Assembly (NCBI GenBank): GCA_017461385.1
Contig: JAFTXZ010000015.1
Coordinates: forward strand, 1 to 64,000
Direction of reading: 5' to 3'
Source: Clostridia bacterium
GTDB lineage: Bacteria > Bacillota > Clostridia > Oscillospirales > CAG-272
Length of the DNA stretch: 64,000 bases
The translations under genes were made by a program, and so were the position numbers. This document shows positions 1-64,000 of the stretch, one piece after another; positions within the stretch are counted from its first letter, which is position 1; each line of letters begins with the position of its first letter. A model generated the notes under the pieces. That model saw only the letters and a list, made by a program, of their open reading frames with translations, was not told the origin of the DNA and searched no databases.

Positions 1-346
1 CGATATTCTCCTCGATTGGGTAGTGTGAGCCGTCAAACATTACAGATGAGAAGCCTGCATTGATACAAGCCTTAGCGCCCTCGTATGAGCCGTGGTCAAG
101 GTGTAGAGCAACAGGAACAGTGATGTTTAGGCACTTAATCATACCCTTTACCATACCAACAACTGTTTCGTAACCACACATATACTTACCAGCACCCTCA
201 GAAACACCAAGGATAACAGGAGAGTTAAGCTCCTGAGCTGTAAGAAGTATAGCCTTAGTCCATTCAAGGTTGTTGATGTTGAACTGACCTACTGCGTATT
301 TGCCTGCTTTTGCTTTTTCAAGCATTTCTTTTGCTGAAACTAACAT
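1..346 (-). CDS. fba: Class II fructose-1,6-bisphosphate aldolase (N-terminal part)
   Basis: Glycolytic/gluconeogenic enzyme that reversibly splits fructose-1,6-bisphosphate into dihydroxyacetone phosphate and glyceraldehyde 3-phosphate; cytoplasmic and Zn-dependent. The first 115 residues are visible and the 3' end lies beyond the left window edge. They show the class II barrel start (VGQFNINN, residues 19-26), the catalytic/metal motif HLDHGS (82-87; Asp84 and a zinc-ligand His in the family) and VMFDGSHYP (102-110). The ATG at 346 follows an AAGGAG site at normal spacing. Codons are biased to C-ending forms (AAC, ATC, TAC), as in the GAPDH gene at 22.7 kb, which fits high expression. A sigma-A-type promoter lies at 388-416. 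Confidence 0.93.
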
Positions 347-387
347 ATTAAATCTCCTTAATATATATATAATTTTTTATCCCTACT

Positions 388-416
388 ATTATACTTCATT
401 TTTATTTCAAAATCAA
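388..416 (-). promoter_or_regulatory. Promoter of fba
   Basis: Minus-strand TTGATT (411-416), 17-bp spacer, TATAAT (388-393). The start codon is about 40 bases downstream. Confidence 0.7.
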
Positions 417-423
417 TATATTT

Positions 424-930
424 TTAATTTTTTATGCATATTACATAATCATCCATATAAATATATTGAAAATTTTCCTCGGTTGTGTCGATTCTTTTAA
501 GATATGCAATAGTACCACCTAGCTTTTTGATGGTTGCCTCCTTGCCACACCATATTTTATAAAATGCAAGACGCTTGTCCTCACTTGAAGCAAGATAGCT
601 TTGTTCATTTTCTGTAAAATACCTTTTTGAAAAGGAATCAATTCTTATATCTGTTCTTCGAGAAAGCCTCTCTGCATCAACACCAACAGGGGAGTCACTT
701 ACAGCGCAAACAACCAGTCCGTCAGTATGGGAAATGCTAAAATGAATTCCGTCAATCTCAATATATGGCTTCCCATTATGAGTTTTCAAAATCTTTGGAT
801 TGCGAATACCAAAAAGCTCCTCTAGCATTTTATACAAAAGCTCATAAGCAGAATTATGCTCAAGAGCCTTTTTATCTCTGGCAAGCTTAATGCCATCGTA
901 GTTAACGCGATCGTATTTTACCTTAAGCAT
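424..930 (-). CDS. 4'-phosphopantetheinyl transferase (Sfp superfamily)
   Basis: Transfers the phosphopantetheine arm from CoA to the serine of carrier proteins. At 168 aa it is shorter than a full Sfp (~225 aa). It keeps the family signatures: ISHTDG (65-70), VGVDAER (82-88, Mg-binding acidic residues) and WCGKEAT (127-133, the W-x-x-K-E-A motif). The start was set at the ATG at 930, 10 bases behind GAGGGAG, although the frame stays open to an upstream TTG. The gene is divergent from the kinase-like gene at 1046. An acyl carrier protein gene lies 1 kb away and is a likely substrate, but no other lipid or polyketide genes are present, so the pathway is not shown. Confidence 0.85.
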   Translation of the reverse strand: MLKVKYDRVNYDGIKLARDKKALEHNSAYELLYKMLEELFGIRNPKILKTHNGKPYIEIDGIHFSISHTDGLVVCAVSDSPVGVDAERLSRRTDIRIDSFSKRYFTENEQSYLASSEDKRLAFYKIWCGKEATIKKLGGTIAYLKRIDTTEENFQYIYMDDYVICIKN

Positions 931-994
931 AGCTGTCTCCCTCTGATAATATATAAACATTTTAACACATATTATTTGCAAAAGCAATTTTATA

Positions 995-1023
995 TTGAAA
1001 TTTTATAAAAAATCCTGTAAAAT
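995..1023 (+). promoter_or_regulatory. Promoter of the cytidylate-kinase-like gene
   Basis: TTGAAA (995-1000), 17-bp spacer, TAAAAT (1018-1023), 22 bases before the ATG at 1046. The divergent gene has a weaker TTGCTT-17-TAAAAT on the other strand. Confidence 0.55.
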
Positions 1024-1045
1024 AAAATCAAAGGGAGGCGATAAA

Positions 1046-1678
1046 ATGAAGGATAATGTAATTGTAACTATTGCAAGACAATATGGAAGTGGAGGACACG
1101 AGGTTGGAAGACTCTTAGCAAAGGAGTTTGGATTTGCCTTCCACGACAAAAGCCTTATTGAGAGGTCGGCAGAAAAATCTGGAATAAGCCTTGAGGTGCT
1201 TAAAAATGCAGACGAGCAGACGAGCCCCAGCTTTTTATACTCAATTGCTATGGGTAACTACGATATGTACCCACTCTCAATAAATATGTCCCCCTATGAA
1301 ATGCCTATAAATGACAAGCTCTTTAATCTACAGGCGGATATAATTAGGGAAGAGGCAGAGAAGAAAAATAGCATATTTGTCGGTAGATGCGCTGATTATA
1401 TTCTTAACGGCTATAAAAATGTTATAAAGGTTTTCATATATGCAGATACAGATTCTCGCGCTAAGAGAATAGCAGAAAAGGAGGGCGTTTCCTTACAGGA
1501 TGCCAAGGTGCTTATATATAAAACCGACAAAAAGCGCGCAAATTATTACAACTATTATACCTCGCTAAAATGGGGTAAGAGCGACAATTATAATCTAATG
1601 ATAGATACGGGTAAAATTGGCACTCAGGGTGCTGTAAGAATAATTGGAGAGTACATAAGACAGCTTCAAAATAAATAA
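1046..1678 (+). CDS. Cytidylate kinase-like family protein
   Basis: A 210-aa P-loop protein of the cytidylate-kinase-like family common in Clostridia. It begins VIVTIARQYGSGGHEVG, with the nucleotide-binding loop GSGGHEVG at residues 14-21, followed by LAKEFGFAFHDK, typical of this family rather than of true Cmk. Later segments FVGRCADYIL and RAKRIAEKEGVS match the lid/arginine region. The start is the ATG at 1046, 7 bases behind GGGAGG; an upstream in-frame codon has no ribosome site. Family members are assumed to phosphorylate a nucleotide-like substrate, but the substrate is not established. It is a single gene with its own promoter and terminator. Confidence 0.8.
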   Translation: MKDNVIVTIARQYGSGGHEVGRLLAKEFGFAFHDKSLIERSAEKSGISLEVLKNADEQTSPSFLYSIAMGNYDMYPLSINMSPYEMPINDKLFNLQADIIREEAEKKNSIFVGRCADYILNGYKNVIKVFIYADTDSRAKRIAEKEGVSLQDAKVLIYKTDKKRANYYNYYTSLKWGKSDNYNLMIDTGKIGTQGAVRIIGEYIRQLQNK

Positions 1679-1680
1679 TC

Positions 1681-1709
1681 AAAAAAAGGACGGGTACCGT
1701 CCTTTTTTT
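1681..1709 (+). terminator. Intrinsic terminator, possibly bidirectional
   Basis: A 13-bp A/T-flanked stem (AAAAAAAGGACGG / CCGTCCTTTTTTT) with a 3-nt loop directly behind the kinase-like gene. Confidence 0.85.
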
Positions 1710-1710
1710 A

Positions 1711-1741
1711 TAAATAAAAACCCAACCTTATGGTTGGGTAA
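1711..1741 (-). terminator. Terminator of acp
   Basis: Minus-strand hairpin ACCCAACC / GGTTGGGT followed by a T run, just downstream of the acp stop codon. Confidence 0.8.
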
Positions 1742-1749
1742 ATATTTTT

Positions 1750-1977
1750 TTAGTTTGCGTTAGCCTCAAGAAAATCAACAACGTCGCCAACAGTCAAAAA
1801 CTTTTGCATGTCGTTTTCGTTGAACTCTACTCCAAACTCCTCCTCACAGGTGAGAACGAGATCTGCAAGCTCAAGAGAGTTTACACCAAGGTCATTTGCA
1901 AGCTCAGCGGACATTGTTACGTCATCAGGGTTGAGAGAAAGCTCCTCAACTAGAATCTTCTTTAATCTTTCAAACAT
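1750..1977 (-). CDS. acpP: Acyl carrier protein
   Basis: A 75-aa acidic helical carrier protein. The attachment site is DLGVNSLEL, with Ser34 as the phosphopantetheine acceptor; the usual DSL is NSL here, so the Asp before the serine is replaced by Asn. The ATG at 1977 lies 7 bases behind GGAGGA; a longer in-frame start at 1992 would place the ribosome site inside the gene. It is monocistronic, with a consensus promoter and a dyad in the leader. No fab genes are adjacent, so it may be a secondary ACP rather than the main fatty-acid one. The transferase at 424-930 is the obvious candidate to activate it. Confidence 0.9.
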   Translation of the reverse strand: MFERLKKILVEELSLNPDDVTMSAELANDLGVNSLELADLVLTCEEEFGVEFNENDMQKFLTVGDVVDFLEANAN

Positions 1978-2025
1978 GAAAAAATCCTCCAAAATTTTTT
2001 TATCCCATAAAAGTGGGGTCCTATC

Positions 2026-2041
2026 TTCGACTATTGTCGAA
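2026..2041. promoter_or_regulatory. Dyad TTCGAC-N4-GTCGAA in the acp leader
   Basis: A perfect 6+4+6 inverted repeat about 25-40 bases downstream of the acp -10. The right arm within TTGTCGAA matches the Spo0A box core TGTCGAA. It could be an operator or a leader hairpin. Confidence 0.45.
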
Positions 2042-2066
2042 TTTTCTGTGGTTACTAGCCTAGTAT

Positions 2067-2095
2067 ATTATAAATATTTTATTTCAATATGTCAA
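2067..2095 (-). promoter_or_regulatory. Consensus sigma-A promoter of acp
   Basis: Minus-strand TTGACA (2090-2095), exactly 17 bp, TATAAT (2067-2072): a full consensus match. A 13-bp palindrome TGTAAAATTTACA sits further upstream at 2138-2150. Confidence 0.9.
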
Positions 2096-2171
2096 TAGTC
2101 AAAATGCACAAAAAATGTAGTCTGAAATGTAATAATGTGTAAAATTTACATTAAAAACCATGACAAAATCT

Positions 2172-3179
2172 TTATTTTTTAACCTTTTTTATGGAAGCAA
2201 GAGGGTTATTGTCCATTGCGTCCTGCATACCTTTATTAGAAACGTGGGTATAAATTTGTGTTGTGTTTAACTGCTCATGCCCTAAAATTTCCTTCAGCAC
2301 TCTTACGTCAACCTTACCAGTCTGATACATAAGAGTAGCTGCGGTATGCCTTAGCTTGTGGGTAGAATAATGCTTGTAATCAAGACCAGCAAGCTCTAGG
2401 TATTTGTACACAAGCCATTGCACGGTTTTATTGCTTATGCGCTTGTATTGCTTGCTTATGAAAAGAGCATTTGTGCCCAGCTTCGAATATTTTTCGCTTT
2501 TTCTTATAATAAGATATGTAGTTAAGGCACTACGGCATGCATCGTTTAAGTAAACAATTCTTTCCTTGTTGCCCTTTCCTAAAACTCTAAGCGACCGTAG
2601 CTCCCTGTCAAGATCGTTTAGATTAATACCAACAAGCTCAGAAAGACGCATTCCACAGTTTAAGAAAAGAGTAATTATTGCATAATCCCTCTCAATGGTC
2701 TTTGATTCCTTGTCATTTTCAACAGCATTCAAAAGAGCAATGCTTTCCTCCATAGAAAGGAATTTTGGAAGAGATTGCTTTTTCTTTGGCGCTTCAATAT
2801 CAATTGCAGGATTCTTTTCCATTAAGCGACGCTTAGTGCAAACAAATTTGTAAAAGGCTTTGATAGCAGAAAGCTTTCTTGCCTTAGCTGAGGAATTATT
2901 TCCCCTCTCATTTGATAAATATATGAAGAAATCATAAATTTCCTCAGTGGAAATAGATGTGATAAAATCTGTGTCTAGGGTAGAAATGGAGAGCTTGTCA
3001 AAAAATTCCGATGGAATTTTAACACCAGTTCGCTTAGCATATATAAACTTGAAAAACAGTCTTAAATCTGATAGATACTCATCAATTGTTTTTTGGGAAC
3101 AGCCTTGAATAGTTAGCTTGTAGGCAGCAAAATCCTTAGCTAGCTGAGGCATTTGCTCCACTGGAAAGCGATGTGCCAT
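2172..3179 (-). CDS. Tyrosine recombinase, XerC/XerD type
   Basis: A 335-aa site-specific recombinase. The N-terminal SAM-like core-binding domain (about 10-120) contains QKTIDEYLSDLRLFFKF; the C-terminal catalytic domain carries Arg178 (GMRLSEL), Lys202 (GKGNKER), His274/Arg277 (HKLRHTAA), His301 (LGHEQ) and the nucleophile Tyr310 (TQIYTHV). It is slightly longer than typical XerC/D (~300 aa). The ATG at 3179 follows AGGAGG by 6 bases. No phage or element genes adjoin it, so a chromosomal housekeeping role (dimer resolution) is likelier than an integrase role; no dif-like site was identified. A possible extended -10 (TGGTAAAAT) lies at 3216-3224. Confidence 0.88.
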   Translation of the reverse strand: MAHRFPVEQMPQLAKDFAAYKLTIQGCSQKTIDEYLSDLRLFFKFIYAKRTGVKIPSEFFDKLSISTLDTDFITSISTEEIYDFFIYLSNERGNNSSAKARKLSAIKAFYKFVCTKRRLMEKNPAIDIEAPKKKQSLPKFLSMEESIALLNAVENDKESKTIERDYAIITLFLNCGMRLSELVGINLNDLDRELRSLRVLGKGNKERIVYLNDACRSALTTYLIIRKSEKYSKLGTNALFISKQYKRISNKTVQWLVYKYLELAGLDYKHYSTHKLRHTAATLMYQTGKVDVRVLKEILGHEQLNTTQIYTHVSNKGMQDAMDNNPLASIKKVKK

Positions 3180-3272
3180 ATACAACCTCCTTCAATAAAT
3201 ATGTATAACAAATATATTTTACCACATAAAAAGCATTTTTTGTATCAAATATATGAATTTTTTCAAACATTA

Positions 3273-3301
3273 TTGAAATTGCACAAAATCTAATATATAA
3301 T
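3273..3301 (+). promoter_or_regulatory. Promoter of the 3332 membrane protein
   Basis: TTGAAA (3273-3278), 17-bp spacer, TATAAT (3296-3301), 30 bases before the TTG start. Confidence 0.65.
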
Positions 3302-3331
3302 ATAATCAATAAATGAAAAGAGGAAGTAGCC

Positions 3332-3970
3332 TTGAGCAAGGAAAACGATACTGAAAAGATCAAGTTTGATTTCGACCAAGACGAAAATCAACCTAAAAAT
3401 CCTTTGATAAGATTTATAAAAAACAATTCAAAGGAAATATTTACATTAATAAGAAATCATATTGCAATTGCAGTGTTTGGCTTAATAGTAGTGGTTGCCT
3501 GCGATATGCTTGCAGCTTCTATATGGGGCATTGATACTGCACCGGTTTGGCCAAACCACGTAGGTGGTGGCGTTGCAATTCTTTTGTACCTTGGACTAAT
3601 GTACGTTGTTATGTGGGAAAAGGGTGCAAAGGACAGGACAAAGCTAGAAAGTGGCAGATTGGTAAGAGACAACCTTTATGGCTTAAAGGTATGGCTCTGC
3701 GCAAATAGCTTAATTATTCTACTAACTGTACTTATGCTTATCTTTAAGCCATTCTGGAGTGACGGCTCAGGAGTTTTAGATTTAATTCTTCGCTTCTTGA
3801 ATGGAATGTACATTAGCATAATGGGAAGCACACCGCTTGGCGATTGGGGACATTTGATAGCGCTAGTGCCGGGACCAGTTGTTGCAATTCTTTCGTACAT
3901 ATCTGGTATAAGCGGACAAAAATGTCTTTTCCCAGAAAACAAGAATGACAGAAATCGTAATATAAGATAA
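3332..3970 (+). CDS. Hypothetical multi-pass membrane protein
   Basis: A 212-aa protein that I do not recognise. An acidic and basic cytoplasmic N-terminus (residues 1-43, rich in D/E/K) is followed by about four hydrophobic segments: roughly 44-68, 80-97, 118-142 and 150-192. The C-terminus is hydrophilic (PENKNDRNRN). No catalytic motif is evident. Translation most likely starts at TTG (3332), 6 bases behind AGAGGAAG; no in-frame ATG is close by. It is transcribed alone from its own promoter and converges on the PAP2 gene with a shared terminator. Confidence 0.65.
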   Translation: MSKENDTEKIKFDFDQDENQPKNPLIRFIKNNSKEIFTLIRNHIAIAVFGLIVVVACDMLAASIWGIDTAPVWPNHVGGGVAILLYLGLMYVVMWEKGAKDRTKLESGRLVRDNLYGLKVWLCANSLIILLTVLMLIFKPFWSDGSGVLDLILRFLNGMYISIMGSTPLGDWGHLIALVPGPVVAILSYISGISGQKCLFPENKNDRNRNIR

Positions 3971-3998
3971 AAAAAGAGGCTTTAAGCCTCTTTTTTAT
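3971..3998. terminator. Bidirectional terminator
   Basis: AAAAAGAGGC / GCCTCTTTTT stem between the convergent 3332 and PAP2 genes. Confidence 0.85.
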
Positions 3999-4923
3999 TT
4001 CTTTTATTCTCAATAAACACTTCAAGCCTCTTAAAAAGCTTAAAGCTAATTGGATAAATAAGGGTAGCGAATAAAACAACTAAAAAGTATCTAATTGTTC
4101 TTCCTAAAAATGGCACGGGAATAAGGTTATCTAAAACAAGCTTAAAGCCCTCCAAAATTCCCAGCACAAGTGGAAGACCTACAACACATTTGAAAACTTG
4201 TGTGTACCATTTACCAGAGGTTTCAAACTTAACTAAATGCCTTTCCACAGGAGTAGCCACGAGCATGCCAAGAAGCGCGCCTAAAAGGGTATGACCATTT
4301 TTAATTCCACTTTGCTGATACGCTTCAACTGTGCTAAATGGAGGATTGTACGCAAACACTAGGTATAGTATGGAAATTACTGCCATAGCGCTTAAGAAAA
4401 TATAAAGATATTTTTCCTTATCATATATTTTATCAATAAGTGGCTTCACGTAAAAAATCAGAAGCAATGCGACACAAATTGAAACGAAAACGTCAAGAGG
4501 TGTGTGAACACCTAAATACATTCGCGAAAAGGGGACGAGGATACAAATAGCTACAAAAATGATTTTTAGCCAAGCTCTTTTAGTCTTGTAGGCTAGCGAG
4601 CCGAAGGTGCCAACGGAGTTTTGCGTATGCCCACTAGGGAAGGAATAACCCGTTGCCTCAGGAATTGCCTCCTCAACCGCCTTGAAGCTACTATCTAGGA
4701 CCCAAGGTCTTTCAATTCTTACAAGAAGCTTTAAGAATTGATTAAAAACAGTGCCTAAAAATCCTACTGATAATATATAATAGCCATCTTTTTTAGAAAT
4801 ACACCAAAAAACTACAATGGCAATAGCCATAAAAGCAGTTTCCTCACCTAATGAGGTGATAAAAAGAAATAGCTTATCTAAAAAACCATTTCTTAGCCCA
4901 GATAAAAACCAGAGAAAGTCCAA
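3982..4923 (-). CDS. PAP2-family membrane phosphatase
   Basis: A 313-aa integral membrane phosphatase of the type-2 phosphatidic acid phosphatase superfamily, with substrates such as undecaprenyl or phosphatidyl phosphates. All three signature motifs are present: K-x6-RP (KLLVRIERP, Arg72-Pro73), PSGH (96-99, inside SFPSGHTQ) and SR-x5-H-x3-D (SRMYLGVHTPLD, His140 and Asp144). The C-terminal 150 residues add more membrane segments. The start was set at TTG 4923, 7 bases behind AAAGGAG; the longer frame has no ribosome site. The exact substrate cannot be inferred. Confidence 0.85.
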   Translation of the reverse strand: MDFLWFLSGLRNGFLDKLFLFITSLGEETAFMAIAIVVFWCISKKDGYYILSVGFLGTVFNQFLKLLVRIERPWVLDSSFKAVEEAIPEATGYSFPSGHTQNSVGTFGSLAYKTKRAWLKIIFVAICILVPFSRMYLGVHTPLDVFVSICVALLLIFYVKPLIDKIYDKEKYLYIFLSAMAVISILYLVFAYNPPFSTVEAYQQSGIKNGHTLLGALLGMLVATPVERHLVKFETSGKWYTQVFKCVVGLPLVLGILEGFKLVLDNLIPVPFLGRTIRYFLVVLFATLIYPISFKLFKRLEVFIENKRNKKEA

Positions 4924-4955
4924 AACAAAATCTCCTTTTGTAATCAATATATGTA

Positions 4956-4984
4956 AGTATATCATATATGCAGAAAATTATCAA
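4956..4984 (-). promoter_or_regulatory. Promoter of the PAP2 gene
   Basis: Minus-strand TTGATA (4979-4984), 17-bp spacer, TATACT (4956-4961). It is back to back with the promoter of the 5055 gene. Confidence 0.65.
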
Positions 4985-4991
4985 TAAATTC

Positions 4992-5020
4992 TTGACAAAT
5001 TAAAAATGTGGTACTATACT
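4992..5020 (+). promoter_or_regulatory. Promoter of the EIIC-GH78-like operon
   Basis: TTGACA (4992-4997), 17-bp spacer, TATACT (5015-5020). Confidence 0.8.
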
Positions 5021-5054
5021 AAAATACAAATAAATAGACGAAAAGAGGCAAAAT

Positions 5055-6209
5055 ATGACAAAGGTTAAGGAATATCTAAACAAATATTTTGTAACAGCAA
5101 TGGGTGCTATGGCACAGGGCTTGTTTGCTACGCTTTTGATAGGAACAATCATAAAGACCATTGGACAATATACGGGTCTTGATTTTCTTGTAAGCGTGGC
5201 GTCATTTGCTTCAGGTGCAACAGGAATGGCAATTGGTGTTGCAATTGCAATTTCCCTAAAGGCAGATATGCTGGTGGTTTTATCGAGCGCTGTTGTAGGC
5301 TCTATGGGTAATGCAATCGGTGCAGTTATAAATAGTGGATTGATTTCCGAATGGGCAGTAAGCTCAAAGACAGGGGCAGAGGGCGTGTTTTATTCTGCAG
5401 GACCTGCAGGAGCATTCTTTGCTGTAATTATTGCTTGCGAGGTTGCAAAGCTAGTTTCTAAAAAAACAAAGGTTGATATACTAGTAACCCCAATCGTTAC
5501 AATTCTTGTGGGCTTTGTGGCAAGCTGGTTGCTTTGTCCTCTTGTTTCTTACGTAATGTATTATCTCGGCATATTCATCGCTAACGCTACAACGCTTCAA
5601 CCATTCTTAATGGGTATTATTGTTGCAACGGTAGTAGGTGTAATTCTAACTCTTCCAATTTCGAGTGCTGCAATATGCGCAATGATTTTCTCACCAACGG
5701 CTCTCGAGGTTGCAATTTCAAATGGGACAGAGCAGGGCTTTATGCTTGCAGGCGGTGCAGCAGTAGTTGGCTGTTGTGCTCAAATGATAGGCTTTGCAAT
5801 TATGAGCTATAAGGAAAATGGCGTAGGTGGACTAGTTTCTCAAGGACTTGGCACTAGCATGCTTCAAATGGGTAATATATGTAAAAACCCAAGAATTTGG
5901 ATTCCACCAACAGTAGCAGGTGCAATTTGTGGACCACTATCTACAATGATATTTAAGCTAAAGTGTCAGGGAGTTTCTGCAGGTATGGGCACTTGTGGAC
6001 TTGTAGGACCTATTGGCGTAATTGCCGATACACCCTCAAGCGTTACAATGTGGTCTGGACTCATTCTTCTGTGCTTTATCCTCCCAGGACTTATTTCGTG
6101 GCTTCTCGGCAAGCTATTCTATAAAATAGGCTGGATAAAACCAGGAGATTTAACTCTTGATGACGCTAAGCTACCCAAAATAAAAAAGGAAGCCAAGAAG
6201 AATGGATAA
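5055..6209 (+). CDS. PTS EIIC-like sugar permease (PTS_EIIC_2 type)
   Basis: A 384-aa polytopic membrane protein with about ten hydrophobic segments, recognisable as the stand-alone EIIC family. The Gly-rich central and C-terminal regions (MLAGGAAVVGCCAQMIGFA; GTCGLVGPIGVIADTPSS) are characteristic. EIIC subunits carry sugar across the membrane coupled to phosphorylation by EIIA/EIIB, but no such gene or domain is nearby, so the energy coupling is open. The start codon of the downstream GH78-like gene lies inside its last codons, implying translational coupling and a joint task in glycoside use. Confidence 0.75.
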   Translation: MTKVKEYLNKYFVTAMGAMAQGLFATLLIGTIIKTIGQYTGLDFLVSVASFASGATGMAIGVAIAISLKADMLVVLSSAVVGSMGNAIGAVINSGLISEWAVSSKTGAEGVFYSAGPAGAFFAVIIACEVAKLVSKKTKVDILVTPIVTILVGFVASWLLCPLVSYVMYYLGIFIANATTLQPFLMGIIVATVVGVILTLPISSAAICAMIFSPTALEVAISNGTEQGFMLAGGAAVVGCCAQMIGFAIMSYKENGVGGLVSQGLGTSMLQMGNICKNPRIWIPPTVAGAICGPLSTMIFKLKCQGVSAGMGTCGLVGPIGVIADTPSSVTMWSGLILLCFILPGLISWLLGKLFYKIGWIKPGDLTLDDAKLPKIKKEAKKNG

Positions 6210-8301
6210 ATGGATATGGCTTGATTCTGAAAAGTACCCTCGTTATGCAAAAAACAATAGCGAGGGCGCTTTTTGTATAGCAGAATTCAAAAAGAAAGCA
6301 TATTTACCAAAGGGTGCTAAAATTCAAGTATCAGCCGATGCAAGATATATGCTATATATAAATGGACAGCTTATAGGCAGAGGACCAGCTAGTCCGGGAA
6401 GCGACTTTTTGTTTGGAAAAATGACGTATTCCTACATTGACGAATATGAGATAAGCGACTGTGGACTTGTGGAAATAAAGCTTATTGTAACAAATATTTC
6501 AACTGCATTGACTGAATATACCTTTGGCTATGCAGGTGTATTTGTTAAGGCGTGTTATGAGGACAAGGTTCTTTTTCAGTCTGACGAAAGCTGGGATTGC
6601 CGTCCCTTAACAGAGAGAAAGGACGTGTTTTTTACCGATTATACTCAAGAGGGAGAGGAATACCACAAGGCAAAATATATTCCAATTGAGAGGGAAGCAC
6701 TCCCATGCCCACTTGAGCATTTGTGTGAGGAAGTTGTTTACCCCACCAATTTTGAAAGTATAACTATTCCCTCGGGAGAGAAGCGCACAATAAAGCTAGA
6801 TTTTGACAAGATATACTCAGCATATCCACAGCTTTCTTTAAGCGCTTGTGGGAATGTAAGAATTTTGATGAATAGCTGTGAGCAAAACGGAGTAGGTGCT
6901 ATTACAGAGGAAATTATAACCAATAAATCAATTGATCATTTTTGTCCAAGGATGAGAGCTATTGGAGAAATAACCCTTGAGATTGAAAATACTGGAAGCG
7001 AGCCCTGTGCGCTTAATGAACTATTTATAATTTACTCTCATTATCCTGTGAAAAATGAAGCAGGCTTTAATTGCTCTGATAAGCTTCTTAATGATGTTTA
7101 TAATCTCTCAATGCATACTCAAAAAATATGCCGTCAAAGCATTCACCTAGACTCCCCAACTCATCAGGAGCATCTTGCCTGCACAGGGGACTATTATATT
7201 CAAGCACTGATTGAGTATTATAATATGTACGACCCCGCCTTGACAGAGTTTGACATAATTCGCACGTCTCGAATTATGGAGGCACAAAACGGAAGACTCT
7301 TTCACACCAGCTATAGCTTAATTTATCCCTTGTGGATTTATGATTACTATATGCACACGGGCAAGCTACCAACAGGCGTAGAAAAAAGCTTAAGGCTATT
7401 GATAAAACGATTTGATAGCTATGTGGCAGAGGACAACGGCTTGCTTGAATATGCCCCTGATTATATGTTTGTTGACTGGGTAATTGCAAGCTGTGACAGG
7501 GATGAATTCCTTGACGGAAGTCAGCTTATGTCCCATGGCAAAATGGAGGGCTTTAGCCTCCATCATCCACCAAAGGCACTGGGACAGAGCGTGCTATGTA
7601 TGCTTTATTTTGAATCACTTAAAAAGCTATCTATAATTTTTGATCTACTAGGAGATAAGGGACTTTCTTGTCAGTGCCTTGAAAAGGCAGAGAGCATTAA
7701 GAAATCTATTAATGATTACTTGTACGATAGCGAAAAAGGCTTGTATGTAGGTGGATTAAACACCCCCGACCGTGTGCCAACTGGTGATTGGCTACCAAAG
7801 AATACAAGCGTTAAGTATTATTTGAAGCAGGCAAACGTGCTAGCTGTTCTTTTTGAAATAGCACCAAAGGAAAGTCGTCAGAGAATTTTAGAATATGTGC
7901 TAAAGGATTTAAGCAAATTCGAAATGCAACCATATTTCTATCATTTTTTGCTTGAAGCAATTTATAAAGAGGGACTATTTTCAAAATATGGTCTTGACCT
8001 TATAAGAAAATACGAAAGTCTGCTTGAAAAATGCCCAAAGGGACTTTCCGAGGCTTGGGAAAATATGAATTGCGATTTTTCACATGCATGGGGCGCAACG
8101 CCTGCGTATATTTTGAAAAAAGCATTGAGTGGCATAGAGCTTTTGGAGCCTAATTATAAAAAAATCAGCCTAAGCCCTCAGCTTTTTGATTTAGATTACG
8201 CAAACGTTGAAATTTCGACACCTTATGGCAATATCGAAATTTATCAAGAAAAGGGCAAGACACCTACAATAAAAGCACCTAAGGAAATTACAATTAAATA
8301 A
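6202..8301 (+). CDS. GH78-like (alpha-L-rhamnosidase-related) protein
   Basis: A 699-aa protein without signal peptide, so cytoplasmic. The N-terminal beta domain (ADARYMLYINGQLIGRGP, ~45-62) and C-terminal helical barrel plus beta cap (DFSHAWG, 625-631; ISTPYGNIEI) match GH78 layout. The acidic catalytic segment reads DSPTHQEHLACTGD (317-330), whereas rhamnosidases usually have DCPxRxExxGWxGD: Asp317, Glu323 and Asp330 are kept but Arg becomes His321. The substrate may therefore differ from rhamnosides. It overlaps the permease gene by 8 bases, suggesting import followed by intracellular hydrolysis. A strong terminator follows. Confidence 0.7.
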   Translation: MDKWIWLDSEKYPRYAKNNSEGAFCIAEFKKKAYLPKGAKIQVSADARYMLYINGQLIGRGPASPGSDFLFGKMTYSYIDEYEISDCGLVEIKLIVTNISTALTEYTFGYAGVFVKACYEDKVLFQSDESWDCRPLTERKDVFFTDYTQEGEEYHKAKYIPIEREALPCPLEHLCEEVVYPTNFESITIPSGEKRTIKLDFDKIYSAYPQLSLSACGNVRILMNSCEQNGVGAITEEIITNKSIDHFCPRMRAIGEITLEIENTGSEPCALNELFIIYSHYPVKNEAGFNCSDKLLNDVYNLSMHTQKICRQSIHLDSPTHQEHLACTGDYYIQALIEYYNMYDPALTEFDIIRTSRIMEAQNGRLFHTSYSLIYPLWIYDYYMHTGKLPTGVEKSLRLLIKRFDSYVAEDNGLLEYAPDYMFVDWVIASCDRDEFLDGSQLMSHGKMEGFSLHHPPKALGQSVLCMLYFESLKKLSIIFDLLGDKGLSCQCLEKAESIKKSINDYLYDSEKGLYVGGLNTPDRVPTGDWLPKNTSVKYYLKQANVLAVLFEIAPKESRQRILEYVLKDLSKFEMQPYFYHFLLEAIYKEGLFSKYGLDLIRKYESLLEKCPKGLSEAWENMNCDFSHAWGATPAYILKKALSGIELLEPNYKKISLSPQLFDLDYANVEISTPYGNIEIYQEKGKTPTIKAPKEITIK

Positions 8302-8335
8302 AAAAAGTCAATGTGGAAAGCCACATTGACTTTTT
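8302..8335. terminator. Bidirectional terminator
   Basis: A 15-bp stem (AAAAAGTCAATGTGG / CCACATTGACTTTTT) with a 4-nt loop between the convergent GH78-like and MFS genes. Confidence 0.9.
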
Positions 8336-9584
8336 ATTTCGTTGAATTAATATCGGAAATAGCACTATCTGTATTTGAGCTTGTTACTTGACATTCCTTT
8401 TTCGCTTTATTTTTTATAAACATAACAAGGCTAATTACACAAAGCACAAGCGGGAAGATAAGCGCTACAACGAATCCAGCCTTTAGATTGTCCCCAAAGG
8501 CAGATGATATCTGACCGGAAAGGAAAGGACCTGCAAGACAACCGCCATCACCTGCAAGTGCAAGCATACCGAACAGGAACACACCGCCACGTGGCATTTT
8601 ATTGCTTGCAATACTAAAGGATGCAGGCCACAATATACCGGCACCTATACCACAAAGACCGCAACCAACTAAGGAAAGGGCAGGAATAGGAGATATAATC
8701 GTGATAAGGTAAGCAACTATACAAATAATGGCTGAAATAAAGATACCAAGCGTTAAATCAAGCTTATCGGCAAACTTACCGTAAATAACACGGGTTGTAC
8801 CCATAAATACGGCAAACATACAAGGACCAAGTAGGTCGCCAACCCATTTTTCAACGCCAAGAGCACTCTCACAAAAGGCAGAAGCCCATTGGCTCATTAC
8901 AAGCTCGGAGGCACCGGCACAAACCATCATTACAACAAGAACCCAGAAAATACCACTCTTAAGTATTTCCGTAGGCTTAGACTCTTGCCCTTCTTCCACA
9001 AGGTCGTAAATTGTAACCCTCGAAAACATAAAAATACCAACAATCGGAACAAGAGTCCAAAACATAGCTGCAATCATCCAGTTGTCAACGCCAAAGACAA
9101 GGAAGAAAATAGTAGAGAATAAAACTACTGCAACCTGTCCCCAGCAATAAAAGGAGTGGAGAATGCTCATGGTTCCAGCCTTATTTTTAGTAGGACAGGC
9201 CTCAACAACAGGACTGATTAGAACCTCCATTATTCCACCACCTGCACCGCAAAGCACCATTGAAAGCATAAGTGCTACAAAGGAGCTTGGCAAAACATCT
9301 GGTAGAATAAACATACAGCAAAGGCCTAAAATAGCAAGGGCTTCGCCAAGAATTATCAAAAATCGTTGACCGATTTTTGAGGAGTATTTTGAAACTAAAA
9401 CGTCAACTATTAATTCAGTTATAAAGTTAGCTGAAATTAAAAAGCTAATTTGAAAAAGTGTAAGCCCTAGCTTTTCTTGAAAGAAAATAAATAAAAGGGG
9501 TGGGAAATTAAGCATAATTGCTTGGGTAACGTAACCGAAGCAGGATGCACAAATCGTTGCCTTGTAGTTGTTCTTTAAGCCCAT
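8334..9584 (-). CDS. Major facilitator superfamily transporter
   Basis: A 416-aa carrier with about twelve hydrophobic segments and a short hydrophilic tail (KNKAKKECQ...). Glycine-rich helices (CGAGGGIMEVLISP; GCGLCGIGAGILWPASFS) resemble the sugar-type MFS branch (FucP/YfkF-like). The Arg/Lys-rich loop 2-3 motif is only weakly kept (SKYSSKIGQR). The ATG at 9584 has only a weak ribosome site (GAGG). The substrate is unknown; the neighbouring glycosidase operon suggests a sugar. Its 3' end coincides with the shared terminator. Confidence 0.8.
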   Translation of the reverse strand: MGLKNNYKATICASCFGYVTQAIMLNFPPLLFIFFQEKLGLTLFQISFLISANFITELIVDVLVSKYSSKIGQRFLIILGEALAILGLCCMFILPDVLPSSFVALMLSMVLCGAGGGIMEVLISPVVEACPTKNKAGTMSILHSFYCWGQVAVVLFSTIFFLVFGVDNWMIAAMFWTLVPIVGIFMFSRVTIYDLVEEGQESKPTEILKSGIFWVLVVMMVCAGASELVMSQWASAFCESALGVEKWVGDLLGPCMFAVFMGTTRVIYGKFADKLDLTLGIFISAIICIVAYLITIISPIPALSLVGCGLCGIGAGILWPASFSIASNKMPRGGVFLFGMLALAGDGGCLAGPFLSGQISSAFGDNLKAGFVVALIFPLVLCVISLVMFIKNKAKKECQVTSSNTDSAISDINSTK

Positions 9585-9625
9585 AGTATTGCCTCGCCTA
9601 AATAAATAATATTGTACTTAGGCTA

Positions 9626-9654
9626 TTGTATCACAAGGGCATAAATAAGTCAAG
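9626..9654 (-). promoter_or_regulatory. Promoter of the MFS gene
   Basis: Minus-strand TTGACT (9649-9654), 17-bp spacer, TACAAT (9626-9631). Confidence 0.7.
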
Positions 9655-9668
9655 TAAGCAAATTACTT

Positions 9669-11489
9669 TTAATCAACAATATTTATATTGTTGTGGTCAA
9701 GCCAAAAATCAAATTGAACAAGCCACGCAACAAGCTGAGGAGTGTCCATAAGCTGACCAAACCAGGTGCCACCTGACTTAATAATTTCCTCAAGCCTGCT
9801 CTTGTCAAGAAATTCCTTCAAATAATGACCCTTTTCAAGCCTTTCCTTAAGTAAATCCATAACAAGAGACATATATTCAGGATTGTGAGTTTTTGGATAA
9901 GGACTCTTTTTTCTGTAAAGTATTTTGTCTGGCAAATAACCGACCATAGCATTACGCAAAAGAGCCTTTTCAACTCCGCCCTCGAACTTAATATCCCAAG
10001 GGACGTTATAAAGAAACTCCAAAATTCTGTGGTCAGCAAAGGGAACTCTTATCTCAACACCACTGGCCATGCTCATTCTGTCCTTTCTCTGCAAAAGAGA
10101 GGTCATAAAATAATTTACACTTAGATAGGTTGCCACTCTTGAGGTTCTCATTTCGTCGCTATCGCTTGATAAAGCTGGACACTCCTCAAGAGATTTTTTG
10201 TAAATAGACCTGATATAATCAAAGCCCTCATCACTATTTGATATAGAGTCCTTAAACAAAGAGGGGCGAAGCCTTGGAGAGTGAATCCAAGGGAAGAAAT
10301 CACTGTAAAGCATTTCTGACCGATAAAACCAAGGATAACCGCCAAATATCTCATCGGAGCATTCACCACTAAGCCCAACCGTATGGATTTTCTTTATTTC
10401 CTTGCAAAAATATAAAAGAGAGGAATCAATATCTGCTTGACCTGGCAAATCCCTGAATTCACAGGATGGAATAAGATTAGAGGCAAGCTCCCTTGTGGGG
10501 CAGGTTAGCACCCTATGACTTGTACCTAAATAATCTGCAAGATATATGGCAAACTCATCATCTGGGTTTGGCTGGAAAAGGCTGTTCTTGAAGCTTTTTT
10601 TGTTTCCCTCATACTCAAAAGAGTAGGTGGATAGCACTCTGCCTTGCTTCTTGTACTCCTCATTTGCCACAGCAGTAACTACGCTTGAATCAAGACCACC
10701 CGAAAGAAGGACACACAGACCTACGTCCGCATCAAGCTGTCTTTTTATGGCGTCGCAAACTAAATATCTAGTTTTCTCAATTGCATAGGCTCTATCCTTG
10801 AAATATGGCTTCGCACTCAATGACCAATACTTCCATTTTTTAATGCCGTTCTTGTCAAAAATCATACACTCTGCTGGCAAAAGCTCTAAAATATCCTTAA
10901 AAACAGATCTGCCTCCAACAAAGTTTGGACTAAGATAAAGTATTTCCCAAAGCCCTTTTTTTGAAATGTCACGGCTTACTAACGGAGATTTTAATAATGC
11001 CTTTATCTCAGAGGCAAAAAGGAGATGATTTTCCTTGTACGAATAGTAAAGGGGCTTAACGCCAAGCCTGTCTCGCGCAATAAATACACTTTCTCCATCA
11101 TAAATAGCAAAGGCAAAAATGCCATTAAGATGCTTAGGGCAGTCAACACCATAAAGAATATAAGAATATAGAACCACCTCTGTGTCACAATTAGTTTTAA
11201 GATAAATGTTTTTTCGTTTTATTTCCTTGCGTAGCTCATCGCAATTGTATATCTCGCCATTGTATACAATGGTGTATTTTTTGTTTCCGTAAAAAACACT
11301 CATAGGTTGCTTGCCATTTTCTGGGTCCATAACCGATAATCTGTTATGACCTAGACACACACCGTTCTCTGTAAAAATGTCGCTATCGTCAGGACCTCGG
11401 TGCTTCATTGCATTGCTCATATTATTGGTGCAACCCTCCATTACTGAGCTTGGATTTATAAAATCAATTTCTCCACAAATAGAACACAT
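9669..11489 (-). CDS. asnB: Asparagine synthetase (glutamine-hydrolysing)
   Basis: A 606-aa two-domain amidotransferase making asparagine from aspartate, glutamine and ATP. The class II glutaminase domain starts with nucleophile Cys2 (MCSICGEI) and has RGPDDS (31-36), YNGEIYN (76-82) and ARDRLGVKPLYY; the synthetase domain has the PP-loop SGGLDSS (263-269) and later SGECSDEIFGGYPW. The ATG at 11489 is fixed by Cys2 and by AAGGAG 7 bases upstream. No good sigma-A promoter is seen; instead a sigma-E-like pair lies at 11524-11552. B. subtilis has a sporulation-specific paralogue (AsnO), which this gene could parallel. Confidence 0.92.
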   Translation of the reverse strand: MCSICGEIDFINPSSVMEGCTNNMSNAMKHRGPDDSDIFTENGVCLGHNRLSVMDPENGKQPMSVFYGNKKYTIVYNGEIYNCDELRKEIKRKNIYLKTNCDTEVVLYSYILYGVDCPKHLNGIFAFAIYDGESVFIARDRLGVKPLYYSYKENHLLFASEIKALLKSPLVSRDISKKGLWEILYLSPNFVGGRSVFKDILELLPAECMIFDKNGIKKWKYWSLSAKPYFKDRAYAIEKTRYLVCDAIKRQLDADVGLCVLLSGGLDSSVVTAVANEEYKKQGRVLSTYSFEYEGNKKSFKNSLFQPNPDDEFAIYLADYLGTSHRVLTCPTRELASNLIPSCEFRDLPGQADIDSSLLYFCKEIKKIHTVGLSGECSDEIFGGYPWFYRSEMLYSDFFPWIHSPRLRPSLFKDSISNSDEGFDYIRSIYKKSLEECPALSSDSDEMRTSRVATYLSVNYFMTSLLQRKDRMSMASGVEIRVPFADHRILEFLYNVPWDIKFEGGVEKALLRNAMVGYLPDKILYRKKSPYPKTHNPEYMSLVMDLLKERLEKGHYLKEFLDKSRLEEIIKSGGTWFGQLMDTPQLVAWLVQFDFWLDHNNINIVD

Positions 11490-11523
11490 ATAAAAGCTCC
11501 TTAAAAAAACAAAGTCTGCTTTT

Positions 11524-11552
11524 AGTATATGCGACTTAGCGGAAAAATATAG
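11524..11552 (-). promoter_or_regulatory. Sigma-E-like promoter of asnB
   Basis: Minus-strand CTATATT (11546-11552), 14-bp spacer, CATATACT (11524-11531). Against the B. subtilis sigma-E consensus (kmATATT-14-CATACAhT) this is 5/7 and 7/8. About 35 bases lie before the start codon. Confidence 0.4.
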
Positions 11553-11560
11553 CAGATAAA

Positions 11561-11590
11561 TAAAAAATTGACAAGCCAATGGCTTGTCAA
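11561..11590 (-). terminator. Terminator of radA
   Basis: TTGACAAGCC / GGCTTGTCAA stem followed on the minus strand by a T run. Confidence 0.85.
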
Positions 11591-11594
11591 TTCA

Positions 11595-12965
11595 TTATTT
11601 ACCCTTGAACAGTGAAAGGGCATCATATACACCTTGAATAGGAATAATAGATACGCCCTCGGGCTTTTTTAATCTTTCGTCGATAGAATTGTGGGGGATT
11701 GCAATGCTATCAAAGCCTAGTCGGTGAGCCTCGTTCAGTCTCTTTGCAAGATTTGTAATTGCTCTGCATTCGCCTGCAAGACCAATTTCACCCATAGCAA
11801 TAACGTTTTGCGGAATTGGAATGTCCTTAATACTGGAAATTAGAGCAAGAGCAAGGGCTAAATCAACGGCAGGGTCATCAACACGCAAGCCACTTACAAC
11901 GTTTATGTATACGTCGTTTTCTGAAAACTTAAGCCCAAGTCTTTTTTCAAGAACTGCCAAAATCAGACAAAGTCGATTATAGTCAACACCGTTTGAGGTT
12001 CGTCTGGGTGCAGGGAATGCTGTTGGAGTAACAAGCGCCTGTACCTCGGCAATTAAAGGACGGGTGCCCTCCATAATACAAAAGGCACAACTACCACTAA
12101 CACCAACAGGACGACCGGAAAGAAGCATTTCCGATGGGCTAGGCACCTCGCAAAGCCCCATATCCGTCATTTCAAAAACGCCAATTTCATTAGTAGAGCC
12201 GAAACGGTTTTTGATAGCTCTTATAATTCTATATGAGTGAATACGCTCACCCTCAAAATACAACACGGCATCAACCATGTGCTCAAGAATTTTAGGACCG
12301 GCAATTACGCCCTCCTTGTTTACGTGACCAACAAGAATAATGGAAATTCCCTTGCTTTTCGCCTTAGCAATAAGCTTTGTGGCGCATTCCTTAACCTGTG
12401 CAATGCTACCGGGAATAGAGGAGCAGGCAGGGTCAAGCATGGTCTGTATTGAGTCAATAATGATAACCTGTGGCTTCAGCTTGTCAGCATAATCCAAAAT
12501 CTTATCTATGTTAGTCTCAGTTAAGAAGCTGGTATTTTCGCCATTTATTTGAAGTCTTTCGCCCCTTAGCTTTAGCTGACCACGGGATTCCTCGCCCGAT
12601 ACGTATAAAACCGAGGTAGGGAAGTTGGAGCAAATCTGCATAAGCAGGGTCGATTTACCGATACCGGGCTCACCTGCAAGTAAAACGACGCTACCGTTTA
12701 CCACACCGCCACCTAAAACTCTGTCAAGCTCGCCAATTCCTGTGTTTTGACGAATGTACTTGGGTATCTCCATCTCCCTATAGGGAACAGGCTCGCTAAG
12801 GTCGCTTAAAAGAGAAACCCTTGAATTTTTAACGACAGGTAGGGGTTTTTCCTCGTATGTTTCCTCAACTAACGTATTCCATTTTTTGCATGATGGACAT
12901 TGTCCTGTCCATTTTGGACTTTGATGGTCGCATACAGAACAAACAAAAACCTTTTTTTCTTTCAT
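11595..12965 (-). CDS. radA: DNA repair protein RadA (Sms)
   Basis: A 456-aa branch-migration ATPase used in recombinational repair. The N-terminal C4 zinc finger uses Cys9, Cys12, Cys23 and Cys26; the Walker A GEPGIGKST lies at 98-106; the RadA-specific KNRFGST motif follows the ATPase core; the C-terminal third is the Lon-protease-like domain (VYINVVSGLRVDDPAVDLA), without a serine protease role in this family. The start ATG at 12965 follows AAAGGA. A TTGACA-type promoter and its own terminator make it a single gene. Confidence 0.96.
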   Translation of the reverse strand: MKEKKVFVCSVCDHQSPKWTGQCPSCKKWNTLVEETYEEKPLPVVKNSRVSLLSDLSEPVPYREMEIPKYIRQNTGIGELDRVLGGGVVNGSVVLLAGEPGIGKSTLLMQICSNFPTSVLYVSGEESRGQLKLRGERLQINGENTSFLTETNIDKILDYADKLKPQVIIIDSIQTMLDPACSSIPGSIAQVKECATKLIAKAKSKGISIILVGHVNKEGVIAGPKILEHMVDAVLYFEGERIHSYRIIRAIKNRFGSTNEIGVFEMTDMGLCEVPSPSEMLLSGRPVGVSGSCAFCIMEGTRPLIAEVQALVTPTAFPAPRRTSNGVDYNRLCLILAVLEKRLGLKFSENDVYINVVSGLRVDDPAVDLALALALISSIKDIPIPQNVIAMGEIGLAGECRAITNLAKRLNEAHRLGFDSIAIPHNSIDERLKKPEGVSIIPIQGVYDALSLFKGK

Positions 12966-12998
12966 TATAGTAAAATCCTTTTCGTAGCTTATGGAAAT

Positions 12999-13027
12999 AT
13001 TTTACCATAATAAAAACCTACTGTCAA
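12999..13027 (-). promoter_or_regulatory. Promoter of radA
   Basis: Minus-strand TTGACA (13022-13027), 17-bp spacer ending TGG, TAAAAT (12999-13004). Confidence 0.85.
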
Positions 13028-13060
13028 CTGTGCAAAGTACCAAAATTGAAACACCTTTTG

Positions 13061-13801
13061 CTAATTCTGTTCGATTAGAGAGGAGAAGATGCACAGAGCT
13101 AGCTTTGCTCTGTATTCCTCGTTTTTTAGATTTTCTAGCTCCTTTTCATTGGACATAAAGCCACACTCAACTAAAACCCCCACACCCTCCAACTTGTCAA
13201 GAATGAAGATGGAGCTGTTTGCTACCTTTGGCTTTCGTTTGTTTTCCAATTGCAGATTTTCCTTTACACGCTTGCTTATGCTTGTGGCTAAGGAATAGCT
13301 TTCATCAATTTTGCTGGAATAATATACCTGCAAGCCGTCATATTTTGATTCTTGAAACTTATTCAGATGAATTCCAACGTAAATAGGATTTTGTTGCTCC
13401 TCGGTTATCTTGAGCCTGTTTTTTAAGTCATAAACCTTCTTCTTTCCAGTATAATCCTCAAGCTCGTCATAGTAATCATAGAGCAGAGTGTCCGTATTCC
13501 TTGTAAGTATAGCCTTATTTCCATTCAGCTCGCACAGGGCAAAAATCAGCTTGGATATTTCTAGATTTATATCCTTTTCAAGAGTGCCATCAATTGCAAC
13601 TGCACCAGGGTCCTCACCTCCGTGCCCTGGATCAATAACAAAGGTAGGCTTGTTATTTTCCACAAGGGTTGGCACTGCCCCCGACTCACTAGAGCGTAAA
13701 TAGCTAGTAAAGCCAAGCCCCAAGACAGATACACCAAGGGCAATAATTAAAGCAACCACAAAAAAGCTAAGGGTATAAGCCAAAGCTCCTCTTTCTTTCA
13801 T
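13061..13801 (-). CDS. cwlD: N-acetylmuramoyl-L-alanine amidase, CwlD type
   Basis: A 246-aa zinc amidase of the Amidase_3 family with an N-terminal membrane anchor or signal (hydrophobic 9-33) and no extra binding domain, as in CwlD, which makes muramic-delta-lactam in spore cortex. Metal and catalytic residues are visible: His60 (DPGHGGEDPGA), Glu75 (TLEKDINLE), His145 (GIHLNKF) and Glu212 (VECGFMSN). The ATG at 13801 follows a GAGGTGA site. The only promoter-like pair upstream resembles sigma-E rather than sigma-A. A vegetative amidase of the same fold is the alternative. Confidence 0.8.
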   Translation of the reverse strand: MKERGALAYTLSFFVVALIIALGVSVLGLGFTSYLRSSESGAVPTLVENNKPTFVIDPGHGGEDPGAVAIDGTLEKDINLEISKLIFALCELNGNKAILTRNTDTLLYDYYDELEDYTGKKKVYDLKNRLKITEEQQNPIYVGIHLNKFQESKYDGLQVYYSSKIDESYSLATSISKRVKENLQLENKRKPKVANSSIFILDKLEGVGVLVECGFMSNEKELENLKNEEYRAKLALCIFSSLIEQN

Positions 13802-13817
13802 AAAATCACCTCATTTT

Positions 13818-13846
13818 AGTATATAAGCGACGCCAAACAAAAATGC
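13818..13846 (-). promoter_or_regulatory. Sigma-E-like promoter of cwlD
   Basis: Minus-strand GCATTTT (13840-13846), 14-bp spacer, TATATACT (13818-13825): 6/7 and 6/8 against the B. subtilis sigma-E consensus. Confidence 0.35.
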
Positions 13847-13847
13847 A

Positions 13848-13875
13848 AAAATGCTCGATAAAATCGAGCATTTTT
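13848..13875 (-). terminator. Terminator of tatD
   Basis: AATGCTCGAT / ATCGAGCATT stem that begins at the tatD stop codon, followed by T's on the minus strand. Confidence 0.8.
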
Positions 13876-14654
13876 TACTTTATATTAAATAATCTCTTTG
13901 CGTTTTCCGTTGTAATTTTCTCAATTTCCTCAAGGGTTGTGCCTCTTAGCCTTGCGATTTCCTCGGCAGTAAGCTGAACGTAAGTAGAACGATTAAGAGT
14001 ACCTCTGTGTGGAGTAGGTGCAAGATAAGGTGCATCTGTTTCAATAAGTAGTCTATCGCTTGGAACAACCACGCAGGCTTCCTTTGGAATTCTTGCATTC
14101 TTAAAGGTAACAGTGCCAGAAAATGAAATATACCAGCCTAGCTTAACAAGCTCCTTTGCCATTTCAGCACTTCCACTATAGCTGTGAAAAACACCTATAA
14201 CCTCGGGGTATTTTTTAATCACCTCTAGGCAATCTCCGTGGGCGTCTCTGTCGTGAATAATAACAGGTACGCGTAGCCTTTTAGCAAGCTCCATTTGGGC
14301 AATGAAATATTTCATTTGCAAATCCCTTGGCACGTCCTCATAGTGATAATCAAGACCAATTTCTCCAATTGCCACTGCCTTTTCATCGGATAAAAGCTCC
14401 TCAATTACCGAAATTGCCTTATCCATATCATCATAAAAAACGTCAGAGGGATGAATACCACAGGATGCATAAACTCTATCAAATTTGTGAGCAAGCTCTA
14501 TAGATACCCTTGAATTTTCAAGATTAGTTCCAATGTTTATAATATAACCCACGTTATCATTTAAGCAATCCTCAATCAGCTTAAGAGTGCCGCCCTCGTA
14601 TTCTTCTTCAAATCTTTTGTCATCACAATGAGCGTGAGTGTCAAATAGCTTCAT
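13875..14654 (-). CDS. tatD: TatD-family metal-dependent DNase/hydrolase
   Basis: A 259-aa TIM-barrel hydrolase. Metal ligands are visible in order: His7 and His9 (FDTHAHCDD), the Glu in AIGEIGLDY, the His in VIIHDRDAHGD, the His in VFHSYSG and the Asp in LIETDAPYLAP. Family members are 3'-5' exonucleases in DNA repair and quality control. The start is the ATG at 14654, 5 bases behind AGGAG; a longer upstream start would cross the intercistronic hairpin. It is the last gene of the nagA-metG-tatD operon; metG-tatD adjacency is common in Firmicutes. Confidence 0.93.
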   Translation of the reverse strand: MKLFDTHAHCDDKRFEEEYEGGTLKLIEDCLNDNVGYIINIGTNLENSRVSIELAHKFDRVYASCGIHPSDVFYDDMDKAISVIEELLSDEKAVAIGEIGLDYHYEDVPRDLQMKYFIAQMELAKRLRVPVIIHDRDAHGDCLEVIKKYPEVIGVFHSYSGSAEMAKELVKLGWYISFSGTVTFKNARIPKEACVVVPSDRLLIETDAPYLAPTPHRGTLNRSTYVQLTAEEIARLRGTTLEEIEKITTENAKRLFNIK

Positions 14655-14668
14655 ATTTTCTCCTATAA

Positions 14669-14693
14669 AATATGGGGCAGTGCGCCCCATATT
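14669..14693 (-). terminator. Intercistronic hairpin metG/tatD
   Basis: ATATGGGGC / GCCCCATAT stem directly behind metG, followed by TTTTA on the minus strand. It could attenuate read-through into tatD or stabilise mRNA. Confidence 0.5.
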
Positions 14694-14695
14694 AT

Positions 14696-16642
14696 TTATC
14701 TAACTCTTTCTCCGTTAGGTGTGTCCTTGTCAAGAAATACAACTCTTATAGTTTCCTCACCTGATGCAAGAAGCATACCCTGACTTTCAATTCCACAAAG
14801 CTTTGCAGGCGCAAGATTAGCAACAACAATAACCTTTTTGCCAATCAAGTCATCTGGCTCGTAGAATTTAGCTATTCCTGAGACAACCTGCCTCGTTTCG
14901 TAGCCTAAATCCACCTTTAGCTTAAGAAGCTTCTTTGCCTTTGGAACCTTTTCACACTCGATAATTTGAGCAGTTCTTAATTCAACCCCCATAAAGTCGT
15001 CAATGGAGATTATAGCACAGCCCTCTGGCTTTTGTGGAGCCTTATCAGCCTTAGCCTTTGCTTCAAGCTCCGCCTGAACCTCAGCTAGCATTTTCTCCTC
15101 ATCAATTCTTGCGAAAAGAATTTTTGAATCACCAAGAACAATACCACTTTGAAGCTCACCAAAATCCTCAATTGATGCATAAGTGTCAAGAGTTGAGTTG
15201 ATTTGCTTAAAGATTTCCTCACAGGTTTGTGGAATAATAGGAGTCAACAAAACAGCACTGATTCTGATAACCTCAAGTAGATTGTAGAGAACAGTTCCAA
15301 GTCTTGCTTTAAGGCTCTCATCCTTAGCTAAAATCCAAGGAGTAGTTTCGTCAATATATTTGTTAGCACGGCTAAGCATAATGAATACCTGCTCAACAGC
15401 CTCGGAAATGTGATACGTGTCCATAAGCTCCATAAATTTAGCAGTGCATTCCTTGCAAACGCTCTTAAGCTCTGAGTCAACTCCCTCGTCCCCCTGTGGA
15501 GCAGGAATTATGCCGCCAAAATACTTCTTAGTCATAGCAATTGAACGGCTAACAAGGTTGCCAAGATTGTTGGCAAGGTCGTTGTTAAAGCGATGAATAA
15601 CTGCCTCATAGGTGATGCTACCGTCATTTGCATAAGGCATCTCGGACAAAGCAAAGTATCTAACGCCGTCAACACCAAATCTGCTTGCAAGCTCGTCGGC
15701 ATAGACAACGTTGCCCTTTGATTTTGACATCTTGTCCATACCAAAGTTAAACCAAGGGTGACCAAACACCTTCTTAGGAAGCTCAACTCCTAGCGCCATT
15801 AGCATAATAGGCCAATAAATGGTGTGGAAACGAACTATGTCCTTACCAATTACGTGAACGTCGCAGGGCCAGTATTTTTGGAATAGCTCTGGCTGAACCT
15901 CGTTGTCAGGGTCATAGCCAAGACCTGTAATGTAGTTAGAAAGAGCGTCAATCCAAACGTATGTTACGTGCTTAGGGTCAAAGGAAACAGGAACACCCCA
16001 GTTAAAGGAGGTTCTTGAAACACAAAGGTCCTGAAGACCTGGCTTTAGGAAGTTGTTTATCATTTCCTTTTTACGGGATTCTGGCTGAATAAATTCGGGA
16101 TGAGTCTCGATATGCTCCATAAGTCTGTCTGCATACTTGCTCATTTTGAAGAAGTAAGCCTCCTCCTTAGCAGGAATAACCTCACGACCACAGTCTGGGC
16201 ACTTTCCATCTACAAGCTGAGTCTCGGTAAAGAAGGACTCGCAAGGAGTGCAGTAAAGACCCTCGTAATAGCCCTTATAAATGTCACCCTGATTGTAGAG
16301 CTTCTTGAAAATATGCTCAACGGCAGCTTTATGGTATGAATCGGTTGTTCTGATAAAATAATCGTAAGAGGTATTCATCAAATCCCAAATACCCTTGATG
16401 TCCTTAGCAGTTTTATCAACAAATTCCTGTGGCTTAAGCCCGCAAGCCTCTGCCTTGCTTTGAATTTTTTGACCGTGCTCGTCGGTGCCGGTCATAAAGC
16501 GAACGTCATAGCCTCTTTGCCTTTTGTATCTTGCTAGTGCGTCTGTAGCGATAACCTCATAGGTGTTGCCAAAATGAGGCTTGCCAGAGGCGTAGGCGAT
16601 AGCCGTAGTTATATAAAATTTTTCTCTTTTTTCGTTTGCCAT
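14696..16642 (-). CDS. metG: Methionyl-tRNA synthetase
   Basis: A 648-aa class I synthetase that charges tRNA-Met. It has the HIGH-equivalent PHFGN (~18-22), the zinc knuckle CTPCESFF...CPDC, the KMSKSKG loop and an appended C-terminal tRNA-binding (EMAP/OB) domain from about residue 545 (DDFMGVELRTAQIIECEKVP). That fusion matches the long Gram-positive form. The start is the ATG at 16642 with a GAGGT ribosome site. The gene starts 10 bases after the nagA stop codon and is co-transcribed. Confidence 0.97.
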   Translation of the reverse strand: MANEKREKFYITTAIAYASGKPHFGNTYEVIATDALARYKRQRGYDVRFMTGTDEHGQKIQSKAEACGLKPQEFVDKTAKDIKGIWDLMNTSYDYFIRTTDSYHKAAVEHIFKKLYNQGDIYKGYYEGLYCTPCESFFTETQLVDGKCPDCGREVIPAKEEAYFFKMSKYADRLMEHIETHPEFIQPESRKKEMINNFLKPGLQDLCVSRTSFNWGVPVSFDPKHVTYVWIDALSNYITGLGYDPDNEVQPELFQKYWPCDVHVIGKDIVRFHTIYWPIMLMALGVELPKKVFGHPWFNFGMDKMSKSKGNVVYADELASRFGVDGVRYFALSEMPYANDGSITYEAVIHRFNNDLANNLGNLVSRSIAMTKKYFGGIIPAPQGDEGVDSELKSVCKECTAKFMELMDTYHISEAVEQVFIMLSRANKYIDETTPWILAKDESLKARLGTVLYNLLEVIRISAVLLTPIIPQTCEEIFKQINSTLDTYASIEDFGELQSGIVLGDSKILFARIDEEKMLAEVQAELEAKAKADKAPQKPEGCAIISIDDFMGVELRTAQIIECEKVPKAKKLLKLKVDLGYETRQVVSGIAKFYEPDDLIGKKVIVVANLAPAKLCGIESQGMLLASGEETIRVVFLDKDTPNGERVR

Positions 16643-16652
16643 TTTATTTACC

Positions 16653-17810
16653 TCAATCTATTTTATTTGCGCCAACGTAAACCGCTTCGATTTCAGGCTC
16701 ATTGATATTATCAATAACAATAAAGTCAGCGCGATAATTCTTTTCAATTTTACCAACAAATTCTGCGCCAACCATCTTGGCAGGATTAATTGTTGCGTAT
16801 TTTATTGCACGATTAAAGGGGAGCTTTAGGAATTTAACCATGTTTTTAACACCTTGGAAAAGTGTAAGAGTGCTACCTGCAAGTGTGCCATTTATATCTG
16901 TGGCAACACCATCTTTAACGTACACGTGCGTACCTGCAATATCGTATTCGCCATCAGGCCAGGTAGCGGCAGCTAAGGAGTCGGTAATCAAAACCATCTT
17001 ATCTCTCGGCTTTGACTTGTAGATGAGCCTAATTATTGCTGGATGCACGTGCATGCCATCACAAATTGCCTCTGCGTAAGATGCATCATTTGTAAGAGCA
17101 CAAACGGTGGCACCTGGCATTCGATGATGAATAGGAGTCATAGCGTTGAATGTGTGTGTAAAGGCAGAGGCACCCCATTTTACTGCCTCAAGCGCCTTTT
17201 CGTAGGTTGCACTAGTGTGAGCAATACCAATTGTTGCGCCATATTCCTTAGCCCTTTTTATGAACTCCTCAGCCCCCTCAAGCTCAGGCGCAAGGGAGAA
17301 GTGAAGTGGAGCAGGAAGCATTGCTTGCGCCAAATCATCGAGTTCTGTAGTCGAGGGTGCAGACAAATACTCAATGTTGTGGGCGCCCTTTTTTTCTGGA
17401 TTAAGATATCTTCCTTCCAGATGAATGCCTAGTATGTTAGCTCCATCAGACTTACTTTCAAGCCTGTTAGGGTTGATTGCAAAAATTGAATTCATAAGGG
17501 AGGTTAATGGAGCAGAGGCAAGAGTTGCCATAATAGAGGTTGTACCATGCTTGGCATAAGCACGACACATATTGGCAACCTGCTTTTCGTCAGCAAAGTT
17601 GAAATCACAGCCTGCAATTCCGTGGGTGTGAACGTCAACAAGACCTGGAATGATATATTTTCCGTTTAAGTCAACGACTGCATAACCAACAGGTGCAGGG
17701 TCAGACGTAATATCAGTAATATATCCGTCGTCGCACAAAATATTAGTCTTGATAAAACTTTCGGTATCCGTATCAAATACGTTACCATTAACAAAAGCAA
17801 ATTTTTTCAT
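16653..17810 (-). CDS. nagA: N-acetylglucosamine-6-phosphate deacetylase
   Basis: A 385-aa amidohydrolase that removes acetate from GlcNAc-6-P, feeding amino-sugar catabolism and cell-wall recycling. Visible motifs: GLVDVHTHGIAG (metal site, His61 and His63), GIHLEGRYLNPEKKGAH, IAHTSAT, THTFNAM, ICDGMHVHP and VLITDSLAA (catalytic Asp). The ATG at 17810 follows GGGAG by 9 bases; an in-frame ATG 10 codons upstream lacks a ribosome site. No nagB is adjacent. It heads the operon with metG and tatD, and the upstream region holds a cluster of Spo0A-box-like sites. Confidence 0.93.
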   Translation of the reverse strand: MKKFAFVNGNVFDTDTESFIKTNILCDDGYITDITSDPAPVGYAVVDLNGKYIIPGLVDVHTHGIAGCDFNFADEKQVANMCRAYAKHGTTSIMATLASAPLTSLMNSIFAINPNRLESKSDGANILGIHLEGRYLNPEKKGAHNIEYLSAPSTTELDDLAQAMLPAPLHFSLAPELEGAEEFIKRAKEYGATIGIAHTSATYEKALEAVKWGASAFTHTFNAMTPIHHRMPGATVCALTNDASYAEAICDGMHVHPAIIRLIYKSKPRDKMVLITDSLAAATWPDGEYDIAGTHVYVKDGVATDINGTLAGSTLTLFQGVKNMVKFLKLPFNRAIKYATINPAKMVGAEFVGKIEKNYRADFIVIDNINEPEIEAVYVGANKID

Positions 17811-17848
17811 CTCAAAATGCTCCCTTCCAAGAAAATCCATTTCAATAT

Positions 17849-17877
17849 ATTATAACAAAACTTTATAAATATATCAA
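17849..17877 (-). promoter_or_regulatory. Promoter of nagA-metG-tatD
   Basis: Minus-strand TTGATA (17872-17877), 17-bp spacer, TATAAT (17849-17854). Confidence 0.75.
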
Positions 17878-17943
17878 GAGAAAAAACGCAAAATAAAAAA
17901 ATATATCAAAAATCAGTTGCTTGCAGTTAGAAAAAGACGGTTT

Positions 17944-18130
17944 TAGTCGAATAGGCGAAAAGAAACAAAAAGACAAACAAAAGCTCTGTTTTGCTCTTTT
18001 TTCGACAAAATAAAGAGGAAGAAGTCGAATGCTGTAAGCTTTAGACTACTATAAAAATCCAGCCCTGTGTCGAATTTTGACATAAAAAAGGCCCCAAAAT
18101 GCAAAAAAGCAAATGGGACCTTCGACAAAA
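17944..18130. promoter_or_regulatory. Cluster of Spo0A-box-like sites upstream of nagA
   Basis: The 350-bp gap between nagA and rsmI holds three exact TGTCGAA cores (18001-18007 minus, 18068-18074 plus, 18121-18127 minus) and two AGTCGAA variants (17945-17951, 18023-18029). Sites at 18001 and 18121 extend to TTTTGTCGAA, the 0A-box form known from B. subtilis. No convincing gene is present; a 64-codon frame here has no ribosome site and is made of the same repeats. Confidence 0.4.
18084..18122 (-). terminator. Terminator of rsmI
   Basis: AAGGTCCCA / TGGGGCCTT stem with an inner TGC/GCA pair and a T6 run on the minus strand. Confidence 0.75.
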
Positions 18131-18161
18131 TTTTCATTTTCTAATTAAAGGGTAGGGCAGG

Positions 18162-19046
18162 CTAGTCAGCATTTACAATCTTGTAAATTTCGTTCTTTGC
18201 AACGCCTCTATCCTTGGCAACCTGCTTAATTGCTTCCATCTTCTTCATGCCAGCTGAAACGTAATGCTCAACGTGGTTTTCGATTGACATATCACTCCAA
18301 AATGCTTGACTTGTCTGGGGCTCTAAACAGCCCTCCACAACCAAAACGAACTCACCGCGCGGAGCGTTTTGCTGATAATGCTCAATAGCACCGCTAATGC
18401 TTGTGCGAATTATCTCCTCGTTTAGCTTTGTAAGCTCACGGCAAAGAGAAATTTTTCTATCGCCGAGAACTGCAAGCAAATCCTCAAGGGTTTTCTGGAG
18501 CTTGTGAGGTGCTTCATAAAAAATAGTGGTACGAGTGTCGTTTTTTATCTCGTTAAGACGAGCATATCTTTCGTTTTTGTTTACACTTAAAAATCCCTCA
18601 AAGCAAAATCTGCCCGTTGGAAGTGCAGACAATGCTAAAGCATTAACAACGGCACAGCAACCAGGGATTGAGGTAACGACTACACCATTTTCGCTACATA
18701 GTCTTACTAAATCCTCACCGGGGTCGCTAATTGCAGGAGTGCCCGCATCCGTTACAAGAGCACAGCTTTCTCCCCCAAGGAGTCTTTCAATAATCATTTG
18801 TCCCTTTTCTCTTTTGTTATGCTCGAAGTAGCTAACCATTGGCTTGGATATTCCAAAGTAGGAAAGAAGCTTGCCTGTATTTCTAGTGTCCTCTGCAGCC
18901 ACAAAATCTACTTGCTCCAGCACCTTTAATGCTCTTTGCGACATATCAGCTAGGTTGCCAATTGGAGTGGCAACCAAATAAAGAGTGCCACCTACTATTT
19001 TATTTTTATCCTCATAGGACGCATTTCTGTTTCCTGATGCTCTCAT
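18162..19046 (-). CDS. rsmI: 16S rRNA (cytidine1402-2'-O)-methyltransferase
   Basis: A 294-aa SAM-dependent methyltransferase of the tetrapyrrole methylase fold acting on the decoding site of 16S rRNA. Motifs: GTLYLVATPIGNLADMS (20-36), AAEDTRNT, VTDAGTPAISDPG and FEGFL, all diagnostic for RsmI. The C-terminal tail (KKMEAIKQVAKDRGVAKNEIY) is the usual helical extension. The ATG at 19046 follows GGAGAAG; the preceding trmN6 stop is 9 bases away, so the two are co-transcribed. Confidence 0.95.
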   Translation of the reverse strand: MRASGNRNASYEDKNKIVGGTLYLVATPIGNLADMSQRALKVLEQVDFVAAEDTRNTGKLLSYFGISKPMVSYFEHNKREKGQMIIERLLGGESCALVTDAGTPAISDPGEDLVRLCSENGVVVTSIPGCCAVVNALALSALPTGRFCFEGFLSVNKNERYARLNEIKNDTRTTIFYEAPHKLQKTLEDLLAVLGDRKISLCRELTKLNEEIIRTSISGAIEHYQQNAPRGEFVLVVEGCLEPQTSQAFWSDMSIENHVEHYVSAGMKKMEAIKQVAKDRGVAKNEIYKIVNAD

Positions 19047-19055
19047 TACTTCTCC

Positions 19056-19796
19056 TTATATATCATTGCCCTCGTAAATTTTTTTGTATTGCTCCGTGTA
19101 TTCAAGTGAGCCTGACTTGTAAATGTATAGTGGCTTTTCAACAATAAGACCGCTTTTTGAGCCTAGCTTTGCTTGAATTAACAAAATTGACGGTGGAGTG
19201 TCGGGATTTGAATGAACAAATTGTAGTCTTTTTGGCTCTAAATTATTGCTTTTAAGTGCATAAATAAGGTCGGCAAGCCTGTCGGGACGATAAACAACGT
19301 AAAAGCTACCACCGAATTTTAGAAGCCTTTTTGCGCAAGCGCAGAAATCGTTTATATCACCGAAAATCTCGTGTCTTGAAATGGTTTTGCTTTCACTTCC
19401 GTTTAGTTTTCCCGAGCTGGATTTCATATAAGGAGGATTAGAAAAAACCATGTCAACCTCGCCACCAGTGTCAAGAACAGTTACATCTCTTAAATCCTTG
19501 CATATAACACTTATGTTATTTCCTGGGAAATTAAGCTCAACGTTTCTTTTCGCAATATCTGCAATAGCCTCTTGAACCTCAATTTCGTACACCTGCTGGC
19601 ACTTTTTACGATTAAAGGCAAGCAAGGAAATAATACCACTGCCAGCACCAAGCTCAACTGCTCTTGCATTCCCTTTACCTTGAATAAATGCAGAGAGAAG
19701 ATAAGCATCTGTGCCAAAGGTAAGGCTCTCTTTGCTTTCTATTAGCTTAATGTTGTCATTCACAACGTTTATGCGTTCGTTTTCTCTTAAATCCAT
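19056..19796 (-). CDS. trmN6: tRNA1(Val) adenine-37 N6-methyltransferase-like protein
   Basis: A 246-aa Rossmann-fold methyltransferase (YfiC/TrmN6, Bacillus YabB type). The SAM-binding motif AVELGAGSGIISLL is followed by the catalytic N6-adenine motif NPPYMKSS, then the family-typical VYRPDRLADL. The yabB-yabC(rsmI) pairing is also seen in Bacillus. The start is the ATG at 19796 with TAGGAG 7 bases upstream; an in-frame upstream start would overlap a hairpin. The target base is inferred from the family. Confidence 0.85.
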   Translation of the reverse strand: MDLRENERINVVNDNIKLIESKESLTFGTDAYLLSAFIQGKGNARAVELGAGSGIISLLAFNRKKCQQVYEIEVQEAIADIAKRNVELNFPGNNISVICKDLRDVTVLDTGGEVDMVFSNPPYMKSSSGKLNGSESKTISRHEIFGDINDFCACAKRLLKFGGSFYVVYRPDRLADLIYALKSNNLEPKRLQFVHSNPDTPPSILLIQAKLGSKSGLIVEKPLYIYKSGSLEYTEQYKKIYEGNDI

Positions 19797-19806
19797 TTTA
19801 TCTCCT

Positions 19807-19843
19807 AAAAAGGGACCTCTGCTCAATAAAGCAAAAGTCCCTT
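19807..19843 (-). terminator. Hairpin upstream of trmN6 (attenuator-like)
   Basis: AAGGGAC / GTCCCTT stem with an inner TGCT/AGCA pair, then a T5 run on the minus strand, ending 10 bases before the trmN6 start. It may be a leader attenuator. Confidence 0.5.
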
Positions 19844-19942
19844 CCGTGTCTATTTATACTCTTCCTTAAAGGCTCGCCATAATATATGAATTATGTTACA
19901 TCTTCTTAAATGAAGATAATCTAGTCTTTTTAAGTATGACAA

Positions 19943-20113
19943 TTACTCCTCAACTGGAGCACTAACAGGGCAAACGCCTGCACAAGAACCACAAGAAATG
20001 CACTCGTCAGCATTGATTTCATACTTGCCGTCACCTTCAATTATGCAACCACAAGGACAAGCATCAACACAAGCGCCACAAGCGATACACTCGTCTGTAA
20101 TCTTAAAAGCCAT
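19943..20113 (-). CDS. 2[4Fe-4S] ferredoxin
   Basis: A 56-aa clostridial-type ferredoxin, a low-potential electron carrier. Cysteine ligands follow C-x2-C-x2-C-x3-C in both halves: CIACGACVDACP and CISCGSCAGVCP. The start is the ATG at 20113 behind GGAGG; the open frame extends upstream but the ferredoxin fold begins MAFKITDECI. A second, distinct ferredoxin gene lies 170 bp upstream with its own promoter. Likely partners in this window are NfnAB or other anaerobic redox enzymes, an inference only. A weak hairpin (19900-19917) follows it. Confidence 0.93.
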   Translation of the reverse strand: MAFKITDECIACGACVDACPCGCIIEGDGKYEINADECISCGSCAGVCPVSAPVEE

Positions 20114-20172
20114 GATAACACCTCCATAATATTTAGCGCCGAACTTGACGTAATCTCCTTCGACTAAAATAT

Positions 20173-20200
20173 ATTTTATCACAAAAAATTCATTTGTCAA
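20173..20200 (-). promoter_or_regulatory. Promoter of ferredoxin 1
   Basis: Minus-strand TTGACA (20195-20200), 16-bp spacer, TAAAAT (20173-20178). Confidence 0.7.
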
Positions 20201-20235
20201 TAAGGTATGCTCAAAAATACAAAAATATGCTATAT

Positions 20236-20269
20236 AAAAAGAGGTCGCTTAAATGTAGCGACCTCTTTT
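20236..20269 (-). terminator. Terminator of ferredoxin 2
   Basis: AAAAGAGGTCGCT / AGCGACCTCTTTT stem with a 7-nt loop. Confidence 0.9.
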
Positions 20270-20281
20270 ATGTAGAAATAA

Positions 20282-20449
20282 TTATTCCTCAACGATAGCG
20301 TCAACAGGACAACCACTTGCACAAGCGCCACAACCAGCGCACTTATCAGCGTCGATAACGTAGATATCGCCCTCTGTAATAGCGTCGCAAGGACAGTTAG
20401 CCTGACATGCACCACATGCGATGCAAGCATCTGTAATCTTAAAAGCCAT
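20282..20449 (-). CDS. Second 2[4Fe-4S] ferredoxin (55 aa)
   Basis: A 55-aa ferredoxin that is easily missed because of its size; a longer overlapping frame (20230-20463) is spurious. It starts MAFKITDACIACGAC at the ATG at 20449, behind GGAGG, and holds two cysteine clusters (CIACGACQANCP; CAGCGACASGCP). It is close to the 56-aa ferredoxin at 19943, so the pair looks like a tandem duplication with separate promoters. A Spo0A-box-like site lies just upstream of its promoter, which could separate the regulation of the two copies. Confidence 0.93.
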   Translation of the reverse strand: MAFKITDACIACGACQANCPCDAITEGDIYVIDADKCAGCGACASGCPVDAIVEE

Positions 20450-20482
20450 GATAGTACCTCCATTGAATTAAGTTATACATAC

Positions 20483-20536
20483 ATTGTAAACTACAAGGAG
20501 TGAGTTAGTCAAGAATAACTTGCAAAATTCGACAAA
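20483..20536 (-). promoter_or_regulatory. Promoter of ferredoxin 2 with an upstream Spo0A-like box
   Basis: Minus-strand TTGACT (20507-20512), 18-bp spacer, TACAAT (20483-20488). TTTGTCGAA (20528-20536) lies 15 bp upstream of the -35. Confidence 0.5.
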
Positions 20537-20544
20537 AAACTATC

Positions 20545-21423
20545 TTAGCTATTGGAGGAATCCTCGCCATCATTTTTCTTAGCCTTAGGCATTGAAATTA
20601 GCTTAACGTTATCTCTGTGGTAGGTTTTGATATTTTCATCAATTTTAACCTTGATAGTACCCTGTAGTGGACTCATTTCCACAACCTGACCAATGCCGTC
20701 ATCAGTTTTAACCGTTGAATCAATTGGCGGAGTTTTCTTGATTTCCTGCTGGTATGTATCATGCTCGAAGCGTAAGCAACACATAAGTCTGCCACAAGCA
20801 CCGGAAATCTTTGTGGAGTTAAGGGAAAGATTTTGCTCCTTTGCCATCTTTATTGAAACCTGACAGAAGTCTGGTAGAAAAGTGCTACAGCAGAATGGTC
20901 TGCCACATGCACCTAAGCCACCCATAAACTTTGCCTCGTCTCTTATACCGATTTGTCTTAGCTCGATTCTGGTTCTGAAAGCTGCTGCAAGATCCTTAAC
21001 AAGCTCACGGAAGTCGATTCTTCCGTCAGCGGAGAAGTAAAATGTAAGCTTCGAGCAGTCAAAGGTGTATTCAGCCTCAATAAGCTTCATTTCAAGCTGA
21101 TGCTGTGCAATCTTGCCTTGACAAATTCTTAGTGCCTCAGCTTCCTTAGCCTTGTTTTCCTTATTCGTTGCAATATCCTTTTGAGTTGCTATTCTAACAA
21201 CCGGGCGAAGTGGTGGAACAAGCTCACTTTCGTCAACCATTTTGTTAGGGCAGGCAACCTTACCAAATTCGAGACCACGGGAGGTTTCAACAACAGCATA
21301 ATCTGTGATTTTAGCCACGTTTCCGTTAGGCTCAAAGTAGTAGGTTTTCCCACCATCCTTAAAGCGAATACCGATTACCTCGTATTGCTTGCTTTCTTCA
21401 ATGATTTTATTTTCCTCAGCCAT
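20545..21423 (-). CDS. ricT: RicT/YaaT, PSP1-domain Fe-S regulator
   Basis: A 292-aa PSP1-domain protein. In Bacillus, RicT forms a [4Fe-4S]-bearing complex with RicA and RicF that affects mRNA maturation, competence and sporulation entry. The cysteine-rich core is visible: LGACGRPFCCSTF followed by GACGRLMCCLRFE, the two clusters conserved in YaaT. The Ser-rich acidic tail is variable. It starts one base after the holB stop, the same holB-yaaT order as Bacillus. A RicA-like gene occurs at 48746. Confidence 0.92.
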   Translation of the reverse strand: MAEENKIIEESKQYEVIGIRFKDGGKTYYFEPNGNVAKITDYAVVETSRGLEFGKVACPNKMVDESELVPPLRPVVRIATQKDIATNKENKAKEAEALRICQGKIAQHQLEMKLIEAEYTFDCSKLTFYFSADGRIDFRELVKDLAAAFRTRIELRQIGIRDEAKFMGGLGACGRPFCCSTFLPDFCQVSIKMAKEQNLSLNSTKISGACGRLMCCLRFEHDTYQQEIKKTPPIDSTVKTDDGIGQVVEMSPLQGTIKVKIDENIKTYHRDNVKLISMPKAKKNDGEDSSNS

Positions 21424-21424
21424 T

Positions 21425-22411
21425 TTATTTGCCTTTCTTGATTAGTATTGATACTAGAGTGTTTGAAACAGAGACGTTTGCATCAAGCTCCAAAAGGGCA
21501 CGTTCAATCGCCTCGTATAAGCCTAAAATTTTTTGTAAGCTATGCTTAGATGCAACTGAAAGTGCATCATCAAGGGACGAAAAAAAGCATAGACTAGCGC
21601 CCCTGTGCTTTTTTGTTACAGCTAAATCTCGTATAGCTACTAGGCAAAGCTGTAAAAGCTCCTTCAGCTTGTCCCTTTGTAAAGAAAATAGAGAGGCTAT
21701 TGTGCTTATAGACTCAGCATTGTCATTAAGATATGCACTGATAAGGGAAATAGTTCTTTCTCTGTCCTTTAGAAGCGCCTGTGACTTTTTCTCATCAAGC
21801 ATGTCAAGCACGTAGCCAAGACTGCCACTAGACGCGACTATAAGCTCACAAAGAGCCTCGTCACTAAGGGATGTCTTGCAGTTTTTTCTCACATAATTAA
21901 AAATTGTATCTTTGTCAAGGGGCTTAGTTCTTAGAATTTGTGCACGGGAGCGAATAGTTTCCACAAGATAAGAGGAATCCGTTGTCAAAAGGAAAAACAA
22001 AACGTGTGGAGGTGGCTCCTCAAGAGAAATGAGCAAGGCGTTTTGCGCCTTTATATTCATTTTCTGCACGTCATTTAGAATATAAATCTTGTATTCGCAC
22101 TCAGTAGCACTATCATAGAGATTTTCCTTGATTTTTCTCACGTCGTCAATCTTGAACGCATCGAAAAAGCGAACGTCAGTGCAGTTATCTGACAAAATCT
22201 TTTGACAGGTGTCGCAAATTCCACAGGGAAGCGCCTTACCACCCTTGTTTTTGCAAAGAATTGAAGCAGAGGCGAGACGCGCAATGGTATGCTTGCCAGT
22301 GCCATAAGCACCCTCAATAATATAAGCATGAGAAAATCGCTTGTCAAGAATGGCACGACCTAAGGAGCTTTTTATTTCTTCATTGCCAATTAGACCCTTA
22401 AAAATCTCCAT
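21425..22411 (-). CDS. holB: DNA polymerase III subunit delta'
   Basis: A 328-aa clamp-loader subunit. Residues near the start (LIGNEEIKSSLGRAI) and the P-loop GAYGTGKHT precede a zinc module of four cysteines (CKNKGGKALPCGICDTC) and the sensor/SRC region (ISLEEPPPHVLFFLLTT; ETIRSRAQ). The start is the ATG at 22411 behind AAGGAGG; an upstream in-frame start is inside the leader. It is the first gene of an operon with ricT, read from a consensus promoter. Confidence 0.92.
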   Translation of the reverse strand: MEIFKGLIGNEEIKSSLGRAILDKRFSHAYIIEGAYGTGKHTIARLASASILCKNKGGKALPCGICDTCQKILSDNCTDVRFFDAFKIDDVRKIKENLYDSATECEYKIYILNDVQKMNIKAQNALLISLEEPPPHVLFFLLTTDSSYLVETIRSRAQILRTKPLDKDTIFNYVRKNCKTSLSDEALCELIVASSGSLGYVLDMLDEKKSQALLKDRERTISLISAYLNDNAESISTIASLFSLQRDKLKELLQLCLVAIRDLAVTKKHRGASLCFFSSLDDALSVASKHSLQKILGLYEAIERALLELDANVSVSNTLVSILIKKGK

Positions 22412-22463
22412 AAGACGCCTCCTTTTTTGCAAAATTTCTACAAGAAACAAATTTCTAAATTAA

Positions 22464-22492
22464 AGTATAACAGAAAAAAATCAATATGTCAA
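22464..22492 (-). promoter_or_regulatory. Promoter of holB-ricT
   Basis: Minus-strand TTGACA (22487-22492), 17-bp spacer, TATACT (22464-22469). Confidence 0.85.
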
Positions 22493-22582
22493 ACACAAAT
22501 AAATTAAATTTATATAAAGTGCATAAAAAAAGGAAAAAAATTCAAAATAAAAGTGAAAAAGTAACAAAATTTCAAAAAACAC

Positions 22583-22642
22583 TTGTATAATTCTAAAAAA
22601 TGGTATAAAATATGTAGATGGTAGGGAATGGAAATATTCCAT
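22583..22642 (+). promoter_or_regulatory. Promoter of gapA with a leader dyad
   Basis: TTGTAT (22583-22588), 17-bp spacer, TAAAAT (22606-22611). Just downstream lies ATGGAA-ATA-TTCCAT (22628-22642), a perfect 6+3+6 dyad, either an operator or a 5' stabilising hairpin. Confidence 0.6.
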
Positions 22643-22677
22643 ACACAAATTTTAATAAAATTCGGAGGAATTTCAAA

Positions 22678-23691
22678 ATGTCAGTAAAAGTTGCTATTAA
22701 CGGTTTTGGCCGTATCGGACGTCTTGCATTCAGACAGATGTTCGGAGCAGAAGGCTACGAGGTTGTAGCTATCAACGATCTTACCAGCCCAAAGATGCTT
22801 GCTCATCTTCTAAAGTATGACACAGCACAAGGTAAGTACGCACTTGCAGATACTGTTTCCTGCACAGACGACAGCATCACAGTAAACGGCAAGACAATCA
22901 AAATTTACGCAGAAAAGGACGCTGCAAACTGCCCATGGGGTGAGCTTGGTGTAGACGTAGTTCTCGAGTGCACAGGCTTCTACTGCTCAAAGGACAAGTC
23001 AATGGCACACATCACAGCTGGTGCTAAGAAGGTAGTTATCTCTGCTCCTGCAGGAAACGACCTTAAGACAATCGTATTCGGCGTTAACGAAAATACACTT
23101 GATGCAAATGACCAAATCATCTCTGCTGCATCATGCACAACAAACTGCCTAGCTCCTATGGCTAAGGCTCTTAACGATGCATACCCAATCCAAAGCGGTA
23201 TCATGACAACTGTTCACGCTTACACAGGCGACCAAATGATCCTCGACGGTCCTCACAGAAAGGGTGACCTAAGAAGAGCTAGAGCAGGTGCTCAAAACAT
23301 CGTTCCTAACTCAACAGGCGCTGCAAAGGCTATCGGTCTTGTAATTCCTGAGCTTAACGGTAAGCTTATCGGTTCTGCACAAAGAGTTCCAACCTGCACA
23401 GGTTCTACAACAATTCTTGTTGCAGTAGTTAAGGGTAACGACGTAACAAAGGATTCTATCAACGCTGCTATGAAGGCTGCTGCATCTGCTTCCTACGGTT
23501 ACAACACAGACGAAATCGTATCCTCTGACGTTATCGGTATGACATACGGCTCACTCTTTGACTCCACACAAACAATGGTAGCAAAGATTGACGACGACAC
23601 ATACCAGGTACAGGTTGTTTCTTGGTACGACAACGAGAACAGCTACACAAGCCAGATGGTTCGTACAATTAAGTATTTCGCTGAAATCTAA
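22678..23691 (+). CDS. gapA: Glyceraldehyde-3-phosphate dehydrogenase
   Basis: A 337-aa NAD-dependent glycolytic enzyme. The Rossmann motif INGFGRIGR (7-15), the active-site ASCTTNC (Cys153) and catalytic His180 (TVHAYTG) are intact. The ATG at 22678 follows GGAGG; an earlier in-frame start has no ribosome site and crosses the leader dyad. Codon use is strongly C-ending (AAC, ATC, GAC, TAC), unlike its neighbours and like fba, as expected for a very highly expressed gene. It is monocistronic; pgk/tpi are not adjacent. Confidence 0.97.
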
Positions 23692-23705
23692 TTAAACCAA
23701 AAAAT

Positions 23706-23734
23706 AAAAGGACGAGAATTTCTCGTCCTTTTTT
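23706..23734. terminator. Bidirectional terminator
   Basis: AAAAGGACGAG / CTCGTCCTTTT stem between gapA and the convergent lipoprotein gene. Confidence 0.85.
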
Positions 23735-23737
23735 CTT

Positions 23738-24886
23738 TTATTCAGCAAGCTTCTCAGCACTAATTGTAAAGTCTAAAAGATTTATTGTAAGCCTATATGT
23801 GCCAGCCTTCTTAAAATAGTAGGAAATCTCGCCCTTATAATCAAACTCACCAATAAATTCACTTTCAAGTGGTGTTAACGAATACTCTTGATAATTTGCA
23901 CTATAAATGCTAGGTAGGTCATCACGTCTGTAATTTTCGTAATCTGCAGTTGTTGTAAAGGTATATTCGTAAATGTAAGGGATGTCGCTATTTTCCAACG
24001 TCAAATCCTTAAACTCATTATTTTCATATACAACGGCAGAGTAGCTGGCTGTTTCCTTGTTTACTAGCTCAACACGAACCTCATAGGTTTTTGCGTTTAG
24101 ATAAATATTATAAGTGCCACCGATTATGAAAAATGTTGTGGTTGGATTACTTGCAAATGACTTGTATATATATTTGCCTGCACAGGATTCATCTGTTGTG
24201 GTTTTGTAATTGCTTGTGTGAATTTTGTTAAAGAAGGAAACAGACTTGCCAGCCTCAACGGTGAAGTTTTCAATGTAAAACTCATCACCACTTTTTTGCA
24301 TATCAACCCAGTTTGTTTCGGGGGTGTATATTTGACAGTTAGGAATTTCTTCGTATACGGGAGTAGTAATAGGACTCTTGTATATAACCTCAAACTTCAT
24401 AGTTGTAATATCAAGAATTAGCTTGTAAATGCCAGAGGTCTTAACGTTAATTTGCAGGTCGTAGCCCTCTGCCTTTTCCTCCTCAACGTAAGAGGACGGC
24501 TCCTTAAGGCTTGCCCAAATGTCGCTTAAATCACTGGCATAAACTGCAAAATAATCGCCCTCGTACAAATACATATCATCATATATACGCTTGTTTTCAT
24601 CAGATGGGTCAAGGGAAAATGGTCTGTCTATCCTGTATGAGCCCATAATGTCCGTTACAAGAAAAAGTGCCTTTGACGTATAAAGGTCCTCCTTTTCCTC
24701 TGTATCAGTATCAGGCACCTCAGTGTCGCTTACAGGTGGAATATATTGGTCTAAATCAAGGGTATTGTCGATTACAGGGATATTGATACCACCAGTACTC
24801 GTGGCACCTAAATCACCTAAATCACAGCTAGAAAAGGCTAAAGCTAAAATAAGTAATGTAGAAAATATAAAAATGATGCGTTTCAT
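23738..24886 (-). CDS. Lipoprotein with three repeated beta-type domains
   Basis: A 382-aa predicted lipoprotein: signal KRIIFIFSTLLILALAFSSC with lipid-anchored Cys21, then an acidic linker (~25-65), then three modules of about 100 residues. Each module closes with a similar strand pair: SGIYKLILDITTMKFEV, GGTYNIYLNAKTYEVRV and AGTYRLTINLLDFTIS. The pattern recalls SusE/SusF-type starch-binding modules, but this is a resemblance by eye. No enzyme motif is seen. It is transcribed alone, facing gapA. Surface carbohydrate binding is a guess. Confidence 0.6.
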   Translation of the reverse strand: MKRIIFIFSTLLILALAFSSCDLGDLGATSTGGINIPVIDNTLDLDQYIPPVSDTEVPDTDTEEKEDLYTSKALFLVTDIMGSYRIDRPFSLDPSDENKRIYDDMYLYEGDYFAVYASDLSDIWASLKEPSSYVEEEKAEGYDLQINVKTSGIYKLILDITTMKFEVIYKSPITTPVYEEIPNCQIYTPETNWVDMQKSGDEFYIENFTVEAGKSVSFFNKIHTSNYKTTTDESCAGKYIYKSFASNPTTTFFIIGGTYNIYLNAKTYEVRVELVNKETASYSAVVYENNEFKDLTLENSDIPYIYEYTFTTTADYENYRRDDLPSIYSANYQEYSLTPLESEFIGEFDYKGEISYYFKKAGTYRLTINLLDFTISAEKLAE

Positions 24887-24917
24887 AAAAAGCCCTCCTT
24901 TAATATATCTTAATTCC

Positions 24918-24946
24918 ATTTTATCACTATATGTTGAAAAAATCAA
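24918..24946 (-). promoter_or_regulatory. Promoter of the three-domain lipoprotein gene
   Basis: Minus-strand TTGATT (24941-24946), 17-bp spacer, TAAAAT (24918-24923), overlapping the trkH terminator. Confidence 0.6.
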
Positions 24947-24947
24947 C

Positions 24948-24977
24948 AAAAACCTGACCTGGCGTAATAGGTCAGGT
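24948..24977 (-). terminator. Terminator of trkA-trkH
   Basis: ACCTGACC / GGTCAGGT stem followed by a T5 run on the minus strand. Confidence 0.8.
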
Positions 24978-24982
24978 AAATT

Positions 24983-26524
24983 TTATGATTTTTTCCACGT
25001 ACGTGGGTTAAATAGTATTAACACAGGCAGAATTTCCAAACGGCCAAGAAGCATTGTAAAAGTCAAGGCAAGCGTTGAAATAGGACCAAAGCCTGCAAAG
25101 TTTGAATAAGGACCGACAGCCTCAAGACCTGGACCTATATTGGAAATGCAGGAAAGCACGGCGGAAAGGTTAGACATCATTCCGTGGTTAACCTGATGAC
25201 CATGACTGGCTAAGTCTGAAAATACAGTGAGGGTGGAGCCGTTCACTGGGTCGAAGGATAAAATTAAAAGAACAGTAAAAATAGAAAAAATGTAAAGAGC
25301 AGCAAAAGCAAACACATCTGAAATTGTCTTTTCGTCAAGAGATTTACCCTCGATTTTTACCTTTGAAACGTACCTTGGATTTATAAGCTTTCTCACACTC
25401 ACGTAAAGACCCTTAATTGCGATAACCACACGGGAAATCTTAAATCCACCGGCAGTTGAGCCTGCCATAGCACCAATGAACATCAAAATTATCAAAATTG
25501 TATGTGCTGTAACGGGCCAAAGGTCGTAATCAGTTGTTGTAAAGCCAGTTGTAGTTATAATTGATGACACTTGGAAAAGAGCGTGTCTGAAGGCAGATTC
25601 TATTGAATAACCAAAGTCGCTAAGTCTAGTTACAAGAGAAATGAAAACCGTTGTAACAGCAACAACTACGATTGAGAGATAGCATTTAAGCTCCTCACTT
25701 TTGAATAACTCCTTGAATTTTCCAAGCAAAATCAAATAGTACAAGGCAAAGTTAGAGCCAAATAACAATAAAAAGATAGAAATGACGTACTGAGTGTAGG
25801 GAGAATACATCTCCATGCTACCGGGAACAAAGCCAAAGCCACCTGTACCTGCTGAGCCAAAGGCGGTTAGCAAGCAATGGAAAAAATGGTCGTTCTCGTA
25901 GCCCTCGATGGGCTTACCAAATAGTAGGAAAATTATTTCAAGAATAGTTAGTCCTAGGTATATAAGGTACAAAATTCTGGCAGTTACCTTCATTTTAGAA
26001 GCGATTTTACCAACCTGTGGACCTGGGCTCTCTGCACGAAGAAGGTGCATGGAGGAGCCGTCGTTGCTTTCAGGAATAAAGATAAGCACGAAAACTAGAA
26101 TTCCCATACCACCAATCCAGTGGGCGAAGCTTCTCCAAAATAGTGTGGAATGAGAAACCGCAGTTATGTCCTCGATAATGCTAGCACCGGTTGTGGTAAA
26201 GCCTGACATCATTTCAAAGCAGGCATCTATATAATCGGGAATATCACCATTTATAGCAAATGGTAAGGCGCCAAAAAGCGTCATAACAATCCAAACCACA
26301 GCTACAAGAGCAAATCCCTCCTTTTGGTAAAGAGAGGATCTTTTTGGCTTTGGAATTTGAAGTAAAAATCCTATAAGGACTAAGGCAATAATTGGAAAAA
26401 CGTAAGAAAGCTTATGCCAGAGGGACTCGTTATAAATGAAGCTCACCAAAAGAGGAGCAACCATCAAGATACCCTCAAGTATCATAATTTTTCCAAGAAT
26501 TTTTCCAAGGGCTTTGAAGTTCAT
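24983..26524 (-). CDS. trkH: Potassium uptake protein TrkH family
   Basis: A 513-aa K+ transporter pore. The four selectivity-filter repeats are visible in order: FTTTGAS, GSAGTGGFG, TTTGFTTTD and SNIGPGL. Length and N-terminal helices fit TrkH rather than the shorter KtrB. The start ATG at 26524 follows a weak GGTGG site 17 bases after the trkA stop. With TrkA it forms a gated K+ uptake system. Confidence 0.93.
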   Translation of the reverse strand: MNFKALGKILGKIMILEGILMVAPLLVSFIYNESLWHKLSYVFPIIALVLIGFLLQIPKPKRSSLYQKEGFALVAVVWIVMTLFGALPFAINGDIPDYIDACFEMMSGFTTTGASIIEDITAVSHSTLFWRSFAHWIGGMGILVFVLIFIPESNDGSSMHLLRAESPGPQVGKIASKMKVTARILYLIYLGLTILEIIFLLFGKPIEGYENDHFFHCLLTAFGSAGTGGFGFVPGSMEMYSPYTQYVISIFLLLFGSNFALYYLILLGKFKELFKSEELKCYLSIVVVAVTTVFISLVTRLSDFGYSIESAFRHALFQVSSIITTTGFTTTDYDLWPVTAHTILIILMFIGAMAGSTAGGFKISRVVIAIKGLYVSVRKLINPRYVSKVKIEGKSLDEKTISDVFAFAALYIFSIFTVLLILSFDPVNGSTLTVFSDLASHGHQVNHGMMSNLSAVLSCISNIGPGLEAVGPYSNFAGFGPISTLALTFTMLLGRLEILPVLILFNPRTWKKS

Positions 26525-26541
26525 TGTCGAAAAACCACCTT

Positions 26542-27897
26542 TTATTCAAAAACGTCTGTTAAATCATCAAAATTCTTATGGGTTGTAACAACTACAACGT
26601 TGTCGCCAAGCTTTATGCAGGAATTACCGTCAGGAATAATAACCTCATTGTTTCTTAAAATGCAGGCAATAAGGCAATTTTCCTTAGTTCTAAGCGAGCG
26701 TAGAGGCTTGTCGTAGAAATCCTCGTTGGTTTTAGCAGAGAACTCAATAGCCTCAACCTGATTGTTAACCAAGCGATAAAGATTCAAAATATTACTGCCT
26801 CTTTTGTTAGCCAAGGCACGGATGTACGAAATAATTCTGTTAGCGACGATAGTTTTAGGAGAAACGTTGTTGTCAAGACCAAGCTCAGCAAGCATACCGT
26901 AAAGATTGTCGCTCTTAATTTGAGCAATAGCCTTTTTTACCCTCATCTTATTTGCAAACATGGATGCAATCATATTTTCCTCGTCGATTTTAGTGAGAGC
27001 AACAAAGGCGTCTGTAGCCTCGATTCCCTCCTCAATCAAAAGATCATGGCGAGTTCCATTTCCCAAAATGATAGTAGTCTTAGGAAGTAGCTCGGCAAGC
27101 TCCTCTGCATCGCTTTTATTGTTTTCAATAAGCTTAACGTTAAACTTCTTTTTAGAAAGCTCCTCTGCAAGATAGAAGCCTGTTTTTCCACCACCGACAA
27201 TCATAATGTGCTTAAGTGGTGATTTTTCAAGCTTAACCTCGTTTAAGAATCTGTTAAGAGTGCTGGCATCAGATGTAAGGTGAACTCTGTCTCCAACCTT
27301 GAACATAAAGTTACCTGATGGAATAATAACCTCGTTTTCGCGCTCAACTGCGCAAACAAGCACCTTTGTGTTTAGCTTTTTACCAAGGGAAATAAGCGTT
27401 TCTCCAATAAGAGAACAGCCCTCCTCGGCTTCGATTTCAACTAAAAGCACCCTACCCTTAGCAAAATGCTCAACCTGAATAACGGAAGGCAAGTTGATAC
27501 GATTGAAAATTTCCTGTGCAGTCTCCTTTTCAGGATTAACTATCATGGAAATTCCAAGGTCGTCCTTCATATCCATAATTTGCTGACGATAATCAGGGTT
27601 GCGCACTCGGGCAATAGTGTTTGTAACACCCGCCTTCTTTGCAACAAGGCAAGCGAAAATATTCAATTCATCACTGTTAGTAAGGAAAATAGCTAAATCG
27701 GTATTCACTACGTTAGCTTCGTTCAAAATGTCAATACAAGCTCCATTACCAACAACACCATAAACGTCATAACGCTCGATACAGGTTTCAATTATATCCT
27801 TGTCCTCGTCAATAATAGTGATGGTGTGTCCCTCGCGCGAGAGATTTTTCAAAATAGTTTCACCTATGGTACCAAGACCAACAATGATAATGTTCAT
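26542..27897 (-). CDS. trkA: Trk system K+ regulatory protein TrkA
   Basis: A 451-aa cytoplasmic gating subunit built from two RCK halves, each with an NAD-binding Rossmann motif (IIVGLGTIGETI at 3-14; IMIVGGGKTGFYLAEEL at ~231-247) and a TrkA-C domain (EAEEGCSLIGETL; EFSAKTNEDFYDKPL). It is the first gene of the trkA-trkH operon. The ATG at 27897 follows GGAG at 7 bases. Confidence 0.94.
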   Translation of the reverse strand: MNIIIVGLGTIGETILKNLSREGHTITIIDEDKDIIETCIERYDVYGVVGNGACIDILNEANVVNTDLAIFLTNSDELNIFACLVAKKAGVTNTIARVRNPDYRQQIMDMKDDLGISMIVNPEKETAQEIFNRINLPSVIQVEHFAKGRVLLVEIEAEEGCSLIGETLISLGKKLNTKVLVCAVERENEVIIPSGNFMFKVGDRVHLTSDASTLNRFLNEVKLEKSPLKHIMIVGGGKTGFYLAEELSKKKFNVKLIENNKSDAEELAELLPKTTIILGNGTRHDLLIEEGIEATDAFVALTKIDEENMIASMFANKMRVKKAIAQIKSDNLYGMLAELGLDNNVSPKTIVANRIISYIRALANKRGSNILNLYRLVNNQVEAIEFSAKTNEDFYDKPLRSLRTKENCLIACILRNNEVIIPDGNSCIKLGDNVVVVTTHKNFDDLTDVFE

Positions 27898-27928
27898 AAG
27901 TCAGCTCCAAAAAATAATTTACTTGTAT

Positions 27929-27957
27929 ATTATAACACTATTATTCTGAAAAGTGAA
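27929..27957 (-). promoter_or_regulatory. Promoter of trkA-trkH
   Basis: Minus-strand TTCACT (27952-27957), 17-bp spacer, TATAAT (27929-27934). Confidence 0.55.
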
Positions 27958-28023
27958 GAGGAATTTCAAGTTTTTCCCAAAATTACCTTTAGCCATAAGC
28001 GAAATTTGTCATATTATGGTATT

Positions 28024-28036
28024 GAGGCAAAGCCTC
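28024..28036 (+). promoter_or_regulatory. Leader hairpin of cotJ operon
   Basis: GAGGC-AAA-GCCTC just upstream of the GGAG site. No sigma-A promoter is seen; TCATATT (28010-28016) equals a sigma-E -35 but lacks a matching -10. Confidence 0.35.
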
Positions 28037-28049
28037 GAAAGGAGAAAAG

Positions 28050-28346
28050 ATGAATATAGATAGAAATGCAAGAAGAACTACTCGTCAGGATTATAACGAC
28101 TTTATAAATCTTCTTGGTATAAACGGACAAAAACAGGTAAAAAACGACACAGGGTCGGCAAATATACCTGCAAAAGCCCCAAATAAATCTCTTGCTATGG
28201 TGTACGCCCAAGAGCAAGGCTGGCAAGGAATATTCGATCCGGAAATTGCACTGATAAACGGCACAATATTTGAGGAGCTGCACAAGCCCTTCAAAATGGC
28301 AAGCTGTGCAGGTAAAGCGAACAACTTTGGGGAGGGATGCTTATGA
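28050..28346 (+). CDS. cotJA: Spore coat protein CotJA
   Basis: A 98-aa small coat-associated protein. The family core LAMVYAQEQGWQGIFDPEIA followed by LINGTIFEELHKPF lies at residues ~48-81; the N-terminal half is a variable polar leader. The ATG at 28050 follows GGAG. The stop overlaps the cotJB start (ATGA), so the three cotJ genes are translationally coupled. In Bacillus this operon is sigma-E dependent and its products enter the inner coat. Confidence 0.9.
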   Translation: MNIDRNARRTTRQDYNDFINLLGINGQKQVKNDTGSANIPAKAPNKSLAMVYAQEQGWQGIFDPEIALINGTIFEELHKPFKMASCAGKANNFGEGCL

Positions 28347-28612
28347 TTACAAGAGATAACCAAAGGTCAAGGCTTATTAAGGAAATAAGCACCTACGCGT
28401 TTGCTGTTTATGAGGCGCTACTTTATTTGGACGCGTATCCAGACAGTAAGGAGGCGTTGAACTTTTATAACAAGTACAAAAGACTAGAGTCAAAGGCAAG
28501 GGCAGAGTACGAAAGCAAATTCGGTCCTCTGACAGCTCCAGCTGACGCACAGGAGTGGAAATGGACAAATGGTCCTTGGCCTTGGCAACTAGATGAGGAG
28601 GTAAATTCATAA
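28343..28612 (+). CDS. cotJB: Spore coat protein CotJB
   Basis: An 89-aa CotJB-family protein: LIKEISTYAFAVYEALLYLD, then HPDS-like YPDSKEALNFYNKY, and the C-terminal WKWTNGPWPWQ typical of the family. The second ATG (28343) is preferred because GGGGAGGG then sits 6 bases upstream and the start overlaps the cotJA stop as ATGA. Its stop overlaps the cotJC start (TAATG). Confidence 0.92.
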   Translation: MITRDNQRSRLIKEISTYAFAVYEALLYLDAYPDSKEALNFYNKYKRLESKARAEYESKFGPLTAPADAQEWKWTNGPWPWQLDEEVNS

Positions 28613-29217
28613 TGTGGCAATACGAGAAAAGACTTCAATACCCTGTAAAAATTAAAAATCCTAATCCTAAGTACGCACAAATAATCGTCAGCCAGTTGGG
28701 TGGTCCTGATGGCGAAATAGGCGCTTCGCTTCGCTATTTGACGCAAAGAATCGCTATGCCTTACTCAAAAATAGTAGGCATTTTAACTGACGTTGGTACA
28801 GAGGAGCTTGCTCATTTTGAAATGATATCTGCAATTCTTTATCAGCTTACAAGAAATCTTAAGCAGGATGAAATCGTAAAGAGTGGCTTTGATACCTATT
28901 TTGTAGATCATACCACGGGTATATACCCTGTAGCTGCAAGTGGCTTCCCATATTCAGCGTCTCAATTTCAATCAAAGGGCGATGTGCTAGCCGACTTAAA
29001 CGAGGACCTTGCAGCAGAGCAAAAGGCAAGAGTAACCTACGACAATATCTTAAGACTAGTTGACGACCCCGACGTTTGCGACGCTATAAAATTCCTCCGT
29101 GCAAGAGAAGTGGTTCACTATCAGCGCTTTGCAGATGCATTAAGGATAGCTCAAGATAATATGAATTCTAAGAACTTCTATGGATATAATCCTGCCTTTG
29201 ATAAGGGTAAAAAATAG
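28612..29217 (+). CDS. cotJC: Spore coat protein CotJC (manganese-catalase family)
   Basis: A 201-aa four-helix di-manganese protein. Metal-ligand carboxylates and histidines fall in the expected helices: DGEIGASLRYL, GTEELAHFEMI, EDLAAEQKARVTYDNIL and AREVVHYQRF. Catalase activity is known for some homologues; whether this one detoxifies peroxide is not shown. It is preceded by GGAGG and ends the cotJABC operon before a strong terminator. It is the clearest evidence that the organism sporulates or descends from spore formers. Confidence 0.95.
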   Translation: MWQYEKRLQYPVKIKNPNPKYAQIIVSQLGGPDGEIGASLRYLTQRIAMPYSKIVGILTDVGTEELAHFEMISAILYQLTRNLKQDEIVKSGFDTYFVDHTTGIYPVAASGFPYSASQFQSKGDVLADLNEDLAAEQKARVTYDNILRLVDDPDVCDAIKFLRAREVVHYQRFADALRIAQDNMNSKNFYGYNPAFDKGKK

Positions 29218-29230
29218 ACACTCCCCCAAC

Positions 29231-29265
29231 AAAAAAGCCAAAAAGTCTAGCTTTTTGGCTTTTTT
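29231..29265 (+). terminator. Terminator of cotJABC
   Basis: AAAAAAGCCAAAAAG / CTTTTTGGCTTTTTT, a 15-bp stem. Confidence 0.9.
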
Positions 29266-29302
29266 GTCGTTTTGCTGAAAATAAATAATTGCTACATATT
29301 GA

Positions 29303-29331
29303 TTGACAAAACAATATTTGCGTGTTAAAAT
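29303..29331 (+). promoter_or_regulatory. Promoter of nadK-nfnA-nfnB
   Basis: TTGACA (29303-29308), 17-bp spacer, TAAAAT (29326-29331). Confidence 0.85.
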
Positions 29332-29375
29332 ATAAAATAATTTTAGAAAAATCCAAAGAGGGGAGACAAGAAAAC

Positions 29376-30215
29376 GTGAAAAAAGCGATAATCATTCCTA
29401 ATTATCTAAAGGAAAATAGCATTAGCTTTTCACAGGTAGCTAAGGAGCTACTGGCAAAGCATGGATATGCTGTTCAGGTGCTTAACGAAAATGAAGCTCC
29501 GGATGAGGATGCTGAATTTGCCCTGGTGCTTGGTGGCGATGGTACACTTTTGCGTGCATGCAAAAAGCTTTATTTTCTTGATATTCCCATGCTCGGAATC
29601 AATTATGGTAATTTAGGCTATTTAACAGGCTGTAATCCTGAAAATGCTCTTGAGGCTATCGAAAAAATAGTGATAGGGAATTTTACAATTGAAAAAAGAG
29701 CAATGCTTAGCGGACAGGTTGTAAGAAATGGTGAAAGCGTTTATTCGTTTGTTGCACTCAATGAATGCGCCTTTTATCGTGCCTCGTTCCTAAAGGCGTT
29801 TACTATGGAGATTTACATAAATGGCGTATACACCCATAGCGTGGTTGGTGATGGATTAATTGTTGCAACTCCAACAGGCTCAACCTCCTACAATATGTCA
29901 GTTGGAGGACCCGTATTGACGCCGAATGCTGACAATATGGTTATCACACCGGTCTCGCCGATTTATTTTCCAAAGTCCTCTCTTGTTGCAAATGGTAGCG
30001 ACAGTGTGGATATCGGAATTAAGGTAAATAGTATAACTAAAATTGGCACACCGTCCCTGCAAATTGATGGCGACGTGGCGTTTGAATTGCAAAACGGTGA
30101 CGTGGTGAAAATAAGAAAGCACGAAAAATGTGCGAGAATTATAAAGGTAAGCGATAGAAGCTTCTATCAGGTTTTAAGTCATAAGCTATCCAAGGCGACG
30201 CTTGATAACGCATAA
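29376..30215 (+). CDS. nadK: NAD kinase
   Basis: A 279-aa ATP-dependent kinase making NADP+ from NAD+. Motifs: GGDGTLLRA (catalytic Asp), GINYGNLGYLT, NEC (ALNECAF), and TPTGSTSYNMSVGGP. Translation starts at GTG 29376 behind GGGGAG; the longer frame from 29322 overlaps the -10 and is not used. It is the first gene of an operon with nfnA and nfnB, linking NADP+ synthesis to an NADP+-dependent redox enzyme. Confidence 0.95.
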   Translation: MKKAIIIPNYLKENSISFSQVAKELLAKHGYAVQVLNENEAPDEDAEFALVLGGDGTLLRACKKLYFLDIPMLGINYGNLGYLTGCNPENALEAIEKIVIGNFTIEKRAMLSGQVVRNGESVYSFVALNECAFYRASFLKAFTMEIYINGVYTHSVVGDGLIVATPTGSTSYNMSVGGPVLTPNADNMVITPVSPIYFPKSSLVANGSDSVDIGIKVNSITKIGTPSLQIDGDVAFELQNGDVVKIRKHEKCARIIKVSDRSFYQVLSHKLSKATLDNA

Positions 30216-30239
30216 GCTTACCGACGTTAAGGAGTAAAA

Positions 30240-31082
30240 ATGTATAAAATAGTAAAAAAGAAAGTGCTTAATCCCACCGTTATTTTAATGGATATTGAAG
30301 CACCACTTGTGGCAAAAAAGGCAGAGCCAGGACAATTTATTATTCTTCGTACTGATGAAAATGGTGAAAGAATTCCATTGACAATTGCTGATTTTGACAG
30401 AAAAAAGGGAACGGTTACAATAATTTTTCAGGTTGTTGGCGCTACAACTGAGAAGCTAGCACATCTGAACAAGGGCGATTCACTTTGTGATTTTGTTGGC
30501 CCGCTTGGTAAGGCGACTCACACTGACGGACTCAAAAAAGTAGCTGTTGTTGGTGGTGGCGTAGGCTGTGCAATTGCTTACCCTGTGGCTAAAAAGCTAC
30601 ATAATCTTGGATGTGAGGTTCACGCAATATGTGGCTTTAGAGGTAAGGATTTGGTAATTCTTGAAAACGAATTCAAAAATGCATCAGCAAAATATGTTTT
30701 GATGACCGATGACGGAAGCGCAGGTGAGAAGGGCTTGGTAACAGATGCCCTTAAAAGCCTCATTGATAGTGGTGAAAAATATGACGAGGTAATTACCATT
30801 GGCCCGCTTCCAATGATGAAATTTGTTTGCTTACTTACAAAGGAATATGGTATTAAAACCGTTGCATCTATGAACCCAATTATGATAGATGGCACAGGAA
30901 TGTGTGGTGGCTGTCGCTTAACCGTAGGTGGCAAAACTGTATTTGCCTGTGTTGACGGACCAGAATTTGACGGACACCTTATTGATTTTGATGAGGCTAT
31001 GGCAAGGTCAAATATTTATCAGGCGACCGAGAGAAAAAAGCACGACGAGGCTTGTAACCTCTTTAAGAAGGAGGTAAAGTAA
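30240..31082 (+). CDS. nfnA: NADH-dependent ferredoxin:NADP+ oxidoreductase, subunit A
   Basis: A 280-aa small subunit of the NfnAB (SudBA) complex: FAD- and NAD-binding ferredoxin-reductase-like domains. Visible are the flavin-binding segment RIPLTIADF, VVGGGVGCAIAYPVAK for nucleotide binding, and the C-terminal [2Fe-2S] ligand cluster DGTGMCGGCRLTVGG...FACVDGPEFDGH. The same fold serves dihydroorotate dehydrogenase subunit PyrK, but the adjacent GltD-like partner identifies Nfn. The complex interconverts NADH plus reduced ferredoxin and NADPH by electron bifurcation. AAGGAG precedes the ATG. Confidence 0.9.
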   Translation: MYKIVKKKVLNPTVILMDIEAPLVAKKAEPGQFIILRTDENGERIPLTIADFDRKKGTVTIIFQVVGATTEKLAHLNKGDSLCDFVGPLGKATHTDGLKKVAVVGGGVGCAIAYPVAKKLHNLGCEVHAICGFRGKDLVILENEFKNASAKYVLMTDDGSAGEKGLVTDALKSLIDSGEKYDEVITIGPLPMMKFVCLLTKEYGIKTVASMNPIMIDGTGMCGGCRLTVGGKTVFACVDGPEFDGHLIDFDEAMARSNIYQATERKKHDEACNLFKKEVK

Positions 31083-31083
31083 T

Positions 31084-32511
31084 ATGCCAAATATGTCACT
31101 TGTAAAGAATGAAATGCCAACTCAAAAGCCAGAGGAAAGAATTAAAAACTTCAACGAGGTAGCTCTGGGCTATACCGAGGAGCAGGCGATTGACGAGGCA
31201 AAGAGATGCCTGAAATGCAAAAATAAAATGTGCGTTGCAGGCTGTCCTGTAAAGATTCAAATTCCCGATTTTATTGCAAAGGTGGCAGAGGGAAAATTTG
31301 AGGAGGCGTATCAAATCATTTTAACCCAATCCTCACTTCCAGCAGTATGTGGTAGAGTTTGCCCACAGGAAAATCAGTGCGAGGGCAGATGCGTAAGAGG
31401 TATAAAGGGTGAGCCTGTTGCAATTGGTAGACTTGAGCGCTTTGTAGCAGACTATCACAATAAAAATTGCACCGAAAAGCCAAAGCAACCTGTAAAAAAC
31501 GGACACAGGGTGGCTATAATTGGCTCTGGACCTGCAGGACTTAGCTGCGCCTCAGACCTTGCAAAGAGAGGCTATAGCGTAACGATTTTTGAGGCTTTAC
31601 ATACTCCTGGTGGAGTTTTGGTATATGGTATTCCTGAATTTCGACTTCCAAAGGCTATTGTTCAAAAGGAAATTGACGGCTTAAGGGCGCTAGGCGTTGA
31701 GATTAAAACAAATATCGTTATTGGAAAAACTCTTTCAATTGACGAGCTTTTGCACGAATACGGCTATGAGGCGGTATTTATTGGCTCAGGCGCTGGACTA
31801 CCTAAGTTTATGGGTATCCCTGGCGAAAACCTAAAGGGTGTATTTTCAGCAAACGAGTTTTTGACACGTATCAATTTGATGAAGGCTTACAAGGAGGAAA
31901 GCGATACTCCTATTCTTATGGGAAGACGTATAGCCGTTGTTGGTGGTGGTAACGTTGCAATGGACTCTGCCCGTTGCGCAAGACGACTGGGTGCTGAGGT
32001 ATACGTTGTTTACCGTCGTGGCATGGAGGAATTGCCTGCAAGACACGAGGAGGTTGAGCATGCAATAGAGGAAGGAATTATATTCAAGACCTTGACTAAT
32101 CCAACCGAAATTGTAGCCTATAACAACCCAGACGATAAGCGCGACCCCAGAAATATGTCAGTCAAGGGAATGAAATGCGTTGAAATGACGCTTGGCGAGC
32201 CTGACGATAGTGGAAGAAGACGCCCTGTTGTAAAAGAGGGTAGTGAGCACGTGATTGATGTTGACTGTGTAATTATGTCTCTTGGCACCTCGCCAAATCC
32301 ACTAATCAAGTCAACCACAAAGGGACTTGACACAGAATATTGGGGTGGAATTATTGTTGACCTGAACGGACTCACCTCAAAGGAGGGTATTTACGCAGGT
32401 GGAGATGCTGTAACAGGCTCTGCAACAGTTATTCTGGCTATGGGAGCAGGCAAAACCGCTGCCTCAGCTATTGACGACTATATCCAAAGTAAGAAAAAAG
32501 CATTTGAATAA
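31084..32511 (+). CDS. nfnB: NADH-dependent ferredoxin:NADP+ oxidoreductase, subunit B
   Basis: A 475-aa GltD-like flavoprotein, the large Nfn subunit. N-terminal Fe-S ligands: CLKCKNKMCVAGCPV and CGRVCPQENQCEGRC (~37-103). FAD site IIGSGPAGLSCASDL, NADPH site VVGGGNVAMDSARCA, and the C-terminal GGDAVTGSATVILAMGAGK complete the fold. Stand-alone GltD would pair with a large glutamate synthase subunit; none is here, whereas nfnA ends 1 base upstream. It is the last gene before a terminator. Confidence 0.93.
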   Translation: MPNMSLVKNEMPTQKPEERIKNFNEVALGYTEEQAIDEAKRCLKCKNKMCVAGCPVKIQIPDFIAKVAEGKFEEAYQIILTQSSLPAVCGRVCPQENQCEGRCVRGIKGEPVAIGRLERFVADYHNKNCTEKPKQPVKNGHRVAIIGSGPAGLSCASDLAKRGYSVTIFEALHTPGGVLVYGIPEFRLPKAIVQKEIDGLRALGVEIKTNIVIGKTLSIDELLHEYGYEAVFIGSGAGLPKFMGIPGENLKGVFSANEFLTRINLMKAYKEESDTPILMGRRIAVVGGGNVAMDSARCARRLGAEVYVVYRRGMEELPARHEEVEHAIEEGIIFKTLTNPTEIVAYNNPDDKRDPRNMSVKGMKCVEMTLGEPDDSGRRRPVVKEGSEHVIDVDCVIMSLGTSPNPLIKSTTKGLDTEYWGGIIVDLNGLTSKEGIYAGGDAVTGSATVILAMGAGKTAASAIDDYIQSKKKAFE

Positions 32512-32514
32512 TTA

Positions 32515-32547
32515 AAAAGGCTTGACCTCCGTGTCAAGCATTTTTTT
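32515..32547 (+). terminator. Terminator of nadK-nfnAB
   Basis: GCTTGAC / GTCAAGC stem followed by T7. Confidence 0.85.
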
Positions 32548-32601
32548 GTTTCTTCCACATATACAAGGTTGTTGTGCAATATTAACAAAAATCACTTATT
32601 A

Positions 32602-32655
32602 TTTTTTTTTTTTTTGTGGATTTTGTTGACTTTTTCCACACGCGTGTGGTAAAAT
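32602..32655 (+). promoter_or_regulatory. Promoter of the LRR gene with a palindromic operator in its spacer
   Basis: TTGACT (32626-32631), 18-bp spacer, TAAAAT (32650-32655). The spacer is occupied by a perfect 14-bp palindrome CCACACGCGTGTGG (32636-32649) abutting the -10. A T14 tract (32602-32615) lies just upstream of the -35. Confidence 0.75.
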
Positions 32656-32692
32656 TTATGTGTAAATATATATATTTAAGGAGATATCCACA

Positions 32693-34774
32693 ATGAAAAA
32701 GAAAATTTTACTCGGCATTGTAATGGTGCTGGCGGTAATGTGTATGCTTGTTGTATCAGTCTCGGCAGTTGAAATCGACGGTGTTCATTATACGCTTAAC
32801 ACTAAAAACAAGACAGCGCAGGTTTCAACAGATAATAAGACCTCAACAACGGAAATAGTTGAAATTCCGTCAACCGTTGAATATGATAGCGTAACTTATC
32901 AAGTAACTTCTATTGCTAATGATGCCTTTTCAGGCAATGCTTCAATCAAGGAGCTACATATATTGAGTGAATACATTACGGCTATTCCGGGTGGTATGAT
33001 TAGTAACACTTACGGTAACACCAATTTCACTAAGATCATTATTGACTTTACAAGGATTACCACTATAGGTAGTGCAGGATTAAACCCATCTAATCAAACG
33101 AATGGTAATGACCCTAAAGTGAATAACATTTATTACTACGATCTTGAAGGAAATAAGATTACCACCTTTGATTTTCCAAACATCGAGTACATTGGATTTG
33201 CGGCATTTCAAGGAGCAAACTTTGATAGTATAGTTCTATACCCTGAAAATGTGTTGGGTACGAGTGGTGCCAGCGAAGACATCCCATATTCACAGTGCTT
33301 CAGACTAACGTCTGCTGAATCTTTAACTATTAAGGGTGATGTGGAGATAATTTACTGCTACCAGTTCCAGGGTATGACGAATCTTAAGTCTGTAAGAATT
33401 GAATCAACCAACCTTAAAAAGGTAGGAGGTAATGCTTTTGCTGGATGCAAAAATATAGAGACTATGCAAATAGATCTTTCTAAGTGTGAACAGGTTGGAG
33501 GTAGCGCATTTTGCTTCTCTGGCTCAAAGGAAACTGCACAGAATATTGCACAATGGCTTAATTTAGATGGTGAAAAGATGGTAGATATATCATCAGTTCA
33601 AAAAATCTCATCTCTTGCCTTTGCCGGAAGTAATCTTGGTAGTGCAAGGGTGCTTTGGCCAACAAATTACAGCAAGGTGAATTTTGGACACACATCAGAC
33701 TCAGGAGCTTTCAGAAATGCTAATTTAAAGGGTACGCTTTATTTTGATACTGCGGAAGGAGAAAGCGTGTTCATTGATAGCTGGGCGTTCCGTGGAAATC
33801 AAATTGATACGGTTATTTTAGGCCCTGGTGTTACAAGCATTGCCGCTGCGTTTGGTGGTGTAACAACTATTAAGACTGTTGTGTTCTTGGCTGACAGTGT
33901 AGAATGTACGTCATCTGATTTGTTTTATAACTGTAGCGGAATAACCTTCTATCACAAGGAATTAACAAATAAAACTACATTCTCCCAAGCTACACAAATT
34001 AAAATTTCAGACGGAAGTTTCATCTCCTATGGTGCTTGCGGTTTAGATTGTAACGTAACACTTGAAAGTGATGGCTCTAAGGTTGCTATTGCTACACCTG
34101 TTCATACTTGGGATGAAGGCACGATAAATGAAAGCTACTGCCCAGTTGGCTCAGTTGTAGATTTCGATTGCATTTACTGTGTTGCAACAAAGACCGAGGG
34201 TGAGGGCACAGAGCATAGTCATACAATCCCGGTTATTGTTTATGAAAACGGCTTCTTAATGGCTGGCGTTAAAACCTTAAAGTGCTCAAACGATGGATGT
34301 ACGTCAGTAAGCGACCAAATAACAGAGGTATCTGCAATATTCGTAGTCAATGGCTACTCAGCACCAGAGACTGAGGGCAAAAAGTCTATATTGTTCTCCT
34401 ATGCAATCGATAGAGAAGCGCTTTTAGAATACAACAATTGCACAGATGAGAAAATTGTTGGCTACGGCTTGCTTGCAGGCTCTCAATCAGCAGTAGGCAC
34501 TACAGAGATATTTGATGGTGAAACAGTTAAGGAAAACGTAAAGGTAGCAAAGGTAGGCTTCGAGGACGATAGCTTTGACCTTGTGGAAATAAAGATAATA
34601 GGTCTTGAAAACACTGGTAGCGATGGTAATCCTTACGCAGACCTTCCACTTTACTGCTGTGGCTACGTTTTGGTTAAAAATGGTGATTCAGTTGACTCCT
34701 ACTACATAGGCGAGGGTAAAATAACAGAAACACTTGAAACTACAGTAACCTACACATCTATTGTAAACAAATAA
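32693..34774 (+). CDS. Secreted BspA-like leucine-rich repeat protein
   Basis: A 693-aa exported protein. The signal peptide spans residues 1-25 (KKKILLGIVMVLAVMCML...VSVSA). From ~30 to ~430 it carries BspA/TpLRR-type (LRR_5) repeats such as VTSIANDAFSGNASIKEL, LKKVGGNAFAGCKNIE and VQKISSLAFAGSNL. The C-terminal third has Cys-rich modules (CPVGSVVDFDCIYC; LKCSNDGC) related in style to those of the next gene, and a beta-rich end. No LPxTG or lipobox is present. Such proteins act in surface binding; the ligand is unknown. GGAG precedes the ATG, and its promoter carries a candidate operator. Confidence 0.8.
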   Translation: MKKKILLGIVMVLAVMCMLVVSVSAVEIDGVHYTLNTKNKTAQVSTDNKTSTTEIVEIPSTVEYDSVTYQVTSIANDAFSGNASIKELHILSEYITAIPGGMISNTYGNTNFTKIIIDFTRITTIGSAGLNPSNQTNGNDPKVNNIYYYDLEGNKITTFDFPNIEYIGFAAFQGANFDSIVLYPENVLGTSGASEDIPYSQCFRLTSAESLTIKGDVEIIYCYQFQGMTNLKSVRIESTNLKKVGGNAFAGCKNIETMQIDLSKCEQVGGSAFCFSGSKETAQNIAQWLNLDGEKMVDISSVQKISSLAFAGSNLGSARVLWPTNYSKVNFGHTSDSGAFRNANLKGTLYFDTAEGESVFIDSWAFRGNQIDTVILGPGVTSIAAAFGGVTTIKTVVFLADSVECTSSDLFYNCSGITFYHKELTNKTTFSQATQIKISDGSFISYGACGLDCNVTLESDGSKVAIATPVHTWDEGTINESYCPVGSVVDFDCIYCVATKTEGEGTEHSHTIPVIVYENGFLMAGVKTLKCSNDGCTSVSDQITEVSAIFVVNGYSAPETEGKKSILFSYAIDREALLEYNNCTDEKIVGYGLLAGSQSAVGTTEIFDGETVKENVKVAKVGFEDDSFDLVEIKIIGLENTGSDGNPYADLPLYCCGYVLVKNGDSVDSYYIGEGKITETLETTVTYTSIVNK

Positions 34775-34777
34775 AAG

Positions 34778-34810
34778 AAAAAGGCTTGACGTTGCGTCAA
34801 GCCTTTTTTT
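34778..34810 (+). terminator. Terminator of the LRR gene
   Basis: AAAAAGGCTTGAC / GTCAAGCCTTTTT stem. The downstream gap also holds a 6+3+6 dyad ATTCCA-ATA-TGGAAT (34811-34825). Confidence 0.9.
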
Positions 34811-34860
34811 ATTCCAATATGGAATAAAAAGCAAAACTTATTCATAGAACCTAAAAACAG

Positions 34861-34889
34861 TTGACAGACCACCTAATTTGTGATAAAAT
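34861..34889 (+). promoter_or_regulatory. Promoter of the HtrA-like gene
   Basis: TTGACA (34861-34866), 17-bp spacer, TAAAAT (34884-34889). Confidence 0.85.
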
Positions 34890-34927
34890 TAATTTGTTAT
34901 ATAATAATGTAGAAAACGGAGATTTTT

Positions 34928-36730
34928 ATGCGAAATTGTAAAGCATTTATTTTTGCAATTCTCATTTTGCTTGTGGCAATGCTTACCCTTATTGCCTGCG
35001 ATAATTCAGAGGAGGGTGCACAGGACCACGACCATATTTTTGAAATAAAGCAGGTGGAGCCAACCTGTGTTGACAAGGGCTATGACCTTGGCGTTTGCAA
35101 AATTTGTCAGGAGGAGCAACGCTCCAATTTTGTAGAACCAACAGGACACACCCCAGGTGAGTGGCAAGTAACAAACGAGGGCGATTGTCAGACTCCTAAG
35201 ATTGAGCAAAAGCTATGTACAGTATGCGAAAAAGCAGTAGAAACTAAAACAGGCGAGAAAACACCGCACAGCTTTTATAGCACCGAGTTTGCTCCAACAT
35301 GTAAGGACCTTGGATATACCCTGAAGAAATGCTCAGTATGTGGCACAGAGGAAAAAGCAAGCTTTGTGCCTGTATCAGAGGAGCACACACCTGGTGAGTG
35401 GGTAATCACGAAAAAATCAACCTGTATGGACACAGGCTTCCAAAAGCAGTATTGTACAATATGCTCCAAGGAGCTTGCTGGTGAGGTTATATCTGTATCA
35501 GCAATTCACGACTTCTCAACGAAATATGTTGATAAGGGCGATGGAACTGGTGGCTACACCGAGTTTACCTGCGCACTTTGTGGGCACACAAAGACTCTTG
35601 ACCACTCCTCGACCGTATCACCAGCTGTTATTTATGAGCTAATTTCAAGCTCTATGGTAAGAATTGACGTTTACGATAAGAATAACAATCGTGTTGCAAT
35701 GGGCTCAGGATTTTTCATAAGCGGCAATGGTAAGGTTGTTACAAACTATCACGTTATTAAAAATTCATATTCCGTAAAGGTAACAAATTACGCTGGCAGA
35801 GAATTTGTTGTTGAGGGCGTTATGGGCTATAACGCAGAGGATGATGTTGCAATGCTAAAGGTTACTGCAGAAGCAGTGCCTTATTTGGAAATTGTCGGAA
35901 CTGAAAGCTTAAAAGCAGGCGACCCTGTGTACGCATTGGGAAGCCCACTTGGTGTTGATAATATTTTTACAACAGGTATTATTTCAAACCCGGCACTTAC
36001 AATTAATGGTGCAGATTCTATTGCATTTACAGCGCCAATTTCCTCTGGTAACAGTGGCGGTCCGCTGGTTAACTCTGAGGGTAGAGTAATTGGTATTAAT
36101 ACAAGAACGGCAGTAGATGGACAAAACCTTAACTTTGCAGTAAGAGGCGAAAAGATTACAGACCTTGATGTAAGCAAAATGATATCCGTTGCCGAGCTTT
36201 ATGAAAAAGAGCTTGCTACAAACGCCTATGACGTTTTAGTAAATTACATAAAGATAAACGCAACTGGCAGAAAATCGAACAACTCGGTTTACTATATTCA
36301 AAAGCTTTTGCAAGAGGGAACAAGCACCTCTTATGGTATTGAATATGTATTTAATTACGACACTTCCTCGGGCGAAATCACTCTTGTACTCAATTTGCTC
36401 ACAGGTCGTGCCACAAGATACGAGATTACGTTAACTATATCAGAAATTAGTGAGCACTACGACCTACAGCTATTCGATATTAATATGGGTCAGGTTACAA
36501 TAGAGGCTGAAATGCTTGCAAGCGTTAAGGCAACTATGGAAAATATGAATGATGTTATGGATATTGACCTTATCAAGTACGATGAATCAACAGACACCTC
36601 TGCTGACTATATTACAAAGCTAACGTATCAAAGCTATATGAAGCTTGTCAGCGAGCTTGGAAAGCTTCTTGCAGGCTCTGGCACAGGCTTGACTCTTGAC
36701 CACTTCAATATGGTTGACACGGGAGTATAA
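34928..36730 (+). CDS. Lipoprotein trypsin-like protease with Cys-x2-Cys repeats
   Basis: A 600-aa predicted lipoprotein (lipobox LIAC, Cys24). Residues ~38-230 contain five Cys-x2-Cys modules (VCKIC, LCTVC, KCSVC, YCTIC, TCALC), with HTPGEW recurring in alternate units, so the block looks like a duplicated pair plus one. The HtrA/trypsin domain follows: His275 (TNYHVIK), Asp306 (EDDVAMLKV) and Ser376 (SSGNSGGPL), a complete triad. No PDZ domain is recognisable; the last ~180 residues are unassigned. Likely a surface protease whose N-terminal modules bind metal or partner proteins (inference). Confidence 0.82.
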   Translation: MRNCKAFIFAILILLVAMLTLIACDNSEEGAQDHDHIFEIKQVEPTCVDKGYDLGVCKICQEEQRSNFVEPTGHTPGEWQVTNEGDCQTPKIEQKLCTVCEKAVETKTGEKTPHSFYSTEFAPTCKDLGYTLKKCSVCGTEEKASFVPVSEEHTPGEWVITKKSTCMDTGFQKQYCTICSKELAGEVISVSAIHDFSTKYVDKGDGTGGYTEFTCALCGHTKTLDHSSTVSPAVIYELISSSMVRIDVYDKNNNRVAMGSGFFISGNGKVVTNYHVIKNSYSVKVTNYAGREFVVEGVMGYNAEDDVAMLKVTAEAVPYLEIVGTESLKAGDPVYALGSPLGVDNIFTTGIISNPALTINGADSIAFTAPISSGNSGGPLVNSEGRVIGINTRTAVDGQNLNFAVRGEKITDLDVSKMISVAELYEKELATNAYDVLVNYIKINATGRKSNNSVYYIQKLLQEGTSTSYGIEYVFNYDTSSGEITLVLNLLTGRATRYEITLTISEISEHYDLQLFDINMGQVTIEAEMLASVKATMENMNDVMDIDLIKYDESTDTSADYITKLTYQSYMKLVSELGKLLAGSGTGLTLDHFNMVDTGV

Positions 36731-36744
36731 TAAAAAGGACGAGA

Positions 36745-36781
36745 TTGCGAGACTTCTTACAAGGAAGTCTCGCAGTTTTAT
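36745..36781 (+). terminator. 37-bp terminator module (copy 1)
   Basis: A perfect 12-bp-arm hairpin (36746-36774) followed by GTTTTAT behind the HtrA-like gene. All 37 bases recur exactly, on the opposite strand, at 57480-57516 behind another lipoprotein gene. Confidence 0.85.
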
Positions 36782-36830
36782 ATTACCTACTAAACAACGC
36801 ACAAAAATATAAATAAGTTTATTTTATATA

Positions 36831-36859
36831 TTGAAAAACAAAAATTTTAATGTTATAAT
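36831..36859 (+). promoter_or_regulatory. Promoter of the 36.9-45.5 kb operon
   Basis: TTGAAA (36831-36836), 17-bp spacer, TATAAT (36854-36859). Confidence 0.75.
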
Positions 36860-36894
36860 AAAATGTAAAATTATGTATTTAGGAGGGAAATGCT

Positions 36895-38013
36895 ATGAAA
36901 ATAGGAATGCTTGGCTTTGGCTCAATGGGAAAAACCCATACCTATTGTATTAAAAATTTACCCTTCTTTTTTAATACTGACATTTCACCAGAGATTGCGT
37001 ATGTTTGCACTCGCAACATAGAAAATGCAAGGCTTGCCTCGGAAAAATATCAAATTCCTAATTATACGGATAATGAGGATGATATTATTTATAATCCCGA
37101 AATTGATATTGTGGATATTTGCACTCCAAATATCTACCATTACGAAACTGCTAAAAAGGCGATTTTGGCAGGAAAGGGTGTATATTGCGAAAAGCCTCTT
37201 GCCATAACAAGCGCACAGGCAGACGAGCTTGCTGGTCTAGCTAAGCAAAAGGGTGTGTGCTGTGGCATGGTATTTAACAACCGTTATCTTTCCCCAATTC
37301 TTAGGGCAAAGGAGCTTGCCCTGCAGGGAAAAATCGGACGTATTTTAAGCTTCAATGCAAAGTATTACCACTCCAGTGCTTTAGATGTGGAGAAGAACGC
37401 AGGCTGGAAGCAGGATAGCGATATTTGTGGTGGTGGCGTATGGTTTGACCTAGGCTCTCACGTCATTGATTTAATTTATTACCTTTGTGGCGAATTTAAG
37501 AGCGTAATAGGTAAGGGACAAATTGCGTATCCTCAGAGAAAGGGCATTGATGGCAAGGCTTGGCAAACAAATGCTGACGAGGCGTTTTATGTGCTTGCAA
37601 CCCTTAAGGATGGTGGCACGGGCACAATTAGCGTTAGCAAAATTGCTCAGGGCACAAATGACGACCTTACCCTTGAAATATATGGTGAGCAAGGAAGCAT
37701 AAGGTTCAACCTGATGGAACCTAACTTTTTGGAATATTATTCAACTGAGACATCAGACGGCACTTATGGTGGTAATCGTGGCTTTACTCGAATTGAGTGC
37801 GTAAATAGATACCCAAGCCCAGGCGGAGTATTTCCGGGCATCAAGGCACCAATCGGTTGGCTAAGGGGACATATTGGAAGCTATTTTGCTTTTCTTGATG
37901 CATTTGCTAACAACAAAATGCCCTGCCCAAGCTTTGAAGATGGTGCTTATGTACAACGAGTTTTAGAATCAGCGTACAATTCTGCTAAAAATGGTAGAGA
38001 GGAGCTGATTTAG
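36895..38013 (+). CDS. Gfo/Idh/MocA-family oxidoreductase
   Basis: A 372-aa NAD(P)-dependent sugar or cyclitol dehydrogenase. The N-terminal Rossmann motif GMLGFGSMGKTHTYC (4-18) is followed by the family catalytic-loop signature YCEKPLA (~99-105) and DLGSHVIDL in the C-terminal domain, where the His is part of the active site. The substrate cannot be deduced. GGAGG precedes the ATG. Its stop overlaps the GTG start of coaE, so it heads an operon of unrelated housekeeping genes. Confidence 0.87.
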   Translation: MKIGMLGFGSMGKTHTYCIKNLPFFFNTDISPEIAYVCTRNIENARLASEKYQIPNYTDNEDDIIYNPEIDIVDICTPNIYHYETAKKAILAGKGVYCEKPLAITSAQADELAGLAKQKGVCCGMVFNNRYLSPILRAKELALQGKIGRILSFNAKYYHSSALDVEKNAGWKQDSDICGGGVWFDLGSHVIDLIYYLCGEFKSVIGKGQIAYPQRKGIDGKAWQTNADEAFYVLATLKDGGTGTISVSKIAQGTNDDLTLEIYGEQGSIRFNLMEPNFLEYYSTETSDGTYGGNRGFTRIECVNRYPSPGGVFPGIKAPIGWLRGHIGSYFAFLDAFANNKMPCPSFEDGAYVQRVLESAYNSAKNGREELI

Positions 38014-38615
38014 TGAAGGTTATTGGAATATGTGGTTCAAGTGGCTCTGGAAAGGGCTACGTTTGTAAGCTTCTTGAAAAATACGGCTTGTTTCATATTG
38101 ACACAGACAAGCTTTATAGAGAGAAAACCGCAAGGGCAGGCTCAAAATGTCTTGAGGAGCTTGTAGAAAACTTTGGAAATATAATTCTGGACGAAAATGG
38201 TGAGCTAAACAAAAAGGAGCTATCTAAAATTGTTTTTGAGGGAGAGGGCTGTAGTCAGCGACTCTTTCTTCTTAATAAAATCACCCATAAGTACATTTTA
38301 ATCGACACGCAGGAGCTAATTGAGGAGCAACGTAAAAAGGGCGCTAGAGGCGTTTTGATTGACGCACCCGTGCTTTTTGAAAGTGGCTTCAATAGAATTT
38401 GTGACGTTACCCTGTGTGTGGTTGCCCCAAGTGTGGAAAAGGTTCAAAGAATTATTAAAAGGGATGGCATTACAATGGAGAAGGCTATCTCTCGTCTTAA
38501 TGCACAGATAAGTGATGAAAAGCTTATTCATCTTTGCGATATGTATATTTATAATAGCAATGAGGCTGATCTAAAGGTGCAAATAGACAAAATTATCGAT
38601 AAGTTAATAAATTGA
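38013..38615 (+). CDS. coaE: Dephospho-CoA kinase
   Basis: A 200-aa kinase for the last step of CoA synthesis. It starts at GTG 38013 (TAGTG overlap). P-loop GSSGSGKGYV (8-17), HIDTDKLYRE (CoaE normally has DAD at this point; here DTD), IDAPVLFESG and QRIIKRDG match CoaE. The weaker lid match suggests a divergent but functional enzyme. CoA is also the donor for the phosphopantetheinyl transferase at 424. Confidence 0.88.
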   Translation: MKVIGICGSSGSGKGYVCKLLEKYGLFHIDTDKLYREKTARAGSKCLEELVENFGNIILDENGELNKKELSKIVFEGEGCSQRLFLLNKITHKYILIDTQELIEEQRKKGARGVLIDAPVLFESGFNRICDVTLCVVAPSVEKVQRIIKRDGITMEKAISRLNAQISDEKLIHLCDMYIYNSNEADLKVQIDKIIDKLIN

Positions 38616-38644
38616 AGTAGCAATGCTACAGAATAGGAGATACA

Positions 38645-40036
38645 ATGAAGAAAACAGAATTACAGGAGCTTAAGAAAAAGCTATTTTACAAAAAGGAAAA
38701 CGTGTTTGAAACACGTACAAAAAAGGAAGAAAAGCAAATAAATGATTATGCTAAGGGCTATATGCACTTCCTAGATGTTGCTAAAACAGAAAGAGAAGCG
38801 GTTGTTGAGGGCATCAAAATGCTCAAGGCAAATGGCTTTGAGGAATATGTGCTTGGTGGCAAGATTGTAAAGGGTGGTAAGTACTACCTAAATAACCGTG
38901 GAAAGAGCCTGTTTGCATTTGTTGCAGGAACTGAAAGCGTTGAAAATGGTATCAGAATTTGCGCTGCACACGTTGACTCCCCGCGTCTTGACCTAAAGCA
39001 ACACCCAATGTTTGAAAATGAGGGCTTTGCATATCTTAAAACTCACTACTATGGTGGCATCAGAAAGTATCAATGGGTTACAATTCCACTTGCACTTCAC
39101 GGTGTAGTTACAACTGCTGATGGTGAAAACGTTGAAATAGTAATCGGCGAGGATGAGCGCGACCCAATCTTCTGCATCACAGACCTTTTGCCACACCTTG
39201 GCAGAGAGCAATCTCAAAAGCCACTTGGTACAGCTCATACAGGTGAGGGACTAAATCTTCTTATCGGCTCACAGCCACTTGATGGAGCAACTGAGGATAA
39301 GGTTAAGTTTAATATGCTTAAGCTTCTAAATGAGAAGTATGGCATCACAGAAAGCGACTTCGTAAGTGCAGAGCTTACTGCAGTACCATCAGGCAAGGCA
39401 AGAGAGCTCGGACTTGATCGTTCAATGATCGGCGCTTATGGACATGATGACAGAGTATGTGCATACCCATCACTTACAGCAATTATTGAAAACAAGAATA
39501 GTGAGCATACACTTATGTGCATTCTTGCAGATAAAGAGGAAATCGGCTCTGAGGGCGTAAGTGGTATGAAGTGCCGTCTTATCGTTGACCTAATCGAGGA
39601 AATCTCCAAGGAGCTTGGTGGAAATCCTAACGTGGTAAGAGCTAACTCCATGTGCTTGTCTGCTGACGTTAGTGCAGGCTATGACCCTAACTATCCAGAG
39701 GTATTTGAAAAGAGAAACAGTGCAATTATCAACTGTGGCGTGGTTATGAACAAGTACACAGGTGGTGGAGGAAAGAGCTCCACAAACGACGCAAGCGCAG
39801 AGTACGTAGGACAAATCAGAAAAATATTCAAGGACGCTGGCGTTGTATGGCAAACTGCTGAGCTTGGAAGAATTGATGCAGGTGGAGGCGGAACAGTTGC
39901 TATGTATATCGCCAACCAGAACATTAATACAGTTGACCTTGGCGTTGCTGTTCTTTCAATGCACGCACCAATGGAGGTTATCTCCAAAAACGACCTATAT
40001 GAGGCTCACAAGGCACTATCAGCATTCTGTAAATAA
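38645..40036 (+). CDS. M18-family aminopeptidase
   Basis: A 463-aa dinuclear zinc aminopeptidase for acidic or neutral N-termini. Metal ligands and catalytic residues visible: AAHVDSPRLD (His and Asp), the bridging Asp in YGHDDRV, the catalytic pair DKEEIGSEG, DVSAGYDPNYP and the C-terminal SMHAPMEV. It is cytoplasmic, with no signal peptide. It lies 29 bases after coaE and 15 before eda. Confidence 0.92.
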   Translation: MKKTELQELKKKLFYKKENVFETRTKKEEKQINDYAKGYMHFLDVAKTEREAVVEGIKMLKANGFEEYVLGGKIVKGGKYYLNNRGKSLFAFVAGTESVENGIRICAAHVDSPRLDLKQHPMFENEGFAYLKTHYYGGIRKYQWVTIPLALHGVVTTADGENVEIVIGEDERDPIFCITDLLPHLGREQSQKPLGTAHTGEGLNLLIGSQPLDGATEDKVKFNMLKLLNEKYGITESDFVSAELTAVPSGKARELGLDRSMIGAYGHDDRVCAYPSLTAIIENKNSEHTLMCILADKEEIGSEGVSGMKCRLIVDLIEEISKELGGNPNVVRANSMCLSADVSAGYDPNYPEVFEKRNSAIINCGVVMNKYTGGGGKSSTNDASAEYVGQIRKIFKDAGVVWQTAELGRIDAGGGGTVAMYIANQNINTVDLGVAVLSMHAPMEVISKNDLYEAHKALSAFCK

Positions 40037-40051
40037 GAAAGGGTTAATACA

Positions 40052-41017
40052 ATGAGCAACATAATTAAAGAGCTACACGATTTTGGACTAGTTCCAGTTA
40101 TTAAAATCACAGACGTAAAGAACGCAATTCCTCTTGCAAGGGCTTTGGCAGAGGGTGGACTCAATTGTGCAGAAATTACCTTCCGTACAGCGTGTGCGAA
40201 GGAGGCTATTGCAGAAATAACAAAGGCTATGCCTGATATGCTTGTTGGTGCAGGAACGGTTTTGACTCCTGAGCAGGCTGATGAAGCAATTGAGGCAGGT
40301 GCTAAGTTTATAGTAAGCCCAGGCTTAAACCCAAAAGTTGTAAAGCATTGCATCGAAAGGGGAGTTCCAATTCTTCCAGGCTGTGCAACTCCATCTGAGG
40401 TTGAGCAGGCTATTGAGCTTGGCTTAAAGGCAGTAAAGTTTTTCCCAGCTGAGGCTGCAGGTGGACTTAATATGATTAAATCAATGAGTGCACCCTATGG
40501 ACAAATTCAATTTATGCCTACAGGTGGCATCAACGATGAAAATATGCTCGAATACCTGAAGTTTGGTAAAATCATCGCTTGCGGTGGTAGCTTTATGGTT
40601 AAGGACGCTCTTGTTGAGGCAGGTAATTTCGAGGAAATTACTAACCTTACAAGAAATGCAGTTATGAAGATGCTCGGCTTTAAGCTAGCTCATATTGGAA
40701 TTAACTGTGAAAATAAGGATGAGGCAATCAAGGGCGCACAGCTTATTTCAAGCTTGTTTGGCACTGGCTATAAGATTGGCAATTCATCAACCTTTGCAGG
40801 TGGTGAGTTTGAGCTTATGCACACTAAGTACCTAGGCACAAATGGCCATATTGCCATTTCTACAAATTTCCCAGACAGAGCAAGAGCTTATCTTGAAAGA
40901 ATGGGTATTGAATTTAGCGAGGAAACAGCAAAATACGATGATAAGGGCAACCTAACAGTTATCTATCTTAAGGAAGAAATCTGTGGCTTTGCTATTCATC
41001 TTGTAAAGAAAAAGTAA
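40052..41017 (+). CDS. eda: KDPG/KHG aldolase fused to a glyoxalase-like domain
   Basis: A 321-aa protein, about 110 residues longer than a usual KDPG aldolase. Residues 1-205 form the aldolase: the catalytic Glu in [32 protein letters not shown] and the Schiff-base Lys in [12 protein letters not shown]. Residues ~208-321 ([16 protein letters not shown]...[11 protein letters not shown]...GFAIHLVKK) look like a VOC/glyoxalase-type fold with ordered His and Glu residues. It cleaves 2-keto-3-deoxy-6-phosphogluconate to pyruvate and glyceraldehyde 3-phosphate, which would complete the hexuronate route begun by uxuA/uxuB at 59.5 kb; no KDG kinase is in the window. Confidence 0.85.
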
Positions 41018-41018
41018 T

Positions 41019-42086
41019 ATGTTTAATAGATTAAACGAAGCAGAAAAAAGATATTTAGAAATAGAAGAAGCTCTTGCTAGCCCAGAGATTGCCTCAAATC
41101 AAGGTGAGTTTACTAAGCTAATGAGAGAATACAAGAACCTAACTCCAATTATTGAAAAGTACAGAGAATACAAAAAGGTAAGCTCTGATATGGAGGGCGC
41201 TAAGTCCTTAATGGAGGAGGAAAGCGGAGAGCTCTATGAAATTGCCGTTGAGGAATATAAGGAATGCAAGGAAAGAATAGCTACTATAGAAGAGGAGCTA
41301 AAGATTCTTCTTATTCCGAAGGACCCCAACGATGATAAAAACGTTATAGTGGAAATTCGTGCAGGCGCAGGAGGCGAGGAGGCAGCGCTCTTTGCCTCTG
41401 TGCTTTACAGAATGTACTCTATGTATGCAGATTCAAACGGCTTCAAAACCGAGCTTACAGGAATAAACGAAACTGGCCTTGGTGGATTTAAGGAGGTTAC
41501 ATTCTTAATATCTGGAGAGGGCGCGTATTCTCGCTTTAAGTTTGAAAGTGGAGTTCATCGTGTGCAAAGAGTACCAGAAACAGAAACACAGGGCAGAATT
41601 CATACCTCAACTGCTACAGTTGCAGTTTTGCCAGAGGCAGAGGATGTTGAGGTAGAGCTAAATATGGGCGATGTTGTTGTAGAAACCTGTAAGAGCAGTG
41701 GTGCAGGTGGTCAGCACGTTAATAAGACAGAATCGGCTATTCGACTAATTCATAAGCCAACTGGTATAGTTGTTGAGTGTCAGGATGAAAGAAGCCAGTT
41801 CAAAAATAAGGATAAGGCATTCAAGATTTTGAGAGCTAAGCTCTATGATATGAAGCAACAGGAGCAAAGCGACAAAATTGCAAGTGAGAGAAAAAGTCAG
41901 GTTGGTACAGGCGATAGAAGTGAAAGAATCAGAACCTATAACTACCCACAGGGCAGAGTTACCGACCATCGTATTGGCTTTACAATTTATTCACTCGAAG
42001 CATTCTTAAATGGAGATATCGGAGAAATGCTTGATAAGCTTGCAACTGCTGACGCAGCTGAAAAGCTCAAAAACGGAAACGCATAA
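41019..42086 (+). CDS. prfA: Peptide chain release factor 1
   Basis: A 355-aa class I release factor reading UAA/UAG. The catalytic GGQ is in [15 protein letters not shown] (~227-241). [17 protein letters not shown] with a P-E-T tripeptide is the RF1-type region (P-x-T for codon reading). The N-terminus [16 protein letters not shown] fits the family start. One base separates it from eda, so its ribosome site lies in the eda 3' end. The usual partner prmC is not adjacent. Confidence 0.96.
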
Positions 42087-42103
42087 TTAAGGAAAAGGTA
42101 GTA

Positions 42104-43147
42104 ATGAAAACGGAGATTTTTAAGGTTGACGAGGGTAGCTTAGAAATACTTTCAAGGGCAGCTGAGCTCATTAAAAATGGTGAGCTTGTAGCAATTCCAA
42201 CTGAAACAGTATATGGGCTAGGGGCAAATGCTCTTGATAAGGACGCATGCCTTAGCATCTTTTCTGCCAAGGGCAGACCAAGCGATAATCCTCTAATTGT
42301 CCACGTGGCAAAGCCAGAGGACGCAGAAAAAATCTCCTTTACCTGTCCCTTATATTACAAGCTGGCAGAGAAATTTATGCCAGGACCACTTACAATAATA
42401 CTTCCCAAAAGGGAAATAGTTCCCAAGGAGGCAACGGGAGGACTTGACACTGTGGCAATAAGATGTCCCAGTCATTTAGTGGCAAGACGACTTATTGAGC
42501 TGTCTGGCTTACCAATCGCAGCCCCCTCGGCAAATAGCTCAGGAAAGCCATCGCCAACCACGGCAAAGCACGTTTTAGACGATATGGACGGCAAAATCCC
42601 AATGATTCTTGACGGTGGAGAGTGTGAGGTAGGCGTTGAATCAACGGTTATTTCTATAACCGATAATTCAATTACACTATTGAGACCAGGTAAGGTTACA
42701 ATAGAGGAGCTAAAGAATGTTTGTGAAAACACCCAAATTGCAGGTGCAGTCAAGGAGGAGCTTAAGGAGGGAGAAACACCTCTTTCCCCTGGAATGAAAT
42801 ATAAGCACTACGCACCAAGGGCAGAGTTATATTTGATTGACGATAAATATATTGACTTTGTAGCTTTCACAAAGCAAAAGCAAAAAACAGAAAAATGCGC
42901 TGTGATGTGCTATGACGAGGAAATATCACAGCTTGAAAATAAAAATCTTTTACCAGTAGGTAAAAAAGAGGACATAAAGATGCAGACTCACAATCTGTTT
43001 ATTCTTTTGCGTAAGGCAGACGACTTAGGCGTTGACACTGTCTATGCTCACCTTCCAGCTGATGAGGGTGAGTCCTTGGCAATCTATAACAGAATGATCC
43101 GTGCCTGTGCGCACAGAGTATTAGGAGGTAGAAATGGCAAAGGATAA
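42104..43147 (+). CDS. tsaC: L-threonylcarbamoyladenylate synthase (Sua5 type)
   Basis: A 347-aa enzyme making threonylcarbamoyl-AMP for the t6A modification of ANN-decoding tRNAs. The YrdC domain shows IPTETVYGLGANAL (~32-45), KGRPSDNPLIVHV and APSANSSGKPSPT. The linker SPGMKYKHYAP (~227-237) followed by a C-terminal Sua5 domain makes it the long YwlC/Sua5 form. It overlaps the downstream topoisomerase gene by 14 bases. Confidence 0.95.
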   Translation: MKTEIFKVDEGSLEILSRAAELIKNGELVAIPTETVYGLGANALDKDACLSIFSAKGRPSDNPLIVHVAKPEDAEKISFTCPLYYKLAEKFMPGPLTIILPKREIVPKEATGGLDTVAIRCPSHLVARRLIELSGLPIAAPSANSSGKPSPTTAKHVLDDMDGKIPMILDGGECEVGVESTVISITDNSITLLRPGKVTIEELKNVCENTQIAGAVKEELKEGETPLSPGMKYKHYAPRAELYLIDDKYIDFVAFTKQKQKTEKCAVMCYDEEISQLENKNLLPVGKKEDIKMQTHNLFILLRKADDLGVDTVYAHLPADEGESLAIYNRMIRACAHRVLGGRNGKG

Positions 43148-45359
43148 AAAAAAGCAGGTAAGAAAAGACTATGTAGAATATGTAGAAAGTGATCCCGTGT
43201 TTCAGCCTATAACAGAGACCATTGAAACGAACTATATGCCTTACGTTGTCAGCGTAATGCTATCAAGAGCTATTCCGGAAATTGATGGCTTCAAGCCAGC
43301 CCATAGAAAGCTACTCTATACTATGTTCAAGATGGGTCTTATGCATGGGCATAAGACAAAGAGTGCTAATATTGTTGGTGAAACTATGAAGCTCAACCCT
43401 CACGGCGACGCCGCAATTTACGAAACAATGGTTCGCTTGACAAGAGATCACGAGGCACTTTTGCATCCGTTTATCGACTCTAAGGGTACCTTTGGTAAGC
43501 AATATAGTGATAATATGGTATTTGCCGCATCAAGATATACAGGAGGAAAGCTTGACCCCTTCTGTCAGGAGATTTTCTCTGGTATTGATAAAAATGCGGT
43601 AGATATGATTGATAACTACGATAGCACCACCAAGGAGCCAAGACTTCTTCCAACCACGTTCCCAAATATTTTGGTAACTCCGAATATGGGTATTGCCGTT
43701 GGACTTGCATCGTCAATTTGCTCCTTCAATTTAGCAGAGGTTTGTGATGCTACAATCGCAATTTTGCGCTCTCCCAGATGCGATATAGAAAAGATAATGG
43801 AAATTTTGAAGGCTCCTGACTTTTCTGTAGGCGCAAATGTAATATATGATAGAGAGCAGATTAAAAAGGTTTACGAAACAGGTAAGGGACCAATTAAGCT
43901 TCGTGCTAAGTACGAATATAACGAGGACGATAACTCAATTGAGGTTTTAGAAATTCCATATACAACAACTGTAGAAAAAATCTCCAAGCAGATGGATGAG
44001 CTACAGAAGGAGGGCAAGCTCAAGGAGGTTATTGACCATCGTGACGAAATCGGTATTCACGGCTTTAGATTTACAATTGATCTAAGAAAGGGCACAGACC
44101 CAGAGGCGCTCATGCAAAAGCTCTTTAAGTTTACGTCACTTGAGGATAACTATGCATGTAACTTCAATGTAATCATAAATGGCGCACCAAGACAGCTAGG
44201 AGTTAAGGAAATTCTGGTTGAATGGATTAAGTTTAGGACAGAGTGTGTTACAAGAGAAAAAACCTATGAATATACCAAGAAAAGTGAAAAGCTTCACCTG
44301 CTCTTGGGCTTAGGACAAATACTTTTAGACATTGATAAGGCAATCCGAATCGTAAGAGAAACTGAAAAGGATGAGGAGGTTGTGCCAAACCTTATGCAGG
44401 GCTTCGACCTTGATAAGGAGCAGGCAGAGTATATTGCTGATATCAAGCTCCGTCATTTGAACAGAGAATATATTATGAATCGCTTGGCTGATATAGATAA
44501 TCTAAGGGCTGAGCTTGCAGAAATAAAATCGTTGCTTGATGACGAGCTTAAGCTGAAGGCATACATAATCAAGCAATTAAGTGATATTAAGAAAAAATAT
44601 GGTAAGCCAAGAAGAACAGGAATAGTTCAGGCGACAGAAATCAAGAGCTTTGACAAGGAGGACCTTGTTGAGGATTATACCGCAAGGCTATTCTTCACAA
44701 AGGATGGATACCTTAAGAAGATTACACAGCAATCCCTTCGTGGTAATGCAGAGCAGAGACTCAAGGATGGCGATAGCATAATCTTCGAGGGTGATATAAG
44801 CAATAAGGATGAGGTAATCTTCTTTACTGACAAGTGCCAGCTATATTTTGCAAGACTTTGTGATTTTGAGCTTTCAAAAGCCTCAGATTTAGGCATTTAC
44901 GTTCCAAAGCAGCTAAACTTTGACCCAGAGGAAAAGGTTGCAAAGATGATGATAAATCCTTCCTTTGATGAGAATAAGAGGGTAATTTTCTTCTTTGAAA
45001 ATGGTAAGGCTGTAAGAGTACCAATGAACCAATATCAGACACAGGGTAACCGAAAAAAGCTTAAAAAGGCATTTTCCGATGCATCTGGTATTGTTGAAAT
45101 TGTGCCAGAGGATAATGATGACTATATTATGCTTATAAACTCCGAGAAGAAGGCAATCTTAATCAGACCATCGCTTATTCCGATTAAAACAACCAGAACC
45201 TCAATTGGTACGGTGGTGTTTGCTATGAATTTGAAGAAAAAGCAAAAGCTAACAAGGGTTCTTGTAAGCTATGAGGATAAGTATCCGGAGGCTTATGCGA
45301 ATTATAGAAAAATAAAAATCCCTGCAACAGGCGTTTTAATGCAAAAGGGACGCAAATAA
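43134..45359 (+). CDS. Type IIA DNA topoisomerase subunit A (ParC/GyrA-like)
   Basis: A 741-aa DNA-cleaving subunit of a gyrase/topoisomerase IV-type enzyme. DGFKPAHRKLLY (51-62), NPHGDAAIYE (88-97) and the catalytic tyrosine Tyr135 in AASRYTGG define the cleavage domain. The C-terminal ~250 residues form a reduced pinwheel without a clear GyrA-box. The quinolone-determining position is Ala93 (GDAA), not Ser. It diverges from standard GyrA and ParC, and no parE/gyrB partner is adjacent, so the partner must be encoded elsewhere. AGGAGG precedes the ATG, and the gene is translationally coupled to tsaC. Confidence 0.85.
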   Translation: MAKDKKKQVRKDYVEYVESDPVFQPITETIETNYMPYVVSVMLSRAIPEIDGFKPAHRKLLYTMFKMGLMHGHKTKSANIVGETMKLNPHGDAAIYETMVRLTRDHEALLHPFIDSKGTFGKQYSDNMVFAASRYTGGKLDPFCQEIFSGIDKNAVDMIDNYDSTTKEPRLLPTTFPNILVTPNMGIAVGLASSICSFNLAEVCDATIAILRSPRCDIEKIMEILKAPDFSVGANVIYDREQIKKVYETGKGPIKLRAKYEYNEDDNSIEVLEIPYTTTVEKISKQMDELQKEGKLKEVIDHRDEIGIHGFRFTIDLRKGTDPEALMQKLFKFTSLEDNYACNFNVIINGAPRQLGVKEILVEWIKFRTECVTREKTYEYTKKSEKLHLLLGLGQILLDIDKAIRIVRETEKDEEVVPNLMQGFDLDKEQAEYIADIKLRHLNREYIMNRLADIDNLRAELAEIKSLLDDELKLKAYIIKQLSDIKKKYGKPRRTGIVQATEIKSFDKEDLVEDYTARLFFTKDGYLKKITQQSLRGNAEQRLKDGDSIIFEGDISNKDEVIFFTDKCQLYFARLCDFELSKASDLGIYVPKQLNFDPEEKVAKMMINPSFDENKRVIFFFENGKAVRVPMNQYQTQGNRKKLKKAFSDASGIVEIVPEDNDDYIMLINSEKKAILIRPSLIPIKTTRTSIGTVVFAMNLKKKQKLTRVLVSYEDKYPEAYANYRKIKIPATGVLMQKGRK

Positions 45360-45387
45360 TAGAAGAATAGTTAGGAGGACAGAAAAA

Positions 45388-45519
45388 ATGTCAAAGAACG
45401 ATAAAAACAACGCACCAAAGAAAAATATTGGCGTAATCGCACTAGTTTGGATAATGGCAATTTTGATGGTAGGTGGCATTGTTGCATCTACTGTTTATGC
45501 ACTAGTGCAATCATTTTGA
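45388..45519 (+). CDS. Small single-span membrane protein (43 aa)
   Basis: A 43-aa open frame with a strong ribosome site (TTAGGAGG) 7 bases before the ATG. A basic polar head (SKNDKNNAPKKN) precedes one hydrophobic helix (IGVIALVWIMAILMVGGIVA), so the head is probably cytoplasmic. It is the last gene of the operon, 28 bases after the topoisomerase gene and just ahead of a terminator. Size and layout recall DUF4044-type mini proteins, an impression only; function unknown. Confidence 0.75.
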   Translation: MSKNDKNNAPKKNIGVIALVWIMAILMVGGIVASTVYALVQSF

Positions 45520-45536
45520 TAAATCCGAAGCAAAGT

Positions 45537-45567
45537 AAAAAATGCGACACAGTGTCGCATTTTTTCT
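45537..45567 (+). terminator. Terminator of the long operon
   Basis: TGCGACAC-A-GTGTCGCA stem inside A/T runs. Confidence 0.9.
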
Positions 45568-45694
45568 TACTTTGATGATTAAAATCTCGTTTTTCTTGAA
45601 AAATGCTTTGATAATCTTGCTTGCTAAGAGCATAAAAAACTAAATGGCGATATTGCACTTTTTTCAAAAAAAATAAAAAAAATCGAAAAAGGTA

Positions 45695-45723
45695 TTGACA
45701 AAAGTAATTTGATTTAGTATAAT
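45695..45723 (+). promoter_or_regulatory. Full-consensus promoter of tRNA-Leu
   Basis: TTGACA (45695-45700), 17-bp spacer, TATAAT (45718-45723). Confidence 0.92.
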
Positions 45724-45757
45724 ATGTGAGCAAGCTAAAAAGCAAGCAAATATATAT

Positions 45758-45840
45758 GCGAGAGTGGCGGAATCGGCAGACGCGCACGTTTGAGGGGCGT
45801 GTGGGCAACCGTACGGGTTCAAGTCCCGTTTCTCGCACCA
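45758..45840 (+). tRNA. tRNA-Leu (anticodon GAG)
   Basis: An 83-nt type II tRNA. Acceptor arms GCGAGAG / TTCTCGC, the D-arm with GGCGGAATCGGCAGAC, anticodon stem CACGT / GCGTG with loop TTGAGGG (anticodon GAG, reading CUC/CUU), the long variable arm TGGGCAACCGT, T-arm ACGGG-TTCAAGT-CCCGT and an encoded CCA end. It is monocistronic with its own promoter and terminator. Confidence 0.97.
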
Positions 45841-45881
45841 ACAAAAAGAGAACTTTTGTCTACCAAAAGTTCTCTTTTTGT
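45841..45881 (+). terminator. Terminator of tRNA-Leu
   Basis: An 18-bp stem (ACAAAAAGAGAACTTTTG / CCAAAAGTTCTCTTTTTGT less one base) with a short loop. Hairpin array A begins in its 3' flank. Confidence 0.88.
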
Positions 45882-46063
45882 TTATCCAAGCCGCAGGCTT
45901 GGTATATCATCACGCTTTAGCGTGCATCTCATCAGCTCCTTTGGAGCTGTATATCATCACGGCATAGCCGTGCATACCCTATCCTGCGGCTTGATGATAT
46001 ACAACACTTCGTTTTGATGATATACCGCAACAAGTTGCGGATGAAATACAAGGCTACGCCTTG
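45881..46063. repeat. Hairpin array A (class 1, linker TATATCATC)
   Basis: Six perfect small hairpins: CCAAGCC-GCA-GGCTTGG (45886-45902), CACGC-TTTA-GCGTG (45911-45924), AGCTCC-TTT-GGAGCT (45934-45948), CACGGC-ATA-GCCGTG (45958-45972), CCGCAAC-AA-GTTGCGG (46025-46040) and CAAGGC-TAC-GCCTTG (46049-46063). The first half is joined by (G)TATATCATC-type linkers, the second half by the reverse complement GATGATATAC. CAAGCCGCAGG (45887-45897) can also pair with CCTGCGGCTTG (45983-45993) to enclose the inner hairpins. The first 79 bases recur at 46621. Confidence 0.9.
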
Positions 46064-46089
46064 ATTTATTTATGAAAGTGTGGTATAAT
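46061..46089 (+). promoter_or_regulatory. Promoter of the 46116 gene
   Basis: TTGATT (46061-46066, formed by the end of array A), 17-bp spacer, TATAAT (46084-46089) preceded by TGG (extended -10). Confidence 0.7.
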
Positions 46090-46115
46090 GTTTTTAGAGG
46101 GAGTGATATTAACCT

Positions 46116-46559
46116 ATGGAAAAATTGTATGCAGAGTTTCTTTTATGGTTAAACGAGCTGAATACAAATGAAAAATATGAATCGCTGTTACACAAATATT
46201 TTTTAAACGCTCCAAGCGATAAAGTTTTGCTTGAATTAGAGGAGTGTTCTTCGGATATACTCAGAACAAATGCTATATTAGAAAACTATTGGAACTCCGA
46301 GAATAAGATTTTAGATGCTGATGTATTTGGAGAACACTTATTCTCCGAGTTGGAATCTGTTTATAAATCCAACAAATTCGTCATTGAGGATTTCGGGAAG
46401 CGTTGTTATTCTCTGTGGGGATATTTACCACCACATTTAAAACAAAAAGAACCTTTCTGGACATTGAGTTATGCCGATGATTGCTTATCCTGGAATGACG
46501 AAGCACAAACGCGCAAACTATATGAAGAGGCATTCTCTTTTCATCGTCAGAAAAAATGA
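46116..46559 (+). CDS. Hypothetical protein between two hairpin arrays
   Basis: A 147-aa acidic, probably helical soluble protein that I do not recognise. It is rich in Glu, Leu and Trp; segments are EFLLWLNELNTNEKYE near the start, a central ENYWNSENKILDADVFGE, and a C-terminal LWGYLPPHLKQKEPFWTLSY. No metal, P-loop or membrane motif is visible. The style resembles small immunity or DUF proteins of accessory regions, a weak impression. GGGAGTG lies 12 bases before the ATG, long spacing. It has its own promoter and terminator, is flanked by near-identical repeat arrays and sits next to a tRNA, so it is likely a recent insertion. Confidence 0.7.
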   Translation: MEKLYAEFLLWLNELNTNEKYESLLHKYFLNAPSDKVLLELEECSSDILRTNAILENYWNSENKILDADVFGEHLFSELESVYKSNKFVIEDFGKRCYSLWGYLPPHLKQKEPFWTLSYADDCLSWNDEAQTRKLYEEAFSFHRQKK

Positions 46560-46589
46560 ACTGTATACACCTTTTTACTGCTCTTTCGC

Positions 46590-46623
46590 AAAAAAGTCGT
46601 ATCATTTCGATACGACTTTTTTT
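46590..46623 (+). terminator. Terminator of the 46116 gene
   Basis: AAAAAAGTCGTATC / GATACGACTTTTTT stem. Array B starts directly in its T run. Confidence 0.9.
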
Positions 46624-46710
46624 ATCCAAACCGCAGGTTTGGTATATCATCACGCTTTAGCGTGCATCTCATCAGCTCCCTTGGAGCTGTATATCATCAA
46701 CCAAAGGTTG
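46621..46710. repeat. Hairpin array B (class 1)
   Basis: Its first 79 bases (46621-46699) match 45881-45959 with three differences. Two of them change both partners of one base pair in the first hairpin (CCAAACC-GCA-GGTTTGG); the third lies in the loop of the third hairpin. The fourth hairpin differs altogether: CAACC-AAA-GGTTG (46698-46710). The array ends there, without the reversed half. Confidence 0.9.
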
Positions 46711-46719
46711 TATTTTTTC

Positions 46720-46785
46720 GCAACGATTACAATTTTAGAACGTACGATTTGTCATAATGCTGTACCTTTAGTCATTCTCGGATAA
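46720..46785 (+). pseudogene. 3' remnant of an unidentified gene
   Basis: After array B a short frame (ITILERTICHNAVPLVILG) ends in two stop codons right before a terminator. It has no start or ribosome site and looks like the tail of a gene cut by the array. No homology can be claimed. Confidence 0.35.
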
Positions 46786-46786
46786 T

Positions 46787-46850
46787 AAAAAAGGAGTTTT
46801 TGTAGTCAAAAACTCCTTTTTATCCGTTTTGAAAAGCAACGATATATCAT
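46787..46850 (+). terminator. Terminator followed by a decayed class 1 repeat
   Basis: AAAAAAGGAGTTTTTG / CAAAAACTCCTTTTT stem (46787-46821), then ATCC, an imperfect GTTTT/AAAAGC hairpin and TATATCAT (46843-46850), the class 1 linker. This fits a third, degraded array in the same position behind a terminator. Confidence 0.65.
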
Positions 46851-46860
46851 TGACAAAAAT

Positions 46861-46884
46861 AAAAAGCTCTCCCAAACGGAGAGC
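46861..46884 (-). terminator. Terminator of the 80-aa membrane protein gene
   Basis: GCTCTCC / GGAGAGC stem followed by T5 on the minus strand. Confidence 0.85.
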
Positions 46885-46903
46885 CTCTTATGTTCAAATT
46901 TGA

Positions 46904-47146
46904 TTAAGCAGCAAGAACTGTGATCTTGTTGGAAGTGATCTCTGTTACAAGGTCAACGATCCAGAAAATCAAGCCCAAACCAACAAAGTTCAAGATTCCA
47001 GCGAGAAGTGTTACGATGTTCTTTGTTTCGAGGAAACGAAGGATTCTGTAAATACCACCAACTAGTGCACCAAGAAAAAGTTGAAGGATGATCTTAACGA
47101 TCTTTGGAAGCGCCTCATAACTAGCAGTCAAAGAATTGTTAGCCAT
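46904..47146 (-). CDS. Small two-span membrane protein
   Basis: An 80-aa protein with a polar N-terminus and two hydrophobic segments (IVKIILQLFLGALVGGIYRIL, about 17-37; a second, LLAGILNFVGLGLIFWIVDLV, about 44-64). It loosely recalls the Pmp3/YqaE fold, but the family cannot be asserted. The ATG at 47146 lies behind AAAGGAG; the upstream in-frame extension has no ribosome site. Own promoter (TTGCAA-17-TATAAT) and terminator. Confidence 0.7.
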   Translation of the reverse strand: MANNSLTASYEALPKIVKIILQLFLGALVGGIYRILRFLETKNIVTLLAGILNFVGLGLIFWIVDLVTEITSNKITVLAA

Positions 47147-47200
47147 TATCAAATACTCCTTTATATTTTTTTCGATATGAGCTTTCTCATAACGCAATTC

Positions 47201-47229
47201 ATTATAACATAATGTTTCGTATTTTGCAA
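47201..47229 (-). promoter_or_regulatory. Promoter of the 80-aa membrane protein gene
   Basis: Minus-strand TTGCAA (47224-47229), 17-bp spacer, TATAAT (47201-47206). Confidence 0.7.
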
Positions 47230-47270
47230 GAGAATTTTGAAAAAACTTTTCTCTATATTATATTTATAAC

Positions 47271-47299
47271 TTGCATATTTAATTATAATGTGCTAAAAT
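47271..47299 (+). promoter_or_regulatory. Promoter of the miaB-mutS-mutL operon
   Basis: TTGCAT (47271-47276), 17-bp spacer, TAAAAT (47294-47299). Confidence 0.65.
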
Positions 47300-47334
47300 A
47301 TTTAGTGTATTATTTTCGCCAAGGAGGAAATAGA

Positions 47335-48732
47335 ATGGCTATCTTTGTTTCACCTGAAGAAAAGCTAAAACAGGACAAATATATATCTGCGGTTTTGTCT
47401 TTAGTGGGTGGACAAGGCAAGAAGGCATTTGTATATACTCTTGGTTGTCAGCAAAACGAAGCAGACAGTGAAAAAATCATGGGACTGCTTTTGCAGATGG
47501 GATACGAGAAAACCGATGATGAAAAAGAGGCAGATATCCTTATAGTAAACACCTGCGCCATACGAGAGCATGCGGAGAAGCGGGCGCTGTCAATAATAGG
47601 GCGCTTCAAGCATTATAAGGTAGCAAGACCTGATATTGTAATCGGCGTTTGTGGCTGTATGACTGCGCAGGAGCATAGGGCAAATCAGCTTAAGCATTCA
47701 TATCATTACGTTGATTTCACCCTTGGTACGGGAGCGCTTCATTTGCTGGCTGAGCTTGTTCTTAATGCGCTTAGCAAGGGCAAAAGACGTTTTTTATTAG
47801 ATGAGGAAACTCCCAAAATTGCAGAGGGACTTCTACCTGTGCGTGAAAGTAGCTTCAGAGCATGGGTTAGCATAATGTATGGCTGTAATAATTTCTGTAC
47901 CTACTGCATCGTGCCTTATGTAAGAGGTCGTGAGCGTAGTCGTAAAATGCAGGACATTTTGGACGAGATAAGGGAGCTTGCTAAGAAGGGCTATCGTGAA
48001 ATAACACTTCTCGGACAAAACGTTAATTCCTACGGCAAGGATCTTGAGGACAAGCCTACAATTGCCGACTTACTTAACGAAATTGCCAAAATTGAGGGCG
48101 ACTTCATAATACATTTGATGACCTCACATCCTAAGGATGCATCAAGAGAAATGATTGAGGCAATTACTAAGGACAAAAGAACAAAAAGTCATTTCCATTT
48201 ACCACTTCAATCAGGATCAGATGCAGTTCTTAAAAGGATGAACAGGCATTACGATACGCAAAGATACCTGGACATAATAAAAGAGCTTAAGTCAAAAAAT
48301 CCAGACATAGTTTTAACAACAGATATAATCGTCGGCTTCCCAACTGAAACCGAGGAGGATTTTCAAAAAACCCTCGATATTATCAAAGAGGTTGAGTTTG
48401 ATACAATTTATAGCTTCATTTATTCGCCAAGGAAAGGAACTCCTGCATATTCTATGGAGCAAATTTCTGAGGATGTAAAGCACGAAAGGTATGAACGCTT
48501 TTGTCAGGTGCAAAACGAAATTGCAAACAAGCTAAACCAAAAAATGCAGGGTAAAATCTATCGTGTCCTGGTCGATGGAAAAAGTAAGGGCAACGAAAAA
48601 ATGTATACCTCTAGGACAGAGGGCAATAAGATAGTGCATTTTGAATGCGACACTGACCACACAGGTCAATTTGTAAACGTTAAAATCACAAGGGCAGATA
48701 CATTTAATCTGTTCGGTGAAATAATAAATTAA
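47335..48732 (+). CDS. miaB: tRNA-2-methylthio-N6-dimethylallyladenosine synthase
   Basis: A 465-aa radical-SAM methylthiotransferase modifying A37 of tRNAs reading UNN codons. The N-terminal UPF0004 domain (YTLGCQQNEADSEKI; NTCAIREHAEKR; GVCGCM) supplies three cysteines for the auxiliary [4Fe-4S]; the radical-SAM motif CNNFCTYC follows; the C-terminal TRAM domain begins near GKIYRVLVDG. The start is the ATG at 47335 behind AAGGAGG; the frame is open further upstream but without a ribosome site. It heads a seven-gene operon in the Bacillus ymcB-ymcA-mutS-mutL order (cotE missing). Confidence 0.95.
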   Translation: MAIFVSPEEKLKQDKYISAVLSLVGGQGKKAFVYTLGCQQNEADSEKIMGLLLQMGYEKTDDEKEADILIVNTCAIREHAEKRALSIIGRFKHYKVARPDIVIGVCGCMTAQEHRANQLKHSYHYVDFTLGTGALHLLAELVLNALSKGKRRFLLDEETPKIAEGLLPVRESSFRAWVSIMYGCNNFCTYCIVPYVRGRERSRKMQDILDEIRELAKKGYREITLLGQNVNSYGKDLEDKPTIADLLNEIAKIEGDFIIHLMTSHPKDASREMIEAITKDKRTKSHFHLPLQSGSDAVLKRMNRHYDTQRYLDIIKELKSKNPDIVLTTDIIVGFPTETEEDFQKTLDIIKEVEFDTIYSFIYSPRKGTPAYSMEQISEDVKHERYERFCQVQNEIANKLNQKMQGKIYRVLVDGKSKGNEKMYTSRTEGNKIVHFECDTDHTGQFVNVKITRADTFNLFGEIIN

Positions 48733-48745
48733 AAGGAGATACATT

Positions 48746-49153
48746 ATGGAAATAATGGAGCTTGCAGCACAGCTTGGACAGGCGATTAAAAAGGATCCAA
48801 GACTTGTGAAAATGGAGGAGGCAAAGGTTGCCTACGAAAAGGATGAGAAGGTTCAGGCGCTTATGCTTGAATATAACACCCAACAAATCGCTCTTGCAGA
48901 GGAGTACAAGAAGAACCCAGTTGACGAAAAGATCGTTGAGGCTATTGAAAAACGCTTAGATCAAATCGTTTCTGACGTTACCTCAAATCCTAACTTCATT
49001 GCACTTAATCAAGCGCAAGAGGAGGTACAGGCTCTTATGGAGACTGTAAATGGAGAAATCGAGTTTAACATTACAGGAAAGCGTCCATGCACACATGACT
49101 GCCATTCCTGTGGTGCAGATTGTGGACATCACCATCATCACGACGAGGAATAA
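48746..49153 (+). CDS. ricA: YlbF/YmcA-family protein (RicA-like) with Cys/His tail
   Basis: A 135-aa helical protein of the Com_YlbF family. Residues 1-110 are the family core (ELAAQLGQAIKKDPRL...FIALNQAQEEVQALMETVN). The position between miaB and mutS equals ymcA/ricA in Bacillus. The tail is CTHDCHSCGADCGHHHHH, four cysteines and six histidines, suited to metal or Fe-S binding; RicA family members do hold cysteine ligands of the Ric complex Fe-S clusters. RicT, its partner, is encoded at 20545. GGAG precedes the ATG. Confidence 0.87.
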   Translation: MEIMELAAQLGQAIKKDPRLVKMEEAKVAYEKDEKVQALMLEYNTQQIALAEEYKKNPVDEKIVEAIEKRLDQIVSDVTSNPNFIALNQAQEEVQALMETVNGEIEFNITGKRPCTHDCHSCGADCGHHHHHDEE

Positions 49154-49176
49154 TTAAGAAAAGGGGGTAAGACTGT

Positions 49177-51753
49177 ATGACGTCTATGATGCTTCAATAT
49201 CTCGAGATAAAGGAACAATATAAGGATTATATACTGTTTTACCGTCTTGGGGATTTTTACGAAATGTTCTTTCAGGATGCTATCACGGCATCAAGAGAGC
49301 TTGAATTAACGTTAACAGGTAGAGACTGTGGGGAAAAGGAGCGTGCACCTATGTGTGGCGTTCCTTACCACAGTGTTGAGCCTTTTATTGGAAAGCTAAT
49401 TTCCAAGGGCTACAAGGTGGCTATTTGTGAGCAGATGGAGGATCCAGCCTCGGCAAAGGGACTTGTAAAGCGTGAGGTGGTAAGGGAAATTACTCCTGGT
49501 ACAGTTCTTGAAAGCTCACTACTTAATGAAACAAAAAACAATTATCTATGCTCAATTTACTTTGACAAAAAGGGTGTGGGCATATCTCTTTGCGACATTA
49601 CCACAGGTGAAATGTGTGCAACGAGCCTAGAAAATGAGCCAAGCAAGGTTCTTAACGAGCTTGGCACATACGGACCAAAGGAGATTATTACCAATATTGA
49701 CAGTGAGCAGGGAGAGCTTTTGAAGGGCTTTGCTAGCGAAAGACTAGGAGCCTTTGTGGAGTTTAACGTGCCACAGTTCGACTATACCCAGTGCACAAAA
49801 AGAGTGCTGGAGCAGTTTGGTACAAATTTTCTTGATAAATACGGAAATGACGAGTGTTTAATCTATGCAACAGGTGCAATACTCGAATACATACAAAAAA
49901 CACAAAAGACAGATATTTCCTACATAAACACAATAAACGTTTATGGCCAAGGACAATATCTTGAAATGGATCTTAACACAAGACGTAATCTTGAACTTTG
50001 CGAAACAATGCGCTCAAAGGAGAAGAGAGGAAGCCTGTATTGGGTGCTTGATAAAACAAAGACCTCAATGGGTGCAAGAATGCTTCGCAATTACGTGGAG
50101 CATCCCTTGCTTGACGTTAGAAAAATTCAGGATAGACAGGGTGCAGTGGCGACACTTTGCGATAACCTTGTTCTAAGAGAGGAAATCACTACACATCTTA
50201 CCAAGGTTTTGGACCTTGAAAGGCTAATGACAAGGGTTGTTTATGGCTCTGCAAATGGTAAGGATATGAGGGCAATTTGCTCAACCCTTAGCGTTATTCC
50301 CGAAATAAAAAATCTACTCTACACAGTCAACACCAAGGAGCTTTCAATCATAAGAGAGGGGCTTGACTCACTTGAGGATGTATGCTCTCTTATTGATAGT
50401 ATGCTCGTTGAGCTACCACCATTTTCCATAAGAGAGGGTGGCTTTATTAAGGACGGATACAACGATGAGGTTGATCGCCTTAGAAACATAATGACCGATG
50501 GTAGAGGCTGGATTGAAAAAATTGAGGAAAAGGAAAGAGAAAAGACAGGCATTAAGTCCTTGAGAATAGTTTACAATCAAGCAGCAGGCTATTTTATTGA
50601 GGTTACCAATTCGTTTCTTTCTAAGGTTCCAGAGCATTATGTAAGGAAAAGAACCCTTGCAAATTGTGAAAGGTTTGTTACCGAGGAGCTAAAGGAGATG
50701 GAGTCCGCTGTTCTAGGTGCCAAGGATAAGCTAAGTGCCCTGGAATACGATCTTTTCGTTGAGCTTCGCAAGGTAGTATCTGACAACCTAAAGAGAATAC
50801 AAAAGAGTGCTAATATGCTAGCAAGGCTTGACGTTTATATTTCTCTTGCAGAGGTTGCGGTTAAAAATAACTATGTTTGTCCAGAGGTTGATTATAGTGA
50901 TGTAATCGACATTAAGGACGGCAGACATCCAGTTGTTGAAAGGTTCGTTAAGGATAGCTATTTTGTTCCAAACGATACCTACCTGAATACAACAACTGAT
51001 AAAATGGCGCTTATTACTGGACCAAATATGGCAGGAAAATCTACATATATGCGTCAAAGCGCGATAATTGTGCTAATGGCACAAATAGGCTCATTTGTCC
51101 CTGCAAAAAGTGCAAGGATAGGCGTTGTTGATAAGCTATTTACAAGAGTAGGCGCATCAGATGACTTAGCCTCAGGACAATCAACCTTTATGCTAGAAAT
51201 GACGGAGGTTGCCTATATTTTAGCTAACGCAACCAAAAGAAGCTTTATTATCTATGATGAAATCGGTAGAGGAACCTCTACCTTTGATGGTATGAGCATT
51301 GCAAGGGCAATTGCTGAATACACAACAGGCAAGAAAATCGGTGCAAAATCTATGTTCGCAACCCACTATCACGAGCTAACCTCTCTTGAAAGTGAGTTTG
51401 ATGGAATTGTAAACTATAATATTGCCGCTAAAAAGAGAGGGGACGACATTACCTTCCTTCGCAAGATTGTCAAGGGACCAACAGATGATAGCTACGGAAT
51501 TGAGGTAGCTAAGCTTGCAGGTGTGCCTAACGAGGTAGTGAAGCGCGCTAAGGCAATTCTTGCTGAAATGGTTGAAACTGGTGTTGCTAAGCCTGTCAAG
51601 GTAAAGAGCTCCGTTCAGCCAGAGCTTAGTCTAAGCTTTGAGGATATGGCAACCTATGAGGCTGCTGATAAAATCAAGAAGCTAGACCTAAACACAATTA
51701 CGCCAATTGAGGCGATGAACTTTATTTTTGAGCTTAAGAAGCTATTCCAGTAA
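49177..51753 (+). CDS. mutS: DNA mismatch repair protein MutS
   Basis: An 858-aa mismatch-recognition ATPase. The mismatch-binding Phe-x-Glu is visible near the start (GDFYEMFFQDA, ~25-35); the Walker A is TGPNMAGKSTYMRQ; DELS-type region IIYDEIGRGTSTFDG and FATHYHELTSLE complete the ATPase. Full family length. GGGGG lies 9 bases before the ATG. It is followed 17 bases later by mutL. Confidence 0.97.
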   Translation: MTSMMLQYLEIKEQYKDYILFYRLGDFYEMFFQDAITASRELELTLTGRDCGEKERAPMCGVPYHSVEPFIGKLISKGYKVAICEQMEDPASAKGLVKREVVREITPGTVLESSLLNETKNNYLCSIYFDKKGVGISLCDITTGEMCATSLENEPSKVLNELGTYGPKEIITNIDSEQGELLKGFASERLGAFVEFNVPQFDYTQCTKRVLEQFGTNFLDKYGNDECLIYATGAILEYIQKTQKTDISYINTINVYGQGQYLEMDLNTRRNLELCETMRSKEKRGSLYWVLDKTKTSMGARMLRNYVEHPLLDVRKIQDRQGAVATLCDNLVLREEITTHLTKVLDLERLMTRVVYGSANGKDMRAICSTLSVIPEIKNLLYTVNTKELSIIREGLDSLEDVCSLIDSMLVELPPFSIREGGFIKDGYNDEVDRLRNIMTDGRGWIEKIEEKEREKTGIKSLRIVYNQAAGYFIEVTNSFLSKVPEHYVRKRTLANCERFVTEELKEMESAVLGAKDKLSALEYDLFVELRKVVSDNLKRIQKSANMLARLDVYISLAEVAVKNNYVCPEVDYSDVIDIKDGRHPVVERFVKDSYFVPNDTYLNTTTDKMALITGPNMAGKSTYMRQSAIIVLMAQIGSFVPAKSARIGVVDKLFTRVGASDDLASGQSTFMLEMTEVAYILANATKRSFIIYDEIGRGTSTFDGMSIARAIAEYTTGKKIGAKSMFATHYHELTSLESEFDGIVNYNIAAKKRGDDITFLRKIVKGPTDDSYGIEVAKLAGVPNEVVKRAKAILAEMVETGVAKPVKVKSSVQPELSLSFEDMATYEAADKIKKLDLNTITPIEAMNFIFELKKLFQ

Positions 51754-51770
51754 GCTAAAAGGAGGATGAA

Positions 51771-53732
51771 ATGGGAAAAATCAATGTACTTGGCTTTGAT
51801 ATTGCAAACTTAATAGCTGCAGGCGAGGTAGTTGACCGTCCATCCTCAGTTGTTAAGGAGCTTCTAGAAAATGCCATAGATTCAGGTGCAAGCAGGGTCA
51901 TTATAGAAATAAAAAATGGCGGCAGCACCTTTATAAGAGTTGCCGACAATGGCTGTGGTATGGAGCATGATGATTTGCCCGTTGCAATTCTACGCCACGC
52001 AACAAGTAAGATAAAAAATGCAACGGATCTTGAAAGCATAATGACACTGGGCTTTAGAGGTGAGGCGCTTGCAGCAATTTCCTCTGTTTCAAGGGTTAGA
52101 ATTATGTCAAGACAGCAGGGCAAGGAATTAGGCTCTATGCTTGAGGCTCACGGTGGGCAAATAATTAATCATATTGAAACAGGCTGTATGGAGGGTACAA
52201 CTGTAATAGTTGAGGATCTTTTTTATAACGTGCCTGCACGAAAGAAATTTTTGAAAAAGGATGCAAGCGAAACTGCTTCAATTTCATCAATTGTTGAAAA
52301 GGTAGCACTTTCCCGTCCTGACATTTCCTTTAGATATATTGCAGACGGAGAGGTAAAATATATTACTGCAGGCGACGGAAATCTCCAAAATGTAATTTAC
52401 GCAATTCTTGGAAGAGATGTTGCTAAGAAAACAATCAAGGTGGAAAGAGAGGACGGAGGCATTAGGGTTGAGGGCTTTATCTCCACCCCGGAAATTTCTC
52501 GCTCCAGCCGTAGCCTTGAAACCTTCTTTGTTAATAACAGATTTGTAAGAAGTAAGGCACTCTCCTCCGTTGTTGAGGAGGCGTATAGCTCTTACATACC
52601 ACAGGGTAAATTCCCATTCTGCGTGTTGAATATTACCATTGATCCAACACAGGTTGACGTAAACGTTCACCCCTCTAAGCTAGAGGTTAAATTTTCCAAC
52701 GAAAGACTAATAAATCAAGGCGTTTATTACGCAGTAAGAGGGGCACTGTCAACTGGAATTGAAAGACCAAGCCTTTATAACGAAAGCGTTGACCCTGTGT
52801 CAGAAAAGGCGCAAAGGCTCATAAATGCACAGGTGCCAATAAGAGACAAGGAGGCACCACAGCAAAGACCGGAAAAAATCGTTTTTGACTCAAACGCTAA
52901 CGTAGGCGTGTTGCGTCAAAATAATACGATTGACTATTCCTCCTTTGACCGTTCTAAATTTGAACCATCAAGACAGGAGCCTGTAAAAATTCAGGTGCCA
53001 GATGAGGATGACGTCTTCACCCTTAAGTTCCCTAAAAATATAGATAAGGCATCTGACAACTCAAGGGAAGAAAAGCAAGAGGCTGAAGAAATTATCTTGC
53101 CAATTTACCCCCAAAAAGAGGAAAATAAGGCGCCAGAGAAAACGCTAATAGTCCCTGAGTACAAAATCATAGGCGAGGCGTTTAATTCCTACGTAATAAT
53201 CGAAATGGGCGATTTGCTTTACTTAATTGATAAGCACGCAGCCCACGAAAGAATTATTTTTGAGGATTTGAAATCAAAATACAATTCCTCACTTCAATCC
53301 TCTCAGCTTCTTATGGTGCCTGTGGAAATTACACTTAGCACCGAGGAGCTTTCAACGGCAATTGAGTGGAAAAATGATATTGAAAAGACGGGCTTCCATT
53401 TTCAAGTTGAAAATGGCGTGCTTTCTCTAACTGAGTATCCTGTTGAAATAGAGCAAAGCGCAGTTGAGGATTCCTTTGTGACTCTAGTTTCAAGATTAAG
53501 CGAGGGCAAGGGAAGTGCAGAGCTTGCTCATTATGAAAGATTTGAAAAGGCTCTTTATCAAACCTCCTGTAAGGCGGCTATAAAGGCGGGCAGAATTTAT
53601 GATAGCGAGCATGTTAAATGGATATGCGACAGAGCATTAACGCTTGATAACATAAAATACTGTCCACACGGAAGACCAATTGCCTTTGAAATTACAAAGG
53701 ACTTTTTGGAAAAGCAATTTGAAAGAAAATAG
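51771..53732 (+). CDS. mutL: DNA mismatch repair endonuclease MutL
   Basis: A 653-aa GHKL ATPase with a C-terminal nuclease domain. N-terminal motifs: IAAGEVVDRPSSVVKEL, NAIDSGA, DNGCGM and TLGFRGEAL. The C-terminal domain has the endonuclease signature DKHAAHERIIFE (usual DQHA-x2-E-x4-E, here with Lys for Gln) and CPHGRP. This marks it as the nicking type found in bacteria without MutH. Start ATG behind AGGAGG. Confidence 0.96.
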   Translation: MGKINVLGFDIANLIAAGEVVDRPSSVVKELLENAIDSGASRVIIEIKNGGSTFIRVADNGCGMEHDDLPVAILRHATSKIKNATDLESIMTLGFRGEALAAISSVSRVRIMSRQQGKELGSMLEAHGGQIINHIETGCMEGTTVIVEDLFYNVPARKKFLKKDASETASISSIVEKVALSRPDISFRYIADGEVKYITAGDGNLQNVIYAILGRDVAKKTIKVEREDGGIRVEGFISTPEISRSSRSLETFFVNNRFVRSKALSSVVEEAYSSYIPQGKFPFCVLNITIDPTQVDVNVHPSKLEVKFSNERLINQGVYYAVRGALSTGIERPSLYNESVDPVSEKAQRLINAQVPIRDKEAPQQRPEKIVFDSNANVGVLRQNNTIDYSSFDRSKFEPSRQEPVKIQVPDEDDVFTLKFPKNIDKASDNSREEKQEAEEIILPIYPQKEENKAPEKTLIVPEYKIIGEAFNSYVIIEMGDLLYLIDKHAAHERIIFEDLKSKYNSSLQSSQLLMVPVEITLSTEELSTAIEWKNDIEKTGFHFQVENGVLSLTEYPVEIEQSAVEDSFVTLVSRLSEGKGSAELAHYERFEKALYQTSCKAAIKAGRIYDSEHVKWICDRALTLDNIKYCPHGRPIAFEITKDFLEKQFERK

Positions 53733-53747
53733 AAAAGGAATAAATAA

Positions 53748-54884
53748 ATGTTCAAGGTACTAAAAACCGAGGGGCGCGCAAGACGCGGAGTGATGGAAAC
53801 CGTCCATGGCACGATTCAGACTCCTGTGTTTATGAACGTAGGCACCTGCGCCGCAATTAAGGGTGGAGTGTCAACTGAGGACTTGCAGGGACTAAAATGT
53901 CAGGTGGAGCTATCAAACACCTATCACCTGCATATCAGACCTGGCGATAAGCTAATTCACGACCTAGGTGGAATTCATAAGTTCTTTAACTGGGATAAGC
54001 CAGTTTTAACCGATAGCGGAGGATTTCAGGTGTTTTCTCTTGCAAAGCTTCGCAAAATCAAGGAGGAGGGTGTGTATTTTGCCTCCCATATTGATGGAAA
54101 AAGAATTTTTATGGGTCCAGAGGAGTCAATGCAAATTCAGTCAAATCTTGCTTCAACAATAGCAATGGCTTTTGATGAATGTATTGAAAATCCAGCGCCC
54201 TATGACTATACAAAAAAATCCTGCGAAAGAACGGTTAGATGGCTTGTGAGATGCAAGGAGGAGATGGCAAGGCTAAATTCCCTCCCTGAGACCATCAACA
54301 AGCATCAAATGCTTTTTGGAATAAACCAAGGAAGCACCTACGAGGATCTTCGCATTGAGCATATGAAGCAGATTGCTGAGCTTGACCTTGACGGATATGC
54401 AATAGGTGGTCTTGCTGTTGGCGAGGCAACTGAGGATATGTACCATATTATTGACGTGGTAGAGCCTTATATGCCAAAGGAGAAGCCAAGATACCTAATG
54501 GGAGTTGGAACTCCTTGTAACATAATTGAGGCAGTTCATCGTGGTATAGACTTTTTTGATTGCGTAATGCCGTCAAGAAACGCAAGACACGGTAATCTAT
54601 TTACTTGGAATGGCAAAATGAACATTGTCAACGAAAAGTATGCAACGGACCCACGACCAATTTCTGAGGAATGTGGCTGCCCTGCCTGCCAAAAGTATTC
54701 AAGAGCTTATATAAGACACTTGATTAAGGCGAAGGAGGCACTTGGTATGCGACTTTGCGTTTTACATAATCTTTATTTTTACAATGAGCTTATGGAGAAA
54801 ATAAGAGAAGCTCTTGACAATGATTCCTACGAGGAATTTTATCAAAAATACAGAATTTTATTGGGTGAAAGAAATCCCGACTAA
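53748..54884 (+). CDS. tgt: tRNA-guanine transglycosylase
   Basis: A 378-aa enzyme exchanging G34 for preQ1/queuine in GUN-decoding tRNAs. Catalytic Asp in LTDSGGFQVFSL, VLGAGT-equivalent region GGLAVGE, nucleophile Asp in FDCVMPSRNARHG and the zinc ligands CGCPAC...C...H near the C-terminus are all seen. It lies 15 bases after mutL. No queA or preQ1 genes are in the window. Confidence 0.96.
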   Translation: MFKVLKTEGRARRGVMETVHGTIQTPVFMNVGTCAAIKGGVSTEDLQGLKCQVELSNTYHLHIRPGDKLIHDLGGIHKFFNWDKPVLTDSGGFQVFSLAKLRKIKEEGVYFASHIDGKRIFMGPEESMQIQSNLASTIAMAFDECIENPAPYDYTKKSCERTVRWLVRCKEEMARLNSLPETINKHQMLFGINQGSTYEDLRIEHMKQIAELDLDGYAIGGLAVGEATEDMYHIIDVVEPYMPKEKPRYLMGVGTPCNIIEAVHRGIDFFDCVMPSRNARHGNLFTWNGKMNIVNEKYATDPRPISEECGCPACQKYSRAYIRHLIKAKEALGMRLCVLHNLYFYNELMEKIREALDNDSYEEFYQKYRILLGERNPD

Positions 54885-54897
54885 TTAAGGAGATAAT

Positions 54898-55731
54898 ATG
54901 AATAACAATTTTATGTGCTTCCCTGGTGGAAAAACCAAGGCTCTAACCTTTAGCTATGACGATGGTGAAAAGCAGGATATACGCCTTATTCAGCTTTTCA
55001 ATAAATACGGACTCAAGGGCACCTTTAACCTTAATAGTGGGCTTATGGCAAGAAGCGAGAAAATGCCATCATCTAAGGTAGCGCTAGAGAGGGTAAAGGA
55101 GATATACGATGGACATGAGGTTGCAGTTCATACGGCTCACCATCCATTTCTTGAAAGAATGCCAAAATCACTTGCAACGTGGGAGATTGTAAAGGACAGA
55201 GAGACTCTTGAAAAATATACAGACTATGTTGTAAAGGGTATGGCATATCCATTCGGTACCTACAACGACAACGTGGTAAAAATTTGTGAAATGTGTGGAA
55301 TTAAGTATTCACGTACAGTTGAAGCTCATCACAGCTTCAAAATTCCTACCGACTGGTTAAGAATGCCCAGCACCTGCCATCATGCAGATGAAAAGGTGTT
55401 TGAGCTTGCTGAAAGATTTATAAATGGAGATCCAAGGGAGCATTGGACACACATCGAGGGCTGGCTTTTCTATATTTGGGGACATTCCTACGAATTTAGA
55501 ACAGAAGAGGACTGGGCAAGAATGGAAAGGCTTTGCGAAATGCTTGCAAACAACGAAAACGTTTGGTATGCAACAAACATAGAGATTTGTGAATACGTTG
55601 AGGCATATCGTAATCTTGAATATTCAATAGATTTTACAAGGGTTTATAATCCAAGCGCAAGGGATGTCTGGTTGATTTGTGAGGGTGAGACCTACAAAAT
55701 TCCAAGTGGTAAGGAAGTAAAGCTAGCATGA
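54898..55731 (+). CDS. Polysaccharide deacetylase family protein (NodB-like)
   Basis: A 277-aa protein without signal peptide. CE4-type motifs: LTFSYDDGEKQD (first Asp catalytic base, second metal ligand), the metal-binding HTAHHP (His-x3-His), and the later GMAYPFGTYND. Arg and C-terminal Leu/His motifs are divergent. It is cytoplasmic, so it may act on small sugar or amide substrates rather than peptidoglycan. Its stop overlaps the start of the next gene (ATGA). Confidence 0.82.
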   Translation: MNNNFMCFPGGKTKALTFSYDDGEKQDIRLIQLFNKYGLKGTFNLNSGLMARSEKMPSSKVALERVKEIYDGHEVAVHTAHHPFLERMPKSLATWEIVKDRETLEKYTDYVVKGMAYPFGTYNDNVVKICEMCGIKYSRTVEAHHSFKIPTDWLRMPSTCHHADEKVFELAERFINGDPREHWTHIEGWLFYIWGHSYEFRTEEDWARMERLCEMLANNENVWYATNIEICEYVEAYRNLEYSIDFTRVYNPSARDVWLICEGETYKIPSGKEVKLA

Positions 55732-55988
55732 AAAAATATGATATAGTTGACTACAAAAATGAGGACGGCGTAATATCCCCCTATGAGGTGCTTTTTACAT
55801 TTCATATTAAGGAGGAGAAGGTAGACTGCGCCGTAATCTTTCCAAAGGGTGGAAACGGACAAACAGACCTTGAAATCGTTACTTATAAATATGAAAACGA
55901 AAAATTAATTCTGGGAACTCCCACAGGTGATTTTGTGTGGAAGAGAATTGATGAGGAAATAGAAATGTATTTCCAGCTGTACGGATAA
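55728..55988 (+). CDS. DUF1292-like small protein
   Basis: An 86-aa acidic protein: YDIVDYKNEDGVISPYEVLF, then TYKYENEKLILGTPTGDFVW and a C-terminal helix. Length and the pattern ending in an E-x-W-like turn resemble DUF1292, whose role is unknown. It is translationally coupled to the deacetylase gene and is the last gene of the miaB operon. Confidence 0.55.
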   Translation: MKKYDIVDYKNEDGVISPYEVLFTFHIKEEKVDCAVIFPKGGNGQTDLEIVTYKYENEKLILGTPTGDFVWKRIDEEIEMYFQLYG

Positions 55989-56022
55989 AAAAAGGATTGT
56001 CGCTTGACGACAATCCTTTTTT
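55987..56022. terminator. Bidirectional terminator
   Basis: AAAAAAAGGATTGTCG / CGACAATCCTTTTTT stem between convergent genes. Confidence 0.9.
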
Positions 56023-56024
56023 AA

Positions 56025-56876
56025 TTATAGTCTGCCTGAAACTACAAGTGTGCTAGCACCAGGTGTTATGGTCCATGCTCCAGTTGTAGGGTCTTGAGTG
56101 TAGGTTGCACTCGGTACAGTGATGCTTGATGGTACAGTTTCAAAAAGTCCTGTTGCTTCATTGTAATTGTATTCAGTGCCCTCTGTCCATGCTTGACCGT
56201 TAAAGGAAACGGAAAGGTCGGAAAGAATAGGATTAAATAGGTCAGTTACAAAAGAATTATCTGTTGCTACAACAGGTACGTTGCCTGTGTTTTGAATCAA
56301 GAAGGTGTAGGTTACAATGCCATTTTCTGCAACAGGCACTGGAGAGATAGACTTAGTAATTGTCAATCTAGGTGTTGAAATCGCAGTGATTGTCTCGCTT
56401 GCAGAAATAGGTGCAATACCATTGCCACTTGCCACAGCAGTATTCGTAATTGTAGAGTCAGCCACTAATGGAGCAAAGCCGTTTACACTTGTTTCATAAA
56501 TTAGCATTGCATTGCCATTTGCAGGAACAGTAATGCCACTTATATCAATAGTGTCGCCAGAGGTAACGGTGGGAGAAGCCTGAAGTATACCGTTTGTATA
56601 ATATTTTAAGCTATCATCTATATATGAAAGAGGTACAAGGGTATTTGCACCAAATTCATAAGCACCCAGATTATCACTTAAGCTAAGTCCGGTAATATCA
56701 GCAGAGGAGGAGTTAATCAAGCTAATAATATAGGTAACAGAGTCGCCTTGGGTGTAGCTATTTACAAGAGCAGCTTTAGAAATAGAAAGAACCTCAAGCG
56801 TTTCACCAACTGCTATATTTGAGTTAGTAACCACATCTCTGTAGGTAAGCTGAGCTTGGTTCGTAAATTGTGCCAT
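56025..56876 (-). CDS. DUF11-type repeat protein, possible spore-surface protein
   Basis: A 283-aa protein starting MAQFTNQAQLTYRDVVTNSN and containing two DUF11-like beta modules (conserved-repeat type): YTQGDSVTYIISLINSS (~40-56) and VAENGIVTYTFLIQNTGN (~188-205), each a start of an Ig-like sandwich. Rich in Thr/Ser/Asn, almost no Cys or Lys. No signal peptide is visible, odd for a surface module but normal for proteins assembled around the forespore. A sigma-K-like promoter lies upstream. The ATG at 56876 follows AAAGGA. Confidence 0.65.
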   Translation of the reverse strand: MAQFTNQAQLTYRDVVTNSNIAVGETLEVLSISKAALVNSYTQGDSVTYIISLINSSSADITGLSLSDNLGAYEFGANTLVPLSYIDDSLKYYTNGILQASPTVTSGDTIDISGITVPANGNAMLIYETSVNGFAPLVADSTITNTAVASGNGIAPISASETITAISTPRLTITKSISPVPVAENGIVTYTFLIQNTGNVPVVATDNSFVTDLFNPILSDLSVSFNGQAWTEGTEYNYNEATGLFETVPSSITVPSATYTQDPTTGAWTITPGASTLVVSGRL

Positions 56877-56905
56877 AGAAATTCCTTTCAAATAATTGTC
56901 AAAAA

Positions 56906-56952
56906 TTGGAGAATAATCTCCAATAATATATTATGTAAAAAAAAGAAGTTGG
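56906..56952 (-). promoter_or_regulatory. Sigma-K-like promoter and leader hairpin of the DUF11-type gene
   Basis: Minus-strand CATAATATA (56927-56935) matches CATAnnnTA, with ACC about 15 bases further upstream. Just inside the transcript is TTGGAG-ATTATT-CTCCAA (56906-56923). No TTGACA-type site fits. Confidence 0.35.
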
Positions 56953-56986
56953 TCATTATGGAAAAGCAATTACTCATAAAGATATT

Positions 56987-57011
56987 AAAAGCCTCGATTA
57001 ATCGAGGCTTT
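56987..57011 (+). terminator. Terminator-like hairpin without a clear gene
   Basis: AAGCCTCGAT-TA-ATCGAGGCTT followed by TTG. It borders the class 2 repeat array, as terminators border class 1 arrays. Confidence 0.5.
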
Positions 57012-57035
57012 GTCATTTATATAGTAAAAATGAGA

Positions 57036-57180
57036 CAAGTGATATTCTTTGCCTTGCAAAGAGTGATATTTTCACTTCGTAAAAGTGATATTACTCCTTT
57101 TGGTCGTAGTGATATTTTATTCGCCTTAAACTGTCCGTAGGACAATATCACTATGCGAAAGCATAATATTACGACTCGCT
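57036..57180. repeat. Hairpin array (class 2, linker GTGATATT)
   Basis: Four GTGATATT linkers (near 57039, 57063, 57085, 57109) separate short, partly imperfect hairpins such as TTTGC-CTT-GCAAA (57048-57060). Then TGTCC-GTA-GGACA (57132-57144) is followed by the reversed linker AATATCAC (57144-57151) and TATGC-GAAA-GCATA (57152-57165). The linker flip resembles array A. The 654-bp gap 56877-57529 contains no supportable gene. Confidence 0.75.
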
Positions 57181-57226
57181 TCGCTCCCTGCGACACGAAG
57201 TTAGTCCTTTAGGGCATAAGTTCCAC

Positions 57227-57397
57227 CTAGAGAACCCCCAAAAACTCATTCTTCGTTTCGGGGAACCCCCCTAGAGAACCCCCAAAACTCATTCTTCATT
57301 TCGGGGAACCCCTAGAGAACCCCCAAAAACTCATTCTTCGTTTCGGGGAACCCCCTAGAGAACCCCCAAAACTCATTCTTCATTTCGGGGAACCCCC
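57227..57397. repeat. Tandem repeat, four units of 41-44 bp
   Basis: Units start at CTAGAGAACCCCC: 57227-57270, 57271-57311, 57312-57354 and 57355-57397. Units 1 and 3 share an A5 tract and CTTCGTTTC; units 2 and 4 share A4 and CTTCATTTC, so a two-unit block was duplicated. Each unit has CCCC and GGGG arms able to pair, and GGGGAACCCC across unit ends. Confidence 0.92.
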
Positions 57398-57479
57398 TGG
57401 TCACCAATCGCACTTCGGCAAGCCTTGTGTTCTTGGGACATCACTTAAACTGCGTAGCAATACAACTCGCCTTTAGCGA

Positions 57480-57516
57480 ATAAAACTGCGAGACTTCCTT
57501 GTAAGAAGTCTCGCAA
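57480..57516 (-). terminator. 37-bp terminator module (copy 2)
   Basis: On the minus strand identical in all 37 bases to 36745-36781: the same hairpin then GTTTTAT. It follows the stop codon of the LRR lipoprotein gene by 13 bases. Confidence 0.85.
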
Positions 57517-57529
57517 ATCAATACTTTAA

Positions 57530-58537
57530 TTATTTATTTTTATATTCCTCTGGGGAGCAGGACCACTCAACCTCGCAGAAGGAGAAATTCCATCGAGCGT
57601 CAAAGCCCACTGGCTTTTCCTCTGCCTCACAATAAATTTTTAATAAATCCTCGTCGCAGTCAAAGAAAGCATCACTACCGATTTTTACACAAGCAATAGG
57701 AATGAAAATCCTTGAAAGCTTTTCACATTTGTAGAATGCGTCCTCGCCAATTTCCGTAATAGTAGATGGAAGCTCAATGCTATTTAGACTATAGCAACGC
57801 TTGAACGCATCATTGCCAATTACAGACACTCCCTCGGAGATAATCATTTTTTTAAGATTTTGTTGGTTGAAAAATGCCTTTTCTCCAATATGTGTAACTG
57901 CAATGCCGTTGTATGTGGCAGGAATTGTCAATTCCTCTCTTTCTGTATCTCTTAAACCTACAAGCGTATATGTACCATTTTCGTTAAGCTCATAGTCGAA
58001 AGGCTGATATAGAGTCTTTGCATAAACAGTAACGTCGTTTAACGTATCTTTTTCTATTTTTGTAAACGGTGTAGTGAAATCTTCATCTACAAACCAGCCG
58101 AGAAAGTCGTGATTTTTTAGAAAGCCATCTGGCAATGTAACCTCATCAAATGGAGTAAAGGTTTTAATAGAGCATTCTGCACCAATACAATTTATATTGT
58201 ACTTTGTCTTTTCCCATTTTCCAATAAGGGTGAAGCTTTTAAGCGGAGTTGAGCTTTCAAAATCCCAAATCATACTGCCATCAACAAACCAACCCAAAAA
58301 GGTGTGTCCGTAAAGCACTGGGTCTTGTGGCTTGGGAACCTTTTCTCCCTTTGTGATTTCAACAGGGGAAACCGCACTTCCACCATTTGAATTAAAGGTA
58401 ACAGTTAGCTTTTCTTCTACTTGAGTGCCACCACCTGTATCTTTATCTGGTGGTGGATTTTGTTCACCTCCACAGGAGCAAATAACAAACAAGGAAACAA
58501 AGCATAGCAAAACTAAAATAAATAGCTTTTTTTTCAT
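57530..58537 (-). CDS. Lipoprotein with InlB-type and LRR_5 repeats
   Basis: A 335-aa predicted lipoprotein: signal KKKLFILVLLCFVSLFVICSC with Cys22, a Pro/Asp/Gly linker, two InlB-B (Listeria-Bacteroides) modules (VTFNSNGGSAVSPVEITKG...GHTFLGWFVDG; then DFLGWFVDEDFTTPFT) and a C-terminal BspA-type LRR_5 region (VTHIGEKAFFNQQNLKK; VSVIGNDAFKRCYSLN; ITEIGEDAFYKCEKLS). Probably surface adhesion. ATG at 58537 behind GGAG. It shares its terminator sequence with the HtrA-like gene. Confidence 0.85.
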   Translation of the reverse strand: MKKKLFILVLLCFVSLFVICSCGGEQNPPPDKDTGGGTQVEEKLTVTFNSNGGSAVSPVEITKGEKVPKPQDPVLYGHTFLGWFVDGSMIWDFESSTPLKSFTLIGKWEKTKYNINCIGAECSIKTFTPFDEVTLPDGFLKNHDFLGWFVDEDFTTPFTKIEKDTLNDVTVYAKTLYQPFDYELNENGTYTLVGLRDTEREELTIPATYNGIAVTHIGEKAFFNQQNLKKMIISEGVSVIGNDAFKRCYSLNSIELPSTITEIGEDAFYKCEKLSRIFIPIACVKIGSDAFFDCDEDLLKIYCEAEEKPVGFDARWNFSFCEVEWSCSPEEYKNK

Positions 58538-58573
58538 AAAATCTCCAAAATTGTACAAATAATTACTATATAA

Positions 58574-58602
58574 AGCATAGCATAAAAAACATGTCTAGTC
58601 AA
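58574..58602 (-). promoter_or_regulatory. Promoter of the LRR lipoprotein gene
   Basis: Minus-strand TTGACT (58597-58602), 17-bp spacer, TATGCT (58574-58579). Confidence 0.6.
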
Positions 58603-58682
58603 CTAAAATCTATAAAATCGCCTCTATTGTCTAGGCATATTTGCAAAGCGTTAAAAAAGCTATAAATAACGTAATATTTTGA

Positions 58683-58710
58683 TTGACATAAAAACCCAAT
58701 ATGTGATAAT
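58683..58710 (+). promoter_or_regulatory. Promoter of the ZIP-uxuA-uxuB genes
   Basis: TTGACA (58683-58688), 16-bp spacer, GATAAT (58705-58710). Confidence 0.65.
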
Positions 58711-58735
58711 ATTAAATAAGAAGGGAGTGAGAATT

Positions 58736-59488
58736 GTGGAGGTCGTTTTTTTAACTGCACTTGGTGTAGGTGGCGCAACGCTTATAGGCTCTCTTATAGG
58801 CTTTGGCTTTAAGAATCTTTCTCATCGCTTTTCTGATATAATTCTTTCCTTTGCAGCAGGTGTTATGCTTTCTGCCGCAGTATTCGGCTTGATTTTACCA
58901 TCGGTGGAGCATGGTGGAAGCAACGGCTTAATAATTACTATCATAGGTATTTTTTCAGGTGCACTTTGCTTGAATCTAATTGATAAGCTAGTGCCTCACC
59001 TTCATAAAATGGCAGGTGCTGATCTTGAAACGCACAAAAAGACAAGCCTTGACAAGGTAATGCTTTTTGTCCTTGCAATTGCAATCCATAATTTACCAGA
59101 GGGTATTGCAGCAGGTGTAGGCTTTGGAACGGGAAATAATGCAGAGGCAATGGTCATAGCTGGAGGAATTGCATTACAAAACATACCAGAGGGTATGGTA
59201 ATTATAGGTCCACTTTTGTCAAGTGGAGTGTCAAAAAAGAAAACGTTTTTAATTGCGTTATTGACAGGCGTTGTTGAGGTTGTGGGAACTCTTATAGGCT
59301 ACTTTGCCGTTTCCATTTCTTCTGTAATTTTACCATTTGCTCTTGCCTTTGCAGGTGGAACGATGTTATACGTAATAAGCGACGAAATGATACCTGAAAC
59401 TCACGCACACGGTAGCCAACGAGGGGCAACCTATGCGCTTTTAGTGGGCTTTTGCCTGATGCTTGCAATGGATATTTTATTAGGATAA
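58736..59488 (+). CDS. ZIP-family metal transporter
   Basis: A 250-aa transporter with about eight membrane segments. The diagnostic helix IV and V motifs are present: IAIHNLPEGIAAGVGFG (His, Asn, Pro-Glu-Gly) and IALQNIPEGMVI. The His-containing loop (PHLHKMAGADLETHKK) is typical. It imports divalent metals such as Zn or Fe, possibly for metal-dependent enzymes like the neighbouring uxuA. Starts at GTG 58736 behind AAGGGAG. No terminator separates it from uxuA. Confidence 0.92.
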   Translation: MEVVFLTALGVGGATLIGSLIGFGFKNLSHRFSDIILSFAAGVMLSAAVFGLILPSVEHGGSNGLIITIIGIFSGALCLNLIDKLVPHLHKMAGADLETHKKTSLDKVMLFVLAIAIHNLPEGIAAGVGFGTGNNAEAMVIAGGIALQNIPEGMVIIGPLLSSGVSKKKTFLIALLTGVVEVVGTLIGYFAVSISSVILPFALAFAGGTMLYVISDEMIPETHAHGSQRGATYALLVGFCLMLAMDILLG

Positions 59489-59509
59489 TTTAAGAAAGGA
59501 AACTTGACA

Positions 59510-60598
59510 ATGAAAATGTGTTTTCGCTGGTATGGCGAGGGAAATGATAGAATAAAGCTTTCCGACATTAAGCAAATACCGGGTGTTGATGGTATAGTAT
59601 GGGCATTACACCATAAAATGCCGGGCGAGGTGTGGGAGATTGAGGAAATAGCTGAGGTAAAAAAGCAATTAGATGAGTACGGCTTTAATATGGATGTTGT
59701 TGAATCTGTAAACGTGCACGACGATATAAAAATCGGCTTACCTACAAGAGATAAATATATAGAAAATTATAAGACCTGTATTCGTAACCTTTCAAAGTTC
59801 GGTGTAAAGGTAATTTGCTATAACTTTATGCCAATATTTGACTGGACAAGAAGTAATCTTTTTCATCCGGTGGGTGATGGCTCGACAGCTCTTTTCTATG
59901 AAAAAAATATGATTCAAGATGACTATAATGCTATGGCAAAATACATACTTGACTTTACAGAAAAATATAATATGTCCTTCCCGGGCTGGGAGCCTGAAAG
60001 AATGGCAAGGCTTGACGAGCTGTTTCGTGCTTACGAGGGAGTTGACCATGAAAAGCTATGGGCAAATCTTAAATATTTCCTTGAGGCAATTATGCCGACC
60101 TGCCGTGAGTGTGATGTAAAAATGGCAATCCATATGGACGATCCACCGTGGGATATTTTTGGGTTACCAAGGCTTTTGGTTGATGAAAAAAGCATCGATC
60201 GCTTCTTAAAAATGGTTGACGATGAGTATAATTGTCTAACCCTTTGCTCAGGTAGCCTGAATGCAGACCCAAGCAACAACGTTGCTGAAATCGTACGCAA
60301 GCATTGTGATAGAATTGCCTTTGCTCACATAAGAAACGTAAAGCATTTTGAAAACGGAGATTTTTCCGAGGCAAGCCACAGGGATTGCGATGGAGATACA
60401 GGCATACTAGAAATTTTAAGAGCATATCACGATTGTGGCTTTAAGGGTTATATTCGTCCTGACCACGGAAGACACCTATGGGATGAGGGGCCTGGAAACG
60501 TGCGTCCGGGCTACGGGCTTTACGATCGCGCCCTTGGCATTATGTATATGCTAGGTGTTTGGGACACTCTTGAAAGAATAGATAAAAAAGGAGAATAA
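59510..60598 (+). CDS. uxuA: Mannonate dehydratase
   Basis: A 362-aa TIM-barrel enzyme converting D-mannonate to 2-keto-3-deoxygluconate in glucuronate catabolism. Family motifs: CFRWYGEGND (4-13), GVDGIVWALH, SVNVHDDIKIG, VICYNFMPIFDWTRS, KMAIHMDDPPWDIFGLPR and FAHIRNV (metal ligands in the last segments). The ATG at 59510 is preferred to a TTG two codons earlier because AAAGGA then has suitable spacing. Adjacent uxuB supplies its substrate. Confidence 0.95.
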   Translation: MKMCFRWYGEGNDRIKLSDIKQIPGVDGIVWALHHKMPGEVWEIEEIAEVKKQLDEYGFNMDVVESVNVHDDIKIGLPTRDKYIENYKTCIRNLSKFGVKVICYNFMPIFDWTRSNLFHPVGDGSTALFYEKNMIQDDYNAMAKYILDFTEKYNMSFPGWEPERMARLDELFRAYEGVDHEKLWANLKYFLEAIMPTCRECDVKMAIHMDDPPWDIFGLPRLLVDEKSIDRFLKMVDDEYNCLTLCSGSLNADPSNNVAEIVRKHCDRIAFAHIRNVKHFENGDFSEASHRDCDGDTGILEILRAYHDCGFKGYIRPDHGRHLWDEGPGNVRPGYGLYDRALGIMYMLGVWDTLERIDKKGE

Positions 60599-60600
60599 AA

Positions 60601-61446
60601 ATGATAAAGCTTCCATTAAACGTTGATTATAAGGACAAGGTAGTAGTAATAACAGGCGCAGGTGGACTTATTTGTGGCGCTATGGCACGTGCCTTTGCAC
60701 AATCTGGTGCTCGCGTTGCAGCACTTGACCTAAATGAGGACGCCGTAAAAAAGCTAGCCGAAGAGCTGAAGGCTGAGGGCTTTGCTTGTGAGGGATACGG
60801 GGCAAACGTTCTTGATCCAGAAATGCTTGAGCAGGTGCACCAAAGGGTAATAAATGACTTAGGCAAATGTGATATCTTGGTAAATGGTGCAGGGGGTAAC
60901 AATCCAAGGGCAACCACGGATAATGAATATCAGCACGAGGCACAGGAGGGCAAAAAATCCTTCTTTGACCTTGACCCAAGTGGAGTTGATTTTGTGTTTA
61001 AGCTTAATTTCCAAGGAACCTTGCTTCCGACACAGACCTTTGCTAAGGATATGGTGGAGAAGAATTGCGGTTGTATTCTTAACATTTCCTCAATGAATGC
61101 ATACACACCACTTACAAAAATCCCTGCTTATTCCGCTGCAAAGGCAGGCATTTCAAACTTTACACAGTGGCTTGCAACTCACTTTGCAGGCACAAATATT
61201 CGTTGTAATGCAATTGCCCCGGGCTTCCTTGTTTCTGCACAAAATAAAGCGCTTTTGTTCAACGAGGATGGCACACCAACAAAGAGAAGTGCAAAGATAT
61301 TAAAGGGTACACCAATGGATCGCTATGTCGATGCAAGTGAGCTTTTAGGCGCAACGCTTTTCTTGTGCGATAATAATTCAGCTTCAGCCATAACAGGAGT
61401 AGTTTTGCCAATCGACTGTGGCTTTTCAGCTTATTCAGGAGTGTAA
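60601..61446 (+). CDS. uxuB: SDR-type fructuronate reductase / mannonate oxidoreductase
   Basis: A 281-aa short-chain dehydrogenase. NAD(P) loop TGAGGLICGAMARAFA (~19-34), NNAG-type NGAGGNNPR, catalytic Ser (NISSMNAYTP) and YSAAKAG (Tyr-x3-Lys). The insertion TDNEYQHEAQEGKKSFFDLD and the C-terminal KGTPMDRYVDASELLGATLFL match the SDR fructuronate reductase group (B. subtilis YjmF), not the long-chain UxuB of E. coli. It starts 2 bases after uxuA, GGAG at the uxuA end. Confidence 0.88.
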   Translation: MIKLPLNVDYKDKVVVITGAGGLICGAMARAFAQSGARVAALDLNEDAVKKLAEELKAEGFACEGYGANVLDPEMLEQVHQRVINDLGKCDILVNGAGGNNPRATTDNEYQHEAQEGKKSFFDLDPSGVDFVFKLNFQGTLLPTQTFAKDMVEKNCGCILNISSMNAYTPLTKIPAYSAAKAGISNFTQWLATHFAGTNIRCNAIAPGFLVSAQNKALLFNEDGTPTKRSAKILKGTPMDRYVDASELLGATLFLCDNNSASAITGVVLPIDCGFSAYSGV

Positions 61447-61507
61447 ACAAAAAGACAGCTTGTAAGGACAGCCTTGAGAGTAGATTATCTATTGATAGAA
61501 AATAGAG

Positions 61508-61545
61508 AACCGCAGATTGATTTTCTGCGGTTTTCGTGATATAAT
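61508..61545 (+). terminator. Terminator of uxuA-uxuB overlapping the next promoter
   Basis: AACCGCAGA / TCTGCGGTT stem then TTTTC (61508-61534). The next promoter TTGATT (61517-61522), 17 bp, TATAAT (61540-61545) starts inside the hairpin. Confidence 0.75.
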
Positions 61546-61615
61546 AGGCGTATAGACAAAATGCTATGCATTTATATAAAGAATATCGAGATTTGCATTA
61601 TTTGAGGTTAGAGTA

Positions 61616-62143
61616 ATGAATGTCAAATTAATTAAATTAACTGGAGAATATTATCCTCAATTATCAGAAATGATTGATGAATGGAAATTAGATCACGAAG
61701 TAAATCAAGGCAATCGTTCCCCCTGGGCAATCTTCAAGAACGATTACCATGACTTTGAGTATTACCTTAGTAATTTAGAAATAAATGAGCCAACAGACGA
61801 AAAAGTGCCAGACTCCGTTTATTTTTTGTTGGATGTAGAAAGAAATATTTTATTGGGCGCCGTAAACATTAGGCATTACTTAAATGATTATTTGTTACAA
61901 TTTGGTGGACATATTGGAGATGGTATTAGACCAAGCGAAAGAAGAAAAGGATTTGCTACCGAAATGATTCGTTTGTCCTTAATTGAATGTAAGAAATTGG
62001 GAATCCAAAGGGTGCTAATGGTTTGTGATAAAACAAACGTAGGCTCAATAAAGAGCATTATCAAAAATGGTGGAGCTTTGGAAAATGAATTTGTAGACAA
62101 GGATGGAAAAACATATCAACGATATTGGATTGAATTGGCTTAA
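61616..62143 (+). CDS. GNAT-family N-acetyltransferase
   Basis: A 175-aa acetyl-CoA-dependent acyltransferase of the GNAT fold. The acetyl-CoA loop is GIRPSERRKGFATEM (R/Q-x-x-G-x-G/A equivalent RRKGFA, ~107-115); LLGAVNIRHYLN forms strand 4-type edge and VCDKTNVGSIKSIIKNGG is the typical C-terminal helix. Related to small-molecule resistance-type acetyltransferases; substrate unknown. A GAGG-type site lies before the ATG. Its A-rich codon style differs from the preceding operon, hinting at a separate origin. Confidence 0.85.
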   Translation: MNVKLIKLTGEYYPQLSEMIDEWKLDHEVNQGNRSPWAIFKNDYHDFEYYLSNLEINEPTDEKVPDSVYFLLDVERNILLGAVNIRHYLNDYLLQFGGHIGDGIRPSERRKGFATEMIRLSLIECKKLGIQRVLMVCDKTNVGSIKSIIKNGGALENEFVDKDGKTYQRYWIELA

Positions 62144-62182
62144 TATCAAAATTATAGAAAAACATTGAAGCATAAACTATTA

Positions 62183-62213
62183 ATAGCCTCCCTTATGAAA
62201 GGGAGGCTATTTT
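62183..62213 (+). terminator. Terminator of the GNAT gene
   Basis: ATAGCCTCCCTT / AAAGGGAGGCTAT stem followed by TTTTG. Confidence 0.88.
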
Positions 62214-62272
62214 GTTCATCTATGTATTGTTAAATTTTTTGACAAGCCTACATTTATCTTCGCAAACGAAAG

Positions 62273-62309
62273 CACGGCATACCTCTTGAAGGGTATGCCG
62301 TGTTTTTTT
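62273..62309 (+). terminator. Second, orphan terminator
   Basis: CACGGCATACC / GGTATGCCGTG stem then T7, 60 bases beyond the GNAT terminator with no gene between. The T run serves only the plus strand. Confidence 0.75.
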
Positions 62310-62341
62310 GAAAACTGACCACTGCTTTAAGGGCTCTCTTT

Positions 62342-64000
62342 TTATTTTACTATCAATTTTGCATTAAGCGGCTCAATTTCGTGTCTTATACCATCAATAG
62401 AGAAGGAAAGCTTCTCACCTTCAGGATTTACAACAATGTAGGCAGTTTTTTCACCTTCAGCTTCCCAAGCAGAATAGAGTAAGCGAGGAAGCTTAGCAAA
62501 TGGCTTGCCCCGTAGCATAGGAATCTCAATTTCCTCGCATTCAAGGCTCAATGCGTTTTTCATTCTGCCACAGTGTAAATATTTTTTGCCGTCCTTACGA
62601 TAAAACTCCATTAGGTTTTTAATAAAAGCAAGTGCCTTTTCCATATTTGGCGCATGCTCAAAATCCTGTGTGCTCCAATGAGTCATCAAATCGCCATTAG
62701 GCGCTAAGGTAAGAGTCATTATGTCGCCAATAGAGAAGGAATAAGCAAGACGATATCTAAGGGTATCAAGCTTAGTATCAAATGGACAACCACATTGATT
62801 ACCCATAAAGTTTCTTACGTATTCGTGGTAAATAAACGCATAAACAGGTACAGGCGTACCATAAGGGTAGTTTAATTCAAATCTATTATCACTAAGCAAA
62901 AGATTGGGGATAAATGGCTCAGCAGAAGCACTTTCACAGCCAAATAACATATTAGGTGCAGATTTATTCCACTCGTTAAGTAGATTTTTCATATTAGATG
63001 TCATCCACTCACCGGGCATGGGAGGATGGTTGTGCTCTCTTGCAAAGCACATATATTGACCCCCACCGTGGTTTTGGTCAAGAATTTGTGCATAGTCAAC
63101 GCCACTATTGAAAACAGGAGTGTATGCTTCCTCTAAAATCTCACGACCACGACTAGATGCAGGGCAAATATCATAGCCATATCTCTGATATGGTGTACAG
63201 GTTATACCGAGCTCTGGCTTGTTTTGTGGAGAATGACAAACGCCCAAAAGCACGTTCTCTTTTTTTATTTTTTCTTCACAATTATATTCATCAATCAACG
63301 TGCTTTTTAGAGTATACCCAAAGCCTGAGCAATATACGCCTAGTAAATCTCCGTTTGAGTGTAGCTTATCTCTAAATTCATTAAAGAGCTTTTCTCCACC
63401 ATAAGGAGGCCAAACGTAAGGAGGTGCCCACGGGGCAGTACCCTCCCAATGCATTAAAAGCGCCATTATCCGACACTGGGTGGCATTTTTTATTCTTTCA
63501 AGAATGGGCAATGCGTTTGTGTACGGGAATAGTGCATTAGGCTCCATTTTGTCCATATCGTGTACTCCACGCACGGGATACGTTACAATTAAAGGGGATT
63601 CCTCATACCACTCAGGCAATGATTTATTTTTTGAAATATGCACCATACCCTCGACTGGATTTTTGTCAAGCCAATCTCTGTAAATTTCGCAAGGAGCTTG
63701 CCAATTTCCAAGGCAGGCATGCCAAACGATAGGATAGTCTTGCGCAAATCCCTCACCATAATCAGCACCGGAGTAAAGGCGCATTTGCATAGCTACGCCA
63801 TTCTCACAGGGGTAAAAATCCACACCCTTAAGCCCTCTTTTTCTGTCGTGAGCGCCAATGTAAAGCCCCACGTTATTAAACAAATATGCTATAAACTGAG
63901 AGCATACCTTGTTAGGAAAGGTAAAGTAAGCACCAGATGATGGAAATTCTGGCTCATATCTTGGTAAGCTTTTCTCATCTGTGAGGAGTACACCCTCATC
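62342..64000 (-). CDS. DUF6259-like glycoside-hydrolase-type protein (5' end outside window)
   Basis: At least 552 residues; the frame stays open to the right window edge, so the N-terminus is missing and the start-like TTG at 63883 is internal. Recognisable segments: NNVGLYIGAHDRKRG, IVWHACLGNWQAPCEIYRDWLD, MALLMHWEGTAPWAPPYVWPPYGG, AQILDQNHGGG and CFAREHNHPP, which match the DUF6259 glycosidase-like layout (TIM barrel with aromatic/acidic pocket, then a beta-rich C-terminus SFSIDGIRHEIEPLNAKLIVK). The catalytic acids cannot be assigned by eye. Probably takes part in plant or host glycan use, like uxuAB. Confidence 0.65.
   Translation of the reverse strand, partial: DEGVLLTDEKSLPRYEPEFPSSGAYFTFPNKVCSQFIAYLFNNVGLYIGAHDRKRGLKGVDFYPCENGVAMQMRLYSGADYGEGFAQDYPIVWHACLGNWQAPCEIYRDWLDKNPVEGMVHISKNKSLPEWYEESPLIVTYPVRGVHDMDKMEPNALFPYTNALPILERIKNATQCRIMALLMHWEGTAPWAPPYVWPPYGGEKLFNEFRDKLHSNGDLLGVYCSGFGYTLKSTLIDEYNCEEKIKKENVLLGVCHSPQNKPELGITCTPYQRYGYDICPASSRGREILEEAYTPVFNSGVDYAQILDQNHGGGQYMCFAREHNHPPMPGEWMTSNMKNLLNEWNKSAPNMLFGCESASAEPFIPNLLLSDNRFELNYPYGTPVPVYAFIYHEYVRNFMGNQCGCPFDTKLDTLRYRLAYSFSIGDIMTLTLAPNGDLMTHWSTQDFEHAPNMEKALAFIKNLMEFYRKDGKKYLHCGRMKNALSLECEEIEIPMLRGKPFAKLPRLLYSAWEAEGEKTAYIVVNPEGEKLSFSIDGIRHEIEPLNAKLIVK

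Follow-up and report, generated by a model that had tools for sequence, protein, structure and literature searches.

Covarying hairpin arrays behind tRNA genes of Clostridia: candidate mobile cassettes with the S23 family as a probable partner

The window, by which we mean the whole 64,000-nucleotide stretch of Clostridia DNA analysed here, holds two short hairpin arrays of almost the same sequence behind a tRNA-Leu gene. The question it raises is what such arrays are, what keeps their stems paired and how they came to stand there. The preliminary description of this DNA had reported the near-identical pair 45881-45959 and 46621-46699, and we indeed observed exactly three differences over the 79 nt. 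Two of them, 45890 G/46630 A and 45898 C/46638 T, are partners in the first hairpin (CCAAGCCGCAGGCTTGG becoming CCAAACCGCAGGTTTGG), which bears out the compensatory change that had been proposed. The third, 45940 T/46680 C, is the first loop base of the third hairpin (AGCTCCTTTGGAGCT becoming AGCTCCCTTGGAGCT). The linkers are the same in both copies, again as reported, and the similarity reaches 83 nt at 95%. The word TATATCATCA occurs seven times in the window, compared with 0.28 expected from shuffles; one of the seven copies (33586) lies far off, in apparent coding sequence.

The first copy begins 41 nt past the last base of the tRNA-Leu gene, downstream of that gene's terminator, and is the left half of a longer element whose inverted half continues to 46063 (Table 1). 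A promoter-like motif and an ORF stand between the two copies, and inspection by eye recognised no right half for the second. The hairpin arrays that had been described are real, but the copies are more than a pair of arrays: they have the appearance of two insertions that form a tandem anchored at the tRNA. Farther on, at 46788-46821, a perfect inverted repeat of 15 bp with runs of A and T resembles a terminator; it lies between the second array and a small gene downstream.

Table 1 Features of the tRNA-anchored tandem in the window
Feature	Position	Strand	Remarks
tRNA-Leu (gag), array anchor	45758..45840	+	ARAGORN; Rfam tRNA 46.4 bits; CCA encoded, C75 = 45839, A76 = 45840
Cassette 1 (750 bp), starting at A76 and ending with the C that precedes terminator 2	45840..46589	+	Absent in genome G005
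Terminator 1, 19-bp perfect inverted repeat, 5 nt between arms	45840..45882	+	
Hairpin H1, loop GCA	45886..45902	+	
Hairpin H2, loop TTTA	45912..45923	+	
Hairpin H3, loop TTT	45934..45948	+	
Hairpin H4, loop ATA	45959..45971	+	Fold centroids
Centre, reverse complement of H1 5' arm and loop; can form long-range helix P1	45983..45993	+	Fold centroids
Right half with inverted linkers; hairpins 46003-46015, 46025-46040 and 46049-46063	45994..46063	+	
Promoter-like TTGATT-N17-TATAAT; -35 box overlaps last hairpin	46061..46089	+	
Cassette ORF, 147 aa	46116..46559	+	Without Pfam or NCBIfam match at E 0.001
Terminator 2, start of second element	46590..46622	+	Inverted repeat
Second left array: H1 46626-46642, H2 46652-46663, H3 46674-46688, H4-like 46699-46709	46626..46709	+	Right half not recognised

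A common anatomy, that of a family we call HA, was derived from the window and 30 loci of the genus and three other genera; two of these loci (L018 and L031) are chance matches. The left part consists of a tRNA ending CC|A, a terminator stem starting at A76, the bases ATCC, H1, and then H2 to H4 with TATATCATC-type linkers. The centre is the reverse complement of the H1 5' arm and loop, and the right part has three hairpins with TGATGATATAC between them, which is the left linker inverted. Parsing showed that 60 of 67 full elements fit this scheme. Altogether 146 places passed a two-linker test and are counted here as HA elements; a few chance places are possible among them, L165 and L178 being doubtful. 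Two continuations are frequent after the last linker. In 33 of 110 elements it is a promoter-like TTGAYT-N16-18-TATAA, with its -35 box reaching into the last hairpin and an ORF downstream (the background is about 0.002 per stretch); in 12 of 110 it is a stretch with a T-arm-like motif. Cassettes also stand in tandem with foldable sites between them, as three elements at L042, two at L043 and two in the window.

Anchoring of HA to tRNA genes is well supported. A tRNA ends at most 50 nt upstream in 70 of the 146 elements, and 17 isotypes are represented; before the two-linker filter, a tRNA end 26-43 nt upstream was found for 73 of 175 deduplicated pattern places. Among 134 called junctions, CC precedes the terminator stem in 66 of the 69 that follow a tRNA, and in the 65 without a called tRNA, part of which are copies of tRNA 3' ends or tRNAs that ARAGORN did not call, the stem is preceded by C in 60 and has A as its first base in 62. 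The right ends may resemble tRNA as well. From the 65 junctions, 50 were kept after those that are tRNA-like or do not end in C were dropped, and merging of near-duplicates left 36. In these, positions -24 to -14 lean to the T-arm consensus, with NTC starting at -22 in 16; this likeness is only suggestive because some tRNA remnants remained in the set, and no clear T-arm motif was found at the right end of the window's cassette.

Comparison between genomes captured what appears to be an insertion. In genome G005, the counterpart of the window's second array comes directly after tRNA-Leu(gag), whereas the window has the 750-bp cassette between the two, located between C75 and A76 of the tRNA. 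Among 28 parC loci of the same genus, a tRNA-Leu lies behind parC on the same strand in 12 within the stretch examined, and HA is present in three of these 12. Mobility of the HA cassettes appears well supported by genome comparison. The loci examined contain 22 direct repeats of a tRNA 3' end, 12-32 nt in length; three of them bound HA itself (L046 and L141, 21 nt; L206, 12 nt), and 16 bound other elements of 150-264 nt. Such other elements include those behind tRNA-Leu at L063, L066, L076, L085 and L087 (150-192 nt, bounded by repeats of 19-21 nt), several of which, judged by eye, have an inverted copy of their own tRNA's T-arm just past the terminator.

The cargo of the elements draws attention to one protein family. 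Eleven of 77 ORFs behind HA (from 79, L155 and L183 being left out) belong to S23 (PF05635), and the next commonest family has four. S23 carried as HA cargo scores 70.4 bits against a cut-off of 33.8, and a profile of the HA-clade S23 matches PDB 2rld, an entry with five chains, at E 1.7e-30. In a gene search of 40 genomes, 20 of which had been chosen as HA carriers, S23 genes were present in 19 of the 20 carriers and in nine of the 20 non-carriers, and by eye, among the matches listed, S23 stands directly beside HA in at least 10 of the 20 carriers.

We further analysed the DNA upstream of S23 genes in general. The sample comprised 120 of the listed matches, 60 of them picked by hand with short and contig-end matches left out; 119 could be located and 116 had enough upstream DNA. 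The 103 control genes came from loci fetched for integrase, reverse transcriptase (RT) and Y1 in 20 genomes and are not random genes. A tRNA lies upstream of 46 of the 116 S23 genes and of none of the 103 controls, an array of repeated words upstream of 59 compared with 7, five or more perfect hairpins upstream of 54 compared with 5, and array and hairpins together upstream of 41 compared with 1. These counts use cut-offs of at least 6 for the word array and at least 5 for hairpins, which were raised after a looser first control. With at least 5 and at least 4, S23 genes gave 72, 66 and, for both, 53 of 116, compared with 132, 107 and 68 of 464 control ORFs from loci chosen for HA, and for 41% of the S23 stretches one or more of ten shuffles also gave an array of at least 5. 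A single switch separates the two linker orientations in 29 of the 41 S23 arrays, compared with 2.7 expected. No word array and no abundance of hairpins was found for 44 of the 116 genes (for example L227, L232, L311 and L312).

Reading of 30 S23 loci revealed a tRNA within 500 nt upstream in 14, and in 11 of these 14 a hairpin array was seen by eye between tRNA and gene, with linkers other than those of HA in all except L250. The window's own genome, which is 75% complete, has two S23 genes, neither of them seen beside a TATATCATC array; one stands behind tRNA-Glu with TATGG-type linkers, a kind that occurs elsewhere in that genome as well. Taken together, S23 is probably the partner of the arrays, as far as association in genomes can tell. 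Other repeat types occur as well. Three loci on different contigs of the window's genome (L005, L007 and L008 on C1, C26 and C13) carry a second array family with the linker TATGGAATC/GATTCCATA, near TATATCATC arrays in L007 and L008, and a similar linker stands before the S23 gene L341. The S23 genes L246, L247, L251 and L340 lie behind short CACTCTTCACTTTTCAC-like repeats that are arranged in inverted sets and include few hairpins, and L227, L228, L234, L254 and L255 lie behind short near-tandem repeats such as GAAATTAGAAATGA or GGAGTTAGGATACA.

To what extent the hairpins are kept as a fold was addressed with an alignment (A3) of 47 elements, chosen from 60 non-redundant ones plus the window, in which covariation was measured by pair counting against shuffles. 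In the hairpin stems, 95.0% of 1493 cells pair, compared with 72.3% after shuffling and 22-40% with the partners slid, and 303 cells are changed on both sides compared with 91; neither the pairing share nor the double-change count was reached in any of 500 shuffles. Changes on both sides were found in 23 of 32 pairs (18.9 in shuffles), and one-sided standard changes are few. Hairpin scores fell when arms were swapped between elements, for example from 5.8 to 2.3 for H3 and from 5.4 to 3.7 for H2. For the long-range helix P1, which H1 and the centre can form, 96.7% of 329 cells pair, compared with 79.2% after shuffling, and 43 cells are changed on both sides compared with 11, although the shuffles reach as many doubly changed pairs (3) and as many pair types (6). 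The preliminary description had named covariation in a larger alignment as the check on its single base-pair change. With pair counting in place of R-scape, the 47 elements did not contradict the proposed covariation. The pattern is a large one, from which the pair of copies in the window is a small sample.

The same description had suggested selection on a folded RNA or single-stranded DNA. The covariation of stems is indeed strong, but selection on the fold is not proven by it, because both arms could also be changed at once when a template switch corrects an imperfect palindrome or when entire hairpins are swapped. An explanation by these two processes, with the arrays as passive debris of tRNA-targeted insertions, would fit the 303 double-changed cells with their few one-sided counterparts, the identical hairpin words that recur at several places in different elements, and the presence of other small tRNA-bounded elements in the same genomes. 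We nevertheless consider it unlikely in view of the fixed architecture, with 60 of 67 elements parsed, the covariation of the long-range P1, the rules of loop type and linker orientation, and the strong link to S23 genes.

Whether DNA or RNA is the acting form can be approached through the kinds of base pair. A structure kept as RNA should tolerate G.U more than A.C, and the stem cells of A3 contain G.U in only 14 cases (0.9%) and A.C or C.A in 10, which favours DNA over RNA. By comparison, G.U makes up 178 of 2100 cells in the stems of 175 distinct tRNAs, being 66 of 1225 (5.4%) in the acceptor and 112 of 875 (12.8%) in the T-stem. The loops point the same way by a strand rule: left hairpins have GN(N)A loops on the plus strand in 45 of 99 distinct cases, and right hairpins have them on the minus strand, which is there the linker strand, in 25 of 45, whereas TN(N)C loops occur on the linker strand in one of the 99 left and none of the 45 right hairpins. 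The hairpin C(GNA)G is exceptionally stable as DNA. In the S23 arrays the plus strand has GN(N)A in 42 and TN(N)C in 54 of 271 hairpins, which is what one expects of two inverted halves. The same G.U pattern would result if palindromes were repaired by template switching, so these observations are no proof, and we put moderate trust in DNA as the putative acting form of HA arrays.

It could still be argued that the array is a structured RNA leader or trailer, made by read-through of the terminator and bound by S23 in the way Avd acts in diversity-generating retroelements, with mobility incidental. Folding is stronger than in shuffles for RNA (z -9.7) as well as for DNA (z -11.7), and the RNA fold shows P1 and a three-hairpin structure. 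At L341 the array runs into the ribosome-binding site of the S23 gene, and inspection by eye found no promoter between them. In the available part of PMC10053308, Avd is described as resembling PF05635. This explanation seems improbable to us all the same, given the rarity of G.U, which is no commoner than A.C and far below its share in either tRNA stem, the GN(N)A loops of right halves on the minus strand, the terminator between tRNA and array, the presence of RT (PF00078) in only 2 of 13 carriers, and an Rfam search of the window and nine loci that matched tRNA and no other structured RNA family at the gathering score.

Candidate enzymes for the movement of the cassettes were compared between 13 carriers and 7 non-carriers, defined by the HA start pattern in draft genomes. 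Tyrosine recombinases (PF00589, the whole family and not the IntI subfamily) are present in 12 of 13 carriers and 7 of 7 non-carriers, and HA linkers stood beside none of the 30 such loci read. No integrase was found in the 25 listed of the 73 families matched by the 77 cargo ORFs. A tyrosine recombinase gene (337 aa) is located in the window at 2172-3185 on the minus strand. Reverse transcriptase (PF00078), found in 4 of 7 non-carriers, showed no association with HA and was rejected as mover, although one acting in trans or one outside this family may take part; two overlapping RT loci of one genome (L291 and L294, G410 contig C45) contain two HA-linker-like words on the minus strand, which may be chance. 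Cas1 was likewise rejected, PF01867 being present in 0 of 13 carriers and 1 of 7 non-carriers of these draft genomes. In these 20 draft genomes a strand-transfer enzyme was thus not found among the tyrosine recombinase, RT, Y1 and Cas1 families.

Y1 transposases bear on a further explanation, by which the arrays would be a repeat of the REP/BIME type spread by a RAYT or IS200-type enzyme acting on the hairpins. REP, BIME and REPIN repeats with their RAYT enzymes consist of oriented hairpin units in inverted sets with many copies per genome, and the HA units are similarly oriented and lie in two inverted sets. Unlike those systems, HA is anchored at tRNA ends and has cargo ORFs. Y1_Tnp shows no association with it either (8 of 13 carriers, 4 of 7 non-carriers, HA linkers in none of 12 loci read); we rejected Y1 as mover and hold this explanation to be very improbable.

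The distribution of the family is patchy. Across the order, its start pattern was found in 51 of 394 genomes, distributed over 30 of the 168 genera, and a reversed pattern gave none among the same 394 genomes. A scan of named genomes revealed at least 117 stretches with the pattern. Elements of the 146 are held by 62 of the 80 loci listed from it, which are named as Clostridia, Oscillospiraceae, Ruminococcaceae, Clostridiaceae or as genera within them, ruminant hindgut being the source of many; the scan's matches in Treponema and Rhodospirillaceae are not among the element-bearing loci. Between two different families (L014 and L030), the HA element agrees at 205 of 215 aligned positions, compared with 45 of 93 in the preceding tRNA stretch. 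Viral contigs gave 17 pattern matches, with further linkers only in L102, L105 and L108. L102 and L105, from two IMG/VR datasets, both show the 3' half of a tRNA-Pro followed by HA near the contig end (150-400 in L102). They are identical over the 1261 bases of the shorter stretch, the contig of L105 starting at the same base, and the longer contig, that of L102, has portal and major head PHROG matches. HA on this phage-like contig may be a vehicle of spread or the flank of a prophage. One HA element compared with named phage and plasmid collections gave no match.

Several known systems share features with HA. Integrons carry single-gene cassettes head to tail at an anchor, with foldable palindromic sites that vary in sequence and keep their structure, the attC core being GTTRRRY. 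HA cassettes are similar in their single genes in tandem, the foldable sites between them and the anchor site. Unlike integrons, the HA anchor is any of many tRNA genes, the array precedes the ORF, the junction is C|A and not a GTTRRRY core, 33 of 110 elements bring their own promoter-like motif, and HA stands beside none of the 30 tyrosine recombinase loci read. Casposons integrate at tRNA 3' ends with target duplication; HA has the same target, but no Cas1 was found in the 13 carriers searched. Integrative elements and satellites that use a tyrosine integrase also target the tRNA 3' end, and its direct repeats occur in part of the HA cases. In contrast to them, one closely similar HA family stands behind 17 isotypes, insertion at C75|A76 leaves the tRNA intact, direct repeats are found at three HA copies only, and the listed cargo families (25 of 73) include no integrase.

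Closest in protein content are the intervening sequences of 23S rRNA, which, in the available part of PMC4990558, share with HA the S23 family, a stable RNA gene as target, strong palindromes and a sporadic distribution. HA differs from them in lying behind tRNA genes or other cassettes and not inside 23S rRNA, and in its multi-hairpin arrays and varied cargo. The function of S23 and of these intervening sequences is described as unknown in the text available of PMC4990558 (2016) and PMC11270868 (2024), and the word tRNA is absent from the main text of both in the form available. Two further findings are relevant: the X. campestris relative is a homopentamer (PMC4990558), and 18 S23 genes were noted at cas loci (PMC3936711). 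A literature search for these arrays, or for S23 beside tRNA genes, found none among its best matches; it covered mainly openly accessible text, and an earlier description is possible.

We therefore propose, with somewhat better than even confidence, that these are small mobile cassettes behind tRNA genes, whose DNA hairpin arrays serve as protein sites and whose probable partner is S23. A cassette would comprise a terminator, the left array, a centre pairing with H1, the inverted right array and a right end, in some cases with a promoter and a single ORF before that end. Insertion would take place either at the C75|A76 junction of a tRNA gene or next to a cassette already present, behind its right end; the tRNA would remain intact, and cassettes would come to follow one another head to tail. 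In its probable acting form the array is folded DNA, single-stranded or cruciform, to which a protein is predicted to bind. The likeliest partner of the array would be S23, a four-helix bundle that is the commonest cargo seen and often stands behind arrays built alike with a linker of their own; cassettes without S23 would be moved in trans. For strand transfer our best guess is a tyrosine recombinase, encoded either by the host or by a phage or integrative element that occupies the same tRNA. The anatomy, the covariation, the tRNA anchoring, the junction position, the patchy spread of near-identical copies and the S23 linkage are read from genome sequences, and from them we infer DNA as the acting form, S23 as binder and mobility in trans.

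A broader proposal is possible, and we offer it tentatively. Arrays of this kind may be bound by S23 proteins throughout a large class of tRNA-anchored mobile cassettes that has gone unrecognised, each S23 lineage having its own linker (TATATCATC, TATGGMATC, GTGAAG, GTGATATT, GTGATGTT and others) and acting as a pentamer on hairpins of single-stranded or cruciform DNA. Unrelated genes would pile up by integron-like capture, and the intervening sequences of rRNA genes would then be related elements that target a different stable RNA gene.

If the cassette reading is true, gut Clostridia would collect single genes behind their tRNA genes in an integron-like manner, without a detectable link to Cas1, RT or Y1, the families tested. 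In the available part of PMC4990558, a role of the intervening-sequence ORF in mobility is an early proposal only. With hairpin arrays of lineage-specific linkers as genomic partner and C75|A76 as address, the question of what S23 does would become testable.
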